64,000 nucleotides of DNA, from the NCBI GenBank assembly GCA_014379595.1, contig JACMLM010000029.1:1-64000 (forward strand), written 5' to 3'. This stretch comes from Anaerolineales bacterium (lineage in GTDB: Bacteria; Chloroflexota; Anaerolineae; Anaerolineales; Villigracilaceae). How positions within the stretch are numbered: the first letter of the stretch is position 1; every line of letters starts with the position of its first letter. Both the position numbers and the translations under genes were made by a program. Under the pieces are notes generated by a model. It had not been told where the DNA came from, made no database searches, and was given only the letters and a program-made list of their open reading frames with translations. This document shows positions 1-64,000 of this stretch, piece after piece.

Positions 1-161
1 AAAAGTAGGGGGTGAGTATTTTATAATTCCGAATTTCACCTTTATGACCTTTGGGTGACGGGGAATAGACCATGGTGGGATACGAAATATTATGCCTAAG
101 GTTATAATTTTTTATAGCTTCAATCCATGAAATACAGTATTAGCCTTAGATGGAGAGTGCA

Positions 162-1733
162 ATGAAAAGATTCCTATATCTTAATTCAACAGTAGTTGTC
201 GTGTCATTAATTCTATCAGCGTGCAATGCCCCGGTTGGCTCTGATGTAACTGGTGATGCGACCGAACTACCTGCAACTGTGACGGAAACTGCTGTAGTTG
301 AAGCATCCCCTACGCTTGTATCCATTGATCTGGCTGGCCCACCCATGGAGATTGGCTCGAAATATCCGTATGTGGATGGCACAATACTTGTCGCTGTTCC
401 GGGCGGAACTTTTATTATGGGCTACCAAGGCGAAGATAACCCTGTTCATGAAGTGACCGTCAGCGATTTCTGGATCTACAGCACCAAAGTTACAAACTCT
501 CAATATGGATTATGCGTGGCGACGGGAAAATGCGTTCCTCCTGATCAAAAAAATAATGCCCTCTTTGGGAATTTCAGCCATGCCAATTATCCAGTAACAG
601 GCGTGACCTATGAGCAAGCTTCACAATACTGTTCCTTTGTGAATGGAAAACTCCCTACAGAAGCTCAATGGGAAAAAGCCGCGCGTGGACCCGAAGGCAA
701 TATCTTTCCGTGGGGGGATGAAGCGCCGACTTGTAGCTTGTCAAATTATCTCTCCTGTATTGGCAATATCACACCCATTAATGAATATACAAACGGTGTA
801 AGTTTTTATAGTGCATTTGACATGGCTGGCAATGCACGCGAGTGGGTCTTGGATTGGTATAGTCCATCCTATTACACTCAATCACCTGCTGAAGACCCCC
901 TTGGACCCGAGTTAGGGGAGAAGCGTTCTGTACGTGGCAGCAGTTTTCAAGATGGCACTGATTCCGCTATTTCTGCCCATCGTTTCTCTCTTAATCCAAC
1001 TGAAAATCTGCCTGACCTAGGTTTCCGCTGTGTAGTTGGTGACCCAACTTTTTTTGCGCCAATGTGTGAACAGTTGGGATACATTGGGATTGGCCCTAAT
1101 GGCGAGGAGGCCAATTGCACCCCGGATATGCAATGCAATAATGTTTCTATTTCGCAAGCACCAGTTTGCACGCAAAGATTAGAGCCTTATACAATTGTGA
1201 CATTCAACCTTGCAGACAACCCGCCAGATGGCTGGGTCTATGATGTGCCGGGATGTTCTCAAATATCAGGTGAAGATAAATTTGTGTGCAATCCTCCTGG
1301 GCCATTTATCGCCTCTGCTGAAGGCTCCTGTGAAGGCAGTAATACTTGTGAAGCTTCTTGCCCCGTAAACTATATCAACGAGGATGGGGTATGCAAGTGG
1401 AATGGCGAAGGCTCAATCGGAACCGAGTGTATTGCCGGTACTACCTATGATCCGCTTACTCAATGCTGTTCTGCAACTCCCGGTTCCGTTGTGGACTATA
1501 AGTTATGCCCGGCTGGCTATTATGTTTCTGACGGAGTATGTTATTCAGATCAATCTTATACTCAGGATACAGAGTCTTTAAATGTTCTGTTTAATTCCTG
1601 CGAGCCTCCCAAGGAGACCGGTGGTGGAGGTGGCCCTACTCCTGTCGGTGGTTGTCCCGTGCAGAGTTGTACTACTGGTAATAAATGGTGCCAGGCATCT
1701 TGTTCTTGTATATATCAATACTCGACTTGCTAG
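162..1733 (+). CDS. Lipoprotein with FGE-sulfatase (SUMF1) fold and Cys-rich C-terminus
   Basis: Secreted lipoprotein of unknown role. The N-terminus is a signal peptide ending in lipobox LSAC, so the mature protein is probably anchored at Cys21. Residues about 75-290 form an FGE/SUMF1-type C-lectin fold (GGTFIMGYQGEDNP, LPTEAQWEKAARG, FPWGDEAP, FDMAGNAREWV, LGFRCV). The paired cysteines that bind copper in true formylglycine-generating enzymes are not visible in the RGSSFQDGTDSAIS segment, so sulfatase activation is unlikely. About 230 C-terminal residues are rich in Cys, probably disulfide-bonded, with a Gly-rich linker near the end. ATG at 162 is chosen over ATG at 150 because GGAGAG at 152-157 sits just before it and the signal peptide then begins MKRF. 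Confidence 0.8.
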   Translation: MKRFLYLNSTVVVVSLILSACNAPVGSDVTGDATELPATVTETAVVEASPTLVSIDLAGPPMEIGSKYPYVDGTILVAVPGGTFIMGYQGEDNPVHEVTVSDFWIYSTKVTNSQYGLCVATGKCVPPDQKNNALFGNFSHANYPVTGVTYEQASQYCSFVNGKLPTEAQWEKAARGPEGNIFPWGDEAPTCSLSNYLSCIGNITPINEYTNGVSFYSAFDMAGNAREWVLDWYSPSYYTQSPAEDPLGPELGEKRSVRGSSFQDGTDSAISAHRFSLNPTENLPDLGFRCVVGDPTFFAPMCEQLGYIGIGPNGEEANCTPDMQCNNVSISQAPVCTQRLEPYTIVTFNLADNPPDGWVYDVPGCSQISGEDKFVCNPPGPFIASAEGSCEGSNTCEASCPVNYINEDGVCKWNGEGSIGTECIAGTTYDPLTQCCSATPGSVVDYKLCPAGYYVSDGVCYSDQSYTQDTESLNVLFNSCEPPKETGGGGGPTPVGGCPVQSCTTGNKWCQASCSCIYQYSTC

Positions 1734-1740
1734 CTCATCA

Positions 1741-1786
1741 TTTCAAAAAAGCTCGCCTAGTAATTACTAGGCGAGCTTTTTTGAAA
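1741..1786. terminator. Bidirectional intrinsic terminator
   Basis: Near-perfect inverted repeat (GCTCGCCTAG / CTAGGCGAGC) flanked by A6 and T6, between the lipoprotein gene and the convergent amidase gene; it can stop transcription from both sides. Confidence 0.9.
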
Positions 1787-1813
1787 GAGAATATATTTTA
1801 GTGCTGCTGATTT

Positions 1814-3184
1814 TTATTTTATTTTGGCAATTTCAGGCTTTTTCGTATGCCACTCAGTAGCTTGTTGAAATGCATAGCCAGCACGCAGTACGCCTGCTTC
1901 ATTCCATGCACGTGAAACGATTTGCAAACCGATTGGCAAACCCTCTTTTGTAAATCCGGAGGGGACTGATAGCGCTGGTAGGCCGGTCAAGTTGAAGGGA
2001 GCCGTAAAACGAGTCAACTGGCGAGCGCGTTCCACGGCATTCTCGCCTTCCAAGACGGGCGCTGAAATTGGTGTGGTAGGGAGCAGGAGCACATCATATT
2101 GATCGAACAACAATTCGCAGCGTCTTTTGATCTGTGTTTGAGTGCGCCGTGCTAGTGCATATTCGCTTGTAGTAAACGCCGCACCCATTGTTAATCTTTC
2201 GCGCACATCTGCTCCAAACCAATCAGGGTGTTCTTGTAATCTTTCACGATGAAAAGCGGCACCATCGGCTTGTGTCATCAAGCCATTCGCAATTGCGGCT
2301 TCCTTTAGAAAATCCATATTCACTTCAATGATAATGGCGCCTTGTTCTTCAAAGATGCGTGCAGCTTTACGAACCGCTTCCAAAACTTCCTTGTCTGCTT
2401 CTTCGACATAACTCCCAACAGCAAGCGCAATCTTGCGATCTATCATTCCATCTCTCAGATGACTGTAATAATCACCCGGCAAAGTTTTTATTGAAGTGGG
2501 ATCAAGTTCATCGTATCCACCCATGACCTGTAACATGAGTGCCGCATCTTCTACTTTTCTTGTGATCGGACCAGCGTGATCCAAATTCCATGAAAGCGGG
2601 AGAATACCGCTCAAACTCACGCGCCCATATGTGGGTTTCATTCCTACTACGCCGCACAATGAAGCAGGAATGCGGATCGATCCACCTGTATCTGTGCCGA
2701 GCGCGGCTAGTGCCATGCCAGTTGCAACAGCAACTGCGCTTCCACCGGAGGAGCCGCCGGGCGTGCGTGTTATGTCCCATGGGTTTTTACATGCGCCATA
2801 GTGTGGATTGTTGTTCGTCACACCTAGTGCGATTTCATGTGTATTAGTTTTGCCGACAACTTGCGCCCCTGCTTTTTTTATTTTCTTAACCGTGAAAGCA
2901 TCTTCTTCTGGAATATGATCGGCGAAGAATTTTGACCCCGCGGTGGTGCGGATACCTTTTGTGTTGTACAAGTCTTTTACGGCAACAGGAATCCCATAAA
3001 GCAACATACTTCCAACTGGAGGATATGTTTTTTCCTCAGGCGGGATCACGGTAATGAAAGCATTAAGCGTCGGGTTGAGTCTCTCAATTTGACGGTAGCA
3101 GGCTGCGGCGAGGTCTGAAGCGTCCATTTCCTTGCTTTTCACAAGGTCACGTTGGTCAGTTAACGAAAGAGAGGCAGGCTGCAT
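1814..3184 (-). CDS. Amidase-signature hydrolase (GatA-like)
   Basis: Amidase-signature family enzyme hydrolysing or transferring an amide. The Ser-cisSer-Lys triad is visible: Lys in GIPVAVKDLYNT, then GGSSGGSAVAVATG and GTDTGGSIRIPASLCG. Length (about 456 aa) is normal for GatA and for stand-alone amidases. No gatB or gatC lies nearby, so a role in tRNA transamidation cannot be claimed; a solitary amidase is equally likely. In-frame starts exist at 3211, 3193 and 3184. I prefer ATG 3184 because a TATAAT box on the minus strand (3194-3199) lies 9 nt before it, matching the leaderless layout seen elsewhere here. Confidence 0.82.
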   Translation of the reverse strand: MQPASLSLTDQRDLVKSKEMDASDLAAACYRQIERLNPTLNAFITVIPPEEKTYPPVGSMLLYGIPVAVKDLYNTKGIRTTAGSKFFADHIPEEDAFTVKKIKKAGAQVVGKTNTHEIALGVTNNNPHYGACKNPWDITRTPGGSSGGSAVAVATGMALAALGTDTGGSIRIPASLCGVVGMKPTYGRVSLSGILPLSWNLDHAGPITRKVEDAALMLQVMGGYDELDPTSIKTLPGDYYSHLRDGMIDRKIALAVGSYVEEADKEVLEAVRKAARIFEEQGAIIIEVNMDFLKEAAIANGLMTQADGAAFHRERLQEHPDWFGADVRERLTMGAAFTTSEYALARRTQTQIKRRCELLFDQYDVLLLPTTPISAPVLEGENAVERARQLTRFTAPFNLTGLPALSVPSGFTKEGLPIGLQIVSRAWNEAGVLRAGYAFQQATEWHTKKPEIAKIK

Positions 3185-3238
3185 AATCGACATATTATAT
3201 CTAAAGAACAAGGTTCTCCCATAGCCTATCTGTACTGA

Positions 3239-3244
3239 TATACT
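3239..3244 (+). promoter_or_regulatory. -10 box of UGA-containing thioredoxin-like gene
   Basis: TATACT ends 6 nt before ATG 3251, so the transcript should be leaderless. No convincing -35 box. Confidence 0.5.
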
Positions 3245-3250
3245 ATTAAG

Positions 3251-3718
3251 ATGAACAAATATGTCAGATTTTTGATCGTGTTCATTATTGTAGTGGTGAT
3301 GTTCGCTCTTACGTGGAAGAAAGATTCACGAGGTGTGTTGGGTGCATATGCAAGTGATTCGGTTTCTGTATTTGCGAATGTAACACCCACACCAACTGTT
3401 GTTCTAGAAAGCACCGATGTTGTAGAAAATACTACATCAATGCGCAATCTTGTTCTTGTTGAATTCTTTGCAGGGTACTGACGAGATTGCATTGCGATGC
3501 AACCCATCGTGAATGGGATCAAGAAACAATATAGGGTGTGTTTACAAGTGGAGAGAGTTAATTTTCACGCCGAAACTCTCTGGCATGAAATGATCGCACC
3601 TATTGGTTCACCGGAGTTCGCTTTACTTGATTCTTCTGAAAATATTTTGGTTCGCTGGGTTGGTTTTACAGAAAAAGAGGAATTTGTCGAAGTGTTGAGT
3701 CCGCTGTGTGGTGTTTAA
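3251..3718 (+). CDS. Membrane-anchored thioredoxin-fold protein with in-frame UGA in the UxxC position (candidate selenoprotein)
   Basis: One reading frame of 156 codons with a single TGA at 3479-3481. N-terminal membrane helix about residues 5-23, a Thr/Pro-containing linker, then LVLVEFFAGY-[UGA]-RDCIAMQPIV. This aligns with the thioredoxin segment VDFWAxWCxxCKxxxP, putting the UGA exactly at the first catalytic Cys and giving Sec77-Arg-Asp-Cys80. The fold continues after the codon, with IGSPEFALLD as cis-Pro strand and ILVRWVG as the following strand. A hairpin at 3503-3517 (CCCAT, loop CGTGA, ATGGG) begins 22 nt after UGA with its loop 26 nt after it, compatible with a bacterial SECIS. 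Likely an extracytoplasmic thiol/selenol oxidoreductase. The alternative is a one-base nonsense mutation or sequencing error of TGT/TGC. No sel genes are in the window. Confidence 0.7.
3503..3517 (+). promoter_or_regulatory. Candidate bacterial SECIS hairpin
   Basis: Five-base-pair stem CCCAT/ATGGG with a 5-nt loop CGTGA (G in second position) inside the coding region, loop 26 nt downstream of the UGA. A second hairpin, TTGCAT-TGCG-ATGCAA (3487-3502), lies nearer the UGA and could compete. Confidence 0.45.
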
Positions 3719-3721
3719 AAT

Positions 3722-3761
3722 AAAAAGAGACACTGAAGAATTTTCTTCAGTGTCTCTTTTT
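3722..3761. terminator. Bidirectional intrinsic terminator
   Basis: GAGACACTGAAG / CTTCAGTGTCTC stem with a 6-nt loop, flanked by A and T runs, between the thioredoxin-like gene and convergent fhs. Confidence 0.92.
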
Positions 3762-3768
3762 ATTTATA

Positions 3769-5763
3769 TTAGAACAAACCGAGAACTCTGCCTGTCTTAA
3801 GGTCAAGGTCAATGTCATAGAATGAAGGTCGGGTCCCAAGCCCGGGCATTGTCCGCATATCACCAAGGATCGGATATAAGAAGCCAGCTCCAACAGAGGC
3901 GCGGATTTCCCGCACACTCACACGGAAACCAGTTGGCGCACCTTTCTTGGTTGCATCCGTAGTGAATGAAAGGTGGGTCTTTGCCATGCAAATGGGAAGC
4001 TTGTCAAAACCAAGGCGTGTATATCGTGCAATTTGCTCCTCGGCTTCCTGGCTATAGTCCACACCATCTGCCCGGTAGATTTCTTTCGCTATGGTTTCTA
4101 TTTTATTTTTAATTGAAGCATCCAATGAATAGAGGAACTCGAATTTGCTAGGCTGCTCTGCGGCTTTTACAACAGCTTCGGCTAGTTTCTTTGCGCCTGC
4201 ACCACCATCTGCCCAATGCGTGGAAAGGATTGCATCCATTGCTCCAAATTCCAAGGCAGATTTGCGGATCAGTTCGATCTCAGCTGGTGTATCCGTTGCA
4301 AATGAGTTGATCGCCACGATCACATTTACACCAAACTTTTTTGCGTTCTGAATATGACGTTCAAGATTTGCGAGACCTGCTTTTAATAAGGCCAGATTCT
4401 CGTCGGTGTATTCAGAAGCGAGTGGCTTGCCTGCTACAACTTTGGGGCCGCCGCCATGCATCTTAAGTGCGCGGACTGTGGCCACCATCACCACTGCGTT
4501 TGGGATCAAGCCAGAGTAACGGCATTTGATATCGAAGAATTTTTCCATACCAATGTCTGCACCAAAGCCTGATTCAGTGACAACGTAATCTGCAAGCTTG
4601 AGCGCGATCTTATCCGCGATAATAGATGACTGTCCATGCGCAATATTTGCAAACGGACCAGCATGAACTAAAGCAGGTGTACCTTCAAGTGTTTGCATCA
4701 TATTTGGCTTGATCGCATCTTTCATCAACACGGTAATTGCACCGGCTACTCCAAGGTCTTCGGCTGTGACTGCCTCTCCGCGTTTGTCTGTGGCAACAAT
4801 CATTTTTCCAAAACGTTCGCGCATATCTTCAAGGCTAGTAGTCAATGCCAATACTGCCATGATTTCAGAAGCGACAGTAATATCGTAACCAGAGCGATGT
4901 TCGAAACCAATTTCGTCTTTACCAAGGCCAACTTGAATTTCACGTAAGAAGCGATCATTGATATCTACTACGCGACGCCAGGTAATGGTCGATTCGTCAA
5001 TATCGAGTCGTACAAAGCGGGTTCGTTCTTGAGGTGTTAGTTTATTAGGATCAGTTTTTTTTATGCCGAGTTTCTTTAATCGGCGCAGCATGGTGGGGGA
5101 GAATTTGCGATTGCCTTTTTTATCAACTGGGCAAAGCGCGTTAAATAATTTTTCATCATCCTGCTGCTTTTCGTGCATCACACGCGCATCTAATGCAGCG
5201 GCAGTTAAATTATGTGAAGCAGTGATAGCATGAATATCCCCTGTTAAATGCAGGTTGAATTCTTCCATCGGAATCACTTGTGAATATCCACCGCCTGCGG
5301 CACCGCCTTTGATACCAAAAGTCGGCCCTTGCGATGGCTGACGAATAGCTGTAATTACTTTTTTGCCCAAATGTGCACCTAATGCTTGTGAAAGACCTAC
5401 TGTAGTTGTGGTCTTACCTTCGCCAAGCGGTGTGGGGGTAATAGCAGTTACATCTATATATTTGCCATTTGGTTTGTTCTTAAGACGTTCAAGGATTTCA
5501 AGTTTTATCTTGGCTTTGTATGGCCCATACAATTCAAGTTCATCTGGGCGAATACCAAGTTCTTCGGCAACTTGCATAATGGGTTTGATATTAGAAGCCT
5601 GTGCAATATTAATATCTGATGGTACTGGCCGTAAAAGTTTTAATTTTATGGCTTTAAATTTCACTAAAGTTTTCGCAGCTCGTGGAGCTGCATTTTTCCC
5701 CTTTGTAGACAATGTTGCAACTTTCTTCACGGCTTTCTTGACAGACTTTGCTTTGGTTGCCAT
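3769..5763 (-). CDS. fhs: Formate--tetrahydrofolate ligase, long form
   Basis: Makes 10-formyl-THF from formate, THF and ATP in the cytosol. The ATP loop [12 protein letters not shown] is at residues about 110-120. At 664 aa it is about 100 residues longer than the common bacterial enzyme. An insert near residues 205-300 ([43 protein letters not shown]) resembles the synthetase domain of eukaryotic C1-THF synthase. The first 45 residues are Lys/Ala-rich and basic, with no counterpart in typical bacterial enzymes; they may bind nucleic acid or be disordered. A good ribosome site (AAGGAGAA) precedes ATG 5763. It is the only Fhs in view, and no other C1 genes adjoin it. Confidence 0.95.
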
Positions 5764-5848
5764 AGATTCTCCTTGTAGATTATATATAATCCAACATTCC
5801 TATTATCTGAATATTTCACAAAAAAAGCAAGGGCAATTGGTCATATCT

Positions 5849-6649
5849 TTATTCTTTCAGTAATGTCCCTACATTTTCACCTTTTAATGCACGAGTCAAA
5901 AATCCATTTTCTTCGGCAGAAAAAATTTGAACAGTCAGTCCTTTATTTTTTTGGATTAATGAAAGCATTTCCTCTACTTTGGCTTTCATCCCACCAGTGA
6001 CATCTGTGCTGGCCGAGCTGCCGATCCCTGCTCGCATCTTTTCATAATCTGCAAACTGGATTTCGCTCACAAGCTTTGTCCTCGCTGGGAAATCTTCCCA
6101 AACGCCCGCCTCCATTCCTGCTAGTAATATTCTTGTAGGGGAGAACTGTTCGGCGAGAAATGCAAATACATCTTCAGTGGAAAGAATCGTTCCACCAAGT
6201 GATTCATCGAAAGCCACGTCACCATGAACAACCGGTAATAAATGAGCATCTAAGGACTTGCGCATAGCCAATATATTGTGATATGTTACTTTTCTATTAT
6301 TTGAAACCATGGATGATGACGGTGGAAATGCTATTGCAGCAACGCCTGTATTCATTAGTGATTCCATTACGTAACGATTTAATTCCGCTGCCTGAAAGCG
6401 GACTTCTGCAAAGCCACGCCATTGCTCGGTTGTTTTTACACCATCGCGTGTGCCATGTTTCTTGGCAGCAGTGTGTCCGAATGAGCCAGAGCCGTGTCCT
6501 AGAATCAGGAGCAGGTTTGGGTTTGAGTCCAGAACCGTTTTTATTTCCATTGACAGTTCTGCTAATTTGTCGAGTCTTGCGGTGTAAGGTTTATCTTTAT
6601 CTGTAATTAGTGATCCGCCCAATTTGAGAAAAACGATTTCATTTGTCAT
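5849..6649 (-). CDS. ipk: Isopentenyl phosphate kinase
   Basis: Amino-acid-kinase-fold enzyme phosphorylating isopentenyl phosphate to IPP. Motifs: FLKLGGSLITDK at the start, LGHGSGSFGH near residue 55, PVVHGDVAFDESLGGTILSTEDV in the middle. The combination of the GHGSGSFGH His and the GDV..D..LGG..LSTED stretch is that of IPK rather than acetylglutamate or uridylate kinase. IPK is known in archaea, plants and some Chloroflexota, where it belongs to an alternative mevalonate route. No other isoprenoid gene is adjacent. Divergent from the next gene across a region with a pair of palindromes. Confidence 0.85.
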   Translation of the reverse strand: MTNEIVFLKLGGSLITDKDKPYTARLDKLAELSMEIKTVLDSNPNLLLILGHGSGSFGHTAAKKHGTRDGVKTTEQWRGFAEVRFQAAELNRYVMESLMNTGVAAIAFPPSSSMVSNNRKVTYHNILAMRKSLDAHLLPVVHGDVAFDESLGGTILSTEDVFAFLAEQFSPTRILLAGMEAGVWEDFPARTKLVSEIQFADYEKMRAGIGSSASTDVTGGMKAKVEEMLSLIQKNKGLTVQIFSAEENGFLTRALKGENVGTLLKE

Positions 6650-6673
6650 GGGCTATTTTTACCACTATCAACC

Positions 6674-6734
6674 AGACTTCGGAAGTCTTTTGAACGATGA
6701 GATCATAAGTTCATGGGAAAGACTTCCGAAGTCT
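6674..6734. repeat. Pair of 15-bp palindromes in a divergent intergenic region
   Basis: AGACTTCGGAAGTCT (6674-6688) and AGACTTCCGAAGTCT (6720-6734) are each palindromic around one base and together form a perfect 17-bp inverted repeat. Centre spacing is close to 45 bp, about four helical turns. Either paired operators between ipk and the next gene or a miniature inverted-repeat element. Confidence 0.6.
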
Positions 6735-6751
6735 CACTATTACGTACATGC

Positions 6752-6757
6752 TATAAT
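6752..6757 (+). promoter_or_regulatory. -10 box for the membrane protein gene
   Basis: TATAAT ends 7 nt before ATG 6765, supporting a leaderless transcript and that start. The right palindrome arm covers the -35 position. Confidence 0.55.
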
Positions 6758-6764
6758 CTTAATC

Positions 6765-7547
6765 ATGGATATTCGTGCAGGTGTGATCGTTATGGCGATT
6801 TTTGCAATCATTGGGGCGTTCTTTGCAATACGCGCCGCGATCAAAACCATGCAGACCGCTCGTAAATTATCTTTTTATAGTTTGCGCCGACAACACAATG
6901 TTGGCGCATGGAGATTATTTTTCTTTGCATTATCTCTATTTGCATGTGCATATTGGCTTCCATTTTATGGAGAACCGTTGCTCTATGCCTGGTATCCTCC
7001 ATCTCCAACACCATCGCTAACTCCCACCATTACTTTGACTCCCACGATCACACTTACACCAACGATCAGTCCGATTCCTTCGCGTACGAATACACCATCT
7101 GTTACAGAAATACCTACGCTCACGCTTACACCATACTTGCCTGTTGCGATTGAAGCATTATTTGAAGGAAATGTTACTCCAAATCCTGATGCAGTTTTTA
7201 CGGCCATCCAATTTTCAGAAGAGTTTGATGGAGTAAATGTAGTAAACCCTCAAACTGTATTTGAACAGCCGATTGAAATAATGTATGGCGGATTCGATTA
7301 CAACAATACCATTCCCGGTACCCAATGGACAGCGCTTTGGTATCGCAATGGGGAGCTAGTCTGCTATGAAACTAAGCCTTGGGATGGCGGCACAGGCGGT
7401 ATTGGCGGCTATACAGAATGTTCGTCACCGATTGGCGGCTGGCAGGCAGGATCGTATGAGGTTCAAATATTTATGGGATATGAATGGAAAATGATCGGGC
7501 GTTTTGTAGTTCAAGAAAATCTTTTGTCTCCAACAGTAACTCCATAG
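6765..7547 (+). CDS. Membrane-anchored protein with Thr/Pro linker, unknown function
   Basis: I do not recognise the family. Two hydrophobic helices (about residues 6-24, GVIVMAIFAIIGAFFAI, and 50-68, LFFFALSLFACAYWLPF) are followed by a repetitive Thr/Pro-rich stretch (TPTITLTPTISPIP and similar), then an exported globular domain of about 120 residues rich in Gly, Trp and Tyr, which ends WKMIGRFVVQ. The layout (anchor, TP linker, beta-rich domain) is common in surface proteins of Anaerolineae. ATG 6765 is preferred to upstream starts because TATAAT lies 7 nt before it. The thioesterase gene follows after 7 nt, probably co-transcribed. Confidence 0.65.
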   Translation: MDIRAGVIVMAIFAIIGAFFAIRAAIKTMQTARKLSFYSLRRQHNVGAWRLFFFALSLFACAYWLPFYGEPLLYAWYPPSPTPSLTPTITLTPTITLTPTISPIPSRTNTPSVTEIPTLTLTPYLPVAIEALFEGNVTPNPDAVFTAIQFSEEFDGVNVVNPQTVFEQPIEIMYGGFDYNNTIPGTQWTALWYRNGELVCYETKPWDGGTGGIGGYTECSSPIGGWQAGSYEVQIFMGYEWKMIGRFVVQENLLSPTVTP

Positions 7548-7554
7548 GTGCTAT

Positions 7555-8043
7555 ATGACTGAAAAATCTTTTCAAGATCATTATCCTGAATACTTCGCTC
7601 ATTGTTATGGCTGCGGAAGTTTGAACGAACATGGACATCAAATAAAAAGCTTTTGGGATGGTGAAGAATCAGTTTGTCATTTTCAGCCGAAGCCATATCA
7701 CACAGCGATTCCAGGTTATGTGTATGGAGGCTTGCTTGCCTCACTGGTGGATTGTCACGGCACAGGGACTGCTGCCGCAATAACATACAAAGTCGAAAAA
7801 GAGAAAGAACCCAATTCTGAGCCCAACACACGTTTCTTAACCGCATCCTTGCATGTGGATTATCTCAAGCCCACGCCGCTTGGCCCAATGCTTGAAATCC
7901 GCGCGAAGGTAAAAGAATTAAAAGGACGCAAGGTGATTGTGGAAGAATGGATTGTTGTAAATGGTGTAATTACGGTTAAAGGGGAAGTTGTTGCCATACA
8001 AGTGCCAGAGCAACTGGTGCAAGAATTGTTAAACAAAAAGTAG
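7555..8043 (+). CDS. PaaI-type hotdog-fold thioesterase
   Basis: Probable acyl-CoA thioesterase of the 4HBT/PaaI family. The hotdog signature is seen in YVYGGLLASLVDCHGTGTA (central helix with conserved Asp) and in strands SLHVDYLKPTPLG and LEIRAKVKELKGRKV. An N-terminal CYGCGSLNEHGHQI segment, with two Cys and His, is common in this subfamily. 162 aa is slightly longer than the usual 130-150. Substrate cannot be told from sequence. The stop codon lies within the terminator stem that follows. Confidence 0.8.
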   Translation: MTEKSFQDHYPEYFAHCYGCGSLNEHGHQIKSFWDGEESVCHFQPKPYHTAIPGYVYGGLLASLVDCHGTGTAAAITYKVEKEKEPNSEPNTRFLTASLHVDYLKPTPLGPMLEIRAKVKELKGRKVIVEEWIVVNGVITVKGEVVAIQVPEQLVQELLNKK

Positions 8044-8089
8044 GTCATGTTTCCCCATTTGGGGACTTTGCAAACATGACCTACTTTTT
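8035..8089. terminator. Bidirectional terminator hairpin
   Basis: AAAAAGTAGGTCATGTTT (8035-8052) pairs perfectly with AAACATGACCTACTTTTT (8072-8089). The loop carries a second small hairpin (CCCC..GGGG). It lies between convergent genes. Confidence 0.88.
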
Positions 8090-8090
8090 A

Positions 8091-8480
8091 TTACTTGTAA
8101 TATTCCTTCATTGGTTTGAAGTAAAAATCTTCCCAGCCTTTTTTATAACTATCTACCTGACCTTCTGGCATGTTCGAATGTTTTATTGTTAATTTTGTTT
8201 TTCCTTTTTCTTCTTCCAGCAAAATTTCCACGATTGAATCTTCTGCTTCTGTAGGAAATTCAGCGGTGCGCCAGGCTTGTAAAATCCTGTGATTCGGTTC
8301 CAGCTCCAAAAACATTCCCCAAATATAACCATCCCATGCGGTGAAATCGCCATTCGCAGTGCCATCCACTTTTGCGGGGCTTCCTGTGAGAGCACTGTGC
8401 CCATCAGTAGATAACCAGGCTTTGTAAATAGTTTCTGGCTTGGCATTCACTATAATAGTAAGTGTGAATTCATTTGGCAT
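8091..8480 (-). CDS. SRPBCC / AHSA1-domain protein
   Basis: Small START-fold protein of the activator-of-Hsp90-ATPase (AHSA1) family, 129 aa, the usual size of the bacterial single-domain form. Typical features: FTLTIIVNAKPETIYKAWLS at the start, GYIWGMFLELEPNHRILQAWRT in the middle, and a C-terminal helix (YKKGWEDFYFKPMKEYY). Such domains bind hydrophobic ligands; no specific function can be assigned. Its ATG overlaps the psuG stop by one base (TAATG on the minus strand), so translation is probably coupled. Confidence 0.82.
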   Translation of the reverse strand: MPNEFTLTIIVNAKPETIYKAWLSTDGHSALTGSPAKVDGTANGDFTAWDGYIWGMFLELEPNHRILQAWRTAEFPTEAEDSIVEILLEEEKGKTKLTIKHSNMPEGQVDSYKKGWEDFYFKPMKEYYK

Positions 8481-9406
8481 TAGATCGTTCTCACTTTCTT
8501 TTTTACATTCATCTCGGCTGCAATTTCTGCAGCGAGGCGGGCATTGTTTAGCAGTAATGCCAAATTTGTTTGCAACGATTTACCATTCGTTAATTCGCTG
8601 ATGCGGTCCAGCAAAAACGGAGTCAACGCCTGCCCATGAATTCCCTTGTCAATGGCTTCTGCAGACGCTTTTGAAATGATCGGTTCCATTTCGCGCTTTG
8701 AAATTGCTTCTGCTTCGGGGATAGGGTTCGTAACGAGAACAGCGCTTTTCATTCCAAGCTTCCAATGTGCATTCGCGAAGTCTGCGATTTCTTTGGGTGA
8801 GTCCAATCGGACGCTTACGTTTAATCCGCTTTCGCGTGAATAGAATGCAGGGAATTCGTCAGTTTGATAACCAACAACAGGCACGCCCATGGTTTCAAGA
8901 TACTCCAAAGTAGCTGGCAGATCTAAAATTGCTTTTGCACCTGCACACACAACGATCATAGGGATTTCAGCAAGGGCACGCAAATCAGTTGAGATATCAA
9001 AAGAAGATTCTTTGTGAACCCCGCCGATTCCACCTGTGGCAAATACTTTTATGCCTGCCATTTGCGAAGCGAACATGGTTCCTGCAACAGTGGTACCTCC
9101 GTCCATTTTTTTGACGATGGCTGTTGCAAAGTCACGGTGACTCACTTTCAATGTAGAAATTGATTCAGAAAGCCTGACCAGTTCCAAGTCTGAGAGGCCG
9201 ATGCGTATTTTTCCATCCAGTAGGGCAATGGTGGCAGGAGTCGCTCCGAAGTCGCGTACCTGTTTTTCCATGTCACGTGCAAGTTTCAAATTTTGAGGTT
9301 GCGGAAGCCCATGTGTAATGACAGTTGACTCGAGAGCAACAATCGGCGCGCCCAGATGGAGAGCGCTTGAAATTTCAGGCGATAAATGAATGTTTGAATT
9401 TTTCAC
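8480..9406 (-). CDS. psuG: Pseudouridine-5'-phosphate glycosidase
   Basis: Cleaves pseudouridine 5'-phosphate to uracil and ribose 5-phosphate (C-glycoside cleavage, Mn-dependent). Hallmarks: IVALESTVITHGLPQPQN, ATIALLDGKIRIGL, DGGTTVAGTMFASQMAGIKVFATGGIGGVHK, ICAGAK-like VCAGAKAIL and PVVGYQTDEFPAFY. Full length. The usual partner kinase psuK is absent here. Start is uncertain: a TTG at 9424 overlaps the upstream gene, while GTG 9406 lies 2 nt after its stop and gives an N-terminus that lines up with the E. coli protein; I chose GTG. Confidence 0.9.
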   Translation of the reverse strand: MKNSNIHLSPEISSALHLGAPIVALESTVITHGLPQPQNLKLARDMEKQVRDFGATPATIALLDGKIRIGLSDLELVRLSESISTLKVSHRDFATAIVKKMDGGTTVAGTMFASQMAGIKVFATGGIGGVHKESSFDISTDLRALAEIPMIVVCAGAKAILDLPATLEYLETMGVPVVGYQTDEFPAFYSRESGLNVSVRLDSPKEIADFANAHWKLGMKSAVLVTNPIPEAEAISKREMEPIISKASAEAIDKGIHGQALTPFLLDRISELTNGKSLQTNLALLLNNARLAAEIAAEMNVKKKVRTI

Positions 9407-9408
9407 GA

Positions 9409-10974
9409 CTATTTCTGTACCCAATGCGGGGTGAGGTGTGATATATCGTAAAGAGCTTTATTGATCTTGGCAAGTTCATCTTGTTTTTCTGCTTCTGGCC
9501 TGTTTTCAATTTCAATGCTTTCCTTCGCAGCCCGTAATTCCTTGCGGAATGCATTGAGCATATCAAGCGCAATACTTGATGCATCTTTTTTATCTGTATC
9601 ATCATGCAGAACATATTGCCGCGCGCTTTCTGAGGATGTCAGTAAAGCTTCCAACTCTTTATCGCTGAGCTTGTGTGGTGTATTCGCGTTTTCGTAGTTT
9701 GAAATAATTACACTGTCAACGAGGTTAATGATCTCTTCCATTTCATGGCGCTTTTTCGACTGTTCAACTTGAAAACGCTTCTTGGCATTTTTTTGTGAAA
9801 GCTCCCATGCTTCTTTATGTTTATCAAGAATGAGTGAGGATGGAAGCTGCCATGTGCCAATATCGATCCACTCAATGGAAACACCAAGTTGAGCAGCTTT
9901 TTCTTTGAACGACTTTTCGAAGAATTGAGCAGTGATCTTCGAACGTGACTCGAAATTTGGAGCTAATAATTCTTTTTTCGCAAATGTGCGTGTTTGCTGA
10001 CCTGTCATCTCCACGCGCATTTGCGCGATGGTTTGGTCATTTGATGAAGCCTGATCTACTTCCACTTGACTGATGGTGGCAAGTATTTCGCTTAGTGTGC
10101 GTGATGTGATTAATTTTTCCAACTCGGAGATGACAAGAGGAATAACGGTTGTATCCCATGGAAAGTTTATCCCAGACCGTGTGGATGGTTCTGGTGAGAT
10201 GATGGTCTGATTGTAGACAAGCGCCTGGACGGCGCGTTCATCGAAGAGATAAGCATCACCTTGAATCTTGTCGCCTTCTTTTTGCTGTCTGCGTAGAAGG
10301 CTAAAGATCACTTTTATGCCTTGTGCTTCAATTGGGATGCCATCTTTTGTACGCGATTTGACAGTTAGTCCACTTACGAATTGATCACGCAAGTTGATGA
10401 TGGCATATTCGCGTTTCCCAACTTCATCATGTTTGCCGATCTCGCGAATACGCTCGAACCTGCCGAGTTTCCAAGATTCGTTTCGAGGGTAGATAACTTT
10501 TGGGTCTCCATCCACTTGTTCTACCAGAGCCACACTGTCGAGATTAACTTGAACTGCGCCTGGTCCGCCAATGAGGATGAGAGGTGATCTTTCATCTTTT
10601 TCAGGGATCTTGCCTTCATTGATAACGATTTTTTGTTTGCCAGCACCAAAAGTTACATCTTCGAGAAATTTAGAGGCTAACTCATCATTATCCAATTCAT
10701 AAACATCATCCAAATAACGAGCCGCCATTTTCCTTGAGAGATTGTAAACAACGATTAACAGAGGAATATATTTCAAGAAACTTATACCAGCTATGATGAC
10801 AGCATGAATTTGCGAGGTCACGCCAAAAAGAGTAAGTGCCAGGGTAAAGACACTTAAGAAAAACCATATTGCTCCTGCAACAACCCATCGCCATTGATTT
10901 CTGTATTCTACGCTTTTATCAGTCAGACTGAAAAGTTTGGACGGAATTTCGCTAAGTTGGGATGGTCTTCTCAT
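9409..10974 (-). CDS. Membrane-anchored SPFH/Band-7-like protein A
   Basis: 521 aa. Two N-terminal membrane helices (about residues 30-52 and 57-78) are followed by a Band-7-like region (YAIINLRDQFVSGLTVKSRT, DGIPIEAQGIKVIFSL) and a long charged, probably helical C-terminal part (KHKEAWELSQKNAKKRFQVE). SPFH proteins form ring-like membrane scaffolds; a specific role is unknown. It overlaps the next SPFH-like gene by 4 nt (ATGA) and abuts psuG, so the three are one transcription unit. Confidence 0.6.
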   Translation of the reverse strand: MRRPSQLSEIPSKLFSLTDKSVEYRNQWRWVVAGAIWFFLSVFTLALTLFGVTSQIHAVIIAGISFLKYIPLLIVVYNLSRKMAARYLDDVYELDNDELASKFLEDVTFGAGKQKIVINEGKIPEKDERSPLILIGGPGAVQVNLDSVALVEQVDGDPKVIYPRNESWKLGRFERIREIGKHDEVGKREYAIINLRDQFVSGLTVKSRTKDGIPIEAQGIKVIFSLLRRQQKEGDKIQGDAYLFDERAVQALVYNQTIISPEPSTRSGINFPWDTTVIPLVISELEKLITSRTLSEILATISQVEVDQASSNDQTIAQMRVEMTGQQTRTFAKKELLAPNFESRSKITAQFFEKSFKEKAAQLGVSIEWIDIGTWQLPSSLILDKHKEAWELSQKNAKKRFQVEQSKKRHEMEEIINLVDSVIISNYENANTPHKLSDKELEALLTSSESARQYVLHDDTDKKDASSIALDMLNAFRKELRAAKESIEIENRPEAEKQDELAKINKALYDISHLTPHWVQK

Positions 10975-12389
10975 AGTTTATCTTTGCCTTGAGTATTTCG
11001 CGGAGCAGGTTCAGCACTATTATCTAACAACCATTTCCAGATCTCATTCAGTTTTCTTAGTTCTGTTTCCATGTCACTATTGGCACTGCTTTCGTTTAAG
11101 ACAAACTTTCGAAGAGGATCGATCAATAATTGAAGTGTCTTGAAATAATTTTGCTGAGGCAAGGTAGGTTTGTCACTGAATTGGCTGGATGCGATTCTTG
11201 CAAATGTTTTACTGGCTTCTTCGCGTGAAGCGGTTTCGATCAATGCCTCTTTTTCTTCCAGATGCTTTTCTTCTTTTTTGGCGATCTTCATCCATTCGGC
11301 ACTCCATTGGCTAATAGTTTGTTGTTCCATCTCCGGGTCAAAGACCACGTTATGGATACGTACATCCAGGATCTCGAGTCCGCGGGATTGCAGCTGTTTG
11401 TATTCCAAACTCGCCACCCATTCACCTGTTGGAGCACCGGTATCGTCCAGGGCCACTACATCGCTTTGCTTAACGCGTTTATTGATCATATCTTCTATAG
11501 TTTGTAGTCCGCTGATTCCGCTGGAGGTAAATAGGTCACCAAGTTTGAATTTGCGAATATATTCGCGCCAGATATTAACAACCAAATGTGTGGGGAGCTT
11601 GTTCCATTCCATTCGTGTTTGATTATTATCTGACGTGCCAAGTTGTATTACTTCACGCGTGATCGCGTTACGAACTGAATCCGCATCATAGCCATATTGT
11701 GATATTACACCGCTTTCGGTTGGCTTCCTTTCACGAGGGCGTTTGATGCTGAACTTTATACTGATCGTAGGAGAGACTTCAAACCCGTCGCGAGTTAACC
11801 CGCTTGTTTGCTGGCGTCGGCTTTGTGTTTCATTATAATCTTTTGGAGATGTGGGTACGGGGTTAAGAAAAGGCTGGTCGCTCACTGCTGGACCGATAAA
11901 CTGCCACTGTGCGCGCAGGTCAACACTCCCCGCTACATATTCGTTCCCCATCGTAAATTTGACGCCAGGCCCAATCGTATCTTTGATCTCGGTATCTGTT
12001 CGCAAAACAGCTGCACTGGCAGTATCCAGAACAATTACGCCCGGGCCGTGTTTATCTGCTTCCCCTTCGTGCATGATCACGCGTCCATTTTTGATGAATA
12101 GAGCAGGACCACGCTTGCTGTCTGTATCAAAGTTCTTTACTCTAGTGTATATCTCCTGCCTGTATTTCGGGTTTTGAATTGGCAGAACAAATTGGGAAAA
12201 GAAATAGACTAGCCGGTCAAGCAGATAAAAGGCGACGGCACAATCCACAACCAGCAAAACTGTACTGAATAAATAATTAACTGGAATTTTCGCCAGCCGC
12301 ATCACAATATGCCAGACCACAGTGGCAGTGAGTATTACCCCCACCGGGGTTTGCAGGAATGCACCAATTCTGCCAAAGAGTTTACGCAT
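10971..12389 (-). CDS. Membrane-anchored SPFH/Band-7-like protein B
   Basis: 472 aa, same architecture as the downstream paralogue: two membrane helices near residues 15-34 and 39-62, then a Band-7-like beta region (ALFIKNGRVIMHEGEADKHG, PGVIVLDTASAAVLRT, VDLRAQWQF, DGFEVSPTISIKFSI) and a helical tail with Lys/Glu heptads (KIAKKEEKHLEEKEALIE) that may form a coiled coil. Two dissimilar SPFH-like proteins encoded in tandem suggest a hetero-oligomer, as for HflK/HflC. No FtsH or NfeD-type protease is nearby. Confidence 0.6.
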   Translation of the reverse strand: MRKLFGRIGAFLQTPVGVILTATVVWHIVMRLAKIPVNYLFSTVLLVVDCAVAFYLLDRLVYFFSQFVLPIQNPKYRQEIYTRVKNFDTDSKRGPALFIKNGRVIMHEGEADKHGPGVIVLDTASAAVLRTDTEIKDTIGPGVKFTMGNEYVAGSVDLRAQWQFIGPAVSDQPFLNPVPTSPKDYNETQSRRQQTSGLTRDGFEVSPTISIKFSIKRPRERKPTESGVISQYGYDADSVRNAITREVIQLGTSDNNQTRMEWNKLPTHLVVNIWREYIRKFKLGDLFTSSGISGLQTIEDMINKRVKQSDVVALDDTGAPTGEWVASLEYKQLQSRGLEILDVRIHNVVFDPEMEQQTISQWSAEWMKIAKKEEKHLEEKEALIETASREEASKTFARIASSQFSDKPTLPQQNYFKTLQLLIDPLRKFVLNESSANSDMETELRKLNEIWKWLLDNSAEPAPRNTQGKDKL

Positions 12390-12440
12390 CTTGACCTGAT
12401 TCTAAAGCAGAATTCATTAATTCGGCAACCGAGTTCTGGG

Positions 12441-12446
12441 TACAAT
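12441..12446 (+). promoter_or_regulatory. -10 box for PHP gene
   Basis: TACAAT ends 6 nt before ATG 12453, implying a leaderless mRNA. Confidence 0.45.
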
Positions 12447-12452
12447 TAGTCT

Positions 12453-13106
12453 ATGTCTCTTTCCTTGGAATTTCACTGCCATACCCGCGCCTCAAAAGAC
12501 TCTCTTACCCTCCCAGCGGACTTAGTTGCAACATGTCGCCGCAAAGGGATTGATCGCGTTGTTGTGACAGATCACAACTCGATTGCGGGTGCGCGAGAGG
12601 CGCAGACGATTGATCCTGAATTGGTCATTATTGGCGAAGAGATCATGACTACGAAAGGGGAAATTCTTGCTGCATTTGTGCGGGAGGAAATTCCTGCTCA
12701 TCTCACACCAGAAGAAACGATAAAAATATTAAAAGAACAGGGAGCTTTTATTAGCGTGTCGCATCCATTTGATGAATTACGCGAGGGTGGTTGGCAGGAA
12801 AATGATCTGCTTGAAATTTTGCCATTTGTAGATGCAATAGAAGTATATAACTCGCGTTGTATGTATCCGCGATTCAATCGTCGAGCGCGCGAGTTTGCTG
12901 AGAAGCATAACATCGCTGGGACAGTTGGTTCGGATGCTCATGCAGCGTTTGAGCTGGGAAGATCCCTATTATTGTTGGACCAGTTTGAAGATGCAGAAGG
13001 AATGCGGCAAGTTATTCGTGGGGCAAATATGCAGGTGAAATGGTCGCCCTGGTGGTTTCATCTAACGTCCAGATATGCATCCATGAAAAAGAAAATTAAA
13101 TCCTGA
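12453..13106 (+). CDS. PHP-domain phosphoesterase
   Basis: Metal-dependent phosphoesterase of the PHP (polymerase and histidinol phosphatase) superfamily. Metal ligands are visible in order: FHCHTRAS (motif I), VVTDHNSI (motif II), GEEIMTTKGEI (motif III Glu), SVSHPFD, and GTVGSDAHAAFELGR (final Asp-x-His). 217 aa, close to the minimal domain. Substrate unknown; related proteins act on nucleoside 3',5'-bisphosphates or as exonucleases. Histidinol phosphatase of the HisK type is also PHP, so a role in the His pathway of this window is possible, but it lies 40 kb away and outside the his operon. Confidence 0.8.
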   Translation: MSLSLEFHCHTRASKDSLTLPADLVATCRRKGIDRVVVTDHNSIAGAREAQTIDPELVIIGEEIMTTKGEILAAFVREEIPAHLTPEETIKILKEQGAFISVSHPFDELREGGWQENDLLEILPFVDAIEVYNSRCMYPRFNRRAREFAEKHNIAGTVGSDAHAAFELGRSLLLLDQFEDAEGMRQVIRGANMQVKWSPWWFHLTSRYASMKKKIKS

Positions 13107-13129
13107 CTTATTTGTCACAGCTAAAGTTT

Positions 13130-14272
13130 TTACTTTTTCTTCGGCGTATCGTTTACATATTCACGAGGTTCCAACATTCCCCAGCGACTCGCCCCGAGAT
13201 ATAAAATATCCAGTACCAAGTCTTCATAACGAATGCCTTCCGCAGCAGCTTGTAGACATAGATCACTATAATCAGGTGTCAGGCCTGGTAGGGTATTGAT
13301 CTCCATCACACGCGGGTTGCCTTCTTCGTCAAGTCGAATGTCAGTGCGGGAAACATCCAGTGTGTAAAGCAGTTGATGTGCGCGCAACGCAAAATTCTTT
13401 AATTTCTTTTCGAGTTCAGGTTCAATATCGGCGGGACAAAAATACCCGGGCGCACCATCAGCACCTACATCTTTTGATTTCGCCTCCTGACTGTAGACCC
13501 AAGGGGTTACGGAGCGGGTGCTATCCAGCTCAAGAACTGGGAAACGATGGAAGCCATCTTTTTCATACCAATCGGGGTGACGTGAATATAGTTTTGCATC
13601 TGCGCGGCCAAGGATGCCAACCGTGAACTCGCGGCCGGGCAGAAATGTCTCCACGAGGGCAGGTTGTTGATAGGTGTTGATGATGTAGACAGCACGCTCG
13701 CGTAATTCGTTTTCATTTTTGACAATCGCGTTCATATCCACGCCCATGCCTGTTCCTTCACGAGCAGGTTTGACAAAAAGAGGAAATTTTAATTCGGGAC
13801 GAAGTGGCTCTTCCCCTGTTGTGAATTCTTGAAAGGGTGCAACAGGCAGACCTCGATCACGCCAGATACGTTTGGTAAGAGTCTTATCAAGTGAAATTCC
13901 ATTCGCAAGGACGCGTGATCCAGTGTATGGAATTCCAAGCATTTCCAGCAAGGCTGGCACTTGTGCTTCACGCGCATCACCGCCAAGTCCTTCGGCGATA
14001 TTAAAACAAATGTCAGGCTGTACTTCTCTCAGGGCGAAAGGCAGATCCCTGTCAGCTTGTATAAAAGTTGTAGAGTGGCCATCAGTTTCGAGCGCGGCGC
14101 GAAGCAAGTCTATTGTCTCAATGTGATCAAAATCCGCAAAGGCATCCGGTGGAACCCCTTCTGGTTTAGGATGATCGTCATCTTTAATGTTTGCAAGAAC
14201 AGCTACTTTCCAGTAACGCTTTAATCTTTGGTGGGGAGGTTTCTCTTCTTCACGATTTATTGTTTCAGGCAT
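13130..14272 (-). CDS. D-alanine--D-alanine ligase-like ATP-grasp protein
   Basis: ATP-grasp ligase resembling Ddl. Domain order: N-terminal segment with DICFNIAEGLGGDAREAQVP (the Ddl FN..EG..GE motif in variant form), NGISLDKTLTKRIW (hinge), LKFPLFVKPAREGTGMGVD (ATP Lys), PALVETFLPGREFTVGILG, and VMEINTLPGLTPDYSDL (metal and substrate site). 380 aa, slightly longer than usual, with a charged N-terminal extension and a C-terminal tail. The alternative is a related peptide ligase of unknown substrate. No murein genes adjoin it apart from divergent mreB. Confidence 0.75.
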   Translation of the reverse strand: MPETINREEEKPPHQRLKRYWKVAVLANIKDDDHPKPEGVPPDAFADFDHIETIDLLRAALETDGHSTTFIQADRDLPFALREVQPDICFNIAEGLGGDAREAQVPALLEMLGIPYTGSRVLANGISLDKTLTKRIWRDRGLPVAPFQEFTTGEEPLRPELKFPLFVKPAREGTGMGVDMNAIVKNENELRERAVYIINTYQQPALVETFLPGREFTVGILGRADAKLYSRHPDWYEKDGFHRFPVLELDSTRSVTPWVYSQEAKSKDVGADGAPGYFCPADIEPELEKKLKNFALRAHQLLYTLDVSRTDIRLDEEGNPRVMEINTLPGLTPDYSDLCLQAAAEGIRYEDLVLDILYLGASRWGMLEPREYVNDTPKKK

Positions 14273-14372
14273 TTTTATTCCTTTATTTTACAAATGGTTG
14301 TTACTATATGTGCAATAATAGCGCAAGCTGTGCAGATGACAAGGGTATATGAGTGATTACCTAAGGTGTTAT

Positions 14373-14394
14373 ACGATTGTAACTAGACAATCGT
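14373..14394. repeat. Inverted repeat upstream of mreB
   Basis: ACGATTGT, 6-nt spacer, ACAATCGT in the 248-nt divergent gap between the ligase-like gene and mreB. No T-run follows, so an operator is likelier than a terminator. Nothing else identifiable in the gap. Confidence 0.45.
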
Positions 14395-14520
14395 TACCCT
14401 TTCAGGTATCATTTGCCCGCTTGTACACTTACTCACGAATCTAAATTCACAATTTGATACTATTAAACGATATCGTAAGAGTGGGATATATCTTTTTCCC
14501 ACAGCGGAGAAATAAACTCA

Positions 14521-15528
14521 GTGGCATTATTTTCTAAAGACCTGGGAATTGACCTGGGTACCATGTTTACCCGTCTCGCTGATAGTGCGCAAGTATTATT
14601 GGAAGAGCCGACTATTGTTGCCATTGAAGTTGATGACCAGAAGATGGTGGCGGCTGGTACGGAAGCGCGTGACATGTATGGCAAGGTCCCGGATAATATT
14701 GAAGTGGCGCGTCCGCTTCGTAATGGAGTGATCGCTGATTATGAAATCACCGAAACTTTACTCCAATATTTATTGCAGCGTGTAAGCGGTTCAATGCGTA
14801 TCTTCCGCCCGCGTGTGATGATCTCTGTGCCTTACGGAGTGACCAGTGTGGAGCGCCGAGCGGTTTATGAAGCAGTCATGGAAGCGGGGAGTCGTGAAGC
14901 GTTCTTAATCCAGCAACCCTTGGCAGCGGCTATTGGCATTGATCTGCCGATCAATTCTCCATCTGGAAATATGATCATCTGTTTGGGCGGCGGTTGTACT
15001 GAAGCAGCTGTGATGGCGATGTATGGCATTGTTGCAGCAGATACTTTGCGCGCTGGCGGTATGGAGTTGGACGAGGCTATTGTTAATTATGTGCGCCGTA
15101 AATATGGCGTGGTCATTGGGCAGGGAACTGCCGAACAACTCAAGATTCGAATTGGTGCAGCAGTTCCACAGGACACTGAGAATAGTATGGAAGTACAGGG
15201 GCAGGATCAAGTAACTGGTTTGCCGCGCCCTGTGACATTGACTACCGGTGAAATCGTAGAAGCCCTGCAAGAGCCATTAAAACAAATTGTTGAAACAGGC
15301 CGCAAAGTGCTGGAGAAAACTCCGCCAGAATTGGTTTCTGATATTATAGATCGCGGCGTTGCATTGTGTGGCGGCGGAGCATTGTTGCGCGGTGTTGATA
15401 AATTATTAACCAAGTCCCTTGGTATTCCTGCTTATCTTGTAGATAACCCATTGACTTGTGTGGTGCAGGGCGCAGTCAAGAGCTTTGGGATGTTAAATGT
15501 GATCCGCAGGAATTTGCCACAGGTATGA
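14521..15528 (+). CDS. mreB: Rod-shape-determining actin homologue MreB
   Basis: Bacterial actin polymerising on the inner face of the membrane. Nucleotide-binding motifs: DLGIDLGT (phosphate 1), IADYEITETLLQYLL, PRVMISVPYGVTSVERRAVYEA, MIICLGGGCTEAAVM (phosphate 2) and ALCGGGALLRGVDKLL (adenosine motif). 335 aa, normal for MreB. Phosphate-1 continues MFTRL where most MreBs have ANTLV, a small divergence. Start is GTG 14521 with GGAG about 12 nt upstream. It stands alone: no mreC, mreD, rodA or pbp2 follows, and a strong terminator ends the unit. Confidence 0.9.
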   Translation: MALFSKDLGIDLGTMFTRLADSAQVLLEEPTIVAIEVDDQKMVAAGTEARDMYGKVPDNIEVARPLRNGVIADYEITETLLQYLLQRVSGSMRIFRPRVMISVPYGVTSVERRAVYEAVMEAGSREAFLIQQPLAAAIGIDLPINSPSGNMIICLGGGCTEAAVMAMYGIVAADTLRAGGMELDEAIVNYVRRKYGVVIGQGTAEQLKIRIGAAVPQDTENSMEVQGQDQVTGLPRPVTLTTGEIVEALQEPLKQIVETGRKVLEKTPPELVSDIIDRGVALCGGGALLRGVDKLLTKSLGIPAYLVDNPLTCVVQGAVKSFGMLNVIRRNLPQV

Positions 15529-15551
15529 CGTGAAATAAATAGTAAATAAGT

Positions 15552-15585
15552 AAACGGATAACTTGTCATCAAGTTATCCGTTTTT
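15552..15585. terminator. Bidirectional terminator mreB / hemB
   Basis: AAACGGATAACTTG / CAAGTTATCCGTTT stem with 4-nt loop and T5, between convergent mreB and hemB. Confidence 0.92.
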
Positions 15586-15615
15586 GATTCAGTGGTTGTT
15601 AGTTTTGCAAATAAA

Positions 15616-16659
15616 TTATTGGCTTAGCCAGCGTGCGGCATCCATGGCATGATAGGTAATGATCATATCCGCTCCAGCGCGTTTGATGCCAATCAGCGCC
15701 TCAAGCGTCGCCTTACGTTCATCGATCCAGCCATTAGCTGCAGCAGCTTTGATCATAGAATATTCGCCGCTGACGTTATAGGCAACCAGTGGCAATTCAG
15801 GGTGAGCCTGACGTACGCGATAAAGAACATCCAGATAGGGCAAGGCCGGTTTGACCATTAACATGTCCGCACCTTCTGTGATATCCAAAGCGGTTTCCCG
15901 TAATGCCTCACGGACATTTGCCGGGTCCATCTGATGAGTCTTGCGGTCACCAAATTGCGGAGGAGATTCAGCAGCATCGCGGAATGGGCCATAGAAAGCA
16001 GATGCATATTTCACTGAATAGGAAAGAATGGGTAGATGTTCGAAGCCAGTTGAATCCAGTGCAGAACGTATCCCGCTCACCATGCCATCAATCATGCCGC
16101 TTGGTGCAACCACATCCGCGCCCGCTTCTGCGTGTGATATGGCGACCTTCCCAAGGATATCCAGGGTCTCGTCGTTGAGTACATATTCCTGTGGCAGGTT
16201 TGGATGGTTGCCAGTATTGATCACACCGCAATGACCATGGTCTGTATATTCGCACATGCATACATCCGTCATCACGATCATTTCTGGAATTGCTTGTTTG
16301 ATCGCGCGAATCGCCTGCTGGACAATCCCTTGGTTGGAAAAATTTTCCAGCCCTATTGAATCCTTTGCTGCTGGGATGCCGAATAACATTAGCGCAGGGA
16401 TGCCTAGATTGAATGCAGATTGCGCTTCATATACCGCTTCCTCAACCGATAACTGAAAAATACCCGGCATAGAACGGATCTCATTGCGGCCACTTCCATG
16501 GCGAACAAAGAGTGGATAAATAAAATCACGTGCGTTCAACTCGGTCTCACGTACCATCGCTCGTAACGCAGGTGTTGTGCGCAATCGGCGCAAGCGCCTA
16601 GATAGCGTGGTATTTGATGTTTGAAGTATATTTTGAAGTCCAAGTTCGAGTAAAGCCAT
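15616..16659 (-). CDS. hemB: Porphobilinogen synthase
   Basis: Condenses two 5-aminolevulinate molecules to porphobilinogen. The Zn-type cysteine cluster is present (DVCMCEYTDHGHCG), with active-site region YSVKYASAFYGPFRDA and Schiff-base Lys in MLMVKPALPYLD. 347 aa, slightly longer than the usual 325-335 through an N-terminal extension. Last gene of the sulfite reduction/siroheme operon, 20 nt after hemD. Genes hemA and hemL for aminolevulinate itself are not in the window. Confidence 0.95.
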   Translation of the reverse strand: MALLELGLQNILQTSNTTLSRRLRRLRTTPALRAMVRETELNARDFIYPLFVRHGSGRNEIRSMPGIFQLSVEEAVYEAQSAFNLGIPALMLFGIPAAKDSIGLENFSNQGIVQQAIRAIKQAIPEMIVMTDVCMCEYTDHGHCGVINTGNHPNLPQEYVLNDETLDILGKVAISHAEAGADVVAPSGMIDGMVSGIRSALDSTGFEHLPILSYSVKYASAFYGPFRDAAESPPQFGDRKTHQMDPANVREALRETALDITEGADMLMVKPALPYLDVLYRVRQAHPELPLVAYNVSGEYSMIKAAAANGWIDERKATLEALIGIKRAGADMIITYHAMDAARWLSQ

Positions 16660-16679
16660 AGAGACCTCCAGCTACATAT

Positions 16680-17447
16680 TTATGAATAAACCAAATTGCC
16701 AAGTACTTGTATAAGTCCAGCAGTTGTATATTCGTTTGCTACAACAAGATTAGTAAGACCAGCTTCTTCAGCGGCTTTTTTTGTAATCGGTCCAATGCAT
16801 GCAAATAATGGATTGCCTGGCAGATTTAACGGGTCAAGCCGATTTTTGCAAACGATGTCAACAAAGTTTTTTACCGTGGATGGGCTTGTAAATGTAATGA
16901 TGTCTATTCCAAATCGCAGATCATCCAATTCAGATGCCCGTGGTTGACTCGCAATATTGTGATAGGCAACAATATCATCTACAAAGCCGCCCGCAGAACG
17001 GACTTGATCTGAGAGAACTTTGCGCGCCAGATTGGATTGTAAAAGAAGAAATTTTTTTCCAGAAATATCCTTTTTGATGCCCGACAATATGCCCTCTGCG
17101 ACAAATTCGTCCGGAACATGATCGGGAAAAGTTCCAAGCGTAATTAAAGATTGCGCTGTCTTTGACCCAACAGCCGCAACGCGTATTTGTGATGGAAGCT
17201 CTTTCATGCCAAGAAACTCAAGCCTTTTAAAGAAAGCATCCACACCATGGATACTGGTCAGAATCAGCCAATCATATTGATCCAAATTTTGCAAAGCACG
17301 ATCAAGTTCAGAAAAATCATCTGGGGGAATGATCTCAATTACCGGAAAGAAAATAGTCTGTGCACCTTCAGCAATGAGGGCAGCCGCAAATTCATCCGCT
17401 TGCGCGCGTGGACGAGTGATAAGGACACGTTTGTTTGCTAGCTTCAT
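16680..17447 (-). CDS. hemD: Uroporphyrinogen-III synthase
   Basis: Cyclises hydroxymethylbilane to uroporphyrinogen III with inversion of ring D. The family is poorly conserved, but KRVLITRPRAQADEFAAAL at the N-terminus, DWLILTSIHGVDAFF, VGSKTAQSL, and DIITFTSPSTVKNFV with FACIGPITKKAAEEAGL are the expected blocks in order. 255 aa is typical. Overlaps hemC by 4 nt (ATGA), so the two are translationally coupled. Confidence 0.9.
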   Translation of the reverse strand: MKLANKRVLITRPRAQADEFAAALIAEGAQTIFFPVIEIIPPDDFSELDRALQNLDQYDWLILTSIHGVDAFFKRLEFLGMKELPSQIRVAAVGSKTAQSLITLGTFPDHVPDEFVAEGILSGIKKDISGKKFLLLQSNLARKVLSDQVRSAGGFVDDIVAYHNIASQPRASELDDLRFGIDIITFTSPSTVKNFVDIVCKNRLDPLNLPGNPLFACIGPITKKAAEEAGLTNLVVANEYTTAGLIQVLGNLVYS

Positions 17448-18352
17448 ATAACCGCTTTCAGCAGATCGGCAGCACCGCGTTCAAGTACAAGTTCAGCAAG
17501 TCGTTCACCCAGCTGATGCGGCTCTTTATCCATTGCGCTCAAACGAATGGACTGTTTTCCATCCACTGAGATAACGCCGCCTGTCAGAATGATCTGTCCA
17601 TTATTTTTTTGTGCAAATGCCCCAACAGGAAGTGAACATCCGCCGCCCAATGCTGCCAGAAAAGCACGCTCTGCATTTACAGATGCTGATGTAATCGAAT
17701 CGTGAATCGCAGAAAGATAATTAATTGTTTCGACGTCATCCGCACGGCATTGCACCGCCAATGCGCCTTGACCGGGAGCTGGCAACATCACATTTAATGG
17801 AAGTGTTTCTGTAATATGCACCTGTAATCCTAAACGTGCCACCCCAGCATAGGCCAGGATGATCGCGTCATATTCGTCGTTCAATACTTTTCGCACACGC
17901 GTATCCACATTGCCGCGCAAAGGCAGGATGGTTAGATCTGGTCGCAATGCCAACACTTGTGCAGTGCGCCTTAGACTACATGTCCCCACCCGTGCACCTT
18001 CAGGCAAATTGGATAAAGTCTTTCCTTTGACAGATATCAACACATCGAACGCCGATTCTCTCTCAGGGATAGCTGCCACTACGATCCCGGCAGTATCTTC
18101 GACTGGAAGATCTTTTAAGGAATGTACCGCCGCGTGGACTTCTCCAGAAAGCAATGCATTTTCCAACTCACTCGTAAATAATCCCTTGCCACCAATTTCC
18201 GGTAATGGACGGTCGATCACGCGATCACCGGTAGTGACGATAACCTGTTCCTCACACTCAAGCCCGGGCCACGCAGACTGTAGCAGCTGAATCACATACT
18301 GGGTTTGCCAGCGTGCAAGCGCGGATGGTCGGGTGGCGAAAATTAATTTCAT
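17444..18352 (-). CDS. hemC: Hydroxymethylbilane synthase (porphobilinogen deaminase)
   Basis: Polymerises four porphobilinogens to hydroxymethylbilane. Signatures: FATRPSALARWQT, VIVTTGDR, KGLFTSELENALL, AVHSLKDLP, GTCSLRRTAQVLALRPDL, LRGNVDTRVRKV and the dipyrromethane-cofactor Cys in LGGGCSLPVGAFA. 302 aa, normal. A 72-nt gap with two palindromes separates it from the upstream dehydrogenase gene. Confidence 0.95.
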   Translation of the reverse strand: MKLIFATRPSALARWQTQYVIQLLQSAWPGLECEEQVIVTTGDRVIDRPLPEIGGKGLFTSELENALLSGEVHAAVHSLKDLPVEDTAGIVVAAIPERESAFDVLISVKGKTLSNLPEGARVGTCSLRRTAQVLALRPDLTILPLRGNVDTRVRKVLNDEYDAIILAYAGVARLGLQVHITETLPLNVMLPAPGQGALAVQCRADDVETINYLSAIHDSITSASVNAERAFLAALGGGCSLPVGAFAQKNNGQIILTGGVISVDGKQSIRLSAMDKEPHQLGERLAELVLERGAADLLKAVI

Positions 18353-18364
18353 ACGGACAATTTC

Positions 18365-18414
18365 GTATTACGACATTTATGTCGTAATACATAGGCAAGC
18401 GACATGACTGTCGT
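18365..18414. repeat. Two adjacent palindromes (REP-like)
   Basis: GTATTACGACAT-TT-ATGTCGTAATAC (18365-18390), then GCGACATGACTGTCGT (18399-18414); the two share an ACGACA/TGTCGT core. No T-run. Between hemC and the precorrin-2 dehydrogenase gene, so possibly an RNA-processing or attenuation point inside the operon. Confidence 0.6.
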
Positions 18415-18424
18415 GCTACATCCT

Positions 18425-19072
18425 TTAAACAGGTGCAAAATGAAATCCAACTACTTGTGAGATGATCTCGACAGCAGCTGATTCATCCCCATCTGCAAGA
18501 ACGTCGAGAATATTCGAATCTACAATCTCATACCAAAGTGATTTGCGTGTTTCAAAATCAGGAATGTGGCGGGCTAAAGGTTCTCGTAACTTACCGGCCA
18601 ACTCAAGAAAACGTTCATATTCCGGGCCAATCTCGCGATGTAGGCGTTCCTTCAAACGTACAGCTAGGGCAGGCGCACTGCCTGCCGTAGAAATTGCGAT
18701 AGTGAGATCACCTTTGCGCAAGATGGCTGGTGCGATGAAGTTGCAACGTGGTGTGTCATCGACCACATTGACCAGTTGTCGATTCACAGACGCTTCTTCC
18801 CACACCTGATGATTGATCTCGGCTTTGTCTGTTGCACAAATGACCATAAACGCGCCGGTTAAGTCACCTGGTTGATATTCACGGGCGATGTATTCAATTT
18901 GATTTTGCTGAACCAAATTATGCAAATGTGGAGTGAGCTCGGGAGAGATGATCTTCACTTTCGCATCCCCGGCAAGCAAACCATCTACTTTGCCTTCCGC
19001 GATCTTTCCACCGCCGATCACAACACAGGGCTGTCCATTTAGTTGAACATAAATTGGATAATAATTTGTCAT
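18425..19072 (-). CDS. Precorrin-2 dehydrogenase / sirohydrochlorin ferrochelatase (CysG-N / Met8 type)
   Basis: NAD-dependent oxidation of precorrin-2 and probably iron insertion to give sirohaem for the sulfite reductase of this operon. YYPIYVQLNGQPCVVIGGGKIAEGKVDGLL is the N-terminal Rossmann motif (GGGxxA), followed by ICATDKAEINHQVW, LVNVVDDTPRCNFIAPAIL and IAISTAGSAPALAVRLKERL. About 215 aa, as in stand-alone SirC/Met8 proteins. ATG 19072 is chosen: it overlaps the stop of the upstream reductase gene by one base (TAATG). Confidence 0.9.
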   Translation of the reverse strand: MTNYYPIYVQLNGQPCVVIGGGKIAEGKVDGLLAGDAKVKIISPELTPHLHNLVQQNQIEYIAREYQPGDLTGAFMVICATDKAEINHQVWEEASVNRQLVNVVDDTPRCNFIAPAILRKGDLTIAISTAGSAPALAVRLKERLHREIGPEYERFLELAGKLREPLARHIPDFETRKSLWYEIVDSNILDVLADGDESAAVEIISQVVGFHFAPV

Positions 19073-19821
19073 TATTTCTTGATCGACGGAAGATGAATTC
19101 CGCACTCCGTTTTTGTATCACCAGACCAGCGCCCGGAGCGAGGATCCGCTCCCACGGCAACTGCCTTAGTGCACGTCCAACAGCCGATGCTTGGATAACC
19201 ATAATCATGCAATTCGTTATAAGGCAGGTCGTTTTCGCGAATATGTTCCCAGACTTTCTCACTTGTCCATGCAGCCAATGGATTGAGCTTGACCATTTTG
19301 TTGGCGTAGTCCCATTCAACGGGTAGGATGTTGGCGCGGAACGCAGTCTGGTCGCGGCGAATGCCGGTGATCCATGCATCGTAATGGGCAAGGAATTGTC
19401 GTTGCGGAATCACTTTGCGGATCTGGCAGCAGGTATCGGGATCATGTGCCCACAAAGTATCACCATGACGCAATGCCTGTTCAGGAAGAGAAATCCCGGA
19501 ATGCACTCGTTCAAAGTGAATTCCAAGTTTTTCAATCAGCTTATCGCGTAATTCATAGGTTTGCGAGAAGAGCAGATCGGTATCCAGATAAAAGACAGTT
19601 GTTTCTGGTCGCATCTGTGAAACAAGATGCATCAATACGACTCCCTCGGGGCCAAAGCCGGTGGCCATGACAATACCCGGACCAAAATTATCAAAGCCCC
19701 AACGCAGAATGGTTTCCGGAGAGCTGTGTTCCAACTCCAGGCCGATCTGCTTGACGGACTCAGCAGTCCACTGAATGGTTTTAAAGGGGAACAATGGTTT
19801 GCTTGGTTGTATGTTGCTCAT
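19072..19821 (-). CDS. cysH: APS/PAPS reductase (CysH family, 4Fe-4S type)
   Basis: Assimilatory reduction of activated sulfate to sulfite. Core motifs: ATGFGPEGVVLMHLV (PP-loop-like SGxDS region in variant form), VFYLDTDLLFSQTYELRD, AWITGIRRDQTAFR and the C-terminal KTECGIH with the catalytic Cys. Cys pairs DTCCQIRK and GCWTCT match the CC...CxxC pattern that binds a [4Fe-4S] cluster. That pattern is characteristic of enzymes using adenylyl sulfate (APS), so APS is the likelier substrate. Sulfate adenylyltransferase is not in the window. Confidence 0.9.
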   Translation of the reverse strand: MSNIQPSKPLFPFKTIQWTAESVKQIGLELEHSSPETILRWGFDNFGPGIVMATGFGPEGVVLMHLVSQMRPETTVFYLDTDLLFSQTYELRDKLIEKLGIHFERVHSGISLPEQALRHGDTLWAHDPDTCCQIRKVIPQRQFLAHYDAWITGIRRDQTAFRANILPVEWDYANKMVKLNPLAAWTSEKVWEHIRENDLPYNELHDYGYPSIGCWTCTKAVAVGADPRSGRWSGDTKTECGIHLPSIKK

Positions 19822-19838
19822 GACAAGGCCTCTTGAGC

Positions 19839-20630
19839 TTACAGAATAATAAATTCTGTTTGAAGATCTTTTATGGATAAGGATACAGATTCGGGATCAA
19901 ACCAATCGATCTGTTCGCGCAAACGAACGACTTTGCCAACGATCAAAACAGCGGGAGGGCGAACTCCATGTGATTTTTCAAAAATATTTCCAAGCTCACC
20001 GCTAAGGACTATTTGATTCTGCGTCGTACCTTCTTGAATTAATGCAGCAGGCGTGTCACTTGAACGGCCATGCTCGATAAGCTGGGCAACGATCTCTTGT
20101 AAGTGCTCAACACCCATCAGAAAGACGATGGTTCCAATGCGTGATATGGCATCCCAATGGATATCTGAGTCTGACGCGCCGGTATGACCTGCAACGACTG
20201 TAAATGCAGTGGTCACACCTCGTTGTGTCACAGGAATGCCCGCATAGGCAGGCACAGCGATGGCGCTGCTCACACCCGGAATAACTTCATATTGAATACC
20301 AGCTTCAGCAAGTGCCTGACACTCTTCTCCGCCGCGTCCAAAGACAAAAGGATCGCCACCCTTCAAACGCACAACGGTTTTGCCTTCCCGTGCTTTTTCG
20401 ATCAACAGGGAATTGATCTCATCTTGTGAGCGGCGATGTCTCTTGGGTTCCTTGCCGACATCGATACGTTCAGCATGAGCGGGAACTTCATCCAACAATT
20501 CAGAGGAAGCGAGCCGGTCGTACAACACTACATCGGCGTGGCGCAAAGCAACCAGTCCTTTAACCGTGATCAAACCCGGGTCGCCGGGTCCGCCGCCAAC
20601 GATGTAGACTTTGCCAAATGAATTAGGCAT
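19839..20630 (-). CDS. cobA: Uroporphyrinogen-III C-methyltransferase
   Basis: SAM-dependent double methylation of uroporphyrinogen III to precorrin-2, first step toward sirohaem. Signatures: VYIVGGGPGDPGLITVKGL at the N-terminus, DVVLYDRLAS, VVRLKGGDPFVFGRGGEE, YEVIPGVSSAIAVPAYAGIP and FLMGVEHLQEIV. 263 aa, stand-alone SUMT length (not fused to HemD or CysG). Overlaps the upstream unknown gene by 8 nt. Confidence 0.95.
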   Translation of the reverse strand: MPNSFGKVYIVGGGPGDPGLITVKGLVALRHADVVLYDRLASSELLDEVPAHAERIDVGKEPKRHRRSQDEINSLLIEKAREGKTVVRLKGGDPFVFGRGGEECQALAEAGIQYEVIPGVSSAIAVPAYAGIPVTQRGVTTAFTVVAGHTGASDSDIHWDAISRIGTIVFLMGVEHLQEIVAQLIEHGRSSDTPAALIQEGTTQNQIVLSGELGNIFEKSHGVRPPAVLIVGKVVRLREQIDWFDPESVSLSIKDLQTEFIIL

Positions 20631-21216
20631 GAACTGATTCCGCTATGGCTGGAAGATGTTCGAGCAAAGATTCTGTTGAAGGAGCAGAATCAGCTTTCAC
20701 GTCAAGAATGAAGCGTTGTCTTGATTCTGTGTTCCGTTCAAAGGTGTAAGCATCGCCGTTGTAGAGTTTGTCAAAGAAGTTTTTAAAGTCAGGTTTCAAA
20801 GTTTTAAAAGTTTCTTCGGTGTTTGGAAAAAGGAAACGGTCATTCAAAATTACTTGCACTTCTTTTGTATTTATTTGCAAATCATTTTCTTTTTCTAAAA
20901 TTTGTGCGGCAGTTAATACAGCACGAAATGCTTGAGCAAGTTTTTCTTCGTTTGAACCATTTTCTTGAAGTTTGCGGTTGTAAAGCAAACCAAGTCTGCC
21001 TTCGGTGTTATCCAAACTGTAATTAGCTTCGTGACCAATGAGCATGATGCCAGGTCCGTGATGCACATGCAAATAATCGGCGACATCTACTAACATTTCT
21101 TCGGTGCGATGTGTTTGAATCCATGTGTTGAAAATTTTGTTATAACTTTCCAAACTGACAGACTCTGGATTTTGAATGTAAAATTTAACGTTGATGTGTT
21201 GAATATTCATAGTCAT
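20623..21216 (-). CDS. Conserved-looking protein of unknown function in the sulfite-reductase operon
   Basis: 197 aa; I do not recognise it. No membrane helix, signal peptide or Cys cluster is visible. The central part (VADYLHVHHGPGIMLIGHEANYSLDN) is His/Gly-rich and could bind metal or a cofactor; the second half is mixed helical, ending STESLLEHLPAIAE. It sits 3 nt after sulfite reductase and overlaps cobA by 8 nt, so it is tightly coupled to sirohaem and sulfite metabolism. A cofactor-loading or electron-transfer accessory role is only a guess from position. ATG 21210 (MNIQH) is an alternative start. Confidence 0.7.
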   Translation of the reverse strand: MTMNIQHINVKFYIQNPESVSLESYNKIFNTWIQTHRTEEMLVDVADYLHVHHGPGIMLIGHEANYSLDNTEGRLGLLYNRKLQENGSNEEKLAQAFRAVLTAAQILEKENDLQINTKEVQVILNDRFLFPNTEETFKTLKPDFKNFFDKLYNGDAYTFERNTESRQRFILDVKADSAPSTESLLEHLPAIAESVHA

Positions 21217-21219
21217 CTC

Positions 21220-23505
21220 TTAGATACCAAATGGCTTGACGGTATTTTTTGTAGCAAGCAATTTTCCATAGCAAGTATGTGCCGCTTCAATTACGAGCAA
21301 AGCTTCTTCTACACGGCGATGAGCTTCATCAGGTGAATATGATTCATTTGATTTTTCGTGCGCTCGCAAATAATAATGACCAAATTTTCCACCAGCATAT
21401 TCATCCCAGAAAATTTTTGTATCATAGAAACGTGTTCTAAATTCTTCAGCAACACGATCATTGTCATCTGGCACATCATAAAATTGTTCTTGTACCAAAG
21501 TTTTTACAGCTTGCTTCATCGAAAGATAAGCCAACTCACCAGCGCGTTGATATTGTTTTTCATCAAGTGCAATTTGTGCTTCAAATGCTTGGCGCTCTGC
21601 GGCGAGCAAACCAAACTCAGCATGAGAAACCACTTCACCCGCACACTCACCCACACCGATATCCCCAATCGTATATTCGCGGCTATCGCCCCAATCTGTA
21701 AATAAAGATGGGTCTTCATCATGCGTTGGAAGTTTTGTTAAATCATCAATCAATTTTTTGATTTCAACTTTGCCAACACGTTGAATGAACTCTTTAAAGT
21801 GTTCACCTTTTTGACGTTCCGCCACATACCTACCTGTGAGTCGCTCTACCACTTCGGGTATTCGCTTCGCTGGAACAGCTCCCACAGCAAGTCCATAAGA
21901 ACCGCCATTGTGTGTCCATTCACCACCTAGCACAACTTGAAAATGCGGAACTGTGTAATTGCCTGAACGTCGGCTTACACCAAAGAAACCTAAATCTGAA
22001 ATATGATGTTGTCCGCAAGAATTAAAACAACCACTCACTTTGATATGTAAATCTTGCACGGCTTCATCTAAAGTATGACTCTTTTCGGCGAGTCGTTTTT
22101 TCAATTCACCCGCCAAACCACGAGATGCAGAAATTCCAAGTTTACAGGTATCTGTTCCAGGGCAGGAAGTAATATCCACAATTGTGCCTGCACCTGCATT
22201 GCCAAGCCCAACAGCTTTCAAAGCAGAATACACTTCAATCAAATCTGCATTACTGATCCAACGCAATACAATGTTTTGATCAACCGTTGTGCGAATTGTT
22301 CCATTTGTATATGTGCGAGCAATATCTGCCAAAGCGCGTAATTGATTCGGAGTGATATCACCAAGGGGAAGCGCAATTGTCACTGTGGAATAATTTTCTT
22401 GCTTTTGATTCCAAATGTTGGTCTTGTACCAATTATCAAAACCTTCTGGACGAGGGGTATCTTCTGCTAACTTTCCAGCAGGGCGAAGTGGGGTTTCATC
22501 TAATTTATTTAAATTAGAAAGATAAGCTGTCCAACGTGGGTCTTCTGTAAGAATGGCACGTTCTTCTGTTACGAGTCTCTTGAATTCTTCGATGCCTAAT
22601 TGTGCAACTAAAAACTTAACGCGAGCACGATTGCGATTCTTCTTTTCACCCAAGCGAGCAAACACACGTGAGATGGCTTGCGTGGTGGGAAGTAACTCTT
22701 CCTCGGAGACAAAATCAGCAAACAGCTTGGCTTGATGCGGAACTGTTCCAAGTCCGCCGCCGACATATAATTCAAATCCGCGTTTTTCTACCCCATCTAT
22801 AATTCGCTTCACGCCAATGGCACCCATATCGTGCATGTTGACCAAGCCACAGGCTTCATCTCTACAACCAGAGAATGCAATCTTAAACTTGCGTCCGAAA
22901 TCTTGAATATCAGGATGCCCCAACAAGAAAAAAGTTAATGCATCAGCATATGGTGTGACATCAAACGATTCAGTAGAACACACACCAGAAAATGGACAAC
23001 CCGTAATATTGCGAACAGAATTTCCGCAGGCTTCACGTGTGGTCATACCCACAGAAGCAAGGCGACGTAACAAAGCAGGCGTATCGTCAATGTGAATAAA
23101 GTGAAGTTGAAAATCTTGTCTGGTAGTGACGTGTGCAATATTGTCTGAATATTCTTCTGCAAGATCCGCCATTACTTCTAATTGTTTTGGATTCATGCCA
23201 CCATATGGAACCTTGATACGTTGCATCCCAGGTGCGTCCCAAACGGTGTTCATGCCTTTGGTTAATTCAGTAGAGCTAGACGGAAACGGAAGAGTTTGCG
23301 TCTCTGTGCCATCCCAACGTTGACCATTGTCATAACGTTGTCCATAGGCACCACGTCGCAAGCGGCTTTCGGCAAATACCTTTTCATCCATCTTGCCTTG
23401 CTTGCGAAGTTGAATTTCGGTTTCATAAGTTTCAATCTCACGGATAAATTCTTCTGGAGCAGATTCAAAAACTTGTTTCTGCCATAATGGATTGCTTGCT
23501 TTCAT
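21220..23505 (-). CDS. Sirohaem-dependent sulfite (or nitrite) reductase with C-terminal extension
   Basis: Six-electron reduction of sulfite to sulfide, probably with ferredoxin. Repeated SiR/NiR halves are visible. First half: VTTRQDFQLHFI, CGNSVRNITGCPFSGVC, FSGCRDEACGL. Second half: SCPGTDTCKLG and VSGCFNSCGQHHISDLGF, which give the CxnCxnC pattern for [4Fe-4S]-sirohaem. The first half keeps its own Cys set. The 761-aa length exceeds the usual 570-650: from about residue 605 there is an extra helical domain (FEAQIALDEKQYQRAGELAYLSMKQAVKTL) that looks HEPN-like. Context (APS reductase, sirohaem genes, Cys leader) favours sulfite over nitrite. Confidence 0.88.
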   Translation of the reverse strand: MKASNPLWQKQVFESAPEEFIREIETYETEIQLRKQGKMDEKVFAESRLRRGAYGQRYDNGQRWDGTETQTLPFPSSSTELTKGMNTVWDAPGMQRIKVPYGGMNPKQLEVMADLAEEYSDNIAHVTTRQDFQLHFIHIDDTPALLRRLASVGMTTREACGNSVRNITGCPFSGVCSTESFDVTPYADALTFFLLGHPDIQDFGRKFKIAFSGCRDEACGLVNMHDMGAIGVKRIIDGVEKRGFELYVGGGLGTVPHQAKLFADFVSEEELLPTTQAISRVFARLGEKKNRNRARVKFLVAQLGIEEFKRLVTEERAILTEDPRWTAYLSNLNKLDETPLRPAGKLAEDTPRPEGFDNWYKTNIWNQKQENYSTVTIALPLGDITPNQLRALADIARTYTNGTIRTTVDQNIVLRWISNADLIEVYSALKAVGLGNAGAGTIVDITSCPGTDTCKLGISASRGLAGELKKRLAEKSHTLDEAVQDLHIKVSGCFNSCGQHHISDLGFFGVSRRSGNYTVPHFQVVLGGEWTHNGGSYGLAVGAVPAKRIPEVVERLTGRYVAERQKGEHFKEFIQRVGKVEIKKLIDDLTKLPTHDEDPSLFTDWGDSREYTIGDIGVGECAGEVVSHAEFGLLAAERQAFEAQIALDEKQYQRAGELAYLSMKQAVKTLVQEQFYDVPDDNDRVAEEFRTRFYDTKIFWDEYAGGKFGHYYLRAHEKSNESYSPDEAHRRVEEALLVIEAAHTCYGKLLATKNTVKPFGI

Positions 23506-23533
23506 CTCTTCACCTCGTCAAAAAATAAGTAAC

Positions 23534-23566
23534 AAAAAAAGCCCTGGGGTATCCCAGGGCTTTTTT
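23534..23566 (-). terminator. Leader terminator 2 of the sulfite-reductase operon
   Basis: AAAAAAGCCCTGGG / CCCAGGGCTTTTTT, 4-nt loop, ending 28 nt before the sulfite reductase ATG and therefore inside the 5' leader. Confidence 0.85.
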
Positions 23567-23568
23567 AT

Positions 23569-23615
23569 AAAAAAAGCTGGTGAACCCTTCTTCGTTTCAG
23601 GAAGAACTGTTCACC
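23569..23615 (-). terminator. Leader terminator 1 (attenuator) of the sulfite-reductase operon
   Basis: On the minus strand GGTGAACAG.TTCTTC pairs with GAAGAA.GGTTCACC and is followed by a T7 run. The sequence TGAACAG in its 5' arm is complementary to CTGTTCA within the leader peptide coding region (23674-23680), a possible antiterminator. Confidence 0.75.
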
Positions 23616-23648
23616 GGTTTGATTTATCTACATTTATATGTATGTCTT

Positions 23649-23750
23649 CTAACGGTAGCCTGCCATGGCGTGTTGAACAGCTCTATGTGTTGTCATACAA
23701 CACATACACATACAAGCCATACACATACAGAACATTCCAAAAGTCATCAT
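23649..23750 (-). CDS. Cys/Met-rich leader peptide of the sulfur assimilation operon
   Basis: A 33-codon reading frame starting MMTFGM and continuing FCMCMACMCMCCM: six Cys (all TGT) and five Met alternate within 13 codons, then a normal tail ending AGYR. It begins 21 nt after a consensus promoter and ends before two tandem terminators that precede sulfite reductase. The composition fits ribosome stalling when charged Cys-tRNA (or Met-tRNA) is scarce, which would allow antitermination. No obvious Shine-Dalgarno; initiation may be near-leaderless. Not previously known to me in this phylum; expression is untested. Confidence 0.72.
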   Translation of the reverse strand: MMTFGMFCMCMACMCMCCMTTHRAVQHAMAGYR

Positions 23751-23771
23751 GGGCTACAATTAATTGGCGTG

Positions 23772-23799
23772 ATTATATCGGCAATGCCTGATTTGTCAA
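23772..23799 (-). promoter_or_regulatory. Promoter of the sulfur assimilation operon
   Basis: TTGACA, 16-bp spacer, TATAAT on the minus strand. A half-site TACCCAT of the nitrogen palindrome (minus strand; 23808-23814) ends just upstream of the -35 box. Confidence 0.85.
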
Positions 23800-23820
23800 T
23801 GATGCGAATGGGTAATATAT

Positions 23821-24891
23821 TTAAGCATTGGATTGAGCTTCAACGGTTATTACCAATTTATTCAATGTGCTACTCAAAACTTGGACCGCCTTTGCATATT
23901 CTTCCAACTCAATATGTTCCTTCGGTGTGTGGTCCAATGTTGAATCGCCAGGACCATACACCACTGCGGGACATTTCCATATAGGCGCGACGATATTTAA
24001 ATCCGCAGTTCCCGTTTTATAGACAAAACGCGGCTCACCGCCCTGTGACCTGATTCCACTTAAGAAGCTTCGTACAAGCTGAGTATTTTTCTCACATCCC
24101 CATGCTGGGATGGCAAAACCTGTTGGCTCAACAATTGCATCTTCTTTTATTATTTCATTTAACTTTGCATACCAATCTTCTGGTGAAACTTCCACAGGCA
24201 AGCGCACTCCAACCTTAAGAGTTGCCTGTTGCTCAAAACCATCTTGACTTGAATCAATTCCACGCAAGGTAAGCAACAATTGGTCAAACACTCTTTTCTT
24301 ATCTTCATTGAATTGATTCACATACTCTTTTATCTTCAACCAACTATCCACAGCAATTTCTGCCGCAGTTTCTTCACCACTTGCTGTATGATTCTGTGCG
24401 CGTTTGACAATCACATTGGCCCAAGCACTTCCTTTATATCCCAATGCGATTCTGTCCCAATGATTCGGCTCGCCGATAATCGCAAAAGCTGGCTTGTATT
24501 GATTGACAATAAATCTTGCGCCTTCTGAATTTCGTTCTTCTTCAATTGCACCAATCACAATAAACTGCCAATCATCTTTGGCTCCAACTTGTGCAACTGC
24601 ATCCACAAAACACGCCAGCGGACCTTTCGCATCCACAGAGCCACGCCCAAATAAAACATTATCTTCTACTCTAACTTTAATTTCACCAGACACTGTATCG
24701 ATATGTCCAAGCAACACAACTTGCTTCGACCCTTTTCCCATCACACCAACTGCATTGCCTACTTCATCTATATAAGCTTCATCATATTTCAATGACTTCA
24801 TCCGTTCCACAAGCCATTCAACAGCCCGTCGTTCTTCTCCCGACGGGCTGTATTGTGAAACAAGTCCAATTAAAGTATCAAAATCATCCAT
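23821..24891 (-). CDS. lysK: [LysW]-lysine/ornithine hydrolase (M20 peptidase)
   Basis: Releases ornithine (and possibly lysine) from the LysW carrier. M20 metal ligands: VVLLGHIDTV (HxD), GRGSVDAKGPLA (Asp), GAIEEERNSEGARF (Glu-Glu) and GEPNHWDRIALGYKG. C-terminal DHTPKEHIELEEY supplies the last His/Glu. 356 aa, as in Thermus/Sulfolobus LysK rather than the longer ArgE/DapE. Last gene of the argG-led operon. The operon ends 20 nt before the sulfur operon promoter, with no terminator between, so read-through into the sulfur leader terminators is possible. Confidence 0.88.
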   Translation of the reverse strand: MDDFDTLIGLVSQYSPSGEERRAVEWLVERMKSLKYDEAYIDEVGNAVGVMGKGSKQVVLLGHIDTVSGEIKVRVEDNVLFGRGSVDAKGPLACFVDAVAQVGAKDDWQFIVIGAIEEERNSEGARFIVNQYKPAFAIIGEPNHWDRIALGYKGSAWANVIVKRAQNHTASGEETAAEIAVDSWLKIKEYVNQFNEDKKRVFDQLLLTLRGIDSSQDGFEQQATLKVGVRLPVEVSPEDWYAKLNEIIKEDAIVEPTGFAIPAWGCEKNTQLVRSFLSGIRSQGGEPRFVYKTGTADLNIVAPIWKCPAVVYGPGDSTLDHTPKEHIELEEYAKAVQVLSSTLNKLVITVEAQSNA

Positions 24892-24916
24892 CTGATTCAG
24901 AGTCCGTTTCCATCCG

Positions 24917-26095
24917 TTATTCCGTGACAGAGTCCGTTGATAACACTTCAGTTAATGCTTCCACTAACTGATCAATCTGTTCATAAGTAATCACCAAGGG
25001 AGGCAACAAACGGATAACGGTCATGCCAGCGTTTAAGGCAATAATCTTTTTTTCTTGCAGGCTTTTAATATAGCCAGCCACCTTTTGCTTCATTTCAATA
25101 CCAACCATTAACCCGATACCACGCACTTCGCGGATGTTAGGTGAATTAATTTCCATCAATTTATCTAGCAAATATTTACCCTTTGCTTCTGCCTGACCAG
25201 CTAAATCTTCGTCTTGAATAACATCCAAAGCCGCGTTCGCTGCCGCGCATGAAAGCGGATTTCCGCCAAACGTCGAGCCATGCACTCCAGGAACAAGGTT
25301 CTTGATATTCTTTCCAATTAACACTGCGCCCATCGGGACACCACCTGCAATCGACTTAGCACAAGTTAATAAATCAGGTATCACACCAAAATGTTGAATG
25401 GCAAACATTTTTCCAGTACGCCCAAAACCTGTTTGGATTTCATCTACAATTAATAATGCGCCACGTTCATCGCAAATTCTTCGCACGGCTTGCATATATT
25501 CAAACGTTGCAGGATAGACTCCCCCTTCGCCTTGCACCACTTCCAAAATCACAGCCGCAGTTTCTTCATTCACTGCTTTATCTAACGCTTCGATATTGTT
25601 ATAAGCCACATGACTAAACCCTGGCAAAAGCGGTTCAAAGCCTTCGCGATATTTTTTATTGAATGTTGCAGAGAGCGAGCCATAAGTTCTTCCATGAAAT
25701 GCGCGCATCGCCGCGACGATATTTTTTCGTCCCGTTGAAATGCGTGCAAATTTAAATGCCGCCTCCACAGATTCTGTTCCAGAGTTACAAAAGAACACGC
25801 GATCCAACCCATCAACTAGTGATGTCATCTTCTGCATCAGCATCGCGCGCTGATCATTTGGAAACGACTCAAACAAAGTTATCAGCGTGGAAGCCTGCTT
25901 ATAGAGCGCCTCCGCAATTTTCGGGTGAGCGTGACCGAGATTGGCAACGCCATGTCCTGATGAACAATCTAAATATTCATTTCCATCTGCATCAAACAAT
26001 GATGCACCTTGTCCACGCACAATTGTCAAAGTTTGTTTGGCATACACGCCCGATGTAAATTTATTTTCGATTTCAATTATTTCGTTTGCATTCAT
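24917..26095 (-). CDS. lysJ: [LysW]-aminoadipate/glutamate semialdehyde transaminase
   Basis: PLP-dependent class-III (ornithine/acetylornithine) aminotransferase. Motifs: [70 protein letters not shown] and the PLP Lys in [16 protein letters not shown]. 392 aa. Neighbour genes on the LysW carrier make LysW-linked glutamate semialdehyde the likely substrate, and aminoadipate semialdehyde probably as well. It would otherwise be called argD. Overlaps the upstream kinase gene by 4 nt. Confidence 0.9.
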
Positions 26096-26907
26096 TGAAT
26101 CACCGTTCCATTTCCTGATAAAGCATTTGAGATTGGATTTTGAATTCGACCATCTGCAATGACAACGCGACTCACGCCGCCTTTCAAGGCTTCTTCTGCG
26201 CCTAAAACTTTTTTCTTCATGCGGCCCTGCGCCGCTTCACTCGCCGCCGCAAGTTGACTCTGCGGCAGTTGCCGAATGAGAGTTGATTCATCTGGAAAAT
26301 TTTTCATCAACCCAGGCACTGCCGTGAGCAAAAGCAGGGTCTCCGCTTTTAGAGCAGATGCGACCATCGCTGCCGCACGATCTGCATCTACATTTAATGC
26401 TTCCCCTTTTTCACTGACAGCCACTGGCGCAATCACTGGAAGATAACCTGCATTCAACAACATAAGAAGTAGTTCACTATTAACCGTATCAATCTTCCCC
26501 GTGTAATCATCGCGGATAATTTTGCGTTTTCCATTTTCTACACTTTGAACAGATTCTTTTCTTGTGGCTTGTAAAAGCTTGCCATCCAATCCGCACAATC
26601 CAAACGCATTGACTCCCAGCATTTGCAATTGCTCTGTCAACAACGAATTGACTTTGCCATTCACAGCCATTAAAAAGATTTCCAAAGTTTTTCTATCTGT
26701 ATAACGAGAGGTGTACCCCGAAGGCGAAGTAATCATCTTTGCGGGCGTCCCAAGACCTTCGCCTAATGCATTTGCTTCCGCAGAACCGCCATGCACAAAG
26801 ACTAACTTTTTTCCTTGCTTTAATAACTCAACAGCATCATTACAAATCTCATAAAAATCTACGCCATCCGTGCCGCCAAGCTTTACAACTGTAATTGATT
26901 GACTCAT
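26092..26907 (-). CDS. lysZ: [LysW]-aminoadipate/glutamate kinase
   Basis: Amino-acid kinase phosphorylating the carrier-bound side-chain carboxylate. VVKLGGTDG at the start, FVHGGSAEANALGEGLG, SRYTDRKTLEIFLMAVNGKVN, PVIAPVAVSEKGEALNVDADRAAAMVASAL and MKKKVLGAEEALKGGVSRVVIADGR. The MxxKVxAAxxAL...V.I.DGR end is the ArgB/LysZ form. 271 aa. A 144-nt gap with palindromes separates it from argC/lysY upstream. Confidence 0.9.
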   Translation of the reverse strand: MSQSITVVKLGGTDGVDFYEICNDAVELLKQGKKLVFVHGGSAEANALGEGLGTPAKMITSPSGYTSRYTDRKTLEIFLMAVNGKVNSLLTEQLQMLGVNAFGLCGLDGKLLQATRKESVQSVENGKRKIIRDDYTGKIDTVNSELLLMLLNAGYLPVIAPVAVSEKGEALNVDADRAAAMVASALKAETLLLLTAVPGLMKNFPDESTLIRQLPQSQLAAASEAAQGRMKKKVLGAEEALKGGVSRVVIADGRIQNPISNALSGNGTVIQ

Positions 26908-26935
26908 TATTCTTCAAACTCTCCATTCCAACCGG

Positions 26936-27041
26936 TGGTCGAGTAGTTCCGAATGCTCTTTGAGGAACGTATCGAGACCACAACAAGAAATTTAATTTTC
27001 ACTTTCAATTGATGGTCTCGACTGCTTGCGTCTCGACCATC
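26936..27041. repeat. Intergenic palindromic repeat block
   Basis: Two imperfect hairpins: GGTCGA..GTTCC / GGAAC..TCGAGACC (26936-26980) and GATGGTC / GACCATC (27011-27041), inserted between lysZ and lysY. Extragenic-repeat appearance; no coding potential. Confidence 0.55.
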
Positions 27042-27051
27042 GGCGCGTTTT

Positions 27052-28086
27052 TTAAATCGGATGCAACCCAGAAAATTCCAACCCAAGAGTCTCATCCCAA
27101 CCCATCATCAGATTCATACATTGCACCGCAGAACCAGATGCACCTTTCATTAGATTATCAATTGCACACATTGAAACAATATGTCCATTGCTTTCATCTA
27201 ATTCGAAGCCAAGATCGGCATAATTTGAGCCAGCTAAAATCTTTGGTTCGGGGACTCGGTAAATTCCACGTTGCTCTTTTACAATGCGAATAAATGGATT
27301 TTCATTTGCGACTGCACGATAGGCTTTCCACAAATCTTTTGTAGTAATACCTGGTTTTACTTTTGCATGAGCCGTGGCTAACACGCCGCGGACTAAATCA
27401 ACGGCTGTCATCGTTAATGAAACGTCTTTTACTCCCATTTCCTGAATGACTTCAGCGGTATGACGATGCCCAAAGCTGGAAAATGTTCGGATGACAGAAG
27501 CACGCTCGGGGTGATGTGAAGCGGAATTTCCTTCCGCGCCACCTTCTGATGAACCCACTTTTAATTCAATAATGATGGATGATTCCAAATCAATCAAATC
27601 CGCTTTAACCAATGGCAACAACGCAAGGTTACTTGCCGTGGCATTGCACCCCACACCACTGACATAATTTGTGCTAGCAATTTCAGCGCGATGAAGTTCA
27701 GGCAAACCGTATACAAATTTACTCAACCATTCAGGTGCGGCGTGTTTTTCACCATACCATTTTTCATATAAAGATTGATCACGCAAGCGAAAATCTGCGG
27801 CGAGGTCAATAATTTTTGCGGCAAGCTTTGCATACCTTTCAATGTTATGTTGAGCTTGTCCGTGAGGTTGCGCAAGAAATAAAATATCCACAGGTTCAAG
27901 TTGGGAAGGATCACTAAATTTCAGTTGAGTTCGTTTTCTCAAGTTAGGATGCGTTTGATAAACATACTCGCCCATGCGTGAACGTGAAGTCACTTGTTTG
28001 ATTTCAACATTTGGATGACTCAATAACAATCGCAATAACTCGCCGCCGCCATACCCAGAACCACCGATAATTGATACTGTTGTCAT
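27052..28086 (-). CDS. lysY: [LysW]-aminoadipate/glutamate phosphate reductase
   Basis: NADPH-dependent reductive dephosphorylation to the semialdehyde, ArgC family. Rossmann motif VSIIGGSGYGGGELLRLLLSHP, then catalytic Cys region VSGVGCNATASNLALLPL and HRHTAEVIQEMG with the conserved His. 344 aa; like Thermus LysY. One-base overlap with the stop of lysX upstream. The carboxyl end stops at LHPI, adjoining the repeat block. Confidence 0.9.
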   Translation of the reverse strand: MTTVSIIGGSGYGGGELLRLLLSHPNVEIKQVTSRSRMGEYVYQTHPNLRKRTQLKFSDPSQLEPVDILFLAQPHGQAQHNIERYAKLAAKIIDLAADFRLRDQSLYEKWYGEKHAAPEWLSKFVYGLPELHRAEIASTNYVSGVGCNATASNLALLPLVKADLIDLESSIIIELKVGSSEGGAEGNSASHHPERASVIRTFSSFGHRHTAEVIQEMGVKDVSLTMTAVDLVRGVLATAHAKVKPGITTKDLWKAYRAVANENPFIRIVKEQRGIYRVPEPKILAGSNYADLGFELDESNGHIVSMCAIDNLMKGASGSAVQCMNLMMGWDETLGLEFSGLHPI

Positions 28087-28952
28087 TATGCATATTCCTT
28101 AGCAACACTCACTGTGTATTCCACAATCTCACCAGCAATATCAATCCCGCTGACAGGCTGCATCGTATGAAACTCCATCGTGTGATTGATCTCATTGACC
28201 ACCAATCCTTTTTCAGGATGCTCAACCAGGTCAACAGCTAAGACGCCTCCGCCCATAGACTTCGCTGCACGCAAACATAATTCTTCAATCTCAGGTGTGA
28301 TTGGACACAACTCGCCTTCACCACCGCGTGCCGTGTTTGTGATCCAATGTTCAGACTTGCGATACATCGCAGTCAATACACGTTCACCGATCACAATCGC
28401 GCGAATATCACGCCCTGGCTTCTCGATATATTCCTGAATATAAAAAACAGAATGTTGCACTGACCCAAGTGTAGATTTATGTTCCAACACCGCTTCCGCG
28501 GCATCACGGTCATTGACCTTGGCCAGCAGCCGTCCCCACGAACCAACTACAGGCTTCAGCACAACGGGATATCCAAATGCTTCAATCGCTGCCAAGGCTG
28601 CTTCAGGTGTAAACGCAGTTGCGTTATGCGGTTGCGGAACTCCATCCCGTGCAAGTGCGGCGCTGGTCATTAATTTGTCGCCGCAAATTTCTGCAACTGA
28701 AGCTGTATTTACTGTTGGTACACCAAATGCATTCAATAAGCGCAATGTATATAATCCAGCGTTGTAGCTGATACTGCGTTCCAAAACAGCATCATATTGT
28801 TGCCATGGCTTTGGATCGTTCAAATCAAAATGGATCGCGCGATCATCGAGGCGGTCATAATCAATGCCGCGTTTTTCCAGCGCAGCGAAAATCCATTTTT
28901 CTTCCACGCGCACACGTGAATATAAAACGCCGATCTTGAGTCGTCTCTGCAT
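28086..28952 (-). CDS. LysW-glutamate/aminoadipate ligase, copy 1 (LysX/ArgX)
   Basis: RimK-type ATP-grasp enzyme joining the alpha-amino group of glutamate (or aminoadipate) to the C-terminal Glu of LysW. Motifs: [83 protein letters not shown] and [12 protein letters not shown]. 288 aa. Next to lysW, argG and argH, it is most likely the glutamate-specific form (ArgX). The paralogue at 37410-38258 lies with lysine genes. Sequence alone does not prove specificity. Confidence 0.85.
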
Positions 28953-28962
28953 AATGATCTCC

Positions 28963-28987
28963 GTAGGGAGGGTTAACCCGCTCCTAC
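28963..28987. repeat. REP-like palindrome
   Basis: GTAGGGAGGG-TTAA-CCCGCTCCTAC, between lysX and lysW; similar to the element at 51409-51434. Confidence 0.55.
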
Positions 28988-28993
28988 AAAAAA

Positions 28994-29164
28994 TTATTCA
29001 CCCCAATCTTCTTGTTCCATTGGCGCGAGTTGCACTGCCGCGGGGTCAATCGCTATTACTTCGAGATCAACACCGCAATCTGAACACACGATGATCTCAC
29101 CAACTTCAGTTCCATCATCCAATCCAATTTGAGCTTCACATTCAGGGCAAGTTACAGCAGACAT
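28994..29164 (-). CDS. lysW: Amino-group carrier protein LysW
   Basis: Small acidic carrier protein, 56 aa, that holds glutamate or aminoadipate on its C-terminal Glu during conversion to ornithine or lysine. TCPECEAQI and [11 protein letters not shown] form a four-Cys zinc ribbon, and the protein ends EDWGE, the invariant attachment tail of LysW. Start ATG 29164 has a purine-rich AGGAG-like site just upstream. It lies between argH and lysX, the normal setting. Its presence shows that both argH/argG and the later lysine genes depend on carrier chemistry, not on N-acetylated intermediates. Confidence 0.95.
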
Positions 29165-29251
29165 TTTTATTCTCCTTTGATTTGTTTACCGCTTATTTCA
29201 TTATCACTAAAACTTTTGAAATAGATTGTAATTTGCGATTTCTATTTAAGT

Positions 29252-30616
29252 TTAGAGATTTTTGCGGCACTCTGTGATTTGTTTTTTGACAGATTGGAGA
29301 CTCGTGCCGCCAATCGCATTTCTTTTTTCAATAGATTTCATCGGGTCGAAGACCTGATACACATCCGCTTCAAACGCTGGACAAAGAGCCTGATACGCTT
29401 CGAGTGGCAGTTCATCCAACCCAATATTTTTCTCGCCAGCCTCGCGGACAGCTTTTCCTGCTATCGAATGCGTCTCTCGAAATGGAATACCTTTGCTGAC
29501 AAGATAATCTGCCAGATCAGTTGCCATCATGAACGAGTCAATTGCATTTCTCATTCGCTCAGGTTTTGCAGTGATCGTCCGCAAGGCTCCAGCGATGACA
29601 GGCAATATTTTTAGCAATGTGTCTGTTGCTTGAAACACAGGCTGCTTATCTTCCTGTAAATCTTTATCGTAAGTAGAGGGTAAGCCTTTGAGTGTAGCCA
29701 GCAAACCTGTCAGCATACCGATCATCGTCCCAGCTTTGCCGCGAGTAAGTTCAAACATATCGGGGTTTTTCTTCTGCGGCATGATGCTTGAGCCTGTAGA
29801 GAATGCATCTGAAAGTTCGAAGAATCCAAATTCAGCACTGGTATATAAAACAATTTGCTCGGCCAATTTACTTAAGTGAATCCCGACCATGGTGGCGCAA
29901 AATAAATATTCAGCCGCAAAATCCCGATCTGAAACTGCGTCCAAACTATTGCGAGATGGCTTTGCAAACCCCAAGGACTTTGCCAAAACATTACGATTTA
30001 CAGATACGGGAGTCCCAGCTAATGCAGCAGAACCTAATGGCAGTATTGAAACACGTGCTGTCAGGTCAAATAATCTTTCGCGATCCCGTTGCAAAGGCCA
30101 ATAGTGACTTAACCACCAATGCGAAAGCAAAATTGGTTGGGCACGTTGTAAATGCGTATACCCAGGCATAATGGTTTTTCCAGCCGATTCTGCATTCTCC
30201 ACTAAAGAAGATTGGACATCTTTCAAAGCAGCGTCTAATTCAGGAATTGCTTGTAACATCCACATACGAAAGTCTGTAGCGACCTGATCATTGCGACTTC
30301 GGCCTGTGTGTAATTTTCCAGCAGTGGAACCGATCAAGTCCATCAGGCGGCGTTCGACGGCCGTATGAATATCTTCGTCAGAATCGATGAAGGAAAACTT
30401 TCCGCTGATGAATTCTTTTTTGACAGTATCAAGCCCGAGCGCGATAGATGCGTGTTCTTCATCCTGCAAGATACCTGCCAAATGCAAGGCCTTGGCCCAC
30501 GCGAGGCTTCCATCCACATCCTGAATGGCCATGCGCTGATCAACAGGCAGGGACGAATTTAAATCCCAGGCTTGTTCATTTAATTTGGTTGAAAAACGTC
30601 CGCCCCAAAGGGTCAT
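29252..30616 (-). CDS. argH: Argininosuccinate lyase
   Basis: Cleaves argininosuccinate to arginine and fumarate. Fumarase/aspartase signature GSSIMPQKKNPDMFEL near residue 285, with LHTGRSRNDQVATD, MPGYTHLQRAQPI and SDRDFAAEYLF. 454 aa, normal. 12 nt downstream of argG, same operon. Confidence 0.96.
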   Translation of the reverse strand: MTLWGGRFSTKLNEQAWDLNSSLPVDQRMAIQDVDGSLAWAKALHLAGILQDEEHASIALGLDTVKKEFISGKFSFIDSDEDIHTAVERRLMDLIGSTAGKLHTGRSRNDQVATDFRMWMLQAIPELDAALKDVQSSLVENAESAGKTIMPGYTHLQRAQPILLSHWWLSHYWPLQRDRERLFDLTARVSILPLGSAALAGTPVSVNRNVLAKSLGFAKPSRNSLDAVSDRDFAAEYLFCATMVGIHLSKLAEQIVLYTSAEFGFFELSDAFSTGSSIMPQKKNPDMFELTRGKAGTMIGMLTGLLATLKGLPSTYDKDLQEDKQPVFQATDTLLKILPVIAGALRTITAKPERMRNAIDSFMMATDLADYLVSKGIPFRETHSIAGKAVREAGEKNIGLDELPLEAYQALCPAFEADVYQVFDPMKSIEKRNAIGGTSLQSVKKQITECRKNL

Positions 30617-30628
30617 AGCATCTCCTTT

Positions 30629-31900
30629 CTAATCTCGTTTGAATCTTGAATAATCAGGCTTAGGCATGTCAAGGCCAGAAACGGGCAGGCCGTTAAGCGC
30701 ACGGACTTTCATGCTCAAACCATACAATCGAATGAAACCTTCTGCATGGCTTTGATCGTAGACATCCTCTTCGCCAAATGTAGCGAAATCTTCACGATAC
30801 AAGCTGAAGGGAGATTTTCTTCCAGCACTGATGATGTTGCCTTTATAAAGTTTGAGTCGTACGGCACCCGTGACAGGGCCTTGCGTGGAATCGACGAAGG
30901 CATCGATCGCTTCACGCAAAGGTGTGAACCATAAACCGTTGTAAGTGAGTTCTGTATATTTGACTGCGACCATTTCTTTGAAGTGCATGGTTTCGCGGTC
31001 AAGGATCAGAGATTCAAGCTCGCGATGTGCATAAAGAAGAATAGTTCCGCCTGGAGTTTCATACACGCCATGAGATTTCATACCCACAAGGCGATTCTCA
31101 ACAAGGTCTATACGGCCAATGGCATGTGCACCACCAATTGCATTGAGTGTTTCAATAATTTTCGCGGGTGAAAGTTTTTCACCGTTTACCGAAACAGGAA
31201 TTCCGCTTTCAAATTCGATCTCTACATATTCAGCTTCATCAGGCGCATTTTCAGGGGATGTGGACATTTGATACATGGCTTCTTCGGGTTCATTCCATGG
31301 ATCTTCAAGTAAACCGCCTTCATGGGAAAGATGCCAGAGATTTGAGTCACGGCTGTAAATTGATTTGATGGTAGCAGTGACAGGAATATTATGTTTTGCC
31401 GCATAATTGAGTGCATCTTCGCGAGAGCGAATATCCCATTCACGCCACGGAGCGATAATTTTTAAACGAGGGTCAAGCGCCATAACTGTTAATTCAAAGC
31501 GCACCTGGTCATTGCCTTTGCCTGTTGCTCCATGAGCAACTGCGTCTGCGCCTACTTGATGAGCAACTTCGACAAGATGTTTTGCAATTAAAGGACGGGC
31601 TACAGATGTGCCCAATAAATACTTGTGTTCATAAACTGCCCCCATCTTCAACATCGGAAAAAGATATTCTGATGCAAATTCCTCTTTCATATTGTGAATA
31701 ATACATTGACTCGCGCCACTGTTGATGGCTTTTTGTTCAAGTCCACGCATATCTTCATCACCCTGACCAATGTCAGCACAAAAACAAATAACTTCACAGT
31801 TATAGTTTTCTTTTAACCACGGCACGATCACAGATGTATCCAGCCCGCCAGAATAGGCTAGAACAACTTTCTTAACTTGCGGTTTTGTTTTTGGACTCAT
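30629..31900 (-). CDS. argG: Argininosuccinate synthase
   Basis: ATP-dependent ligation of citrulline and aspartate. PP-loop [18 protein letters not shown] at residues about 12-30, [31 protein letters not shown] and the [15 protein letters not shown] region. 423 aa, the usual bacterial length. First enzyme gene of the arginine operon; ribosome site AAGGAG precedes ATG. Controlled by a leader with Arg codons and a terminator immediately upstream. Confidence 0.96.
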
Positions 31901-31926
31901 TGACTTACTCCTTATCGGGAAAATAA

Positions 31927-31957
31927 AAACAGCCCACCTTTTGAAGGTGGGCTGTTT
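31927..31957 (-). terminator. Attenuator terminator of the arg operon
   Basis: AAACAGCCCACCTT / AAGGTGGGCTGTTT, 3-nt loop, T-run, 27 nt before argG. Its 5' arm is complementary, with one bulge, to GAAGGTTGGG within the leader reading frame (32021-32030), a candidate antiterminator. Confidence 0.88.
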
Positions 31958-31980
31958 TGGTTGACTTATGCGTGTGTGCG

Positions 31981-32088
31981 TTAGCGCGCTGCTGTGCTCA
32001 CATCATCCAAACAAAAAAATCCCAACCTTCCTGAAAAAGAAGTAGGCTTTGGACGACGTGTACGAGGCAGTGCAAACATTGTGAACAT
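31981..32088 (-). CDS. Arg-codon leader peptide of argG operon
   Basis: 35-codon frame, [15 protein letters not shown] then SGRLGFF and a tail ending TAAR. Three CGT Arg codons lie in a four-codon stretch near codons 9-12, with further Arg at 21 and 35. ATG lies 10 nt after the -10 box, so translation is leaderless or nearly so. Followed by an antiterminator segment and an intrinsic terminator. Its MFA start and K-P-T..SGR..FF segment resemble the His leader at 63477-63557. Confidence 0.72.
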
Positions 32089-32098
32089 GTTGGGCAGT

Positions 32099-32126
32099 AT
32101 TCTACTTGAAAAGAAAAATGTGTCAA
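32099..32126 (-). promoter_or_regulatory. Promoter of the arg operon
   Basis: TTGACA, 16-bp spacer, TAGAAT on the minus strand, then ACTGCCCAAC and the leader ATG. Confidence 0.85.
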
Positions 32127-32155
32127 TGGTTTTGTAAATGCAATATTTAAAATAC

Positions 32156-32169
32156 TACCCAAATGGGTA
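32156..32169. promoter_or_regulatory. Nitrogen-type palindrome upstream of arg promoter
   Basis: TACCCAAATGGGTA. Centre is about 61 bp before the -10 centre, near -70 relative to the expected start: a class-I activator position. Confidence 0.6.
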
Positions 32170-32210
32170 CCATCACTACAAATTCATGTTTGGAATTGTT
32201 TGGATGAAAA

Positions 32211-35200
32211 TCATTTTCTTAAAAAATGACTCTGTAAACTCTGATATCGTAATTCTTTCTTGTTCATTGCTTGAATAGCAGCGACCGCCGCCATCGCAGC
32301 AGATAGTGTGGTGAGCAATGGCACATTCATGGCAATTGCGGCAGAACGAATTTCTGCACCATCACTGTGAGCGTGCGGGCCTAGTGGTGTATTCAAGACC
32401 AATTGAACTTTACCAGCGCGGATCAAATCCACGATTTGCGTGGAACCATCTTGAGCTTTTTCAACAACCTCCACAGATAAACCAGCCTTCTTGCACATGT
32501 CTGCAGTACCGGGTGTGGCATAAAGCCCAAAGCCCATACGATGCATATCGCGCGCAAATTTCAAGCCTGCGCTTTTATCATAATCATTAACCGTGATGAG
32601 CACTGCACCGTTTTGAGGCAGTCCCGTTCCCGCAGCAATTTGTGATTTGGCAAAAGCATGTCCAAAGTGAGAAGCATGTCCCATGACTTCGCCGGTGGAA
32701 TGCATTTCTGGTCCAAGCAATGAACTTGAGCCAGATAATTTCTTGAACGGCAACACAGCCTCTTTGACAAAAAATCCATCTACACGAGGCTCTTCCAAAA
32801 TACCTAGGCTTTCCAAACTGCTGCCCGCCATAACCTGCGCGGCGGCATATGCCAGATTTAATCCAGTGGCTTTGCTGGCATATGGGACAGTTCTTGAAGC
32901 ACGCGGATTAACTTCTAACACACATACAACTTCATCTTTCAATGCAAATTGCACGTTCATCAATCCGCGCACACCTAATGCAAGACCAAGCTGTTCAGTG
33001 TATTCACGCATAATTCCCAGATGATATGCGCTGACTTTATACGGAGGAAGGACACAAGCCGCATCACCCGAATGGACGCCTGCTTCTTCGATATGCTGCA
33101 TGATCGCCCCGATAACGACTCGCTCGCCATCGGACAACGCATCCACATCGATTTCAAATGCGTCTTCCATGAACTTGTCAATTAATATCGGTTGACCAGG
33201 AGCTGCTTCAATCGCCTTTTGAATGAATCCTGCCAAATGGGGTTCGGATTCCACTAAAGCCATTGCTCGTCCACCCAACACAAATGATGGACGTACTAAA
33301 ACAGGATATCCAATTCTTTCAGCGACCTCACGTGCTTCTTCAAATGAACGCGCGATTCCATTTTCGGGTTGGGGGATGTCCAACTCTTTGAGCAGTTTTG
33401 CAAACTCTTCACGGTCTTCGGACAGTTGAATAGCATGCGGTGATGTTCCCAAAATTTTCACACCAGCTGCTTCGAGTCCCGCCGCGAGATTCAATGGAGT
33501 CTGTCCGCCAAATTGCACAATGACACCGATAGGTTGTTCGCGGTCAATCACATTCAATACATGTTCAAGAGTGAGTGGCTCAAAATACAATCTATCTGCT
33601 GTGTCGTAATCAGTGGATACTGTTTCAGGATTGCAGTTGTACATGATGGTTTCATATCCCATTTTGGATAATGCAAACGCCGCTTGACAACAGCAATAAT
33701 CAAATTCGATTCCCTGACCAATACGATTCGGTCCGCCACCCAATATCAATATTTTCTGTTTATCGGTTGGACGTGATTCATCATCCATTTCATAAGCACT
33801 ATAAAGATAGGGCGTCTGTGATTCGAATTCTGCGGCACAAGTATCCACGCGTTGGAATGTGGGGAGGATGCTGAGGCGTTTTCGTAATTCGCGGACTGTT
33901 AATGAAGGAGGAAAGATGAAAGAGGAAAGAAGGCGGGAGATGTGCGAGTCTGCAAATCCCATTTGTTTTGCGTAACGCAGGAGAGGTTTGAGTTCGCTTT
34001 CTATTTTGCAATTCTTGATTCCTAATTCGCAATTTCTAATTTCCTTCATCTGGGCCAGAAACCAAAGATCATAGCCTGTGGCAGTTGCAATCTCTTCCAA
34101 TGAAATTCCTTGCTGGATTGCACGATAGACTCGGAAGAGTCTGTCAGCGGTGGGAATGCTAAGGGTGGATACTGTTTCAGAGTCAACAATCAACTCTCGG
34201 CTAGCCCCCGAACCGTCTAATGCGTCCACACCAATTTCCAAAGATTGAATCGCTTTATTCAACGCTTCAGGAAAAGTCCTTCCTAATGCCATCGCTTCAC
34301 CAACTGATTTCATCTGCGGGCCGAGAGTCGAATCCACGCCTGGGAATTTTTCAAACGCCCAACGCGGAATTTTTACAACGACATAATCAAGCGAAGGCTC
34401 GAAGGCGGCCTTGGTTTGTTTGGTGATGTCGTTAGTGATTTCGTCGAGGGTATAGCCAACCGCAACAAGCGCGGCGAGTTTGGCAATTGGAAAACCAGTT
34501 GCTTTGGACGCGAGCGCAGACGAACGACTCACACGCGGATTCATTTCGATGACAACAACGCGACCTGTTTTGGGATCAACGCCGAATTGCACATTCGAGC
34601 CGCCCGTTTCAACACCAACAGCAGTGAGCACACGATGAGCTAGATCGCGCAGGATTTGATATTCGCGGTCTGTGAGTGTTTGTGCAGGCGCTACAGTAAT
34701 ACTATCCCCAGTATGCACACCCATTGGATCGAGATTTTCGATGGAACATACAACTACGAAATTATCGGCTTTATCGCGCATCACTTCGAGTTCATATTCT
34801 TTCCAACCCATCACAGACTCTTCAAGCCAAGCTTGACCAACTGGCGATTCGGAAATCGCGCTACGAACAGCTTCTTGTAGTTGAGCAGGTTCGTAAACCC
34901 ATGACGCACCTGTGCCGCCCATTGCAAACGAAGCGCGGACTAAAACTGGATAGCCAGTTTGTTTGGTGATTTCTTCAGCCTCTGTCAACGAATATGCCGC
35001 GCCGCCATGCGGAATGGGGATATTATTTTTTTGCATCGTCTCACGAAACAACAAACGATCTTCGGCGGCTTTGATCGCATTGAGATTTGCGCCGATCAGT
35101 TGCACGCCATATTTTTCAAGTACACCATTTTCACTGAGGGCAAGTGCGAGATTTAATCCTGTTTGTCCGCCGACAGTGGGTAGCATCGCATCAGGCTTTT

Positions 35201-35438
35201 CTTGAACAATGATAGCTTCAAGAGACTCGACTGTTAGTGGTTCGATGTAAGTCGCATCAGCAATTTCGGGATCAGTCATGATAGTGGCTGGATTTGAGTT
35301 GACCAATACCACGCGATAGCCTTCTGCCTTCAATGCCTTGACTGCCTGCGTGCCTGAGTAATCAAATTCAGCAGCTTGACCAATAACAATGGCTCCAGAG
35401 CCAGGGACGAGGATTGTGTGAATATCGGTTCGTTTCAT
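32211..35438 (-). CDS. carB: Carbamoyl-phosphate synthase large subunit
   Basis: Makes carbamoyl phosphate from bicarbonate, ATP and ammonia for arginine and pyrimidines. Two ATP-grasp halves are evident: [17 protein letters not shown] / [12 protein letters not shown], and [20 protein letters not shown] / [15 protein letters not shown]-terminal MGS-like allosteric domain follows ([16 protein letters not shown]). 1075 aa. The linker between halves (about residues 470-520) carries two stretches that look like translated intergenic repeat DNA. The ATG overlaps the methyltransferase stop by 4 nt. Confidence 0.97.
33897..34050 (-). repeat. Repeat-like insertions within carB
   Basis: On the coding strand GAAATTAGAAATTGCGAATT.. 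(about 33995-34050) and a purine-poor CTTTCCTC-type run (about 33900-33945; GGAGGAAAGATGAAAGAGG on the plus strand) encode [15 protein letters not shown] and SSFIFPPS, unlike normal CarB linker sequence. Confidence 0.5.
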
Positions 35439-36205
35439 ATGTGGATTTCCAATTTGCGAGCTTCTATTAAATATTTTTTTGCCGAGAAGGTCAACATTTC
35501 CTGATCTTCCAATTGTTTTTGAAGATTAAGCAAATATTTCAAATGCGACTCTACTGAAAAAGCAGGCACAAGCCAGGGAGTAGCCTTTAAGAAATAAACA
35601 ATTGCTCCTACATCCGTAAAAGTTAATTGCCCTGACCATTCTTGATTGGTGATTATTTCCAACCCTGCTGCTTTTAAGCGAGGTAAATATTTTTCTGATG
35701 TCGCTTCTGGCCATTGGGGCTTGGCATCAAAAGCTTCTAATAAATCCTGTGCCCATAATCCATGAACTTGTTGAGTAAGAAAGGTTCCACCTATCGCCAA
35801 TACACGAGCAACTTCATCAGGGTTGAATGCAGAGTGCCGATTTAGTACAAGGTCAAATTCGCCATTATCAAAAGGCATTGGAGCAAAATCTGTTAGTTGA
35901 ATATTCTCAACTTTTACACCTAAAGGAGATAATCTTTCCGTTGCTAGTTTGAAATTGGGCAAATATCCTTCCGTAGCTACAACTTTATTGCACCAGTGTT
36001 CACGTAATTCAAAGAATCTTTCTCCACCGCCCGTATCCAAATCTACAACTGATGATGATTGCTTTAGAAGTTCAGAGGCGCGTGAGGAATAAGACCAATC
36101 AGGTTCTCCTTCGAGCATCCTGCCATCTAAATAAGAAAAATCCCACCCAGAGAATGGTTGTTGTTCTTCGTATTTCCAACTTTCAATAAGAGTTTCTTGA
36201 CTCAT
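35435..36205 (-). CDS. Class I SAM-dependent methyltransferase
   Basis: 256 aa with a Rossmann-type methyltransferase core: [17 protein letters not shown] (motif I), [14 protein letters not shown] (motif II acidic), [19 protein letters not shown] (motif IV) and [13 protein letters not shown]. Substrate unknown. It is embedded between carA and carB with 4-nt ATGA overlaps on both sides, so it is produced together with the carbamoyl-phosphate synthase subunits, though no known step of that pathway needs methylation. It could be a passenger gene or modify a component of translation. Confidence 0.8.
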
Positions 36206-37347
36206 TTATTGGCTATCATTCCAAAAAACTCGCCAAAAATATCATGTGCATCATGCGGACCAGGCGCAGCTTCAGGGTGAAATTGCACGCTAAACACGGG
36301 TTTATTTTTCAGGCGCAATCCTTCAAGCGAGTCGTCGTTCAAACTTTTGTAAGTGATTTCCACTTCATTAGGATTCAATTCTCCAGCAGTGACACAATAA
36401 TTATGATTCTGTGCGGTAATCAATACTTTACCTGATGGCAAATGTTGAACAGGATGATTCCCGCCATGATGTCCAAACTTGAGTTTATGTGTATCCGCGC
36501 CCAACGCTCGCCCGATCAATTGGTGACCAAGACAAATTCCAAATATGGGAACGCCACTTTCTATTAATCCACTCACAGCTTCAACGACATACGGTAAGCC
36601 CGCAGGGTCGCCAGGCCCATTGGACAAAAAGATGCCATTAGGTTTCAGTGCTAGTGTTTCTTCCGCTGTTGTATCAGCAGGGACGACGGTAACGTTCGCT
36701 CCGTAAGAAGAAAGATGCCGAAGAATATTTTCTTTAATTCCAAAGTCATATGCGACAATAGACCACGCACGATTGACCGTAGACCGTCCACCGTCTTCTG
36801 TCCACTGTCCATTAACCCATTTACTTCCCGCATCATCCACCCAATGATATGGCTCTTCGCAAGTCACTTCCTTGACCATGTCACGGCCATCGAGTCCAGG
36901 CCATTCATTTGCCATTGCCAACAATTTTTCAGCAGAAGTTCCTTTTGTGGAAAGCGCAGCTTTTTGTGTGCCACCATCACGAAGTTTACGAGTCAACCAG
37001 CGAGTGTCTACAGCGCTGATGCCGGGAACTCTATGCTGAACAAGCCAGTCAGATAAAGAAAGTGTCGAACGCCAGTTCGACACTACGGGACTTAACGAAC
37101 GAATGACTGCCGCCGAAATCTGCGGCTTCGACGATTCATCATCTTCAAGATTTATGCCTACATTTCCAATATGCGAAACTGTAAACAATACGGCTTGTCC
37201 GCGATATGATGGGTCAGTCAAAATTTCCTGATAGCCCGTCATGCTGGTGTTGAACACCAATTCAAATACTGCATCTGTCTCTGCACCAAAGGCTACGCCT
37301 TCGATCACAGTCCCGTCTTGTAAAACAAGAGTTGCTAATTTTTTCAT
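36202..37347 (-). CDS. carA: Carbamoyl-phosphate synthase small subunit
   Basis: Glutamine amidotransferase subunit supplying ammonia to CarB. Class-I GATase Cys in [18 protein letters not shown], His/Glu in [16 protein letters not shown]-terminal [17 protein letters not shown]. 381 aa. Between the N-terminal and GATase domains (about residues 178-195) lies [17 protein letters not shown], read from a GACCGT/GTCCAC-rich repeat-like DNA stretch (36768-36822). Downstream of the second lysX gene with a possible own promoter. Confidence 0.97.
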
Positions 37348-37373
37348 AGTTTGTCAGTTTCCAAATTGCGCCG

Positions 37374-37379
37374 ATTATA
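37374..37379 (-). promoter_or_regulatory. Possible internal promoter (-10) for carA
   Basis: TATAAT on the minus strand, 26 nt before carA ATG in the 62-nt gap after lysX copy 2. The best -35 candidate (TTGTCT) is 20 bp away, so it is weak. Confidence 0.35.
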
Positions 37380-37409
37380 GCACCTTCTGTCTTTTGTTTA
37401 GACAAATAC

Positions 37410-38258
37410 TTATTGTGGAACTGGCACACTTTGCAAAGCATAATCGATCATCTTTTCTGGGATATTCACACCAGTGGTTGTGATACTGTTTCGAAATTCC
37501 ATGGTGTGGTTGATCTCATTGATGGTCAATCCCTTTTCAGTTTCGAATAGATCGAGCGCGAGCAATCCACCTCCAACTGCTCTCGCCGCACGTTGACATA
37601 ATTCTGCGATCTCATCAGTGACGGGACAATTGGTTGCAATGCCTCCACGTGCAGTGTTGGTGATCCAGTTTTCAGAGGAACGATAAATGGCGCATATGGT
37701 TTCATCACCAATTACAAAAGCACGAATATCCCGACCAGGTTTGTTGATATATTCCTGAATGTAAAATACTTGATGGTTGACACCCAGAGTCGCTTTGTGC
37801 TCGATCAATGATTCAGCCATGTGGCGATTATCTACTTTGGCGAGCAGACGCCCCCACGAACCGACGACTGGTTTCAGCACGCATGGATAACCCATCGCTT
37901 CAATCGCCCTGAGAGCTGATTCTTCATCGAAGGCCATCAACACTCTGGGAGTTGGGATACCGTTCTTCGCGAGAATTTGACTCGTGATGTATTTGTCACC
38001 GCAGCGTTCTGCCACAAGAGACGAATTTACTACTGGAATTCCATTTGCTTCAAAGATACGCGAGATGTAGAGTCCACGTGAATAAGAGATGGAACGTTCG
38101 AAGAGAAGATCAAGAGGCTCTGATAGCTGATTGATGTCAAAATACGAATCGCTATCACTGATGCGGACGACTTCCACGCCTTCACGTTTTTCCAGTTCAT
38201 CTAATAAATATTTTTCCTCAACGCGTAAACGGGTATATAAAAATCCAACTCGAGTCAT
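37410..38258 (-). CDS. lysX: LysW-aminoadipate ligase, copy 2 (LysX)
   Basis: ATP-grasp ligase like the 28086-28952 copy: [91 protein letters not shown] and [11 protein letters not shown]. 282 aa. It follows homoisocitrate dehydrogenase in the lysine operon, so aminoadipate is the probable substrate, while copy 1 takes glutamate. Two ligases sharing one LysW and one LysZ-Y-J-K set would mirror the arrangement known in Sulfolobus. Confidence 0.85.
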
Positions 38259-38268
38259 TTTGTCTCCT

Positions 38269-39273
38269 TTAATTTAATCTTTGAATCACTTGCAAAGTCA
38301 TCTGAACGGTTGTCAGAGAGCCGCCTAAATCTATAGTCACTTGATTATTCGCGATGCAATCTTCGATGGAACTGCGTAAACGATTTGCATGTTCTAATTC
38401 ATGAATATGATCCAGCATCATCGCTGCCGCCAAAAATGTAGCGATTGGATTGGCATTTCCAGTTCCAACCAGAGTTGGTGCGCTTCCGTGGACAGGTTCA
38501 AAGACCGCCGCATCCGTTCCAATATTGCCAGATGAAGCAACGCCCAGTCCGCCTACGAACATACAGGCTTCATCGCTGAGAATGTCGCCAAATAAATTTG
38601 TGGTGACGATTACCTCAAACTGTTCAGGTGCACGGACTAATTCCATCGCGCATGTGTCCACAAGCATTTCTTGTAGAATGATGTCCGGATAATCTTTTGC
38701 AATTTCAAATGCAACTGAGCGAAACAGTCCACATGTTTGACGAAGGACATTGGCCTTGTGAACTACATGAATCGTTTTGCGATTTGTGCTTCTTGCAAGC
38801 TCAAAAGCTTTGCGAATGATTCGCTCTGAACTTTTACGAGTGATGATTCGTTCGGTGATGGCTTTGTTTCCATCATCTTCTAATCTTTCTATTCCAGAAT
38901 AGAGACCTTCCGTGTTTTCACGTACGATGATCATGTCTATATTTGGACGTGAAGAGGTATGGGGGATAGAACGGCATGGACGAAGATTCGCATACAACTC
39001 CAACGTTTGGCGCATCTGTACGACAGGTGAAAAATAATTCGGGATGTTTGGCGGAGTCGTCACCGCACCAAACAAAGTGGCATCAGCGTTGCGAATCTGT
39101 TCGATGGTGGAATCAGGCAAGGGTGAGCCTGAACGCTGATATTCATCGTAGCCGATGCCGCATTCAACAAAGTCCCATTCCAGCGGAAGTGATTCAAGCA
39201 CATTGCGCGCGCTTGCGATCACTTCCGGCCCGATACCATCTCCCGGCAGGAGACAGATGCGATACCTCTTCAT
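38269..39273 (-). CDS. Homoisocitrate dehydrogenase
   Basis: Oxidative decarboxylation of homoisocitrate to 2-oxoadipate. Isocitrate/isopropylmalate dehydrogenase fold: [52 protein letters not shown] (residues 118-133), [17 protein letters not shown] and [23 protein letters not shown]. The NTEGLYSG form is that of isocitrate/homoisocitrate enzymes; isopropylmalate dehydrogenases carry a different ELTGG-type motif. 334 aa. Overlaps the small homoaconitase gene by 4 nt. Would often be mislabelled leuB. Confidence 0.85.
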
Positions 39274-39767
39274 GAAAGCAATTCCTGAATGTCGTGCGTT
39301 TTCAAAAAGTTGACAATACCGCCTGCGTCCGCGATTTTCAAAACAAATTGAGGCAGGGGCTGTGCTTGATATTGATGACCATTGGTGCGGTTGAAAATTT
39401 CGCCAGTGGCAAGGTTTACATCGATGTCATCACCTTCGGTAATATCTGCCACGGCTTCAGGGCATTCCAAAATAGGCAGGCCGATGTTGATGGCATTGCG
39501 AAAAAAGATTCGCGCATACGACGAGGCAATAATGCATTTTGCCTGTGAGCCTTTGATGGCAATCGGTGCATGTTCGCGTGATGAACCGCAGCCAAAGTTT
39601 TGTCCGCCAACAATCACATCACCGGGTTGGACAGTCTTTGTGTACTCAGGTTTGATCTCACAGAAAACATTTTTTGCCAGCTCCAGAGGAATAATAGTGA
39701 TGTTATAACGAGCGGGAATGATCTCATCTGTATTTAAGTTGTCTTCAAACTTCCATGCTTTGCCCAT
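39270..39767 (-). CDS. lysU: Homoaconitase small subunit
   Basis: Swivel domain (about 165 aa) of the 3-isopropylmalate dehydratase/homoaconitase family. Motifs: WKFEDNLNTDEIIPARYNITI at the start, GQNFGCGSSREHAPIAIKGSQ and IIASSYARIFFRNAINIGLPIL. Start ATG 39767 lies 1 nt after the large subunit stop; upstream in-frame codons lie inside that gene and are not used. Operon context with homocitrate synthase and homoisocitrate dehydrogenase gives homoaconitase rather than leuD. Confidence 0.85.
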   Translation of the reverse strand: MGKAWKFEDNLNTDEIIPARYNITIIPLELAKNVFCEIKPEYTKTVQPGDVIVGGQNFGCGSSREHAPIAIKGSQAKCIIASSYARIFFRNAINIGLPILECPEAVADITEGDDIDVNLATGEIFNRTNGHQYQAQPLPQFVLKIADAGGIVNFLKTHDIQELLS

Positions 39768-39768
39768 G

Positions 39769-41022
39769 TTAAGCCTCCAAATAAATTCGTGGATCGGTGA
39801 TCTTGCCGGTGATAGCAGTTGCGGCGGCAGCGGCTGGGCTTCCAAGGTAGATCTCCGCCTGTGGACTGCCCATGCGTCCAATAAAGTTGCGATTCATGGT
39901 TGTAAATGCACGTTCACCGGGACCGAGCAGTCCACCGTGACGCCCGATACATGCGCCGCAACCAACTACACCAATTGTGCATCCAGCATCATGAAAGATT
40001 TGGATCAGACCATTTTTCATGGCTTTATCATAAATTTGTACACTGGCAGGTGTGACGATAGTACGCGTAAATTTACTAACTTGATGGCCTTTGAGAATTT
40101 GTGCAGCGATTTCCAAATCCTCATATCTTCCGTTGGTACAGGTACCAATAAAGACTTCGTCAATCTCGAGTCCTTCCACCTGCTCAAGCGGTTGAACATG
40201 ATCGACATCCGGGTGGCATGCAACTTGCGGCCCGATATTTGTTACGTCAATTTCTATGACCTTTTCATAGTTTGGGTTAATTGCTTTGACCATTTCAAAT
40301 GGACCTCGCGCTTTTGTTTCAGTTTCAAGAAATTGAATCGTTGTTTGGTCTGGAGCAATCAATCCGCATTTTGCGCCAATTTCTGTGGACATGTTTGGGA
40401 AAACGATACGTTCGTGCATTGGCAAATTGTCAATGTACGAACCAGCAAACTCAACAGATTTATATGTGGCACCGTCCATGCCCAACATACCAGCGATGTA
40501 AAGCATCACATCTTTGGCAAAGACGCCGTGTTTTGCCTGTCCATTGATATTGATCAGAATCGTTTCAGGTGTACGAAACCATGCTTTACCAGTAGACCAG
40601 GCCACGCCGATTTCTGTGGAACCAAGCCCGGTGCCAAATGCACCAAATGCTCCATACGTGTTGCTGTGTGAGTCACCGCCGATTAATACGCGGCCCGGTA
40701 GGATATAGCCTTCTTCTATCAACACTTGATGACAAATTCCCTGATGATAGAACTGCGTGATTCCTTGTTCTTTCATAAAGTCCACAATTCTTTTTTGCGC
40801 TTCAGCAGCCATCAGGTTTGGCGCAGGATAAGCGTGATCAAAATGAATTACGATCTTATTCTTATCCAAAATTGGCTTGTCGATTTCGCGAAATGCCTTG
40901 ATCGCCAACGGCGTTGTATTGTCGTGACTCATAATATGGTCGACATCTAACAATACGATCTCACCAGCTTGTACCGGTCTCCTAGCTTTGCGTGAAAAAA
41001 TTTCTTCGATCAATGTACCCAT
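39769..41022 (-). CDS. lysT: Homoaconitase large subunit
   Basis: Converts homocitrate through homoaconitate to homoisocitrate with a [4Fe-4S] cluster. Motifs: DHIMSHDNTTPLAIK, HQVLIEEGYILPGRVLIGGDSHSNTYGAFGAFG, FIGTCTNGRYEDLEIAA (first Cys) and VVGCGACIGRHGGLLGPGER (Cys pair). 417 aa, as for the stand-alone large subunits of LeuC/LysT. Function inferred from neighbours; the family also includes isopropylmalate isomerase. Confidence 0.85.
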   Translation of the reverse strand: MGTLIEEIFSRKARRPVQAGEIVLLDVDHIMSHDNTTPLAIKAFREIDKPILDKNKIVIHFDHAYPAPNLMAAEAQKRIVDFMKEQGITQFYHQGICHQVLIEEGYILPGRVLIGGDSHSNTYGAFGAFGTGLGSTEIGVAWSTGKAWFRTPETILININGQAKHGVFAKDVMLYIAGMLGMDGATYKSVEFAGSYIDNLPMHERIVFPNMSTEIGAKCGLIAPDQTTIQFLETETKARGPFEMVKAINPNYEKVIEIDVTNIGPQVACHPDVDHVQPLEQVEGLEIDEVFIGTCTNGRYEDLEIAAQILKGHQVSKFTRTIVTPASVQIYDKAMKNGLIQIFHDAGCTIGVVGCGACIGRHGGLLGPGERAFTTMNRNFIGRMGSPQAEIYLGSPAAAAATAITGKITDPRIYLEA

Positions 41023-41047
41023 GATTCTCCTGTGTTATCTGGTTATG

Positions 41048-41091
41048 CCAGCAGTTGAACTGCTGGCCGTTCGACAGTGCAACTGTCGAAC
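41048..41091. repeat. Two tandem palindromes between lysT and homocitrate synthase
   Basis: CCAGCAGTT-G-AACTGCTGG, then GTTCGACAGT-GCA-ACTGTCGAAC. No T-run; REP-like or RNA-stabilising. Confidence 0.6.
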
Positions 41092-41098
41092 ATCAAAT

Positions 41099-42478
41099 TT
41101 ATGCTTTTCCGTTATATTTTTTTAGCACCATACGTGTGTCTGTTCGCTTGACACCCTGTACAGTTCGAATTTCTTCGATCAAATTATTCAACGCCATCAC
41201 ATTTTCCACATTGACGAATGCGCTGATGTCGTAATCGCCAGTGATCTCGTACACATTGGCGACATTTGTAAATCCACGCATACGACGTACTACAGCTGAT
41301 GTGTACACATGCGACTCGACTTCGACCATTAACATCGCGCTGATATCACGCGGGATGACATCGATCTCTCTACCCGTTACCTGCTCGGCAATCTCAAGAA
41401 TATCCGCATCGAAAAGTTGTTTCCGCTCATCGCCGATATTTTTGATGCGTGTCACGATCACTTCCAACTCTGCCGCACTGACTTCGATATCATATTCATC
41501 CAGTCGTGACGCAACTGCACTTTTTCCAGTGTATTTATCAATAATGATCTTTCGTTCCCGTCCCAACATGGCTGGGTCAAATGGTTCATAAGTGCGCGGG
41601 TCTTTGAGAATGCCGTTGGTATGAACTCCGCTTTTGTGGCTGAACGCGTTTTGTCCCGTGATTGGTTTGTTCGGCGCGAGGAAAAATCCAGATACTTTTT
41701 CGAGATAACTTGAAACATCCATCAATGGCTGTATATTAAATTTCTTTTCCTCCTCTAAATTGCGAAATGACAGAATGGTCTCAGCCAGATCGGGAATCCC
41801 TGTTCGTTCGCCTAAGCCATTCACAGTCGTGTGGATGCAGTCTGCTCCTGCACGAATCCCAGCCATGGCATTTGCGAGAGCAAGTCCATAATCGTTATGA
41901 CAATGCAGATCGATCTTACAAGGTAATAGATTCTTTCGCAAAGCTCGGACCTTATCGAACATGAGGTGGGGCTGCATAATACCCAATGTGTCCGCAAAGC
42001 TGATTCGATCTGCCCCTGCTTTGATAGCGGCATTACACACCTGAATCAAAAATTCAAAATCTGTGCGAGTGGCATCCTCAGGTGTGTAGCGGACTTTTAG
42101 TCCAAGGCTTCGTGCATACGCCACATGTTCTTGAATAATTTCAATTGCCTGTCCTTCTGTTTTATGCAGCTTTGCATCTAGATGAATTTTTGACGTAGCG
42201 TAAAAAATCGCAACGCGATTTGCGCCTGATGCTTTTGCTTTATCAATGCTGATGTGTGAAGCAACTGAATGGGCCACCACTTCAGCTCGAAGTCCGAGAG
42301 ATGCGATGCATTTAATCGCTTTGGCTACATTTGGTGAAACAGATGGATCACCAGCTTCGATCATATCTACGCCCACGTTATCCAGCATTTTGGCAATATG
42401 AATTTTTTCATCAACTGTAAAGTTGACATATGGGGTTTGCTCGCCTTCGCGCAAAGTTGTGTCTAAAATTTCGAGCAT
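41099..42478 (-). CDS. lysS: Homocitrate synthase with C-terminal RAM (Lrp-type) domain
   Basis: First enzyme of the aminoadipate lysine pathway (2-oxoglutarate plus acetyl-CoA). DRE-TIM barrel: LDTTLREGEQTPYVNFT at residues 5-21, HCHNDYGLALANA metal site, HTTVNGLGERTGIPDL, FSHKSGVHTNGILKDPRTYEPF. The last 80 residues (MLMVEVESHVYTSAVVRR, VYEITGDYDISAFVNV, VQGVKRTDTRMVL) match the amino-acid-binding RAM domain of Lrp/AsnC regulators. In some archaeal homocitrate synthases such a domain binds lysine for feedback inhibition. Ribosome site AAGGAG. Led by a Lys-codon leader and terminator. An alternative label is leuA/cimA. Confidence 0.85.
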   Translation of the reverse strand: MLEILDTTLREGEQTPYVNFTVDEKIHIAKMLDNVGVDMIEAGDPSVSPNVAKAIKCIASLGLRAEVVAHSVASHISIDKAKASGANRVAIFYATSKIHLDAKLHKTEGQAIEIIQEHVAYARSLGLKVRYTPEDATRTDFEFLIQVCNAAIKAGADRISFADTLGIMQPHLMFDKVRALRKNLLPCKIDLHCHNDYGLALANAMAGIRAGADCIHTTVNGLGERTGIPDLAETILSFRNLEEEKKFNIQPLMDVSSYLEKVSGFFLAPNKPITGQNAFSHKSGVHTNGILKDPRTYEPFDPAMLGRERKIIIDKYTGKSAVASRLDEYDIEVSAAELEVIVTRIKNIGDERKQLFDADILEIAEQVTGREIDVIPRDISAMLMVEVESHVYTSAVVRRMRGFTNVANVYEITGDYDISAFVNVENVMALNNLIEEIRTVQGVKRTDTRMVLKKYNGKA

Positions 42479-42504
42479 GAATTCTCCTTTCAGTTGAAAA
42501 TAAA

Positions 42505-42536
42505 AAAAGCGCTCTCCGTTATCGGAGAGCGCTTTT
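42505..42536 (-). terminator. Attenuator terminator of the lysine operon
   Basis: AAAAGCGCTCTCCG / CGGAGAGCGCTTTT with TTAT loop (plus-strand order), T-run on the minus strand, ending 26 nt before homocitrate synthase. The segment ATGCCCA just upstream (minus strand; 42536-42542) can pair with TGGGCAT in the leader (42600-42606). Confidence 0.88.
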
Positions 42537-42560
42537 GGGCATACAGGTGGATATAAAGAA

Positions 42561-42686
42561 CTACAGTGAGTCTTTATCTATTTTCTGTTTAACCAAAACA
42601 TGCCCAGATCCGACAACCGAAGTTGCAGAGATGGGCTTGCGCTTAGCTTTGGCCTCCATGAGGATGCTTGCTTGGTCTCTAAACAT
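42561..42686 (-). CDS. Lys-codon leader peptide of the lysine operon
   Basis: 41-codon frame starting MFRDQASIL, with MEAKAKRKP (three Lys in five codons) and later VKQKIDK (three Lys), ending DSL. ATG lies 10 nt after the -10 box and the mRNA is probably leaderless. It precedes an antiterminator/terminator pair and homocitrate synthase, so Lys-tRNA scarcity would be sensed. Longer versions starting upstream (42743) are rejected because they overlap the promoter. Leu codons are few (four, one of them the last residue), arguing against a leucine operon. Confidence 0.65.
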   Translation of the reverse strand: MFRDQASILMEAKAKRKPISATSVVGSGHVLVKQKIDKDSL

Positions 42687-42696
42687 ATTGGGCAGT

Positions 42697-42724
42697 ATTC
42701 TACTATGCATATGAGATATGTCAA
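42697..42724 (-). promoter_or_regulatory. Promoter of the lysine operon
   Basis: TTGACA, 16-bp spacer, TAGAAT on the minus strand; continues ACTGCCCAAT-ATG, nearly identical to the arg promoter. Confidence 0.85.
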
Positions 42725-42769
42725 TGATTTTGTCCTTACCCATTTGAATAATAAATTTTTATGCATGAG

Positions 42770-42812
42770 TACCCATATGGGTAATAGTAATATCCCTTTA
42801 TCGCCATATGAT
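42770..42812 (+). promoter_or_regulatory. gltB promoter with nitrogen palindrome
   Basis: Perfect palindrome TACCCATATGGGTA (42770-42783), 23-nt gap, TATGAT (42807-42812). No -35 consensus, as expected for an activator-dependent promoter. A degenerate site TACCCATTTGAATA lies at 42737-42750, toward the divergent lysine promoter. Confidence 0.65.
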
Positions 42813-42853
42813 TAAAGGAATTATCTTTTACAAGCCCCTTATAGGTGATTCTT

Positions 42854-45800
42854 ATGAAAAATATTATTCAATCCCAAAGTGTTGAGAACGAAACTTCAAA
42901 TGGATTAAATTCGAATTCATTCAATTGGTTAACCTCTGCTCATACAAAAACGTGGCTGGATGAACGTGACGCCTGTGCATTGGTTGCATCTGTTCGTAAG
43001 AATGGAGATGCAACTCATGGAAATTTAAAACGTGCATTGGCTGCATTAAGTATCATGGGTCATCGGTCTGGTGAAGTAAACGGGGAAGGCGATGGCTGCG
43101 GTGTAATGACTGATATCCCGCGCGTGTTGTGGTCACAGGCGCTTGAACAGGCGGGCAAACCTGGCTGGTTGGCGGAAGACCGACGTTTTTTCGTTGGACA
43201 TTTAATGATCCCGAATAATAATGCGGATTTCAACACTGAAGCTACCGTCCTTAATATGCTTAAAGAAAGCGGTGTGGATTTATTGCTTGAACGTCCAATC
43301 CAAACCCGTCCGCAGGCGCTTGGAAAAATGGCGCGTTTGCAAGTGCCATTTTTATGGCAAATTGCAGGACTGGTACATAACGGTCCATTAGAAAATGTGG
43401 AACGAACACTTTTTGATCTTGCACTTCAGATTGAAAAACATACAAGAGTTGCTGTTGCCTCCCTTTCCAGTTATGTTGTTGTTTATAAAGTACGCGGTTC
43501 AATTGAGACCCTGTACCAGTATTACCCTGAATTACGCAATCCTGATTTCACGACAGCGATCACAATTGGGCATGCACGGTATTCAACAAATACAGCCACA
43601 AGTTTCGAACGCGTTCAGCCTTTCAATTTGCTCGGGCACAATGGCGAGATCAACACCATTGCCCGCTTGCGTGAACAGGCACAGATGCTGGGTGTCAACT
43701 TGGTTGAAAGCGGAAGTGATTCTCAGGATTTAGATCGCCTGTTATCAACGTTGATCCATCATTACCGCTTCTCGCTTACCGAATCAATGGAGTTAGCTTT
43801 CCCTCCAATTCTCAGTGAAGTGGAAAAACTCTCTCCGGAATTACAAACGATCTATAAATACTATCGCCAGGCCTTTGGGCCCTATTCTCAAGGGCCGGCG
43901 GGAATCATCTCTCGCTTTGGCGACGAATGTGTTTTCAGTGTGGATGCGCTCGGTCTGCGCCCGCTTTGGTTCGGTGACACAGAAAAAGAGTATTTCTTTT
44001 CATCTGAAAAGGGTGTCTATCATCTCGATAATATGCGTGTTGACCCGATTCCGCTTTCGCCGGGTGAAAAGATGCGTCTGCGTATTCATCGCGGCACTCG
44101 TACCGTTGAAGTGTTCGACTATCCTGCCATTCAACAGCGGATGCTTAATCTGACCATGCGCAGGTTCGGGTCATTGGAAACAATGAACGTGCGGCTGGCC
44201 CGTCCGCCATTGCCAACGGAAGTTTTGGCTGATACTCAGAACAATACTATGCCCGAAGTTAGCTTGGATAATCGCATGGCTGCTTTTGGATGGGGGCGTG
44301 AAGACCGTGAGTGGGTGCAGGAACTTGCAAAAAATGGTAGTGATCCAATTAGCTCACTCGGCTATGATGGTCCATTGGCATCTCTCTCCACCGAACGTCA
44401 AAACATAGCGGATTATTTCAAAGAAGCAGTTGCGGTTGTTACAAATCCAGCCATAGACCGTGAACGTGAAGTGGAGCATTTTTCCACACAAACCATTATT
44501 GGTTCACGTCCGCCGCTTACGCCTAATGAAATAAGTCAGGAGACTACCTTCACACTCGAAACACCGATATTGCTGGATTATGCAAATAAGAGTTCTTTAA
44601 TCGCCGATATAAATGCGGCTGAAACGGGTTATCCAACCCTCGATCAGTTGACGAGTCGTTTTTTAGGTGAACAGCTTGGTCACTTACAAACGACTACTTT
44701 GCCCGGAGAGACAACTGCACAAGCATTGGAACGTCTCGCGCAATCAGCTATTGATTCTGTTCGTAATGGAGCGCGGCTTATTCTTTTAGACGATGCCGCT
44801 GCATTTCAGAATCAAAATGGTTGGGTTGACCCAATCCTTGTGCTGGGTGTTGTGGATGAGGCGCTGCGAAAAACCTTTATTGATTTTTCCAATTCGACTT
44901 CATCGTCCACTCCCATTCCATTGAATAGTGATGGAAAGATAGACCTTGGATTAATGGCTTCTCCAGTTTCGGTAAATCTGCGGCGTCAGGTGGGATTGGT
45001 TCTCCGCAGTGCAGCCGTTCGCAACTTGCATGATGTGATGATGTGCGTTGGCATGGGTGCAGATGCGATCTCGCCATATTTAATTTTTGAAGCGGCTATT
45101 ACAGGCAAAGACGGTAAAGTTGAAGAAGATGCAGCCGAAGGATTAAAGAAAGTCTTTAAAGCACTTCGTTCTGGTATTGAAAAATGCACCAGCACAATGG
45201 GCATTCATGAAGCGCGCGGTTACGGCCGTTTGTTCGCCAGTATTGGATTAAGCAGTGGTGTTGCATTTGCGCTTGGCGCAAGCAATTACGCGGGTTCAGA
45301 ACTGGGCGGTTTGAAATGGTGTGATATTGATACAGATACTCAATTACGCGATAAAGTTTATAACAGCGTGGGCCGCGGTGAACTTTCGCGCGTCAATCAT
45401 TTTTATCCAAAAATCTGGAAGGCGGCTGGTAAGCTTGGGAAAGGCGAATCAGATTGGAGTGCGTACGAAACGCATACCGAAAATACGGCTAAATCCAACC
45501 CGGTTACGCTTCGTCACATTCTTGATTTTCGTTATCCAGAGCAAACTTCAAGTATTGAACCAAACAATGTTAATTTGGGAATCACATCGCACAATTTTCC
45601 ATTCCTGATCGCATCCATGTCGTTTGGTTCGCAGGGTGAAATTGCATATCGCTCTTATGCAGAAGCTGCGGCAAAGTTGAACATGATTTCGCTCAACGGA
45701 GAAGGCGGAGAAATTCCAGACTTGTTGGGTAAATATCCTTTCAATCGCGGTATTCAAATTGCATCGGGTCGTTTTGGTATCACTGCTGAAACGATCAACT

Positions 45801-47674
45801 CGACGAATCTCATAGAAATTAAAGTAGGGCAGGGTGCAAAACCTGGTGAAGGTGGGCATTTACCGGCGCGTAAAGTGACTGCAAAAGTTGCCGCTGCGCG
45901 TCACGCACAAAAGGGTGTGGATTTAATTTCTCCATCTAATAACCATGATATTTATTCAATCGAAGACCTCGCTCAATTCATTGAAGAACTCAAAACCATC
46001 AACCCCAAAGCACGTGTTGCAGTCAAAATTCCTGTTGTGCCTGGCATTGGGATCATTGCCGTTGGCGTTGCCAAAGCCGACGCCGATATTATTTACTTGA
46101 CTGGATACGATGGCGGAACGGGTGCCGCGCGTTCCCATTCATTGCGATATGTTGGCTTGCCGGCCGAGCTCGGAATTGTGGAAGCGCATCGCGCTTTAAC
46201 TGAATCAGGATTGCGCGGAAAAGTAGAGATCTGGGCTGATGGAGGCGTCCGTTCGGCGGCTGATGCAGTGAAGCTGATGTGCCTCGGTGCGAATCGAATT
46301 GGTTTTGGCACACTTCCAATGGTTGCCATCGGATGTACGATCTGCAGAGACTGTCAGCTTGGAACATGCCACACAGGAATCACTACCCAGATCGAAACGG
46401 TGGATGAAGCGTCCACGCTGGGACTTAAACATTTTGTTCCGCGTGATCTAGATCAGGCGACACAGTCATTAGTCAATGTATTTACTGGTCTCGGGGAAGG
46501 GGTGAAAGAAATTGTAGGAAGATTAGGATTTGAGAATTCACAAGATATTGTCGGCCGCTCTGATTTGCTTGTTCAAATTTCACATCATGAAAAAATTGAT
46601 CTTGAAGAGATGCTTGTCCCTGTTGGTGATGCTCTGGCAAGCAACCCTATTCCGATTTCATTGCCGATGAACGAGATGGTCACGATAGATCGCGGACCAT
46701 TACATCGTCCGCGTAATCACCTGACCACTGTTATTTCAAATTTGGTGATGGAGAGTTTCACCACCTATCGACAGGATGCCATTCTTTTTGAAGACGATAA
46801 AGTAACGCCAGTAGATCGTGCCCTCGGCACACATTTGACCGGTGCTCTCACACGCTTCCGTAACAACTGGGATTGGTCACCTGGGCATGGCGGTTATGGC
46901 GGCCATAGAGAAACATGGCGCCCGCCACTTAAAAGGCTTGATACTGACTCTGTCCCGATCACATCATTGCGCTTCGTCAGCAGTTCTGTTCCCGGAAATG
47001 GGTTGGGTGCGTATAACGCTGATCCTGTTTATATTCTCGTGGAAGGCGGTGCACAAGATGGAGTCGCCAAAGGTATATCCGGCGGGCGCGTTGTGATCAT
47101 GAAAGGTTATAACCATGATGGCAAGCTGATTGATGGCTCCGTTGGGAAAAGCCTTGCGTACGGCGGCACGGGCGGCGTTGTGATCGTTCAGGGCAATGCG
47201 GATTCACGTGCCTGTATTCGTCTCTCCGGTGCAGACGTCATTATTGGCGGCGAAATTCTCAAACCACTTAACGACAGCCTCGGGTTTATTGGCGCTCGCG
47301 CAAATGTAAAAGGTTTTCTGTGTGAATATATGACAGCAGGCCGTGTGATCGTGTTAGGCGACCCAGGCCCGTGGATGTGCGCGGGTATGACTGGCGGTGT
47401 TCTTTATCTTCGTTTGCAGCCTCATCTCAATTTTGATCAGGCCGCCATTCATCGTCGCTTGGGCAAGGGAGCCAAAGTAGCTGTGCAGGAAGTGGGTGAG
47501 AGCGATCTTAAAAACCTGCGTGAGCTTTTAACGATCTATGCCGCCGAACTAAAACAAAACCATCAAGTTGAAGAATCCCAAAAGGCTCTTAACCTGTTAG
47601 TGGATTGGAAAAACACTTTCGTCCGAGTTGTTCCACTTGGGCAGCAGGAAGAACAAAGGTTTGCAACTGAGTAA
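42854..47674 (+). CDS. gltB: Glutamate synthase large subunit
   Basis: Transfers the amide of glutamine to 2-oxoglutarate. Domain order: class-II amidotransferase with nucleophile in DERDACALVAS (Cys41, so a 40-residue propeptide is removed), VGHARYSTNTATSFERVQPF and LGHNGEINT; FMN synthase domain with SMSFGSQGEIAY, LNGEGGE and GQGAKPGEGGHLPARKV; 3Fe-4S Cys in CTICRDCQLGTCHTGIT; beta-helix domain at the end (GGTGGVVIVQGNADSRACI). 1607 aa. No gltD follows, so it may use ferredoxin or a distant small subunit. ATG 42854 with AGGTG upstream is preferred to GTG 42845. Confidence 0.95.
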   Translation: MKNIIQSQSVENETSNGLNSNSFNWLTSAHTKTWLDERDACALVASVRKNGDATHGNLKRALAALSIMGHRSGEVNGEGDGCGVMTDIPRVLWSQALEQAGKPGWLAEDRRFFVGHLMIPNNNADFNTEATVLNMLKESGVDLLLERPIQTRPQALGKMARLQVPFLWQIAGLVHNGPLENVERTLFDLALQIEKHTRVAVASLSSYVVVYKVRGSIETLYQYYPELRNPDFTTAITIGHARYSTNTATSFERVQPFNLLGHNGEINTIARLREQAQMLGVNLVESGSDSQDLDRLLSTLIHHYRFSLTESMELAFPPILSEVEKLSPELQTIYKYYRQAFGPYSQGPAGIISRFGDECVFSVDALGLRPLWFGDTEKEYFFSSEKGVYHLDNMRVDPIPLSPGEKMRLRIHRGTRTVEVFDYPAIQQRMLNLTMRRFGSLETMNVRLARPPLPTEVLADTQNNTMPEVSLDNRMAAFGWGREDREWVQELAKNGSDPISSLGYDGPLASLSTERQNIADYFKEAVAVVTNPAIDREREVEHFSTQTIIGSRPPLTPNEISQETTFTLETPILLDYANKSSLIADINAAETGYPTLDQLTSRFLGEQLGHLQTTTLPGETTAQALERLAQSAIDSVRNGARLILLDDAAAFQNQNGWVDPILVLGVVDEALRKTFIDFSNSTSSSTPIPLNSDGKIDLGLMASPVSVNLRRQVGLVLRSAAVRNLHDVMMCVGMGADAISPYLIFEAAITGKDGKVEEDAAEGLKKVFKALRSGIEKCTSTMGIHEARGYGRLFASIGLSSGVAFALGASNYAGSELGGLKWCDIDTDTQLRDKVYNSVGRGELSRVNHFYPKIWKAAGKLGKGESDWSAYETHTENTAKSNPVTLRHILDFRYPEQTSSIEPNNVNLGITSHNFPFLIASMSFGSQGEIAYRSYAEAAAKLNMISLNGEGGEIPDLLGKYPFNRGIQIASGRFGITAETINSTNLIEIKVGQGAKPGEGGHLPARKVTAKVAAARHAQKGVDLISPSNNHDIYSIEDLAQFIEELKTINPKARVAVKIPVVPGIGIIAVGVAKADADIIYLTGYDGGTGAARSHSLRYVGLPAELGIVEAHRALTESGLRGKVEIWADGGVRSAADAVKLMCLGANRIGFGTLPMVAIGCTICRDCQLGTCHTGITTQIETVDEASTLGLKHFVPRDLDQATQSLVNVFTGLGEGVKEIVGRLGFENSQDIVGRSDLLVQISHHEKIDLEEMLVPVGDALASNPIPISLPMNEMVTIDRGPLHRPRNHLTTVISNLVMESFTTYRQDAILFEDDKVTPVDRALGTHLTGALTRFRNNWDWSPGHGGYGGHRETWRPPLKRLDTDSVPITSLRFVSSSVPGNGLGAYNADPVYILVEGGAQDGVAKGISGGRVVIMKGYNHDGKLIDGSVGKSLAYGGTGGVVIVQGNADSRACIRLSGADVIIGGEILKPLNDSLGFIGARANVKGFLCEYMTAGRVIVLGDPGPWMCAGMTGGVLYLRLQPHLNFDQAAIHRRLGKGAKVAVQEVGESDLKNLRELLTIYAAELKQNHQVEESQKALNLLVDWKNTFVRVVPLGQQEEQRFATE

Positions 47675-47693
47675 ATTAAATATTATGTATGAG

Positions 47694-47729
47694 AAAAGGC
47701 TGGCGAATGATTCATTCGCCAGCCTTTTT
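47694..47729 (+). terminator. gltB terminator
   Basis: GGCTGGCGAATG-ATT-CATTCGCCAGCC flanked by A4 and T5. Confidence 0.93.
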
Positions 47730-47745
47730 GTTTTTTAGGAAATAT

Positions 47746-47759
47746 ACTCCATTCAGGTA
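47746..47759 (+). promoter_or_regulatory. Degenerate nitrogen-operator site upstream of amtB (1)
   Basis: ACTCCATTCAGGTA, first of four related boxes in the gltB-amtB gap (all ACTCC or GCTCC, 4 nt, then a GGGTA-like arm). Only a poor -10 follows. Confidence 0.35.
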
Positions 47760-47810
47760 AGAAATTTTCACGAGTTTGCACTACGAAAATAGAGATGATC
47801 TCCTCAATAT

Positions 47811-47854
47811 ACTCCATATAGGGAATGGAAAGGACTTATTCATTACACTAGAAT
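47811..47854 (+). promoter_or_regulatory. Nitrogen-type promoter of candidate small RNA
   Basis: ACTCCATATAGGGA (47811-47824), 24-nt gap, TAGAAT (47849-47854): the same geometry as the gltB and amtB promoters. Confidence 0.45.
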
Positions 47855-47860
47855 ATAGGT

Positions 47861-47964
47861 AAGAATAGCTTGAGCTTTTCGGCTGTTATTCTCTCCTTGG
47901 TATGGCCCATTCAATGGGCAACAATATAGTGGATGGGTAGCTTCCCCATCCACTATATTGTTTT
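47861..47964 (+). ncRNA. Candidate nitrogen-controlled small RNA
   Basis: About 104 nt between gltB and amtB, with no open frame of note. It would contain three hairpins: AGAATA..AGC/GCT..TATTCT, GCCCAT-TCA-ATGGGC (47905-47919), and a strong terminator stem (47920-47937 with 47945-47962) ending TTTT. A pyrimidine stretch CTCCTTGG (47893-47900) between the first two hairpins is complementary to AAGGAG ribosome sites like those of amtB, the PII gene and glnA. Confidence 0.45.
47920..47964 (+). terminator. Terminator upstream of amtB
   Basis: AACAATATAGTGGATGGG / CCCATCCACTATATTGTT, then TTTT: 18-bp perfect stem with no coding gene between it and the gltB terminator. Confidence 0.85.
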
Positions 47965-47976
47965 AATCGGGAGCAT

Positions 47977-47990
47977 ACTCCATTTGGGTA
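47977..47990 (+). promoter_or_regulatory. Nitrogen-operator site upstream of amtB (3)
   Basis: ACTCCATTTGGGTA followed by ATAA; full right arm TTTGGGTA. Confidence 0.5.
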
Positions 47991-48039
47991 ATAAATATTT
48001 GAGCATATGCCCCATATTGCTATGTTGTCCAGTCAATAT

Positions 48040-48082
48040 GCTCCGTAGGGGTAATAGGAATTTCACCCCATTTCCGTAAAAT
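48040..48082 (+). promoter_or_regulatory. amtB promoter with nitrogen operator
   Basis: GCTCCGTAGGGGTA (48040-48053), 23-nt gap, TAAAAT (48077-48082). Confidence 0.55.
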
Positions 48083-48120
48083 CAACCTAAATACAAATTT
48101 TGTAAAAAGGAGAATGGATT

Positions 48121-49344
48121 ATGGAACAAATTAACGCTGGAGATACAGCCTGGATCCTCGTTGCCACTGCTCTTGTGATGGTGATGACCCCGGCATTGGC
48201 CTTTTTCTATGGAGGTATGGTTCGCAAAAAGAATTTGCTCTCGACCATCAATTTGAGTTTCATTTCGATCGGGTTGATCAGCATCCAATGGATTCTTATT
48301 GGCTATACCCTGGCTTTTGGAACAAGTGTCAACGGCTTGTTTGGAGGATTGGATTTCCTTGGCCTTTCTGGAGTTGGCTCGGAACCCAATGCTGATTATG
48401 CAGCTACCATTCCTCACCTTGCTTTTGCTGCATATCAGATGATGTTCGCTATTATTACACCTGCGCTGATCACTGGTGCATTTGTCGAACGAATTCGCTT
48501 TAAAGCATTCTTGATTTTTACTCTTTTATGGGCAACCTTTGTGTATGACCCCGTCGCGCACTGGGTATGGGGCGTTGGCGGAATTTTGCGCACCAGGGGC
48601 GCGCTGGACTTTGCAGGCGGAACAGTTGTACATATCACAGCAGGTTTCTCTGCCCTGGCCTTTGCTATCGTGCTTGGAAAACGCAAATGGTACGGACAAA
48701 CAACCATGGAGCCCAGCAATATTCCATTTACAGTATTAGGTGCTGGCCTCTTGTGGATGGGCTGGTTTGGTTTCAATGGCGGTAGTGCTTTAGCTGCCAA
48801 TGGTCTGGCTGTCAACGCAGTTGTTACTACAAATACTGCCGCTGCCGCTGCCGCAGTGGTTTGGATGTTCCTCAGTTGGCGCGATAATAAACCCAGTGTT
48901 CTTGGGATCGTTACCGGCGCAGTAGTGGGGTTGGTCGCCATTACACCTGCTGCAGGTTTTGTAACTCCGCTTGCTGCCATCGCTATTGGTGCTATTGCTG
49001 CACCCGTTAGTTTTTATGCCATCCGATTACGTCAAAAATGGGGTCTCGACGAATCGTTGGATGTATGGGCCTGCCATGGTATGGGCGGTACCTGGGGTGC
49101 ACTGGCAACAGGTTTGTTTGCAACCACTACTGTTAACTCAGCCGGCTTTGATGGTCTATTCTATGGTAACCCCAATCAACTACTGATTCAGGCCGCTGCC
49201 GTAGCTGTATCCATTGTGTTCTCTTTTGGAATGACATTTGTATTGACCAAACTGGTGAACGTATTTACACCTTTACGTGTCACTGAGAACGAGGAAGAAG
49301 TAGGCCTTGACATTAGTGAGCATGGCGAACGCGCTTTCGCCTAG
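48121..49344 (+). CDS. amtB: Ammonium transporter
   Basis: Amt/MEP/Rh-family channel importing ammonium; about 11 membrane helices across 407 aa. Family features: MTPALAFFYGGMVRKKNLLST, the pore segment VYDPVAHWVWGVGG, FAGGTVVHITAGFSAL, GWFGFNGGSAL and DVWACHGMGGTWGALATGLFA with the conserved His pair (one in VVHI, one in CHGMGG). Good ribosome site AAGGAGAA before ATG. Followed after 19 nt by its PII partner. Confidence 0.97.
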   Translation: MEQINAGDTAWILVATALVMVMTPALAFFYGGMVRKKNLLSTINLSFISIGLISIQWILIGYTLAFGTSVNGLFGGLDFLGLSGVGSEPNADYAATIPHLAFAAYQMMFAIITPALITGAFVERIRFKAFLIFTLLWATFVYDPVAHWVWGVGGILRTRGALDFAGGTVVHITAGFSALAFAIVLGKRKWYGQTTMEPSNIPFTVLGAGLLWMGWFGFNGGSALAANGLAVNAVVTTNTAAAAAAVVWMFLSWRDNKPSVLGIVTGAVVGLVAITPAAGFVTPLAAIAIGAIAAPVSFYAIRLRQKWGLDESLDVWACHGMGGTWGALATGLFATTTVNSAGFDGLFYGNPNQLLIQAAAVAVSIVFSFGMTFVLTKLVNVFTPLRVTENEEEVGLDISEHGERAFA

Positions 49345-49363
49345 CGATATAAGGAGATAAGAC

Positions 49364-49759
49364 ATGACAAAAAAAATAGAAGCCATTTTCCGTGAGGAAA
49401 AACTTGACGATGTTAAAAAGGCACTATATAGCATTGGAATTGTCGGAATGAATGTCACCGAAGTACGCGGCCATGGCCGTCAGGGTGGTATCACATTGAG
49501 CGGGAGAACAGGTACTTACCAGGTGGATTTCCTGCCGCGTGTGCAGCTTAATATCATCCTAAGTGATCACAACGTTGAAAAAACAATCAACACCATACAA
49601 CAGGCCGCCCAAACGGGAAACATAGGTGATGGATTAATTTTTGTCTACCCGGTGGATGAAGTTATCCGTATTCGTACTGGAGAACGCGGACACGATGCGT
49701 TAGCCTATGAAGGCGATATTGACACTCGTCAGGAAGTGGCAATGGCGGGCGTAGCCTAA
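49364..49759 (+). CDS. glnK: PII nitrogen regulatory protein (GlnK type)
   Basis: Trimeric signal protein sensing ATP/ADP and 2-oxoglutarate; paired with AmtB, hence GlnK-like. KKIEAIFREEKLDDVKKAL, IVGMNVTEVRGHGRQ, and C-terminal QTGNIGDGLIFVYPVDEVIRIRTGERG are the PII signatures. The T-loop reads GGITLSGRTGTYQVDF: the Tyr equivalent to E. coli Tyr51 is kept (Tyr52 here), but Tyr46 is Gly. It is about 18 residues longer than E. coli GlnK through a C-terminal tail (EGDIDTRQEVAMAGVA). Confidence 0.95.
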   Translation: MTKKIEAIFREEKLDDVKKALYSIGIVGMNVTEVRGHGRQGGITLSGRTGTYQVDFLPRVQLNIILSDHNVEKTINTIQQAAQTGNIGDGLIFVYPVDEVIRIRTGERGHDALAYEGDIDTRQEVAMAGVA

Positions 49760-49775
49760 CATAATATGTAGTCCA

Positions 49776-49806
49776 ACAGTCCGATTCAACATTTGAATCG
49801 GACTGT
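49776..49806 (+). terminator. Terminator after the amtB-PII operon
   Basis: ACAGTCCGATTCAA / TTGAATCGGACTGT, 3-nt loop; U-tract is poor (TCCTAT). Confidence 0.65.
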
Positions 49807-49825
49807 TCCTATATTCACAATAGTG

Positions 49826-49870
49826 TACCCGTTTGGGTAATGGACTTACCCTACCTGCTAACCCTATAAT
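49826..49870 (+). promoter_or_regulatory. glnA promoter with nitrogen palindrome
   Basis: TACCCGTTTGGGTA (49826-49839), 25-nt gap, TATAAT (49865-49870). Confidence 0.65.
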
Positions 49871-49913
49871 TCCCAAGTCGAAATAAATAAATTCGTTGTA
49901 AGGAGAATGACTC

Positions 49914-51320
49914 ATGGCAAAGACAGTTAAAGAAGTTTTGGAATTGGCAAAAGGTGTGCAAGTTGTAGACTTGCGCTTCATTGATCTCCCTGGAACCTGG
50001 CAGCATTTCACCATCCCAGTTCAAAAGCTCACAGAAGATTTTTTCAAAGAAGGGATTCCTTTTGATGGTTCTTCCATTCGGGGCTTTCAAGAAATTCACG
50101 AATCAGATATGCTTCTCAAAGCTGATCCAGAAACTGCATTCATTGACCCAGTTGCCATCACTCCTACACTCGTTATCTCCTGCAATGTTTTCGATCCATT
50201 CACCGAAGAACCTTATTCACGTGACCCCCGTTATGTAGCACAAAAAGCCGAAGCGTACTTAAAAAGCACCGGTATCGCCGAAACAGCTTATTTTGCGCCA
50301 GAAGCGGAATTCTTCGTCTTCGATGGCATTCGCTACATATCCACCCCCAACGAATCAGGTTTTTCAATTGAGTCACAAGAAGCTTGGTGGAGCAGCAATA
50401 ATCCAGGCTCCATGGGTGGGCAAGTTCAGCCCAAGCGTGGTTATTTCCCAACCTCTCCAACCGATACCCTTCAAGAACTTCGCAACAAATTTATGTTAGC
50501 GATGCAAGCGGCTGGCGTTGCCATGGATTTGCATCACCACGAAGTTGCTACAGCTGGTCAAAGCGAAATGAGCATGACCTATACTACCCTCACTCGCATG
50601 GCTGATGATCTCCTTCTTTACAAATACGTTATCAAGAATGTTGCTCGCCAAAATGGCAAGACTGTAACCTTCATGCCCAAACCAATTTTTGGTGACAATG
50701 GTTCTGGTATGCATGTTCACTCTTCTTTGTGGAAAGGCAAGACCAACGTTTTCTATGATGAAAGTGGGTATGCGGGTCTTTCACAAACTGCAAAATACTA
50801 TATTGGTGGTTTGCTCAAACATGCTCCAGCATTGCTTGCGCTCACTTCACCAACCACCAATTCTTATCGCCGCTTAGTTCCTGGTTATGAAGCACCTGTA
50901 AACATTGCTTACTCACAACGTAACCGTTCTGCCATCTGTCGTATTCCTGCAAACAAGAGTTCAAAAGCAAAACGTGTTGAATTCCGCGCACCAGATGCAA
51001 CCAGCAATCCATATCTCGCTTTTTCTGCAATTCTCATGGCTGGTCTTGATGGTGTCTTGAACAAGATTGATCCAGGCGAACCACAGGATCGCGATTTGTA
51101 CGAATTGCCCGCTGACGAGAAGAAGCTCATCAAGCAAGTTCCCAGTTCTCTTGGTGAAGTACTTGACGCACTTGAGGCTGATCACGACTTCTTGCTTCAG
51201 GGCGGAGTCTTTACTCCAGACTTGCTCGAAGAATACATCAAGTACAAACGTGTCAATGAAGTGGATGCCATTCGCCTGCGCCCAACCCCGCACGAATACG
51301 TTCTCTACTTTGACGCCTAA
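49914..51320 (+). CDS. glnA: Glutamine synthetase type I
   Basis: Glutamate plus ammonia to glutamine. GSI motifs: FDGSSIRGFQEIHESDM, APEAEFFVFD, GSGMHVHSSLW, LTSPTTNSYRRLVPGYEAPV and RNRSAICRIP. 468 aa. The adenylylation-loop Tyr is present (RDLYELP, Tyr396), as in the GSI-beta group, so covalent control by an adenylyltransferase is possible. Ribosome site AAGGAGAA. Transcribed singly; nitrogen palindrome at its promoter. Confidence 0.97.
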   Translation: MAKTVKEVLELAKGVQVVDLRFIDLPGTWQHFTIPVQKLTEDFFKEGIPFDGSSIRGFQEIHESDMLLKADPETAFIDPVAITPTLVISCNVFDPFTEEPYSRDPRYVAQKAEAYLKSTGIAETAYFAPEAEFFVFDGIRYISTPNESGFSIESQEAWWSSNNPGSMGGQVQPKRGYFPTSPTDTLQELRNKFMLAMQAAGVAMDLHHHEVATAGQSEMSMTYTTLTRMADDLLLYKYVIKNVARQNGKTVTFMPKPIFGDNGSGMHVHSSLWKGKTNVFYDESGYAGLSQTAKYYIGGLLKHAPALLALTSPTTNSYRRLVPGYEAPVNIAYSQRNRSAICRIPANKSSKAKRVEFRAPDATSNPYLAFSAILMAGLDGVLNKIDPGEPQDRDLYELPADEKKLIKQVPSSLGEVLDALEADHDFLLQGGVFTPDLLEEYIKYKRVNEVDAIRLRPTPHEYVLYFDA

Positions 51321-51350
51321 TCTGCGCCACTGACATCGCCTCCTACTTAG

Positions 51351-51401
51351 CCGACAGTTGGTTGCTGACCTTTGAGTTTGCATCTGGCTGTCGGTTTATT
51401 T
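51351..51401 (+). terminator. Probable glnA terminator
   Basis: CCGACAG / CTGTCGG stem enclosing a 30-nt loop, followed by TTTATTTTTAT. Confidence 0.5.
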
Positions 51402-51408
51402 TTATAAG

Positions 51409-51434
51409 GTAGGGTGAGGTTTCCTCGCCCCTAC
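51409..51434. repeat. REP-like palindrome
   Basis: GTAGGGTGAGG-TTT-CCTCGCCCCTAC; related to the element at 28963-28987. Confidence 0.6.
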
Positions 51435-51453
51435 ACGAACAAATCAAAATTAT

Positions 51454-52080
51454 ATGACCCCACTCCTTATCTCTTCATTCATCCTCGCAATTTCATTTTG
51501 TGCGCCGCCCGGTATCATTACTGCTGAAACTGTGCGTCGTGGAACTGCACGTGGATTTATCCCGGCCTTATATGTTCAATTCGGTTCCTTGATTGGTGAT
51601 ACCACTTGGGCGATTATTGCATTGACTGGTTTAGCATTCTTGATTCAAAATAATATCGCCAAAACAATTCTCAGCTTACTCGGAATACTTCTCATGCTTA
51701 AACTTGCATGGGATGCTCTCAAAGATGCTCGCGATGGAAAAGGTTTGAATGAATCTGCATCCGCTTCAGCACGTGGAGATTTCGCCAGCGGTGCATTTCT
51801 GTCTTTAGGTAATCCTCTCAATATCGTTTTTTGGACTGGGCTTGGCACAACTGTATTTGCTTCCATTGCAGGCGGCCCACAACCGATTCATTTTGCGATC
51901 TTCTTTGCGGGTTTTCTAGCAGGCGCAATCGTATGGAGTTTTTTCATGGCTGGTTTGGTATCTTGGGGTAAACAGTGGATGACATCAAATTTTTTCCGTT
52001 GGATCAATTTGATGTGTGGAATCACACTTGTGTATTTTGCCATTCAGCTAGTGATGCAAACTGCCCAAAGCTTAATCTAG
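51454..52080 (+). CDS. LysE/RhtB-family exporter
   Basis: Membrane protein of 208 aa with about six helices. The N-terminal SFCAPPGIITAETVRRGTARGF is the LysE/RhtB signature (PPGP-like variant), then FGSLIGDTTWAIIALTGL and SLGNPLNIVFW. Family members export amino acids such as lysine, threonine or homoserine lactones; the substrate here is not determined. Same strand as glnA but behind its terminator. Confidence 0.82.
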   Translation: MTPLLISSFILAISFCAPPGIITAETVRRGTARGFIPALYVQFGSLIGDTTWAIIALTGLAFLIQNNIAKTILSLLGILLMLKLAWDALKDARDGKGLNESASASARGDFASGAFLSLGNPLNIVFWTGLGTTVFASIAGGPQPIHFAIFFAGFLAGAIVWSFFMAGLVSWGKQWMTSNFFRWINLMCGITLVYFAIQLVMQTAQSLI

Positions 52081-52164
52081 GTATTTATTTATATGGATTA
52101 CAATTCCAAGCATGGAGAAAAATATCTGTCAGCTTTTCCACCGCGCTTGCGATGAAGTGATGTG

Positions 52165-54396
52165 ATGAGTACAGAATCACAATCTTCCTCTGAAAATGAA
52201 GCCCAACTGCTTGAGGTGCTTGCGAGCCTGAATCAGATCAGTGATGCGATTAATCACATTGGTCCAGGAGATGCAGGAATCAGCTTGCAGTTGATCGTGG
52301 AAACTGCCATTCGTGTGGTGCCTGGGTCTTCGGCTGTGATTCATACGTATGATCAGGCCACAGACAGGTTTGAAGCGGAGTCGCGGGTATCTGCACAGGC
52401 AGAGGGACATGCTATTGCCGTCAACCCAGCTTATACAGATGATGCGCCCCGTCAACATGGAATTGGAATTCGCACCATTCAACGCAGAGGCAAAACATTA
52501 TCGTACGAAGAGCCTGATATTGATGTTCATCCATACCATGCAGCATTGGGCGTGAATGCGGTTGGATGTTTTCCCTTGATCGTGGCAGAACAGATTGTGG
52601 GAATTTTATATATCTATTTATATGAAGAACGTGAGTTTACAAAGCTTGAACAATTGATGCTGGATAACTTTGTCAATCAGGCGGCGATGGCGATCTATCA
52701 TGCGCGCCGCTTGACCGGAGTTCATCGCGATCTGGCTCGCAAGGAAGATGAGCTAAATCGTTTGCATCGCGCTGGTTTGATCATCTCCTCGCGATTACGG
52801 TTAAAAGAAACTCTTGAATCCATTTTACAATTGGCTCTTGAAGTAACAAATGCCCGCTATGGGATATTTCGTTTGTTGGATAAGAGTGGAGAGTTTTTAA
52901 TTACCAACGCAGTAGGCGGCAGCAATATGGATCGTCCCATCATCGAAAAGATGCCGTTGGATGGAAATAGCGTGATGGCTCATGTGGCACGCACAAAACA
53001 GCCCGCGCTTATTTCAGATTTGCGTACAGAACCATGGGCACATATTTATTATCCGCTCGATTCAAATTTGAATATGCTTTCTGAATTGGCTGTTCCACTC
53101 GTTAATTCAAGCGGACGTTTGGAAGGTGTCCTTAATTTAGAAAGCCCGCATGTCGGTGCCTTCACAGAGGATGATAGTCACGTATTGCAGTCATTGGCAA
53201 CCTATGCCATTACTGCTATACAAGAAGTGAGATTGCTGGATGCTCTGCAGGAAATTGCACGCTTACTTCTTTCTCAGCCATGTCAAAAAGTGCTTGATCA
53301 TCTTACAGCTACCGCTAATGATCTGCTCAACACATCCTCTAGTACTATCTGGCTTCTTTCAGGTGATGAATTAATATTAACTGCTTCAAATGGCGATCAT
53401 CGCCATCCAGGAAACATATCTTTGCAAGATGGTTTGATCGGGCAGGCAGTTCTGCGAAAGAAAAAGATCTCTAGTGATTTGCCTGAATCACAGGATTGGT
53501 CACGCGCTTTGATCGTGCCATTATTTACTGGCGATGACAATGAGCGGGCGTTGGGAGCGTTTAGTGTTTTCAGTTCAGATTCGGGCGCGGGACGAATCGC
53601 TGAATCAGAATGGGATGAAAAAGTGCTCACTTGTTTGGCGCACTATGCGGTGCTGGCGATACAAAATGAGTCTCATCAACAGGCATTGCATGTTTCTCAG
53701 GAACAACATTGGACAGCTGAGACTTTCGCAGCAGTGGGCGATATTTCTGCAAATTTATTACACAACATGAATAATAAAGTAGGCGTCATCCCAGTGCGCA
53801 TTCAAGCCATTCAAGATAAATATCGTCAGATACTGGAAACTGATTCCTACCTAACCAACAGCCTGACTGAGATTGAACGCAGTGCAATGGAAGCCATGCA
53901 GATCGTGCAGGAGAATCTTTCGCACTTGCGTCCTATTCGTATGGAAAAAGTCCGCATTGCATCCTGTGTGCTGGAAGCGATTCGTTCAGTACAAGTTCCC
54001 ACAGATGTTCATATCAAAGTGGAAGGTCTTGATGATTTGCCATTAGTTACAGCAGGCGGGCAAAGCCTCAATTTTGTGTTCAAGAATTTAATTGAAAATG
54101 CAAATGCGGCAATGAATGGAAATGGCAATATTTCTATTCGCGGACTTGCAATTCCTGCATGGGTGGAAGTGTCAGTTATTGATAATGGCCCGGGCATTCC
54201 CCCAGAATTACATAATCAAATTTTCGAATTGAATTTTACAGGGCGTGCTAATGGCCACCCTGGTAAATTAGGTTTTGGTCTTTGGTGGGTAAAAACATTG
54301 ATGGCCCGCCTGGGTGGTTCTGTGATGGTTGAGAGCGATGGTCAGCATGGTGCGACTTTCGTACTACGTCTCCCGCGTGCGGAGAATTTATTATGA
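52165..54396 (+). CDS. Multi-GAF sensor histidine kinase
   Basis: 743 aa, no membrane helix, so cytoplasmic. Three GAF-like domains (about residues 25-165, 215-365, 375-510), then a phosphoacceptor helix around His533 in LLHNMNNKVGV, and an HATPase_c domain with NLIENANAAM (N box), VIDNGPGIPPELH (G1) and GKLGFGLWWVKTLM (G2). The H-box has HNMNNKVG where most kinases show HELNNPL or HELRTPL. ATG 52165 is preferred to GTG 52162. Overlaps the response regulator by 4 nt. Ligand unknown. Confidence 0.88.
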   Translation: MSTESQSSSENEAQLLEVLASLNQISDAINHIGPGDAGISLQLIVETAIRVVPGSSAVIHTYDQATDRFEAESRVSAQAEGHAIAVNPAYTDDAPRQHGIGIRTIQRRGKTLSYEEPDIDVHPYHAALGVNAVGCFPLIVAEQIVGILYIYLYEEREFTKLEQLMLDNFVNQAAMAIYHARRLTGVHRDLARKEDELNRLHRAGLIISSRLRLKETLESILQLALEVTNARYGIFRLLDKSGEFLITNAVGGSNMDRPIIEKMPLDGNSVMAHVARTKQPALISDLRTEPWAHIYYPLDSNLNMLSELAVPLVNSSGRLEGVLNLESPHVGAFTEDDSHVLQSLATYAITAIQEVRLLDALQEIARLLLSQPCQKVLDHLTATANDLLNTSSSTIWLLSGDELILTASNGDHRHPGNISLQDGLIGQAVLRKKKISSDLPESQDWSRALIVPLFTGDDNERALGAFSVFSSDSGAGRIAESEWDEKVLTCLAHYAVLAIQNESHQQALHVSQEQHWTAETFAAVGDISANLLHNMNNKVGVIPVRIQAIQDKYRQILETDSYLTNSLTEIERSAMEAMQIVQENLSHLRPIRMEKVRIASCVLEAIRSVQVPTDVHIKVEGLDDLPLVTAGGQSLNFVFKNLIENANAAMNGNGNISIRGLAIPAWVEVSVIDNGPGIPPELHNQIFELNFTGRANGHPGKLGFGLWWVKTLMARLGGSVMVESDGQHGATFVLRLPRAENLL

Positions 54397-55472
54397 CGCC
54401 TCAAGTTCTTCGCGCGATTGTCGTTGAAGACGATCACTCATGGCAGCAGATCTTAAGTGAAATACTTTCAGATTGCGGTTTGGAAGTTGATGTTGCTGGA
54501 AGTTTGGATGAAGCATCCACCAGCCTCAAAGCCCAACCGCATCGACTCGCCGTGGTGGATCTTTCGCTTTCGCCGAACGATCATAATAATTATGACGGCC
54601 TGCGCGTGTTGGATGCTGTCCGCCGTCTTGACCCCAACTGCCGCACAATTCTCCTCACTGGCTTTGCAACTGTTGAGCTGGCTGTTACCGCGCTCACTGA
54701 TTATGGTGCCTTCACTTTTCTTCGCAAGGAAAGTTTTCATCGCAGTCAATTTCGTGACATTGTTTATCGGATTCTCGTAAGCCCGCCGCAACTTACCACC
54801 CCGACGCCTGCTTCTGGGACGACAACATCTTCATACGCTGTAAAAGGTCAAGCTGCCCCGCAAAAACTTCCCAGCGAAAAAGCCTTGGTTGTAGAAGATG
54901 ATGCAGGATGGAGGAGTATTCTTGAAGAACTCCTAACAGATGCAGGGTTTCAAGTTCGCACTTGCTCAGGGTTTGGTGATGCCTTTGGATACCTTCGCAG
55001 GGAAAGATTTACATTAGCTGTCATTGACTTGTCCTTGCAAGGAGCAAACAATACTTGGGACAAAGGTGCTATAGACCCGAATCTAGACGGCTATAAATTA
55101 CTGGCTGCTACTCGCTCTGATGGTATTCCGACCATCGTTGTCAGCGGTATCACCGAGCCTGATGAAATTCAGAGAATTTATTCTGAACATTCTATATCTG
55201 CCTATATCGAAAAACAAGCCTTTGACCGCGCTGCTTTTCGCCGTGTCGTCGAAGAGACAAGATTGACACATCATTCAATGAGCGAATTGAGTACCCTTAC
55301 CGATCGGGAACGTGAAGTACTGGATTTATTAGCTCAAGGTTTAACTAACAAAGAAATTGCTGAAAAGTTATATATCACTACAAACACAGTAAAACGGCAC
55401 TTGAAAGCAGTCTTTGAAAAGCTGGATGTACACACACGTTCTGCTGCCACAGCCAAAGTTGCTGGGGGATAA
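54393..55472 (+). CDS. Response regulator with two receiver domains and LuxR-type HTH
   Basis: 359 aa. First receiver domain residues about 5-125 (AIVVEDDHSWQQIL; phosphoacceptor Asp56 in VVDLSLS), Thr/Pro linker, second receiver about 165-285 (ALVVEDDAGWRSIL; Asp212 in VIDLSLQ), then a NarL/FixJ helix-turn-helix (LTDREREVLDLLAQGLTNKEIAEKLYITTNTVKRHLKAVFEKL). Both receivers keep the acidic pocket and the Asp. Co-expressed with the GAF kinase. Its target genes are unknown; it is a nearby candidate regulator for this region, but there is no direct evidence. Confidence 0.9.
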   Translation: MTPQVLRAIVVEDDHSWQQILSEILSDCGLEVDVAGSLDEASTSLKAQPHRLAVVDLSLSPNDHNNYDGLRVLDAVRRLDPNCRTILLTGFATVELAVTALTDYGAFTFLRKESFHRSQFRDIVYRILVSPPQLTTPTPASGTTTSSYAVKGQAAPQKLPSEKALVVEDDAGWRSILEELLTDAGFQVRTCSGFGDAFGYLRRERFTLAVIDLSLQGANNTWDKGAIDPNLDGYKLLAATRSDGIPTIVVSGITEPDEIQRIYSEHSISAYIEKQAFDRAAFRRVVEETRLTHHSMSELSTLTDREREVLDLLAQGLTNKEIAEKLYITTNTVKRHLKAVFEKLDVHTRSAATAKVAGG

Positions 55473-55477
55473 TACAA

Positions 55478-56611
55478 TTACAGTCCCACTTCTTTAATTA
55501 ATATATTCCAATTTTCAAAATGTCTAACACCTGCTTGAGTAAATGCTTCGATCTTGGAAGCACTGCCAGAAGTTAACCCAAGCGCATGGACGGTCACATC
55601 AAAGCCAGCATGTCGAAGAATCTCGCCCGCAGCTTGAGTAGATCGTATTCCACCTAGTGTATCTTCCACAACAAATAATTCAAACTGACGTGGCAAGTCT
55701 GCAAAATTGCCATTGAGTTTTTTCGTTTGAAACCAATCCCCAGCAGACTGCAACCCAGCCCATTCATTTCCAGTGAATGCCGCAACAGTCGCCGCCAAAG
55801 CATGCACAGGCGATGGTTTGATCAAAGCGCCCGCATCAAGTCCACGCTGGGTTGCAAGGTATTCCAGTTTCCCAAAACCGATCAAGGGGATATTAGCAAG
55901 CCTTACAAGTTCCAAGGCAAGTTCGGCCTCGGGTGCATACCCCACATGTGAATGATCCACTACTTCGCGCGGTAGAGCAGATGGGCGAGCTGTTAAGCCT
56001 GCTAAGTAAACATCTGGTTGACATAGTTTTGCACGGATTGCATCATCAATATTAGAGCGATCATGGGTGAGCAAAAAAGATTCCGTTTCAACTTCCGCAG
56101 GCAAATTATATGTTTCATTAAATACACGGCTGCCTAGCGAATAATGTTGAAACAAGCGCATGGTATGTGAGAAGTTTACATTCCGCGATTGGCTTAAGAT
56201 ATTTGTTCTCAGATCTATTGGAATAAATGGAAAGCATTTATTTTGCAAAGCAGATTCTGCAGGATATAAACCTGTGATCAACTCAAACTCGGGGATGACA
56301 AGTTCGCGAGGCACATACCCATTGATATTGCGACCTGTCTCTATCGCTGCAGAAGACAAGTTGGTAGGTAGGCTTAGATTGGGGTACTGGGAAAGAATGT
56401 CATTCCATAATGCAGCCAGCAATAGCGGAACCATATCCCATTCGCTAAAAATTCCGCGCTTCTCCAACTCTGCCAGTTTTTCCTCTGGAAAATCAAAATG
56501 TGACAATCCCATCAGGTTGGCAAAATGATTTAACGTGGCATGCAAGGCGGCGCGGTATCCGCCGTGATGAACGAGCACACCGTCAATATCGAGCAGAATC
56601 ACCTTTTTCAT
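55478..56611 (-). CDS. HAD-superfamily hydrolase at the end of the his operon
   Basis: 377 aa. Motif I is VILLDIDGVLVHHGG (Asp8-x-Asp10) and the C-terminal motif IV is FVVEDTLGGIRS; between them lies a long insertion that would be a large cap domain. The gene overlaps hisE by 4 nt (ATGA). The cluster has hisB only as dehydratase and no other histidinol-phosphate phosphatase, so this protein is a positional candidate for that missing step. The cap size is unlike known HisN/HisB-N enzymes, so the role is a hypothesis. Other HAD phosphatase functions are equally compatible with the motifs. Confidence 0.7.
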   Translation of the reverse strand: MKKVILLDIDGVLVHHGGYRAALHATLNHFANLMGLSHFDFPEEKLAELEKRGIFSEWDMVPLLLAALWNDILSQYPNLSLPTNLSSAAIETGRNINGYVPRELVIPEFELITGLYPAESALQNKCFPFIPIDLRTNILSQSRNVNFSHTMRLFQHYSLGSRVFNETYNLPAEVETESFLLTHDRSNIDDAIRAKLCQPDVYLAGLTARPSALPREVVDHSHVGYAPEAELALELVRLANIPLIGFGKLEYLATQRGLDAGALIKPSPVHALAATVAAFTGNEWAGLQSAGDWFQTKKLNGNFADLPRQFELFVVEDTLGGIRSTQAAGEILRHAGFDVTVHALGLTSGSASKIEAFTQAGVRHFENWNILIKEVGL

Positions 56612-56883
56612 TTATGTCGCTTCTCCAACTCAGCCAGCACATCTGCAGGAGTTAATCCGCGGGCAGATAATAAGACGAGTGTGTGAAAAGTGAGGTCCGC
56701 GATTTCTTCGATGAGGCGTTGATCTGCTTGAGCGAGCGCAGCGACCACAACTTCGGTGCCTTCTTCACCAACTTTTTGCGCGATCCTCGGCAGACCTTCT
56801 TTGAAAAGACTAGATGTATAAGATTTCTCGTTTGGATTATTTTTTCGATTCTCAATTACATCGAACAAAGCTTGAATATCCAT
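56608..56883 (-). CDS. hisE: Phosphoribosyl-ATP pyrophosphatase
   Basis: Second step of histidine synthesis (PR-ATP to PR-AMP). All-alpha MazG-type fold: SYTSSLFKEGLPRIAQKVGEEGTEVVVAAL and EEIADLTFHTLVLL with the metal-binding Glu/Asp pattern. 91 aa. ATG 56883 overlaps the hisI stop by one base (TAATG); an upstream in-frame start lies inside hisI and is not needed. Confidence 0.95.
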   Translation of the reverse strand: MDIQALFDVIENRKNNPNEKSYTSSLFKEGLPRIAQKVGEEGTEVVVAALAQADQRLIEEIADLTFHTLVLLSARGLTPADVLAELEKRHK

Positions 56884-57215
56884 TAGTTTTCTTCCTTTAA
56901 GTTTCTGTAAAAACAACTTTGTTCGCCTGTGTGACAGGCAGGACCAGCAGGTTGAACAAGAATTAAAAGTGTGTCTGCATCACAATCTATCTTTATCTCA
57001 ATCACTTTCTGAATATTTCCAGAAGTCTCACCTTTGTGCCATAGCTCATTGCGGCTGCGTGACCAGAAGACAGTTTCTTTCTTTTCAAGTGTAAGTCGCA
57101 AAGATTCTTTGTTCATGTACGCCAACGTCAACACTTGATTTGTGTTGACGTCCTGCACAATCGCAGGAATAAGACCACGAGAATTAAATCTAAGTTCAGA
57201 TATGGATAAAGTCAT
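56883..57215 (-). CDS. hisI: Phosphoribosyl-AMP cyclohydrolase
   Basis: Opens the adenine ring of [72 protein letters not shown] with the zinc Cys/His set. 110 aa; separate from hisE, not fused. Confidence 0.96.
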
Positions 57216-57217
57216 AT

Positions 57218-57973
57218 TTACCTTCGGATAGGGATATTCAATGATCTCAATTCTTTTTTCAGCTCTGCAATCTTTAACTTTCCATCATGAAATAATGAAG
57301 CAGCCAATGCAGCATCTGCTTTGCCTTCAGTGAGTACCTCTGCAAAGTGTGACATATTCCCAGCTCCCCCGGAAGCAATCACAGGCACGGATACAGCTTC
57401 TGCAATCTCACGAGTTAATTCAATGTTATATCCTGCAAGTGTTCCATCTGCATCCATGCTGGTTAATAAAATTTCGCCTGCACCCAATTCGACGCCGCGG
57501 ACTGCCCATTCGATAGCGCCTATCCCTGTTGAGACTCGTCCACCGTTGACATAAACTTCCCAATTGGAATTATTGCGGCGCACATCGATTGCAAGCACGA
57601 TACATTGAGCACCAAAACGAGATGCTCCTTCAGATAATAACTCAGGCCTCTTTACTGCTGCCGAATTGACACTTACTTTATCTGCGCCAGCAAGCAGTAG
57701 ATTCCGCATATCAGCCACTTCGCGGATTCCGCCGCCAACTGTCAGCGGCATGAAAACAGTTTCTGCCACACGGCTCACCAATTCCAGTGTTGTCTTGCGG
57801 CCTTCATTTGTTGCAGAGATATCAAGAAAGACCAACTCGTCTGCACCTTGTTCATCATAGAGTCGCGCCTGTTCCACGGGATCACCTGCATCACGCAGGT
57901 TGATGAAGTTCACGCCTTTCACGACACGTCCATCCTTGATATCAAGACATGGAATAATTCTTTTAGCCAGCAT
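57218..57973 (-). CDS. hisF: Imidazole glycerol phosphate synthase, cyclase subunit
   Basis: (beta-alpha)8 barrel forming IGP and AICAR with ammonia from His[21 protein letters not shown] (catalytic Asp), [42 protein letters not shown] and [15 protein letters not shown]. About 251 aa. ATG 57973 with GGAG upstream is preferred over TTG 57979; it overlaps hisA by 11 nt. Confidence 0.97.
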
Positions 57974-58694
57974 TTCCAACTCCGTTCAGCGCTTCTTTTA
58001 AATCAATCGTGCCTTCATATAGTGCACGCCCAATGATTGTGCCAGATAAATTTGCATCGCGCGCCGCAATCACATCATCCAATATATGCACACCACCAGA
58101 AGCGATCACATCGAGTCCGCTCACGTCAGCTAACTTGCGGGTGGATACGATGTTCAACCCGCTGCCCAAACCATCTCTGCCAATATCTGTAAAGATAACA
58201 GTGCGCAAGCCAAAGGTCCGCATTTTAAGCGCGAGGTCAGCAGCAGAGATTCCGCTGTCATCTTTCCAGCCGCGCACACGTACGAGTCCATCGCGTGCAT
58301 CAATTCCAACGGCAATTTTTTCTGTGCCAAACTTTTTCAACGCATCTTGCACAACTTTAGGCTGTTCAATTGCAATCGTTCCAAGTACCACTCGGCTCAC
58401 ACCTAATTCAAATGCTTGTTCAATTGAATCCAGTGAACGCATTCCGCCGCCAAATTGCACGAATGCACCAAGTTTCAAAATTGATTCCAGTGCAATTTGA
58501 TTTGCCGAATCAATTTCACCAAATGCACCATCTAAATTAACTACATGCAACCAGGCTGCACCTGCACTTAACCATTGCGTTGCAGTTTGCGTAGGGTCAT
58601 CGCTGTATGAAGTCATACGATTCGGGTCGCCTTCTTTCAAGCGCACAACTTTCCCGCCGCGCAGATCAATTGCAGGATATACAATAAAACTCAT
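57963..58694 (-). CDS. hisA: ProFAR isomerase
   Basis: Amadori isomerisation of ProFAR to [24 protein letters not shown] (catalytic Asp), [40 protein letters not shown] and [13 protein letters not shown]. 243 aa. Overlaps hisH by 4 nt. Confidence 0.97.
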
Positions 58695-59314
58695 GTCGTC
58701 TCCAAAAAGTTTTTCAGAATTTGCAATCCAACATGCTGACTTTTTTCAGGATGGAATTGCACGCCGAAAACATTTTCATGCTGTACCGCGCACACAAGCT
58801 TCAAACCATAATCAGTGGCTGCAAGAATATCCACTGGATTCTCTGGCTGACAATAATACGAATGATTGAAGTAGACATACGCACCATCATCTACTTGATT
58901 AAAAAGCAACGCATCTTTTTTAAAGTCAATTTGATTCCAGCCAGTATGGGGAATCTTTAGCTCGGAAATTTTCGGGAATGCAATTACTTTGCCAGATAAG
59001 ATACCAAGACCTTTGTGCTCGCCCATCTCTTCGCCAATATCAAACAAAGCTTGCATACCAACACAAATACCTAGCAAAGGAATCTTTTTTTGAATAATCT
59101 CTTTAACAGAATCTTCCAACCCGCGCGCCCGCAACCCAGACATAAAATCACCAAACGCACCCACACCGGGTAGAACGACATGTTTTCTAGTTAAAACTCG
59201 CCTTACAGCGTGTGGGTCATCGGTGCGGATTACGTTAGCCCCGATAGTTTCCAATGCCTTTTGTACCGAACGGAGATTGCCTGTACCAGCATCGATCAAA
59301 ATGACATCTTTCAT
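58691..59314 (-). CDS. hisH: Imidazole glycerol phosphate synthase, glutaminase subunit
   Basis: Class-I amidotransferase supplying ammonia to His[43 protein letters not shown] (nucleophile Cys) and [18 protein letters not shown] (His/Glu). 207 aa. Overlaps hisB by 4 nt. Confidence 0.97.
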
Positions 59315-59904
59315 TTGGTCAATGTTCCTTTTGTGGATGGGATGACTCCAACGCGGCGCGGATCAAGTTGAGTCGCGACATCCAGTGCACGTGCCCAGGC
59401 TTTGAATAAAGCCTCAGCTTGATGATGGTCATCGCGCCCATATAAAACTCGCGCATGTAAATTACAACGCGAAGTAACAGCAAATGACTCGAAAAAATGT
59501 GGAAACAAAGTAGTTGGGATATTTCCCACATATGGCGAATGCCATTCTGCTTGAATTACAGAGTACGGACGACCTGACAAGTCAATTGCAACATGGGCCA
59601 GCGTTTCATCCATTGGCACAAAGGAATCGCCCATACGGATAATTCCTTTGCGGTCGCCGAGTGCGTTGTCAAAGGCTTGACCTAAAGCTAAAGCTACATC
59701 TTCTACTGTGTGATGTGTGTCGATATGCAAGTCGCCCTGTGCTTTTATGGTGAGGTCGAATAATCCATGCACGGCGAGGTGGGTGAGCATATGGTCGAGA
59801 AAACCAACTCCTGTCGAAATTTCATATTTGCCCGTTCCATCCAAGTCTAGTTTGATTTCAATTTGTGTTTCATTTGTTTGACGTGATATTTCTGCGGTTC
59901 GCAT
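59311..59904 (-). CDS. hisB: Imidazoleglycerol-phosphate dehydratase
   Basis: Dehydrates IGP to imidazole acetol phosphate. Mn-binding His motifs: [77 protein letters not shown]. 197 aa: the single-function form without the HAD phosphatase half found in E. coli. Confidence 0.97.
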
Positions 59905-59906
59905 GA

Positions 59907-60995
59907 TTACTCCTTTAGAGCCTTGATTAATGTATTTGTATCTTCCGGTCTGCCAACACTGATACGAATGTGATCTCTTAGACCAGGCTTGTTGAAATAA
60001 CGGATAAAGATTCCATGCTCTTGTGCCAATTTTGTCTTTAATTCAGATGCATCTCTTCCGATGACCTGACATAAAATAAAATTTGATTGAGTCGGATAAG
60101 GTTTTAAAAATGGAATCAGTTGTAATTCATCAAATAATCTTTTCCGTTCTGTTTTGAGAAGCTCGACAACTTTTATTAATTGATCTGTATTTTCCAATGA
60201 AACCTGTGCTGCTACACTCGCCGCCATATTTACATTGTATGGTTGTTTTGCTTTCCATAAAGTTGGCATGAGCCAAGATGGGAATGCGCCATATCCGATT
60301 CGCAAGCCAGCAAGTCCTGCCCATTTACTGAAGGTCCGCAAGACTACCAAATTTTCTCGTGATGGAACTTCACGAATACGACTCAAGCTGGCACCAAGAT
60401 CATCATCAGCAAATTCAATATAAGCTTCATCCAACACGATTAGCAAAGGCAAAGCTAGCAACTCATCTATTATGTTTTTATCAAGCAAAGAGCCATCAGG
60501 GTTATTGGGCGATGCAATGAATAAAATTTTTGGTTGATAAGTTTCCACGGCTTTGCGAATGGAATCCATGTCTAGTGAAAAATCTGTGTTACGTGAAACT
60601 TCGATCATACGCGCCGCATTCAACTCTGCATCAAAAGAATACATGCCAAATGTTGGCGGACACGAAATGATGTAATCATTTGGTTCAAGTAAAAAACGCA
60701 TGAGCAAATCAAGTAGCTCGTCTGCACCTGAACCAGCCAAAAGATATTCTGCGGATACTCCTGTAAATTGTTCAAGCGATTTTCGCAGAGCGCGGCTTTC
60801 AGGGTCGGGATAGATATGTGGAAAGTCCATGCTTCCCAATGCTTCACGGACAGCAGGTAACGGCCCATATGGATTTTCGTTTGCATCAAGTTTGACGATT
60901 TGATCTGGAGTTCGTCCAATTCGAGCAGACAACACTTCAAATGGTTCGATGGGTGTATATGGCGGAAGTGATTCAAGGTGTTTGCGAATTTTCAT
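59907..60995 (-). CDS. hisC: Histidinol-phosphate aminotransferase
   Basis: PLP enzyme (fold type I). [74 protein letters not shown] with the PLP Lys, and [20 protein letters not shown]. 362 aa. Overlaps hisD by 4 nt. Confidence 0.96.
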
Positions 60996-62338
60996 GCTGA
61001 CTTCTCCAAGCGGATTAGCGCGGCATTAGTATGTGCATCCAAGCCTTCGGATGTAGCAATCGTCGCTGCTATCGGATTGATAGCCTGTGCAGTGTTTTCG
61101 TCGAGCGCTATCAAGCTGATAATTTTTACAAAGTCCCACACATTGAGCGGAGATGCAAAACGCGCAGAACCGCCTGTTGGCATAACATGGCTTGGCCCAG
61201 CAAGATAATCGCCAAGTACTTCAAAAGAATGTTCACCAACAAATACTCCGCCTGCATTATTTATTTTTTCAACCCAGCGCCATGGATCTCTAACTGACAA
61301 AGCAAGATGTTCGGGAGCATAATCGTTTGCCAGTTGTATAGCTTCATCTAAATCACGAGTCAATACAGCACCACCGCGATTCTCAAGTGAAGCAGTTATG
61401 ATTTCTGCGCGGCTGAGTTGTTCAAGTTGTTGTCCTATTTCAACTTGAACCTCTTCTATCAATGCTTGGGATGGAGTGAGCAAAATAGCTGAGGCCAAAA
61501 AGTCATGTTCGGCCTGTGCAAGCAAATCTGCTGCAATCCATGCAGGGTTAGCGGACTCATCGGCGATGACAACTGTTTCGGTTGGGCCAGCCAACCCGTC
61601 AATACCAACCACGCCGTAAACTTGTCGCTTGGCGAGGGTGACGAATAAATTCCCAGGGCCGAAGATTTTATCTACTGGCTGAATCGTTTCAGTGCCATAT
61701 GCTAATGCGGCAATTGCCTGTGCGCCACCGAGCAGATAAACTTTGTCTACGCCAGCGATGGCACAAGCTGCAAGAATCATTGGGTTGACAGGCACCGCCG
61801 AGGACGGCGGTTGGAGCGAAGGCGGCGTAACAACCACAATCTCTTTCACACCTGCAACCCGCGCTGGAATCGCACTCATCAAAACAGTGGAGGGTAACGG
61901 AGCTGTTCCACCCGGTATATATAACCCCACACGTTGAATCGGACGGATGATCTGCCCGAGTGTGCCGCCGAGTTCATTCGTGAACCATGAAGTCAACGGT
62001 TGCTTGCGATGAAATAATTCAATACGGGCAGCTGCTTTTTTGAGAGCATCACGTTGTTCGGGCGGGAGCGAATCTAATGCAGCTTGGATTAAGTCCTTTG
62101 AAACGGGAGCAGGCTGAAGGTCGATTGAATCGAGGGTGAGAGTCCACTTTTGAAGCGCTGAGTCGCCATTCATCCGCACATCTTTTAAAATTTTGGTTAC
62201 TGCCTCTTCGGGCGTTAAAGATTTGCCGAAGAGTTTTTCGATACTGTCCAACACTCGTTGACTGACAGGGAATTCATCAGGTGGAGTGCGTTTGAGGATG
62301 GTTTGTTTTGCAGTTTGTGGATCATATTGTTTAAGCAT
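60992..62338 (-). CDS. hisD: Histidinol dehydrogenase
   Basis: NAD-dependent, Zn-containing four-electron oxidation of histidinol to histidine. RVGLYIPGGTAPLPSTVLM, GVDKVYLLGGAQAIAALAYGTETI, DKIFGPGNLFVTLAKR, IDGLAGPTETVVIAD, LLAQAEHDFLASAIL and YAPEHLAL. About 448 aa. ATG 62338 is chosen because AAGGTG lies 6 nt before it; the gene overlaps hisG by 8 nt. Confidence 0.96.
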   Translation of the reverse strand: MLKQYDPQTAKQTILKRTPPDEFPVSQRVLDSIEKLFGKSLTPEEAVTKILKDVRMNGDSALQKWTLTLDSIDLQPAPVSKDLIQAALDSLPPEQRDALKKAAARIELFHRKQPLTSWFTNELGGTLGQIIRPIQRVGLYIPGGTAPLPSTVLMSAIPARVAGVKEIVVVTPPSLQPPSSAVPVNPMILAACAIAGVDKVYLLGGAQAIAALAYGTETIQPVDKIFGPGNLFVTLAKRQVYGVVGIDGLAGPTETVVIADESANPAWIAADLLAQAEHDFLASAILLTPSQALIEEVQVEIGQQLEQLSRAEIITASLENRGGAVLTRDLDEAIQLANDYAPEHLALSVRDPWRWVEKINNAGGVFVGEHSFEVLGDYLAGPSHVMPTGGSARFASPLNVWDFVKIISLIALDENTAQAINPIAATIATSEGLDAHTNAALIRLEKSA

Positions 62339-63347
62339 GAGCATCACCTTGTTCGAGAGCTTTTAGCATGGCGCTGTAACGCGGCGGCTCTTCTTCAAAA
62401 ATATAAGTGATGGGCGAAACGATAATGCCGCTGCCGCCGATTAAACGCAATTCAGAAATAGCTTGCGGCAAGTGATCGCGGCGCACCACGACTGTAGCAG
62501 AATACCAATTTGGTGATCCATCGCGTACGCCGATTGGGCTGATGGTTGGTCCTTGTAAACCACCCACTGAAGTTTGCGTAAATATTTTTTGAGTGATGAC
62601 ATCCGCATTTTCGCCGCGCATGTTTGCAATGACCAGCAGATTATCCTTGGCGCGCATATGAGCTTCGATATATTCCAACAAACGACGCGCCATTTCTAAA
62701 ACTTCAGGACGAGTCTGTAAGGCTTTGCGATTCGCGATCAAAACAGCTTGAGATGGTTGAATAACTCCATCAGTCAAAGGGCGAAGTCGGTTATCCAATA
62801 ATGTTTGACCTGATGAAACCAGATCAGAAATAATATCAGCATAGCCAATTGTGGGCGCAGTTTCGAGCGTACCTTCAGCAGAAATCAGGGTGTGAGAAAT
62901 ATTATGTTTTGTAAGAAAGCGTTCTGTCAGAATAGGAAATTTTGTTGCCACACGCAATGGTCTTGCCAACGTAGCTACATATTCTTTGAGTGATGTAACA
63001 TCTGTCACTGTTTTCCAAATTTCTGGAACGGCCAACGTTAGAGCGCAACTTCCAAAACCAAGTGCATCATGCAGAATGAGAATATCACGGTTGTCGCCGC
63101 GTTTTTCCTCGATCATATCGAGGCCGGTGATTCCAAAATCGATGCTGCCTTGGCGCACGCTGACAACAATATCGCCGGGGCGTTGAAAGATGACTCCCAA
63201 TTCGGGCAGCGCAGGCAGCTCCGCCTGATATTGGCGCGGATTTGGCTTGAATATCTTCAATCCTGCCGCAGTGAGAAAATCCAGCGCGTCACTTTCAAGA
63301 CGGCCTTTGGATGGAAGAGAGAGTCGGATGGTTTGTTGTGAGAGCAT
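62331..63347 (-). CDS. hisG: ATP phosphoribosyltransferase, long form
   Basis: First, committed step of histidine synthesis. IRLSLPSKGRLESDALDFL at the start, VSVRQGSIDFGITGLDMIEE, GYADIISDLVSSGQTLLDNRLRPL and the PRPP motif region. 338 aa with a C-terminal ACT-like regulatory domain (about residue 255 on), so it is the HisG(L) type that works without HisZ and is feedback inhibited by histidine. Led by a His-codon attenuator. Confidence 0.96.
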   Translation of the reverse strand: MLSQQTIRLSLPSKGRLESDALDFLTAAGLKIFKPNPRQYQAELPALPELGVIFQRPGDIVVSVRQGSIDFGITGLDMIEEKRGDNRDILILHDALGFGSCALTLAVPEIWKTVTDVTSLKEYVATLARPLRVATKFPILTERFLTKHNISHTLISAEGTLETAPTIGYADIISDLVSSGQTLLDNRLRPLTDGVIQPSQAVLIANRKALQTRPEVLEMARRLLEYIEAHMRAKDNLLVIANMRGENADVITQKIFTQTSVGGLQGPTISPIGVRDGSPNWYSATVVVRRDHLPQAISELRLIGGSGIIVSPITYIFEEEPPRYSAMLKALEQGDAHA

Positions 63348-63386
63348 AGATAATCCTTAAAGTTAAATGATATTGAGCATATTCAA

Positions 63387-63402
63387 GCGGACTAAAGTCC
63401 GC
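63387..63402. repeat. Small palindrome in the his leader
   Basis: GCGGACT-AA-AGTCCGC between the his terminator and hisG; REP-like. Confidence 0.5.
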
Positions 63403-63408
63403 ATTCCG

Positions 63409-63441
63409 AAAAAACAAAAACCCCGATCAATGACCGGGGTT
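63409..63441 (-). terminator. Attenuator terminator of the his operon
   Basis: Minus strand AACCCCGGTC-ATT-GATCGGGGTT followed by a T-rich run. Its arm CCCGGTC (63432-63438) is complementary to GACCGGG in the leader frame (63498-63504), a 7-bp perfect antiterminator. Confidence 0.88.
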
Positions 63442-63476
63442 TGATATTACAAAGCACACTATCCTGTTAATCTCGT

Positions 63477-63557
63477 TCAGGTACGCGCAAAGAATCTCCC
63501 GGTCTTTCTGGGCATGTGATGATGTACATGATGATTGTGCGCGAACATTGAATTCAT
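63477..63557 (-). CDS. His-codon leader peptide of the his operon
   Basis: 26-codon frame MNSMFAHNHHVHHHMP then RKTGRFFART. Six His codons within eight positions. ATG lies 10 nt after the -10 box. The antiterminator segment is placed just after the His run, so a stalled ribosome would leave it free to pair with the terminator arm, as in the classical enterobacterial his attenuator, though the peptides are unrelated. Confidence 0.85.
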   Translation of the reverse strand: MNSMFAHNHHVHHHMPRKTGRFFART

Positions 63558-63567
63558 ATTGGATGGC

Positions 63568-63595
63568 AGTATACCACGTCAACTGGATTTGGCAA
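63568..63595 (-). promoter_or_regulatory. Promoter of the his operon
   Basis: TTGCCA, 16-bp spacer, TATACT on the minus strand, overlapping the 3' end of purB. Confidence 0.8.
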
Positions 63596-64000
63596 GCACA
63601 CTATCAGTCAATTGGATGGCTAATCCGATATAGGATTCTGGCGATAGATTCAGCAAACGCTTTCGCATTTCCTCATCCACATCAATCGCTTTGCACCATG
63701 ACCTGTAATCTGCTTCTGTTACGACGCGGCCTCGCGTCTGCTGTTTGAGCGACTCGTACGCATCAGGTTTTCCGATTGCACGAAGAATAGTCTGTGCGCC
63801 CTCAGCGATAACTTCCCAATGAGCATTTAACTCAGCTTTGATCTTTTCTTCGTCAGCAGCAATGCGACTCATGCCACGCTGTAAATTGATCCATGCGACC
63901 AGTGTATGCCCAAGCGCCGTCCCAAAAGTACGTCGGACAGTGGAATCGGACAAGTCACGTTGTAAACGCGAGACTGTCAGTTTTTGGGCATAATGTGTGA
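63579..64000 (-). CDS. purB: Adenylosuccinate lyase, C-terminal part (cut by window edge)
   Basis: Frame open to the window end; about 140 C-terminal residues are seen. LTVSRLQRDLSDSTVRRTFGTALGH-like block, ELNAHWEVIAEGAQTILR and YESLKQQTRGRVVTEADYRSW are the end of bacterial PurB, which acts in AMP and IMP synthesis. The start is outside; there is no sign that the gene is broken. Confidence 0.9.
   Translation of the reverse strand, partial: THYAQKLTVSRLQRDLSDSTVRRTFGTALGHTLVAWINLQRGMSRIAADEEKIKAELNAHWEVIAEGAQTILRAIGKPDAYESLKQQTRGRVVTEADYRSWCKAIDVDEEMRKRLLNLSPESYIGLAIQLTDSVLAKSS

Follow-up and report, generated by a model that had tools for sequence, protein, structure and literature searches.

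That bacteria have UxxC selenoproteins of the thioredoxin fold, thioredoxins among them, is established: the first-pass annotation of this DNA stated as much for thioredoxin-like forms, and tables in a 2006 survey (PMC1794560) and a 2026 review (PMC13188914) confirm it; the review tabulates the Sec-containing thioredoxin (Trx, PF00085, UxxC) as experimentally verified. It also gives a model, NF041057 (Rcas_1661 family thioredoxin-like (seleno)lipoprotein), for a DsbG-like protein (PMC13188914). For the Chloroflexi, the 2006 survey lists three selenoproteins in three families (PMC1794560), and the main text of the 2026 review has no occurrence of Chloroflexota or Chloroflexi (PMC13188914). We found no paper title naming the subfamily described below, a negative that goes no further than titles for most papers. 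The classical thioredoxin site is WCGPC, and DsbE proteins are membrane-anchored, extracytoplasmic members of the thioredoxin fold whose classical forms carry Cys, not Sec. We take the prefix Rcas to denote Roseiflexus castenholzii, a Chloroflexota species.

The locus studied here lies in the first 64 kb of contig C32 (the window, meaning the whole 64,000-nucleotide stretch that was analyzed) of an Anaerolineales assembly of 4.47 Mb in 72 contigs, which is 95.1% complete with 0.28% contamination. On the forward strand, which also carries the features of this gene and the terminator-like hairpin described below, positions 3251 to 3718 form a frame of 155 residues followed by TAA. Its single internal stop is a TGA at codon 77 (3479–3481), within FAGY-U-RDC, and translation places this lone stop, as first annotated, at the first catalytic Cys of a thioredoxin-like frame. 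With Cys put at codon 77, the protein matches Pfam Thioredoxin (PF00085) with an E-value of 5.5e-8 and 33.2 bits, above the cut-off of 23.5 that is also passed by the relatives L113 (30.5 bits), L021 (29.7 bits), and L022 (28.7 bits). This domain match and the conservation on both sides of UxxC bear out the fold elements that had been noted on either side of the UGA. On the basis of sequence, Pfam, and relatives, we interpret the gene as encoding an N-terminally anchored thioredoxin-fold selenoprotein with Sec77 as the first catalytic residue and Cys80 (TGC, 3488–3490) as the resolving residue of UxxC.

Residues 3 to 26 (3257–3328) form a hydrophobic N-terminal helix, also helical in a low-confidence structure model, that has the appearance of a signal anchor; no lipobox Cys, as expected of a lipoprotein, occurs in the first 76 residues. 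By eye, the N-terminus switches within the subfamily between a Cys-less transmembrane-like helix (L021, L022, and the window) and a lipobox-like signal with its Cys (L113 and L151–L153). Cys97 (3539–3541) and, near the C-terminus, Cys153 (3707–3709) are retained in the subfamily members aligned or read; they are possible structural partners, and a disulfide between them is speculative. Pro121 (3611–3613, in SPEF/TPEF), invariant in the alignment of four subfamily members, is a candidate cis-Pro facing the active site, a role that we presume from thioredoxin structure. The structure predicted from four sequences reached a pLDDT of only 56.7, and because the model is weak we took only the fold class from it: Foldseek returned 5e4w (E 4.6e-5), the thioredoxin 1v98 (E 4.9e-5), and many further thioredoxins.

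Like the Sec-containing thioredoxin, the window protein has PF00085, a UxxC site with a single Sec at the first catalytic position, and a downstream hairpin within the coding sequence. Unlike it, the window protein is N-terminally anchored and, we infer, exported, has two further conserved Cys residues, lacks a classical WCGPC-type site, and belongs to a clade of its own; against the NCBIfam thioredoxin equivalog TIGR01068, it scores 32.2 of the 96.8 bits required, far under the cut-off. NF041057 resembles it by model name, as a thioredoxin-like (seleno)lipoprotein, and gives no match to the window protein at E ≤ 1; its score against L023, a protein of the family that we call A below, is 20.1 bits for a cut-off of 190. 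The DsbE family model for thiol:disulfide interchange (TIGR00385) matches residues 7 to 94, that is, the anchor and the active-site half, weakly, at 25.7 bits for a cut-off of 123.15. The window protein passes no NCBIfam cut-off, so the subfamily is without a model of its own there.

The gene is flanked by an amidase gene on one side and, on the other, by a formate-tetrahydrofolate ligase gene that is convergent with it. Directly 3′ of its stop codon, between the two convergent genes, is a terminator-like hairpin (3720–3763; one found, against 0.4 expected from shuffles). In L112 the selenoprotein gene is likewise followed by formate-tetrahydrofolate ligase, amino-acid kinase, and the further genes of window 3769–8043, in the same order; L111 instead has a pterin-binding enzyme as its convergent neighbor, with an MTTB-type methyltransferase nearby, and both neighborhoods look like one-carbon genes. 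No clear ribosome-binding site was seen by eye before the ATG. A TATACT at 3239–3244, six bases before the ATG in a stretch partly kept in genomes G022 and G036, may be the −10 box of a leaderless mRNA. The window also holds an FGE-sulfatase domain (150–1733) and a threonine/proline-rich low-complexity stretch (6624–7547).

A genome check for the selenocysteine machinery, suggested in the first-pass annotation, found all four components over their cut-offs. SelA (550.6 bits), SelB (342.4 bits), and SelD (345.1 bits) each exceed the curated NCBIfam cut-off, tRNA-Sec scores 64.6 bits against an Rfam gathering score of 47, and ARAGORN reports a tRNA-SeC with the anticodon tca. The selD gene of the host genome is itself of the UGA form (CAGUASK). 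Among 14 well-known genomes used as controls, SelA was present at E ≤ 1e-50 in one (Escherichia coli), SelB was over the cut-off in two, and SelD in two; five genomes exceeded the gathering score of the tRNA-Sec model, so the tRNA score alone is weak evidence.

The subfamily of the window protein is present in three of the 57 genomes of the genus (E ≤ 1e-15) and in eight of 400 genomes drawn from the order, including the same three; in a sample of 400 genomes from the phylum, the sole match was that in the genome of the window itself (E ≤ 1e-12). In all eight subfamily genomes, the matched frame contains one TGA, which falls on the catalytic codon each time (window, L021, L022, and L150–L154); this count is by genome because L150 and L113 are the same gene. 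The first-pass annotation had held that TGT or TGC at 3479–3481 in close strains would speak against selenocysteine. None was seen: separately assembled relatives carry UGA at the same codon, and no Cys form of the subfamily appeared among the 57 genus, 400 order, and 400 phylum genomes. selA is over its cut-off in all eight genomes. Relatives of the gene lie in the records JACRMH010000063.1, VFKN01000132.1, and JADLBX010000065.1 (Chloroflexi, Anaerolineaceae, and Anaerolineales bacterium, respectively), three loci obtained by a contig scan with an alignment query; a single-protein query gave no relative. A tree of 128 domains, four of them subfamily members, groups these four as a single clade on a long branch (support 100/100). 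Across seven members (L154 was omitted from this and from the hairpin codon comparison below), nonsynonymous differences per site 3′ of the UGA are fewer than synonymous ones in 21 of 21 pairs.

Those 128 thioredoxin-like domains, on 127 loci, comprise L113 and every listed match of a protein query against 101 relatives, 78 of which gave matches. L110–L112, copies of L020–L022, were removed before counting; L150–L154 are also outside the set, as is a TlpA-like Cys domain read on the forward strand of L045. Related rows inflate all family counts that follow. When homologues are aligned at the site, as had been proposed, the catalytic codon is only ever UGA or Cys: 88 TGA, 25 TGC, 15 TGT, and no other. 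The second catalytic codon is TGC or TGT in 127 of the 128 domains and TGA in one. From the tree we named a family A, a family B, and a classical clade; 28 of the 40 Cys rows belong to the classical thioredoxin clade, which has no UGA, and the other 12 fall inside UGA-rich clades. The tree needs seven changes between Sec and Cys, at least five of them forced by well-supported branches. selA accompanies UGA members in 58 of 62 genomes and is present in four of the nine genomes that have only Cys members of those clades (Fisher p = 0.001, ignoring the relatedness of the genomes); the four UGA-member genomes without selA at E ≤ 1e-50 (G034, G055, G062, and G066) are drafts, 53 to 95% complete. 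The window gene belongs to one of several related UxxC families in the order Anaerolineales.

Several other genes deserve mention in their own right. The window's genome encodes a second UGA thioredoxin-like protein, of a different family (L050, G000:C48:41831-42130; FFRFTUSTCRAMAPMVHGLE); by a hand count from the tree, 43 of the 57 genus genomes contain UGA members of its clade. L133 (G094:C380, position 777, read on the reverse strand) is a lipoprotein-like relative with UGA at both catalytic positions (UTTU) and, after them, the perfect hairpin CCC GTC GTG AAC GGG; it is a possible double selenoprotein, as a single case. L026 carries tandem UxxC genes (positions 1132 and 1597), both with UGA at the catalytic codon.

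The first-pass annotation had also proposed a plausible SECIS hairpin. The core element at 3503–3517, CCCAT(C GTG A)ATGGG, has the geometry noted there: five base pairs and a 5-nt loop, CGTGA, lying 26 nt after the UGA with G at loop position 2. At the sixth position of the hairpin, the window has C-A and many relatives have C-G or G-C; a G opens the inner loop. Bacterial SECIS elements (bSECIS) are described as having an apical loop of 3 to 9 nt, an upper stem of 4 to 16 bp, a G in the first two loop positions, a distance of 16 to 37 nt from the UGA, and a minimum free energy of ≤ −7.5 kcal/mol (PMC13188914). The window hairpin falls within these geometric ranges, and its offset is unchanged in relatives. 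The hairpin alone gives −4.3 kcal/mol and a 54-nt fold that keeps it −9.7 kcal/mol; without that constraint, a competing fold at −14.5 kcal/mol is optimal. Compared with shuffles, the 54-nt fold is unusual (z −2.82) and the 70-nt fold is within the ordinary range (z −1.16), both being the competing structure; when only 33 nt are folded, the centroid is the hairpin but the optimum is not (z −0.41). Given the weak hairpin energy and the competing predicted fold, the energetic argument does not carry the SECIS reading, and because single-sequence folding does not favor the hairpin in the window, we relied on comparison instead. Some 5-bp Watson-Crick hairpin in the bSECIS range follows 184 of the 2708 TGA trinucleotides on both strands of the window, so the hairpin by itself is weak evidence; four TGAs, including this one, share the same offset and a G in the first two loop positions (14 when G-T pairs are counted). 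An Rfam scan of 3300–3800 gave 24 matches up to E 10, none over the gathering score and none on the SECIS; all 24 lie at 3666 or beyond, at the terminator.

Across the wider family, the rows align without gaps from the UGA through the hairpin, and the hairpin goes with the UGA; one identical 60-mer was dropped from one of the sequence comparisons. All five outer pairs are present in 72 of 88 UGA rows versus none of 40 Cys rows, at least four in 86 versus two, and a G at the start of the inner loop in 88 versus 26. Among the 16 UGA rows that miss at least one outer pair, 12 have a CCC/GAG mismatch (two of these miss two outer pairs) and four miss another pair. UGA rows have a mean of 5.60 of six pairs, versus 3.92 (sd 0.08) under synonymous-codon resampling. 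The classical clade Cys rows have 2.43 pairs against a null of 2.30 (sd 0.14), and the 12 Cys rows in UGA-rich clades have 3.08 against their own null of 2.30 (sd 0.23), an excess that one might guess to be a remnant of lost hairpins. What lies beyond chance is the occurrence of UGA or Cys in 128 of 128 domains together with a hairpin that is present in UGA rows and absent in Cys rows.

The covariance test that had been suggested for the hairpin was passed across the wider family. On 49 UGA rows less than 90% alike, the covariation score is 0.386 versus 0.176 (sd 0.017) for shuffled rows; none of 500 shuffles was as high, and structures slid along the alignment reached at most 0.142. Two other measures are unremarkable: double-change pairs (67 of 500 shuffles) and additional pair types (106 of 500). 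Of the nine rows with Ser (TCC) at codon +8, seven have the synonymous GGA on the other arm and two have a G-U pair, and Arg at codon +12 occurs with a matching Pro codon in 12 of 12 rows (AGG or AGA with CCT in 11, CGG with CCG in one). These double-change rows are not all independent; the Arg cases occur in both large families. In the seven subfamily members, all four amino-acid-invariant codons within the hairpin are also codon-identical, and the 23 other invariant positions, outside the hairpin, have a mean pairwise codon identity of 0.53, with two fully identical. The hairpin of the original SECIS proposal is present and conserved, but taken alone it does not exceed chance, and its energy is weak.

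We consider it very probable that the UGA at 3479–3481 is read as selenocysteine, a conclusion drawn from the machinery genes and from the conservation of both the codon and the hairpin; the relatives keep the same stop with a matching hairpin, or Cys, at this site. Translation with Sec, inferred in the first-pass annotation, is in this way strongly supported. A stop codon interrupting the frame is also what one would expect of a pseudogene, its active site broken by a chance UGA or a sequencing error, but the recurrence of the UGA in eight of eight subfamily genomes, the purifying selection 3′ of it, and a column of 88 UGA and 40 Cys codons with no TAA, TAG, or other codon leave this account next to no probability. 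Decoding of UGA as Cys or Trp by an opal suppressor or a reassigned code is very improbable: homologues do have Cys at the site, and read-through as Cys would preserve function, but genes for the Sec machinery, including tRNA-Sec(UCA), are present, the hairpin is tied to UGA rows, and UGA also terminates genes of the same subfamily. It is a normal stop in the genes of L111 (on the same contig as L021) and L113, each of which has an internal and a terminal UGA, and, of the window's 33 open stretches of 300 codons or more, eight end in TGA. The mechanical ORFs 3251–3481 and 3497–3718 could instead represent two proteins, a short anchored peptide ending at the UGA and a 73-residue C-terminal piece starting at ATG 3497, and this ATG (Met83) is invariant in the four aligned subfamily members and present in 61 of 88 UGA rows. 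The second piece would lack both catalytic positions, yet both sides of UxxC are conserved, and 27 of the 88 UGA rows have no ATG there; we regard this division as exceedingly improbable.

With the UGA read as selenocysteine, the ribosome, SelB-GTP, and Sec-tRNA(UCA) would decode 3479–3481, and the SECIS hairpin at 3503–3517, inside the coding sequence, would direct the insertion. The N-terminus and the lipoprotein-like relatives make it probable that this thioredoxin-fold protein is signal-anchored and lies outside the cytoplasmic membrane. There, the Sec77-Cys80 pair would undergo exchange with disulfides in exported substrates, most likely as a reductant, and would itself be re-reduced by a membrane electron carrier, for example a DsbD_TM-type protein; we favor this reducing role of the predicted oxidoreductase with modest confidence. 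Sec could also be inserted into a thiol oxidase or isomerase partnered by VKOR. The genome has two VKOR-family matches over the cut-off, which would suit such a protein, but it also has three DsbD_TM-family matches over the cut-off, and Sec in UxxC sites usually serves reductive chemistry, so that an oxidase or isomerase appears unlikely, if still a serious contender.

A further possibility, which we put at somewhat less than even odds, is that the exported UxxC selenothioredoxins of the Anaerolineales (in one case UxxU) are a set specific to this lineage in which the SECIS hairpin has co-evolved with the protein, and that the set would act as an extracytoplasmic selenium-based redox relay. 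Amino-acid changes in the helix that follows the active site, from Pro to Ser and from Gly to Arg, would be offset by synonymous codons on the opposite arm (GGA facing TCC, CCT facing AGG, and CCG facing CGG), with RNA and protein each constraining the other.

We conclude that the window gene belongs to a known kind of selenoprotein, of which it forms a new and well-supported branch, and does not represent a new mechanism. Because ordinary ORF calling stops at the UGA, as happened here, proteins of this sort are easily missed. The family amounts to a natural experiment, with UGA and Cys homologues, genomes with and without selA, and a full hairpin that tracks the UGA, and the set yields a usable SECIS consensus for the Chloroflexota. 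The set further points to selenium-based chemistry on the outer side of the membrane.
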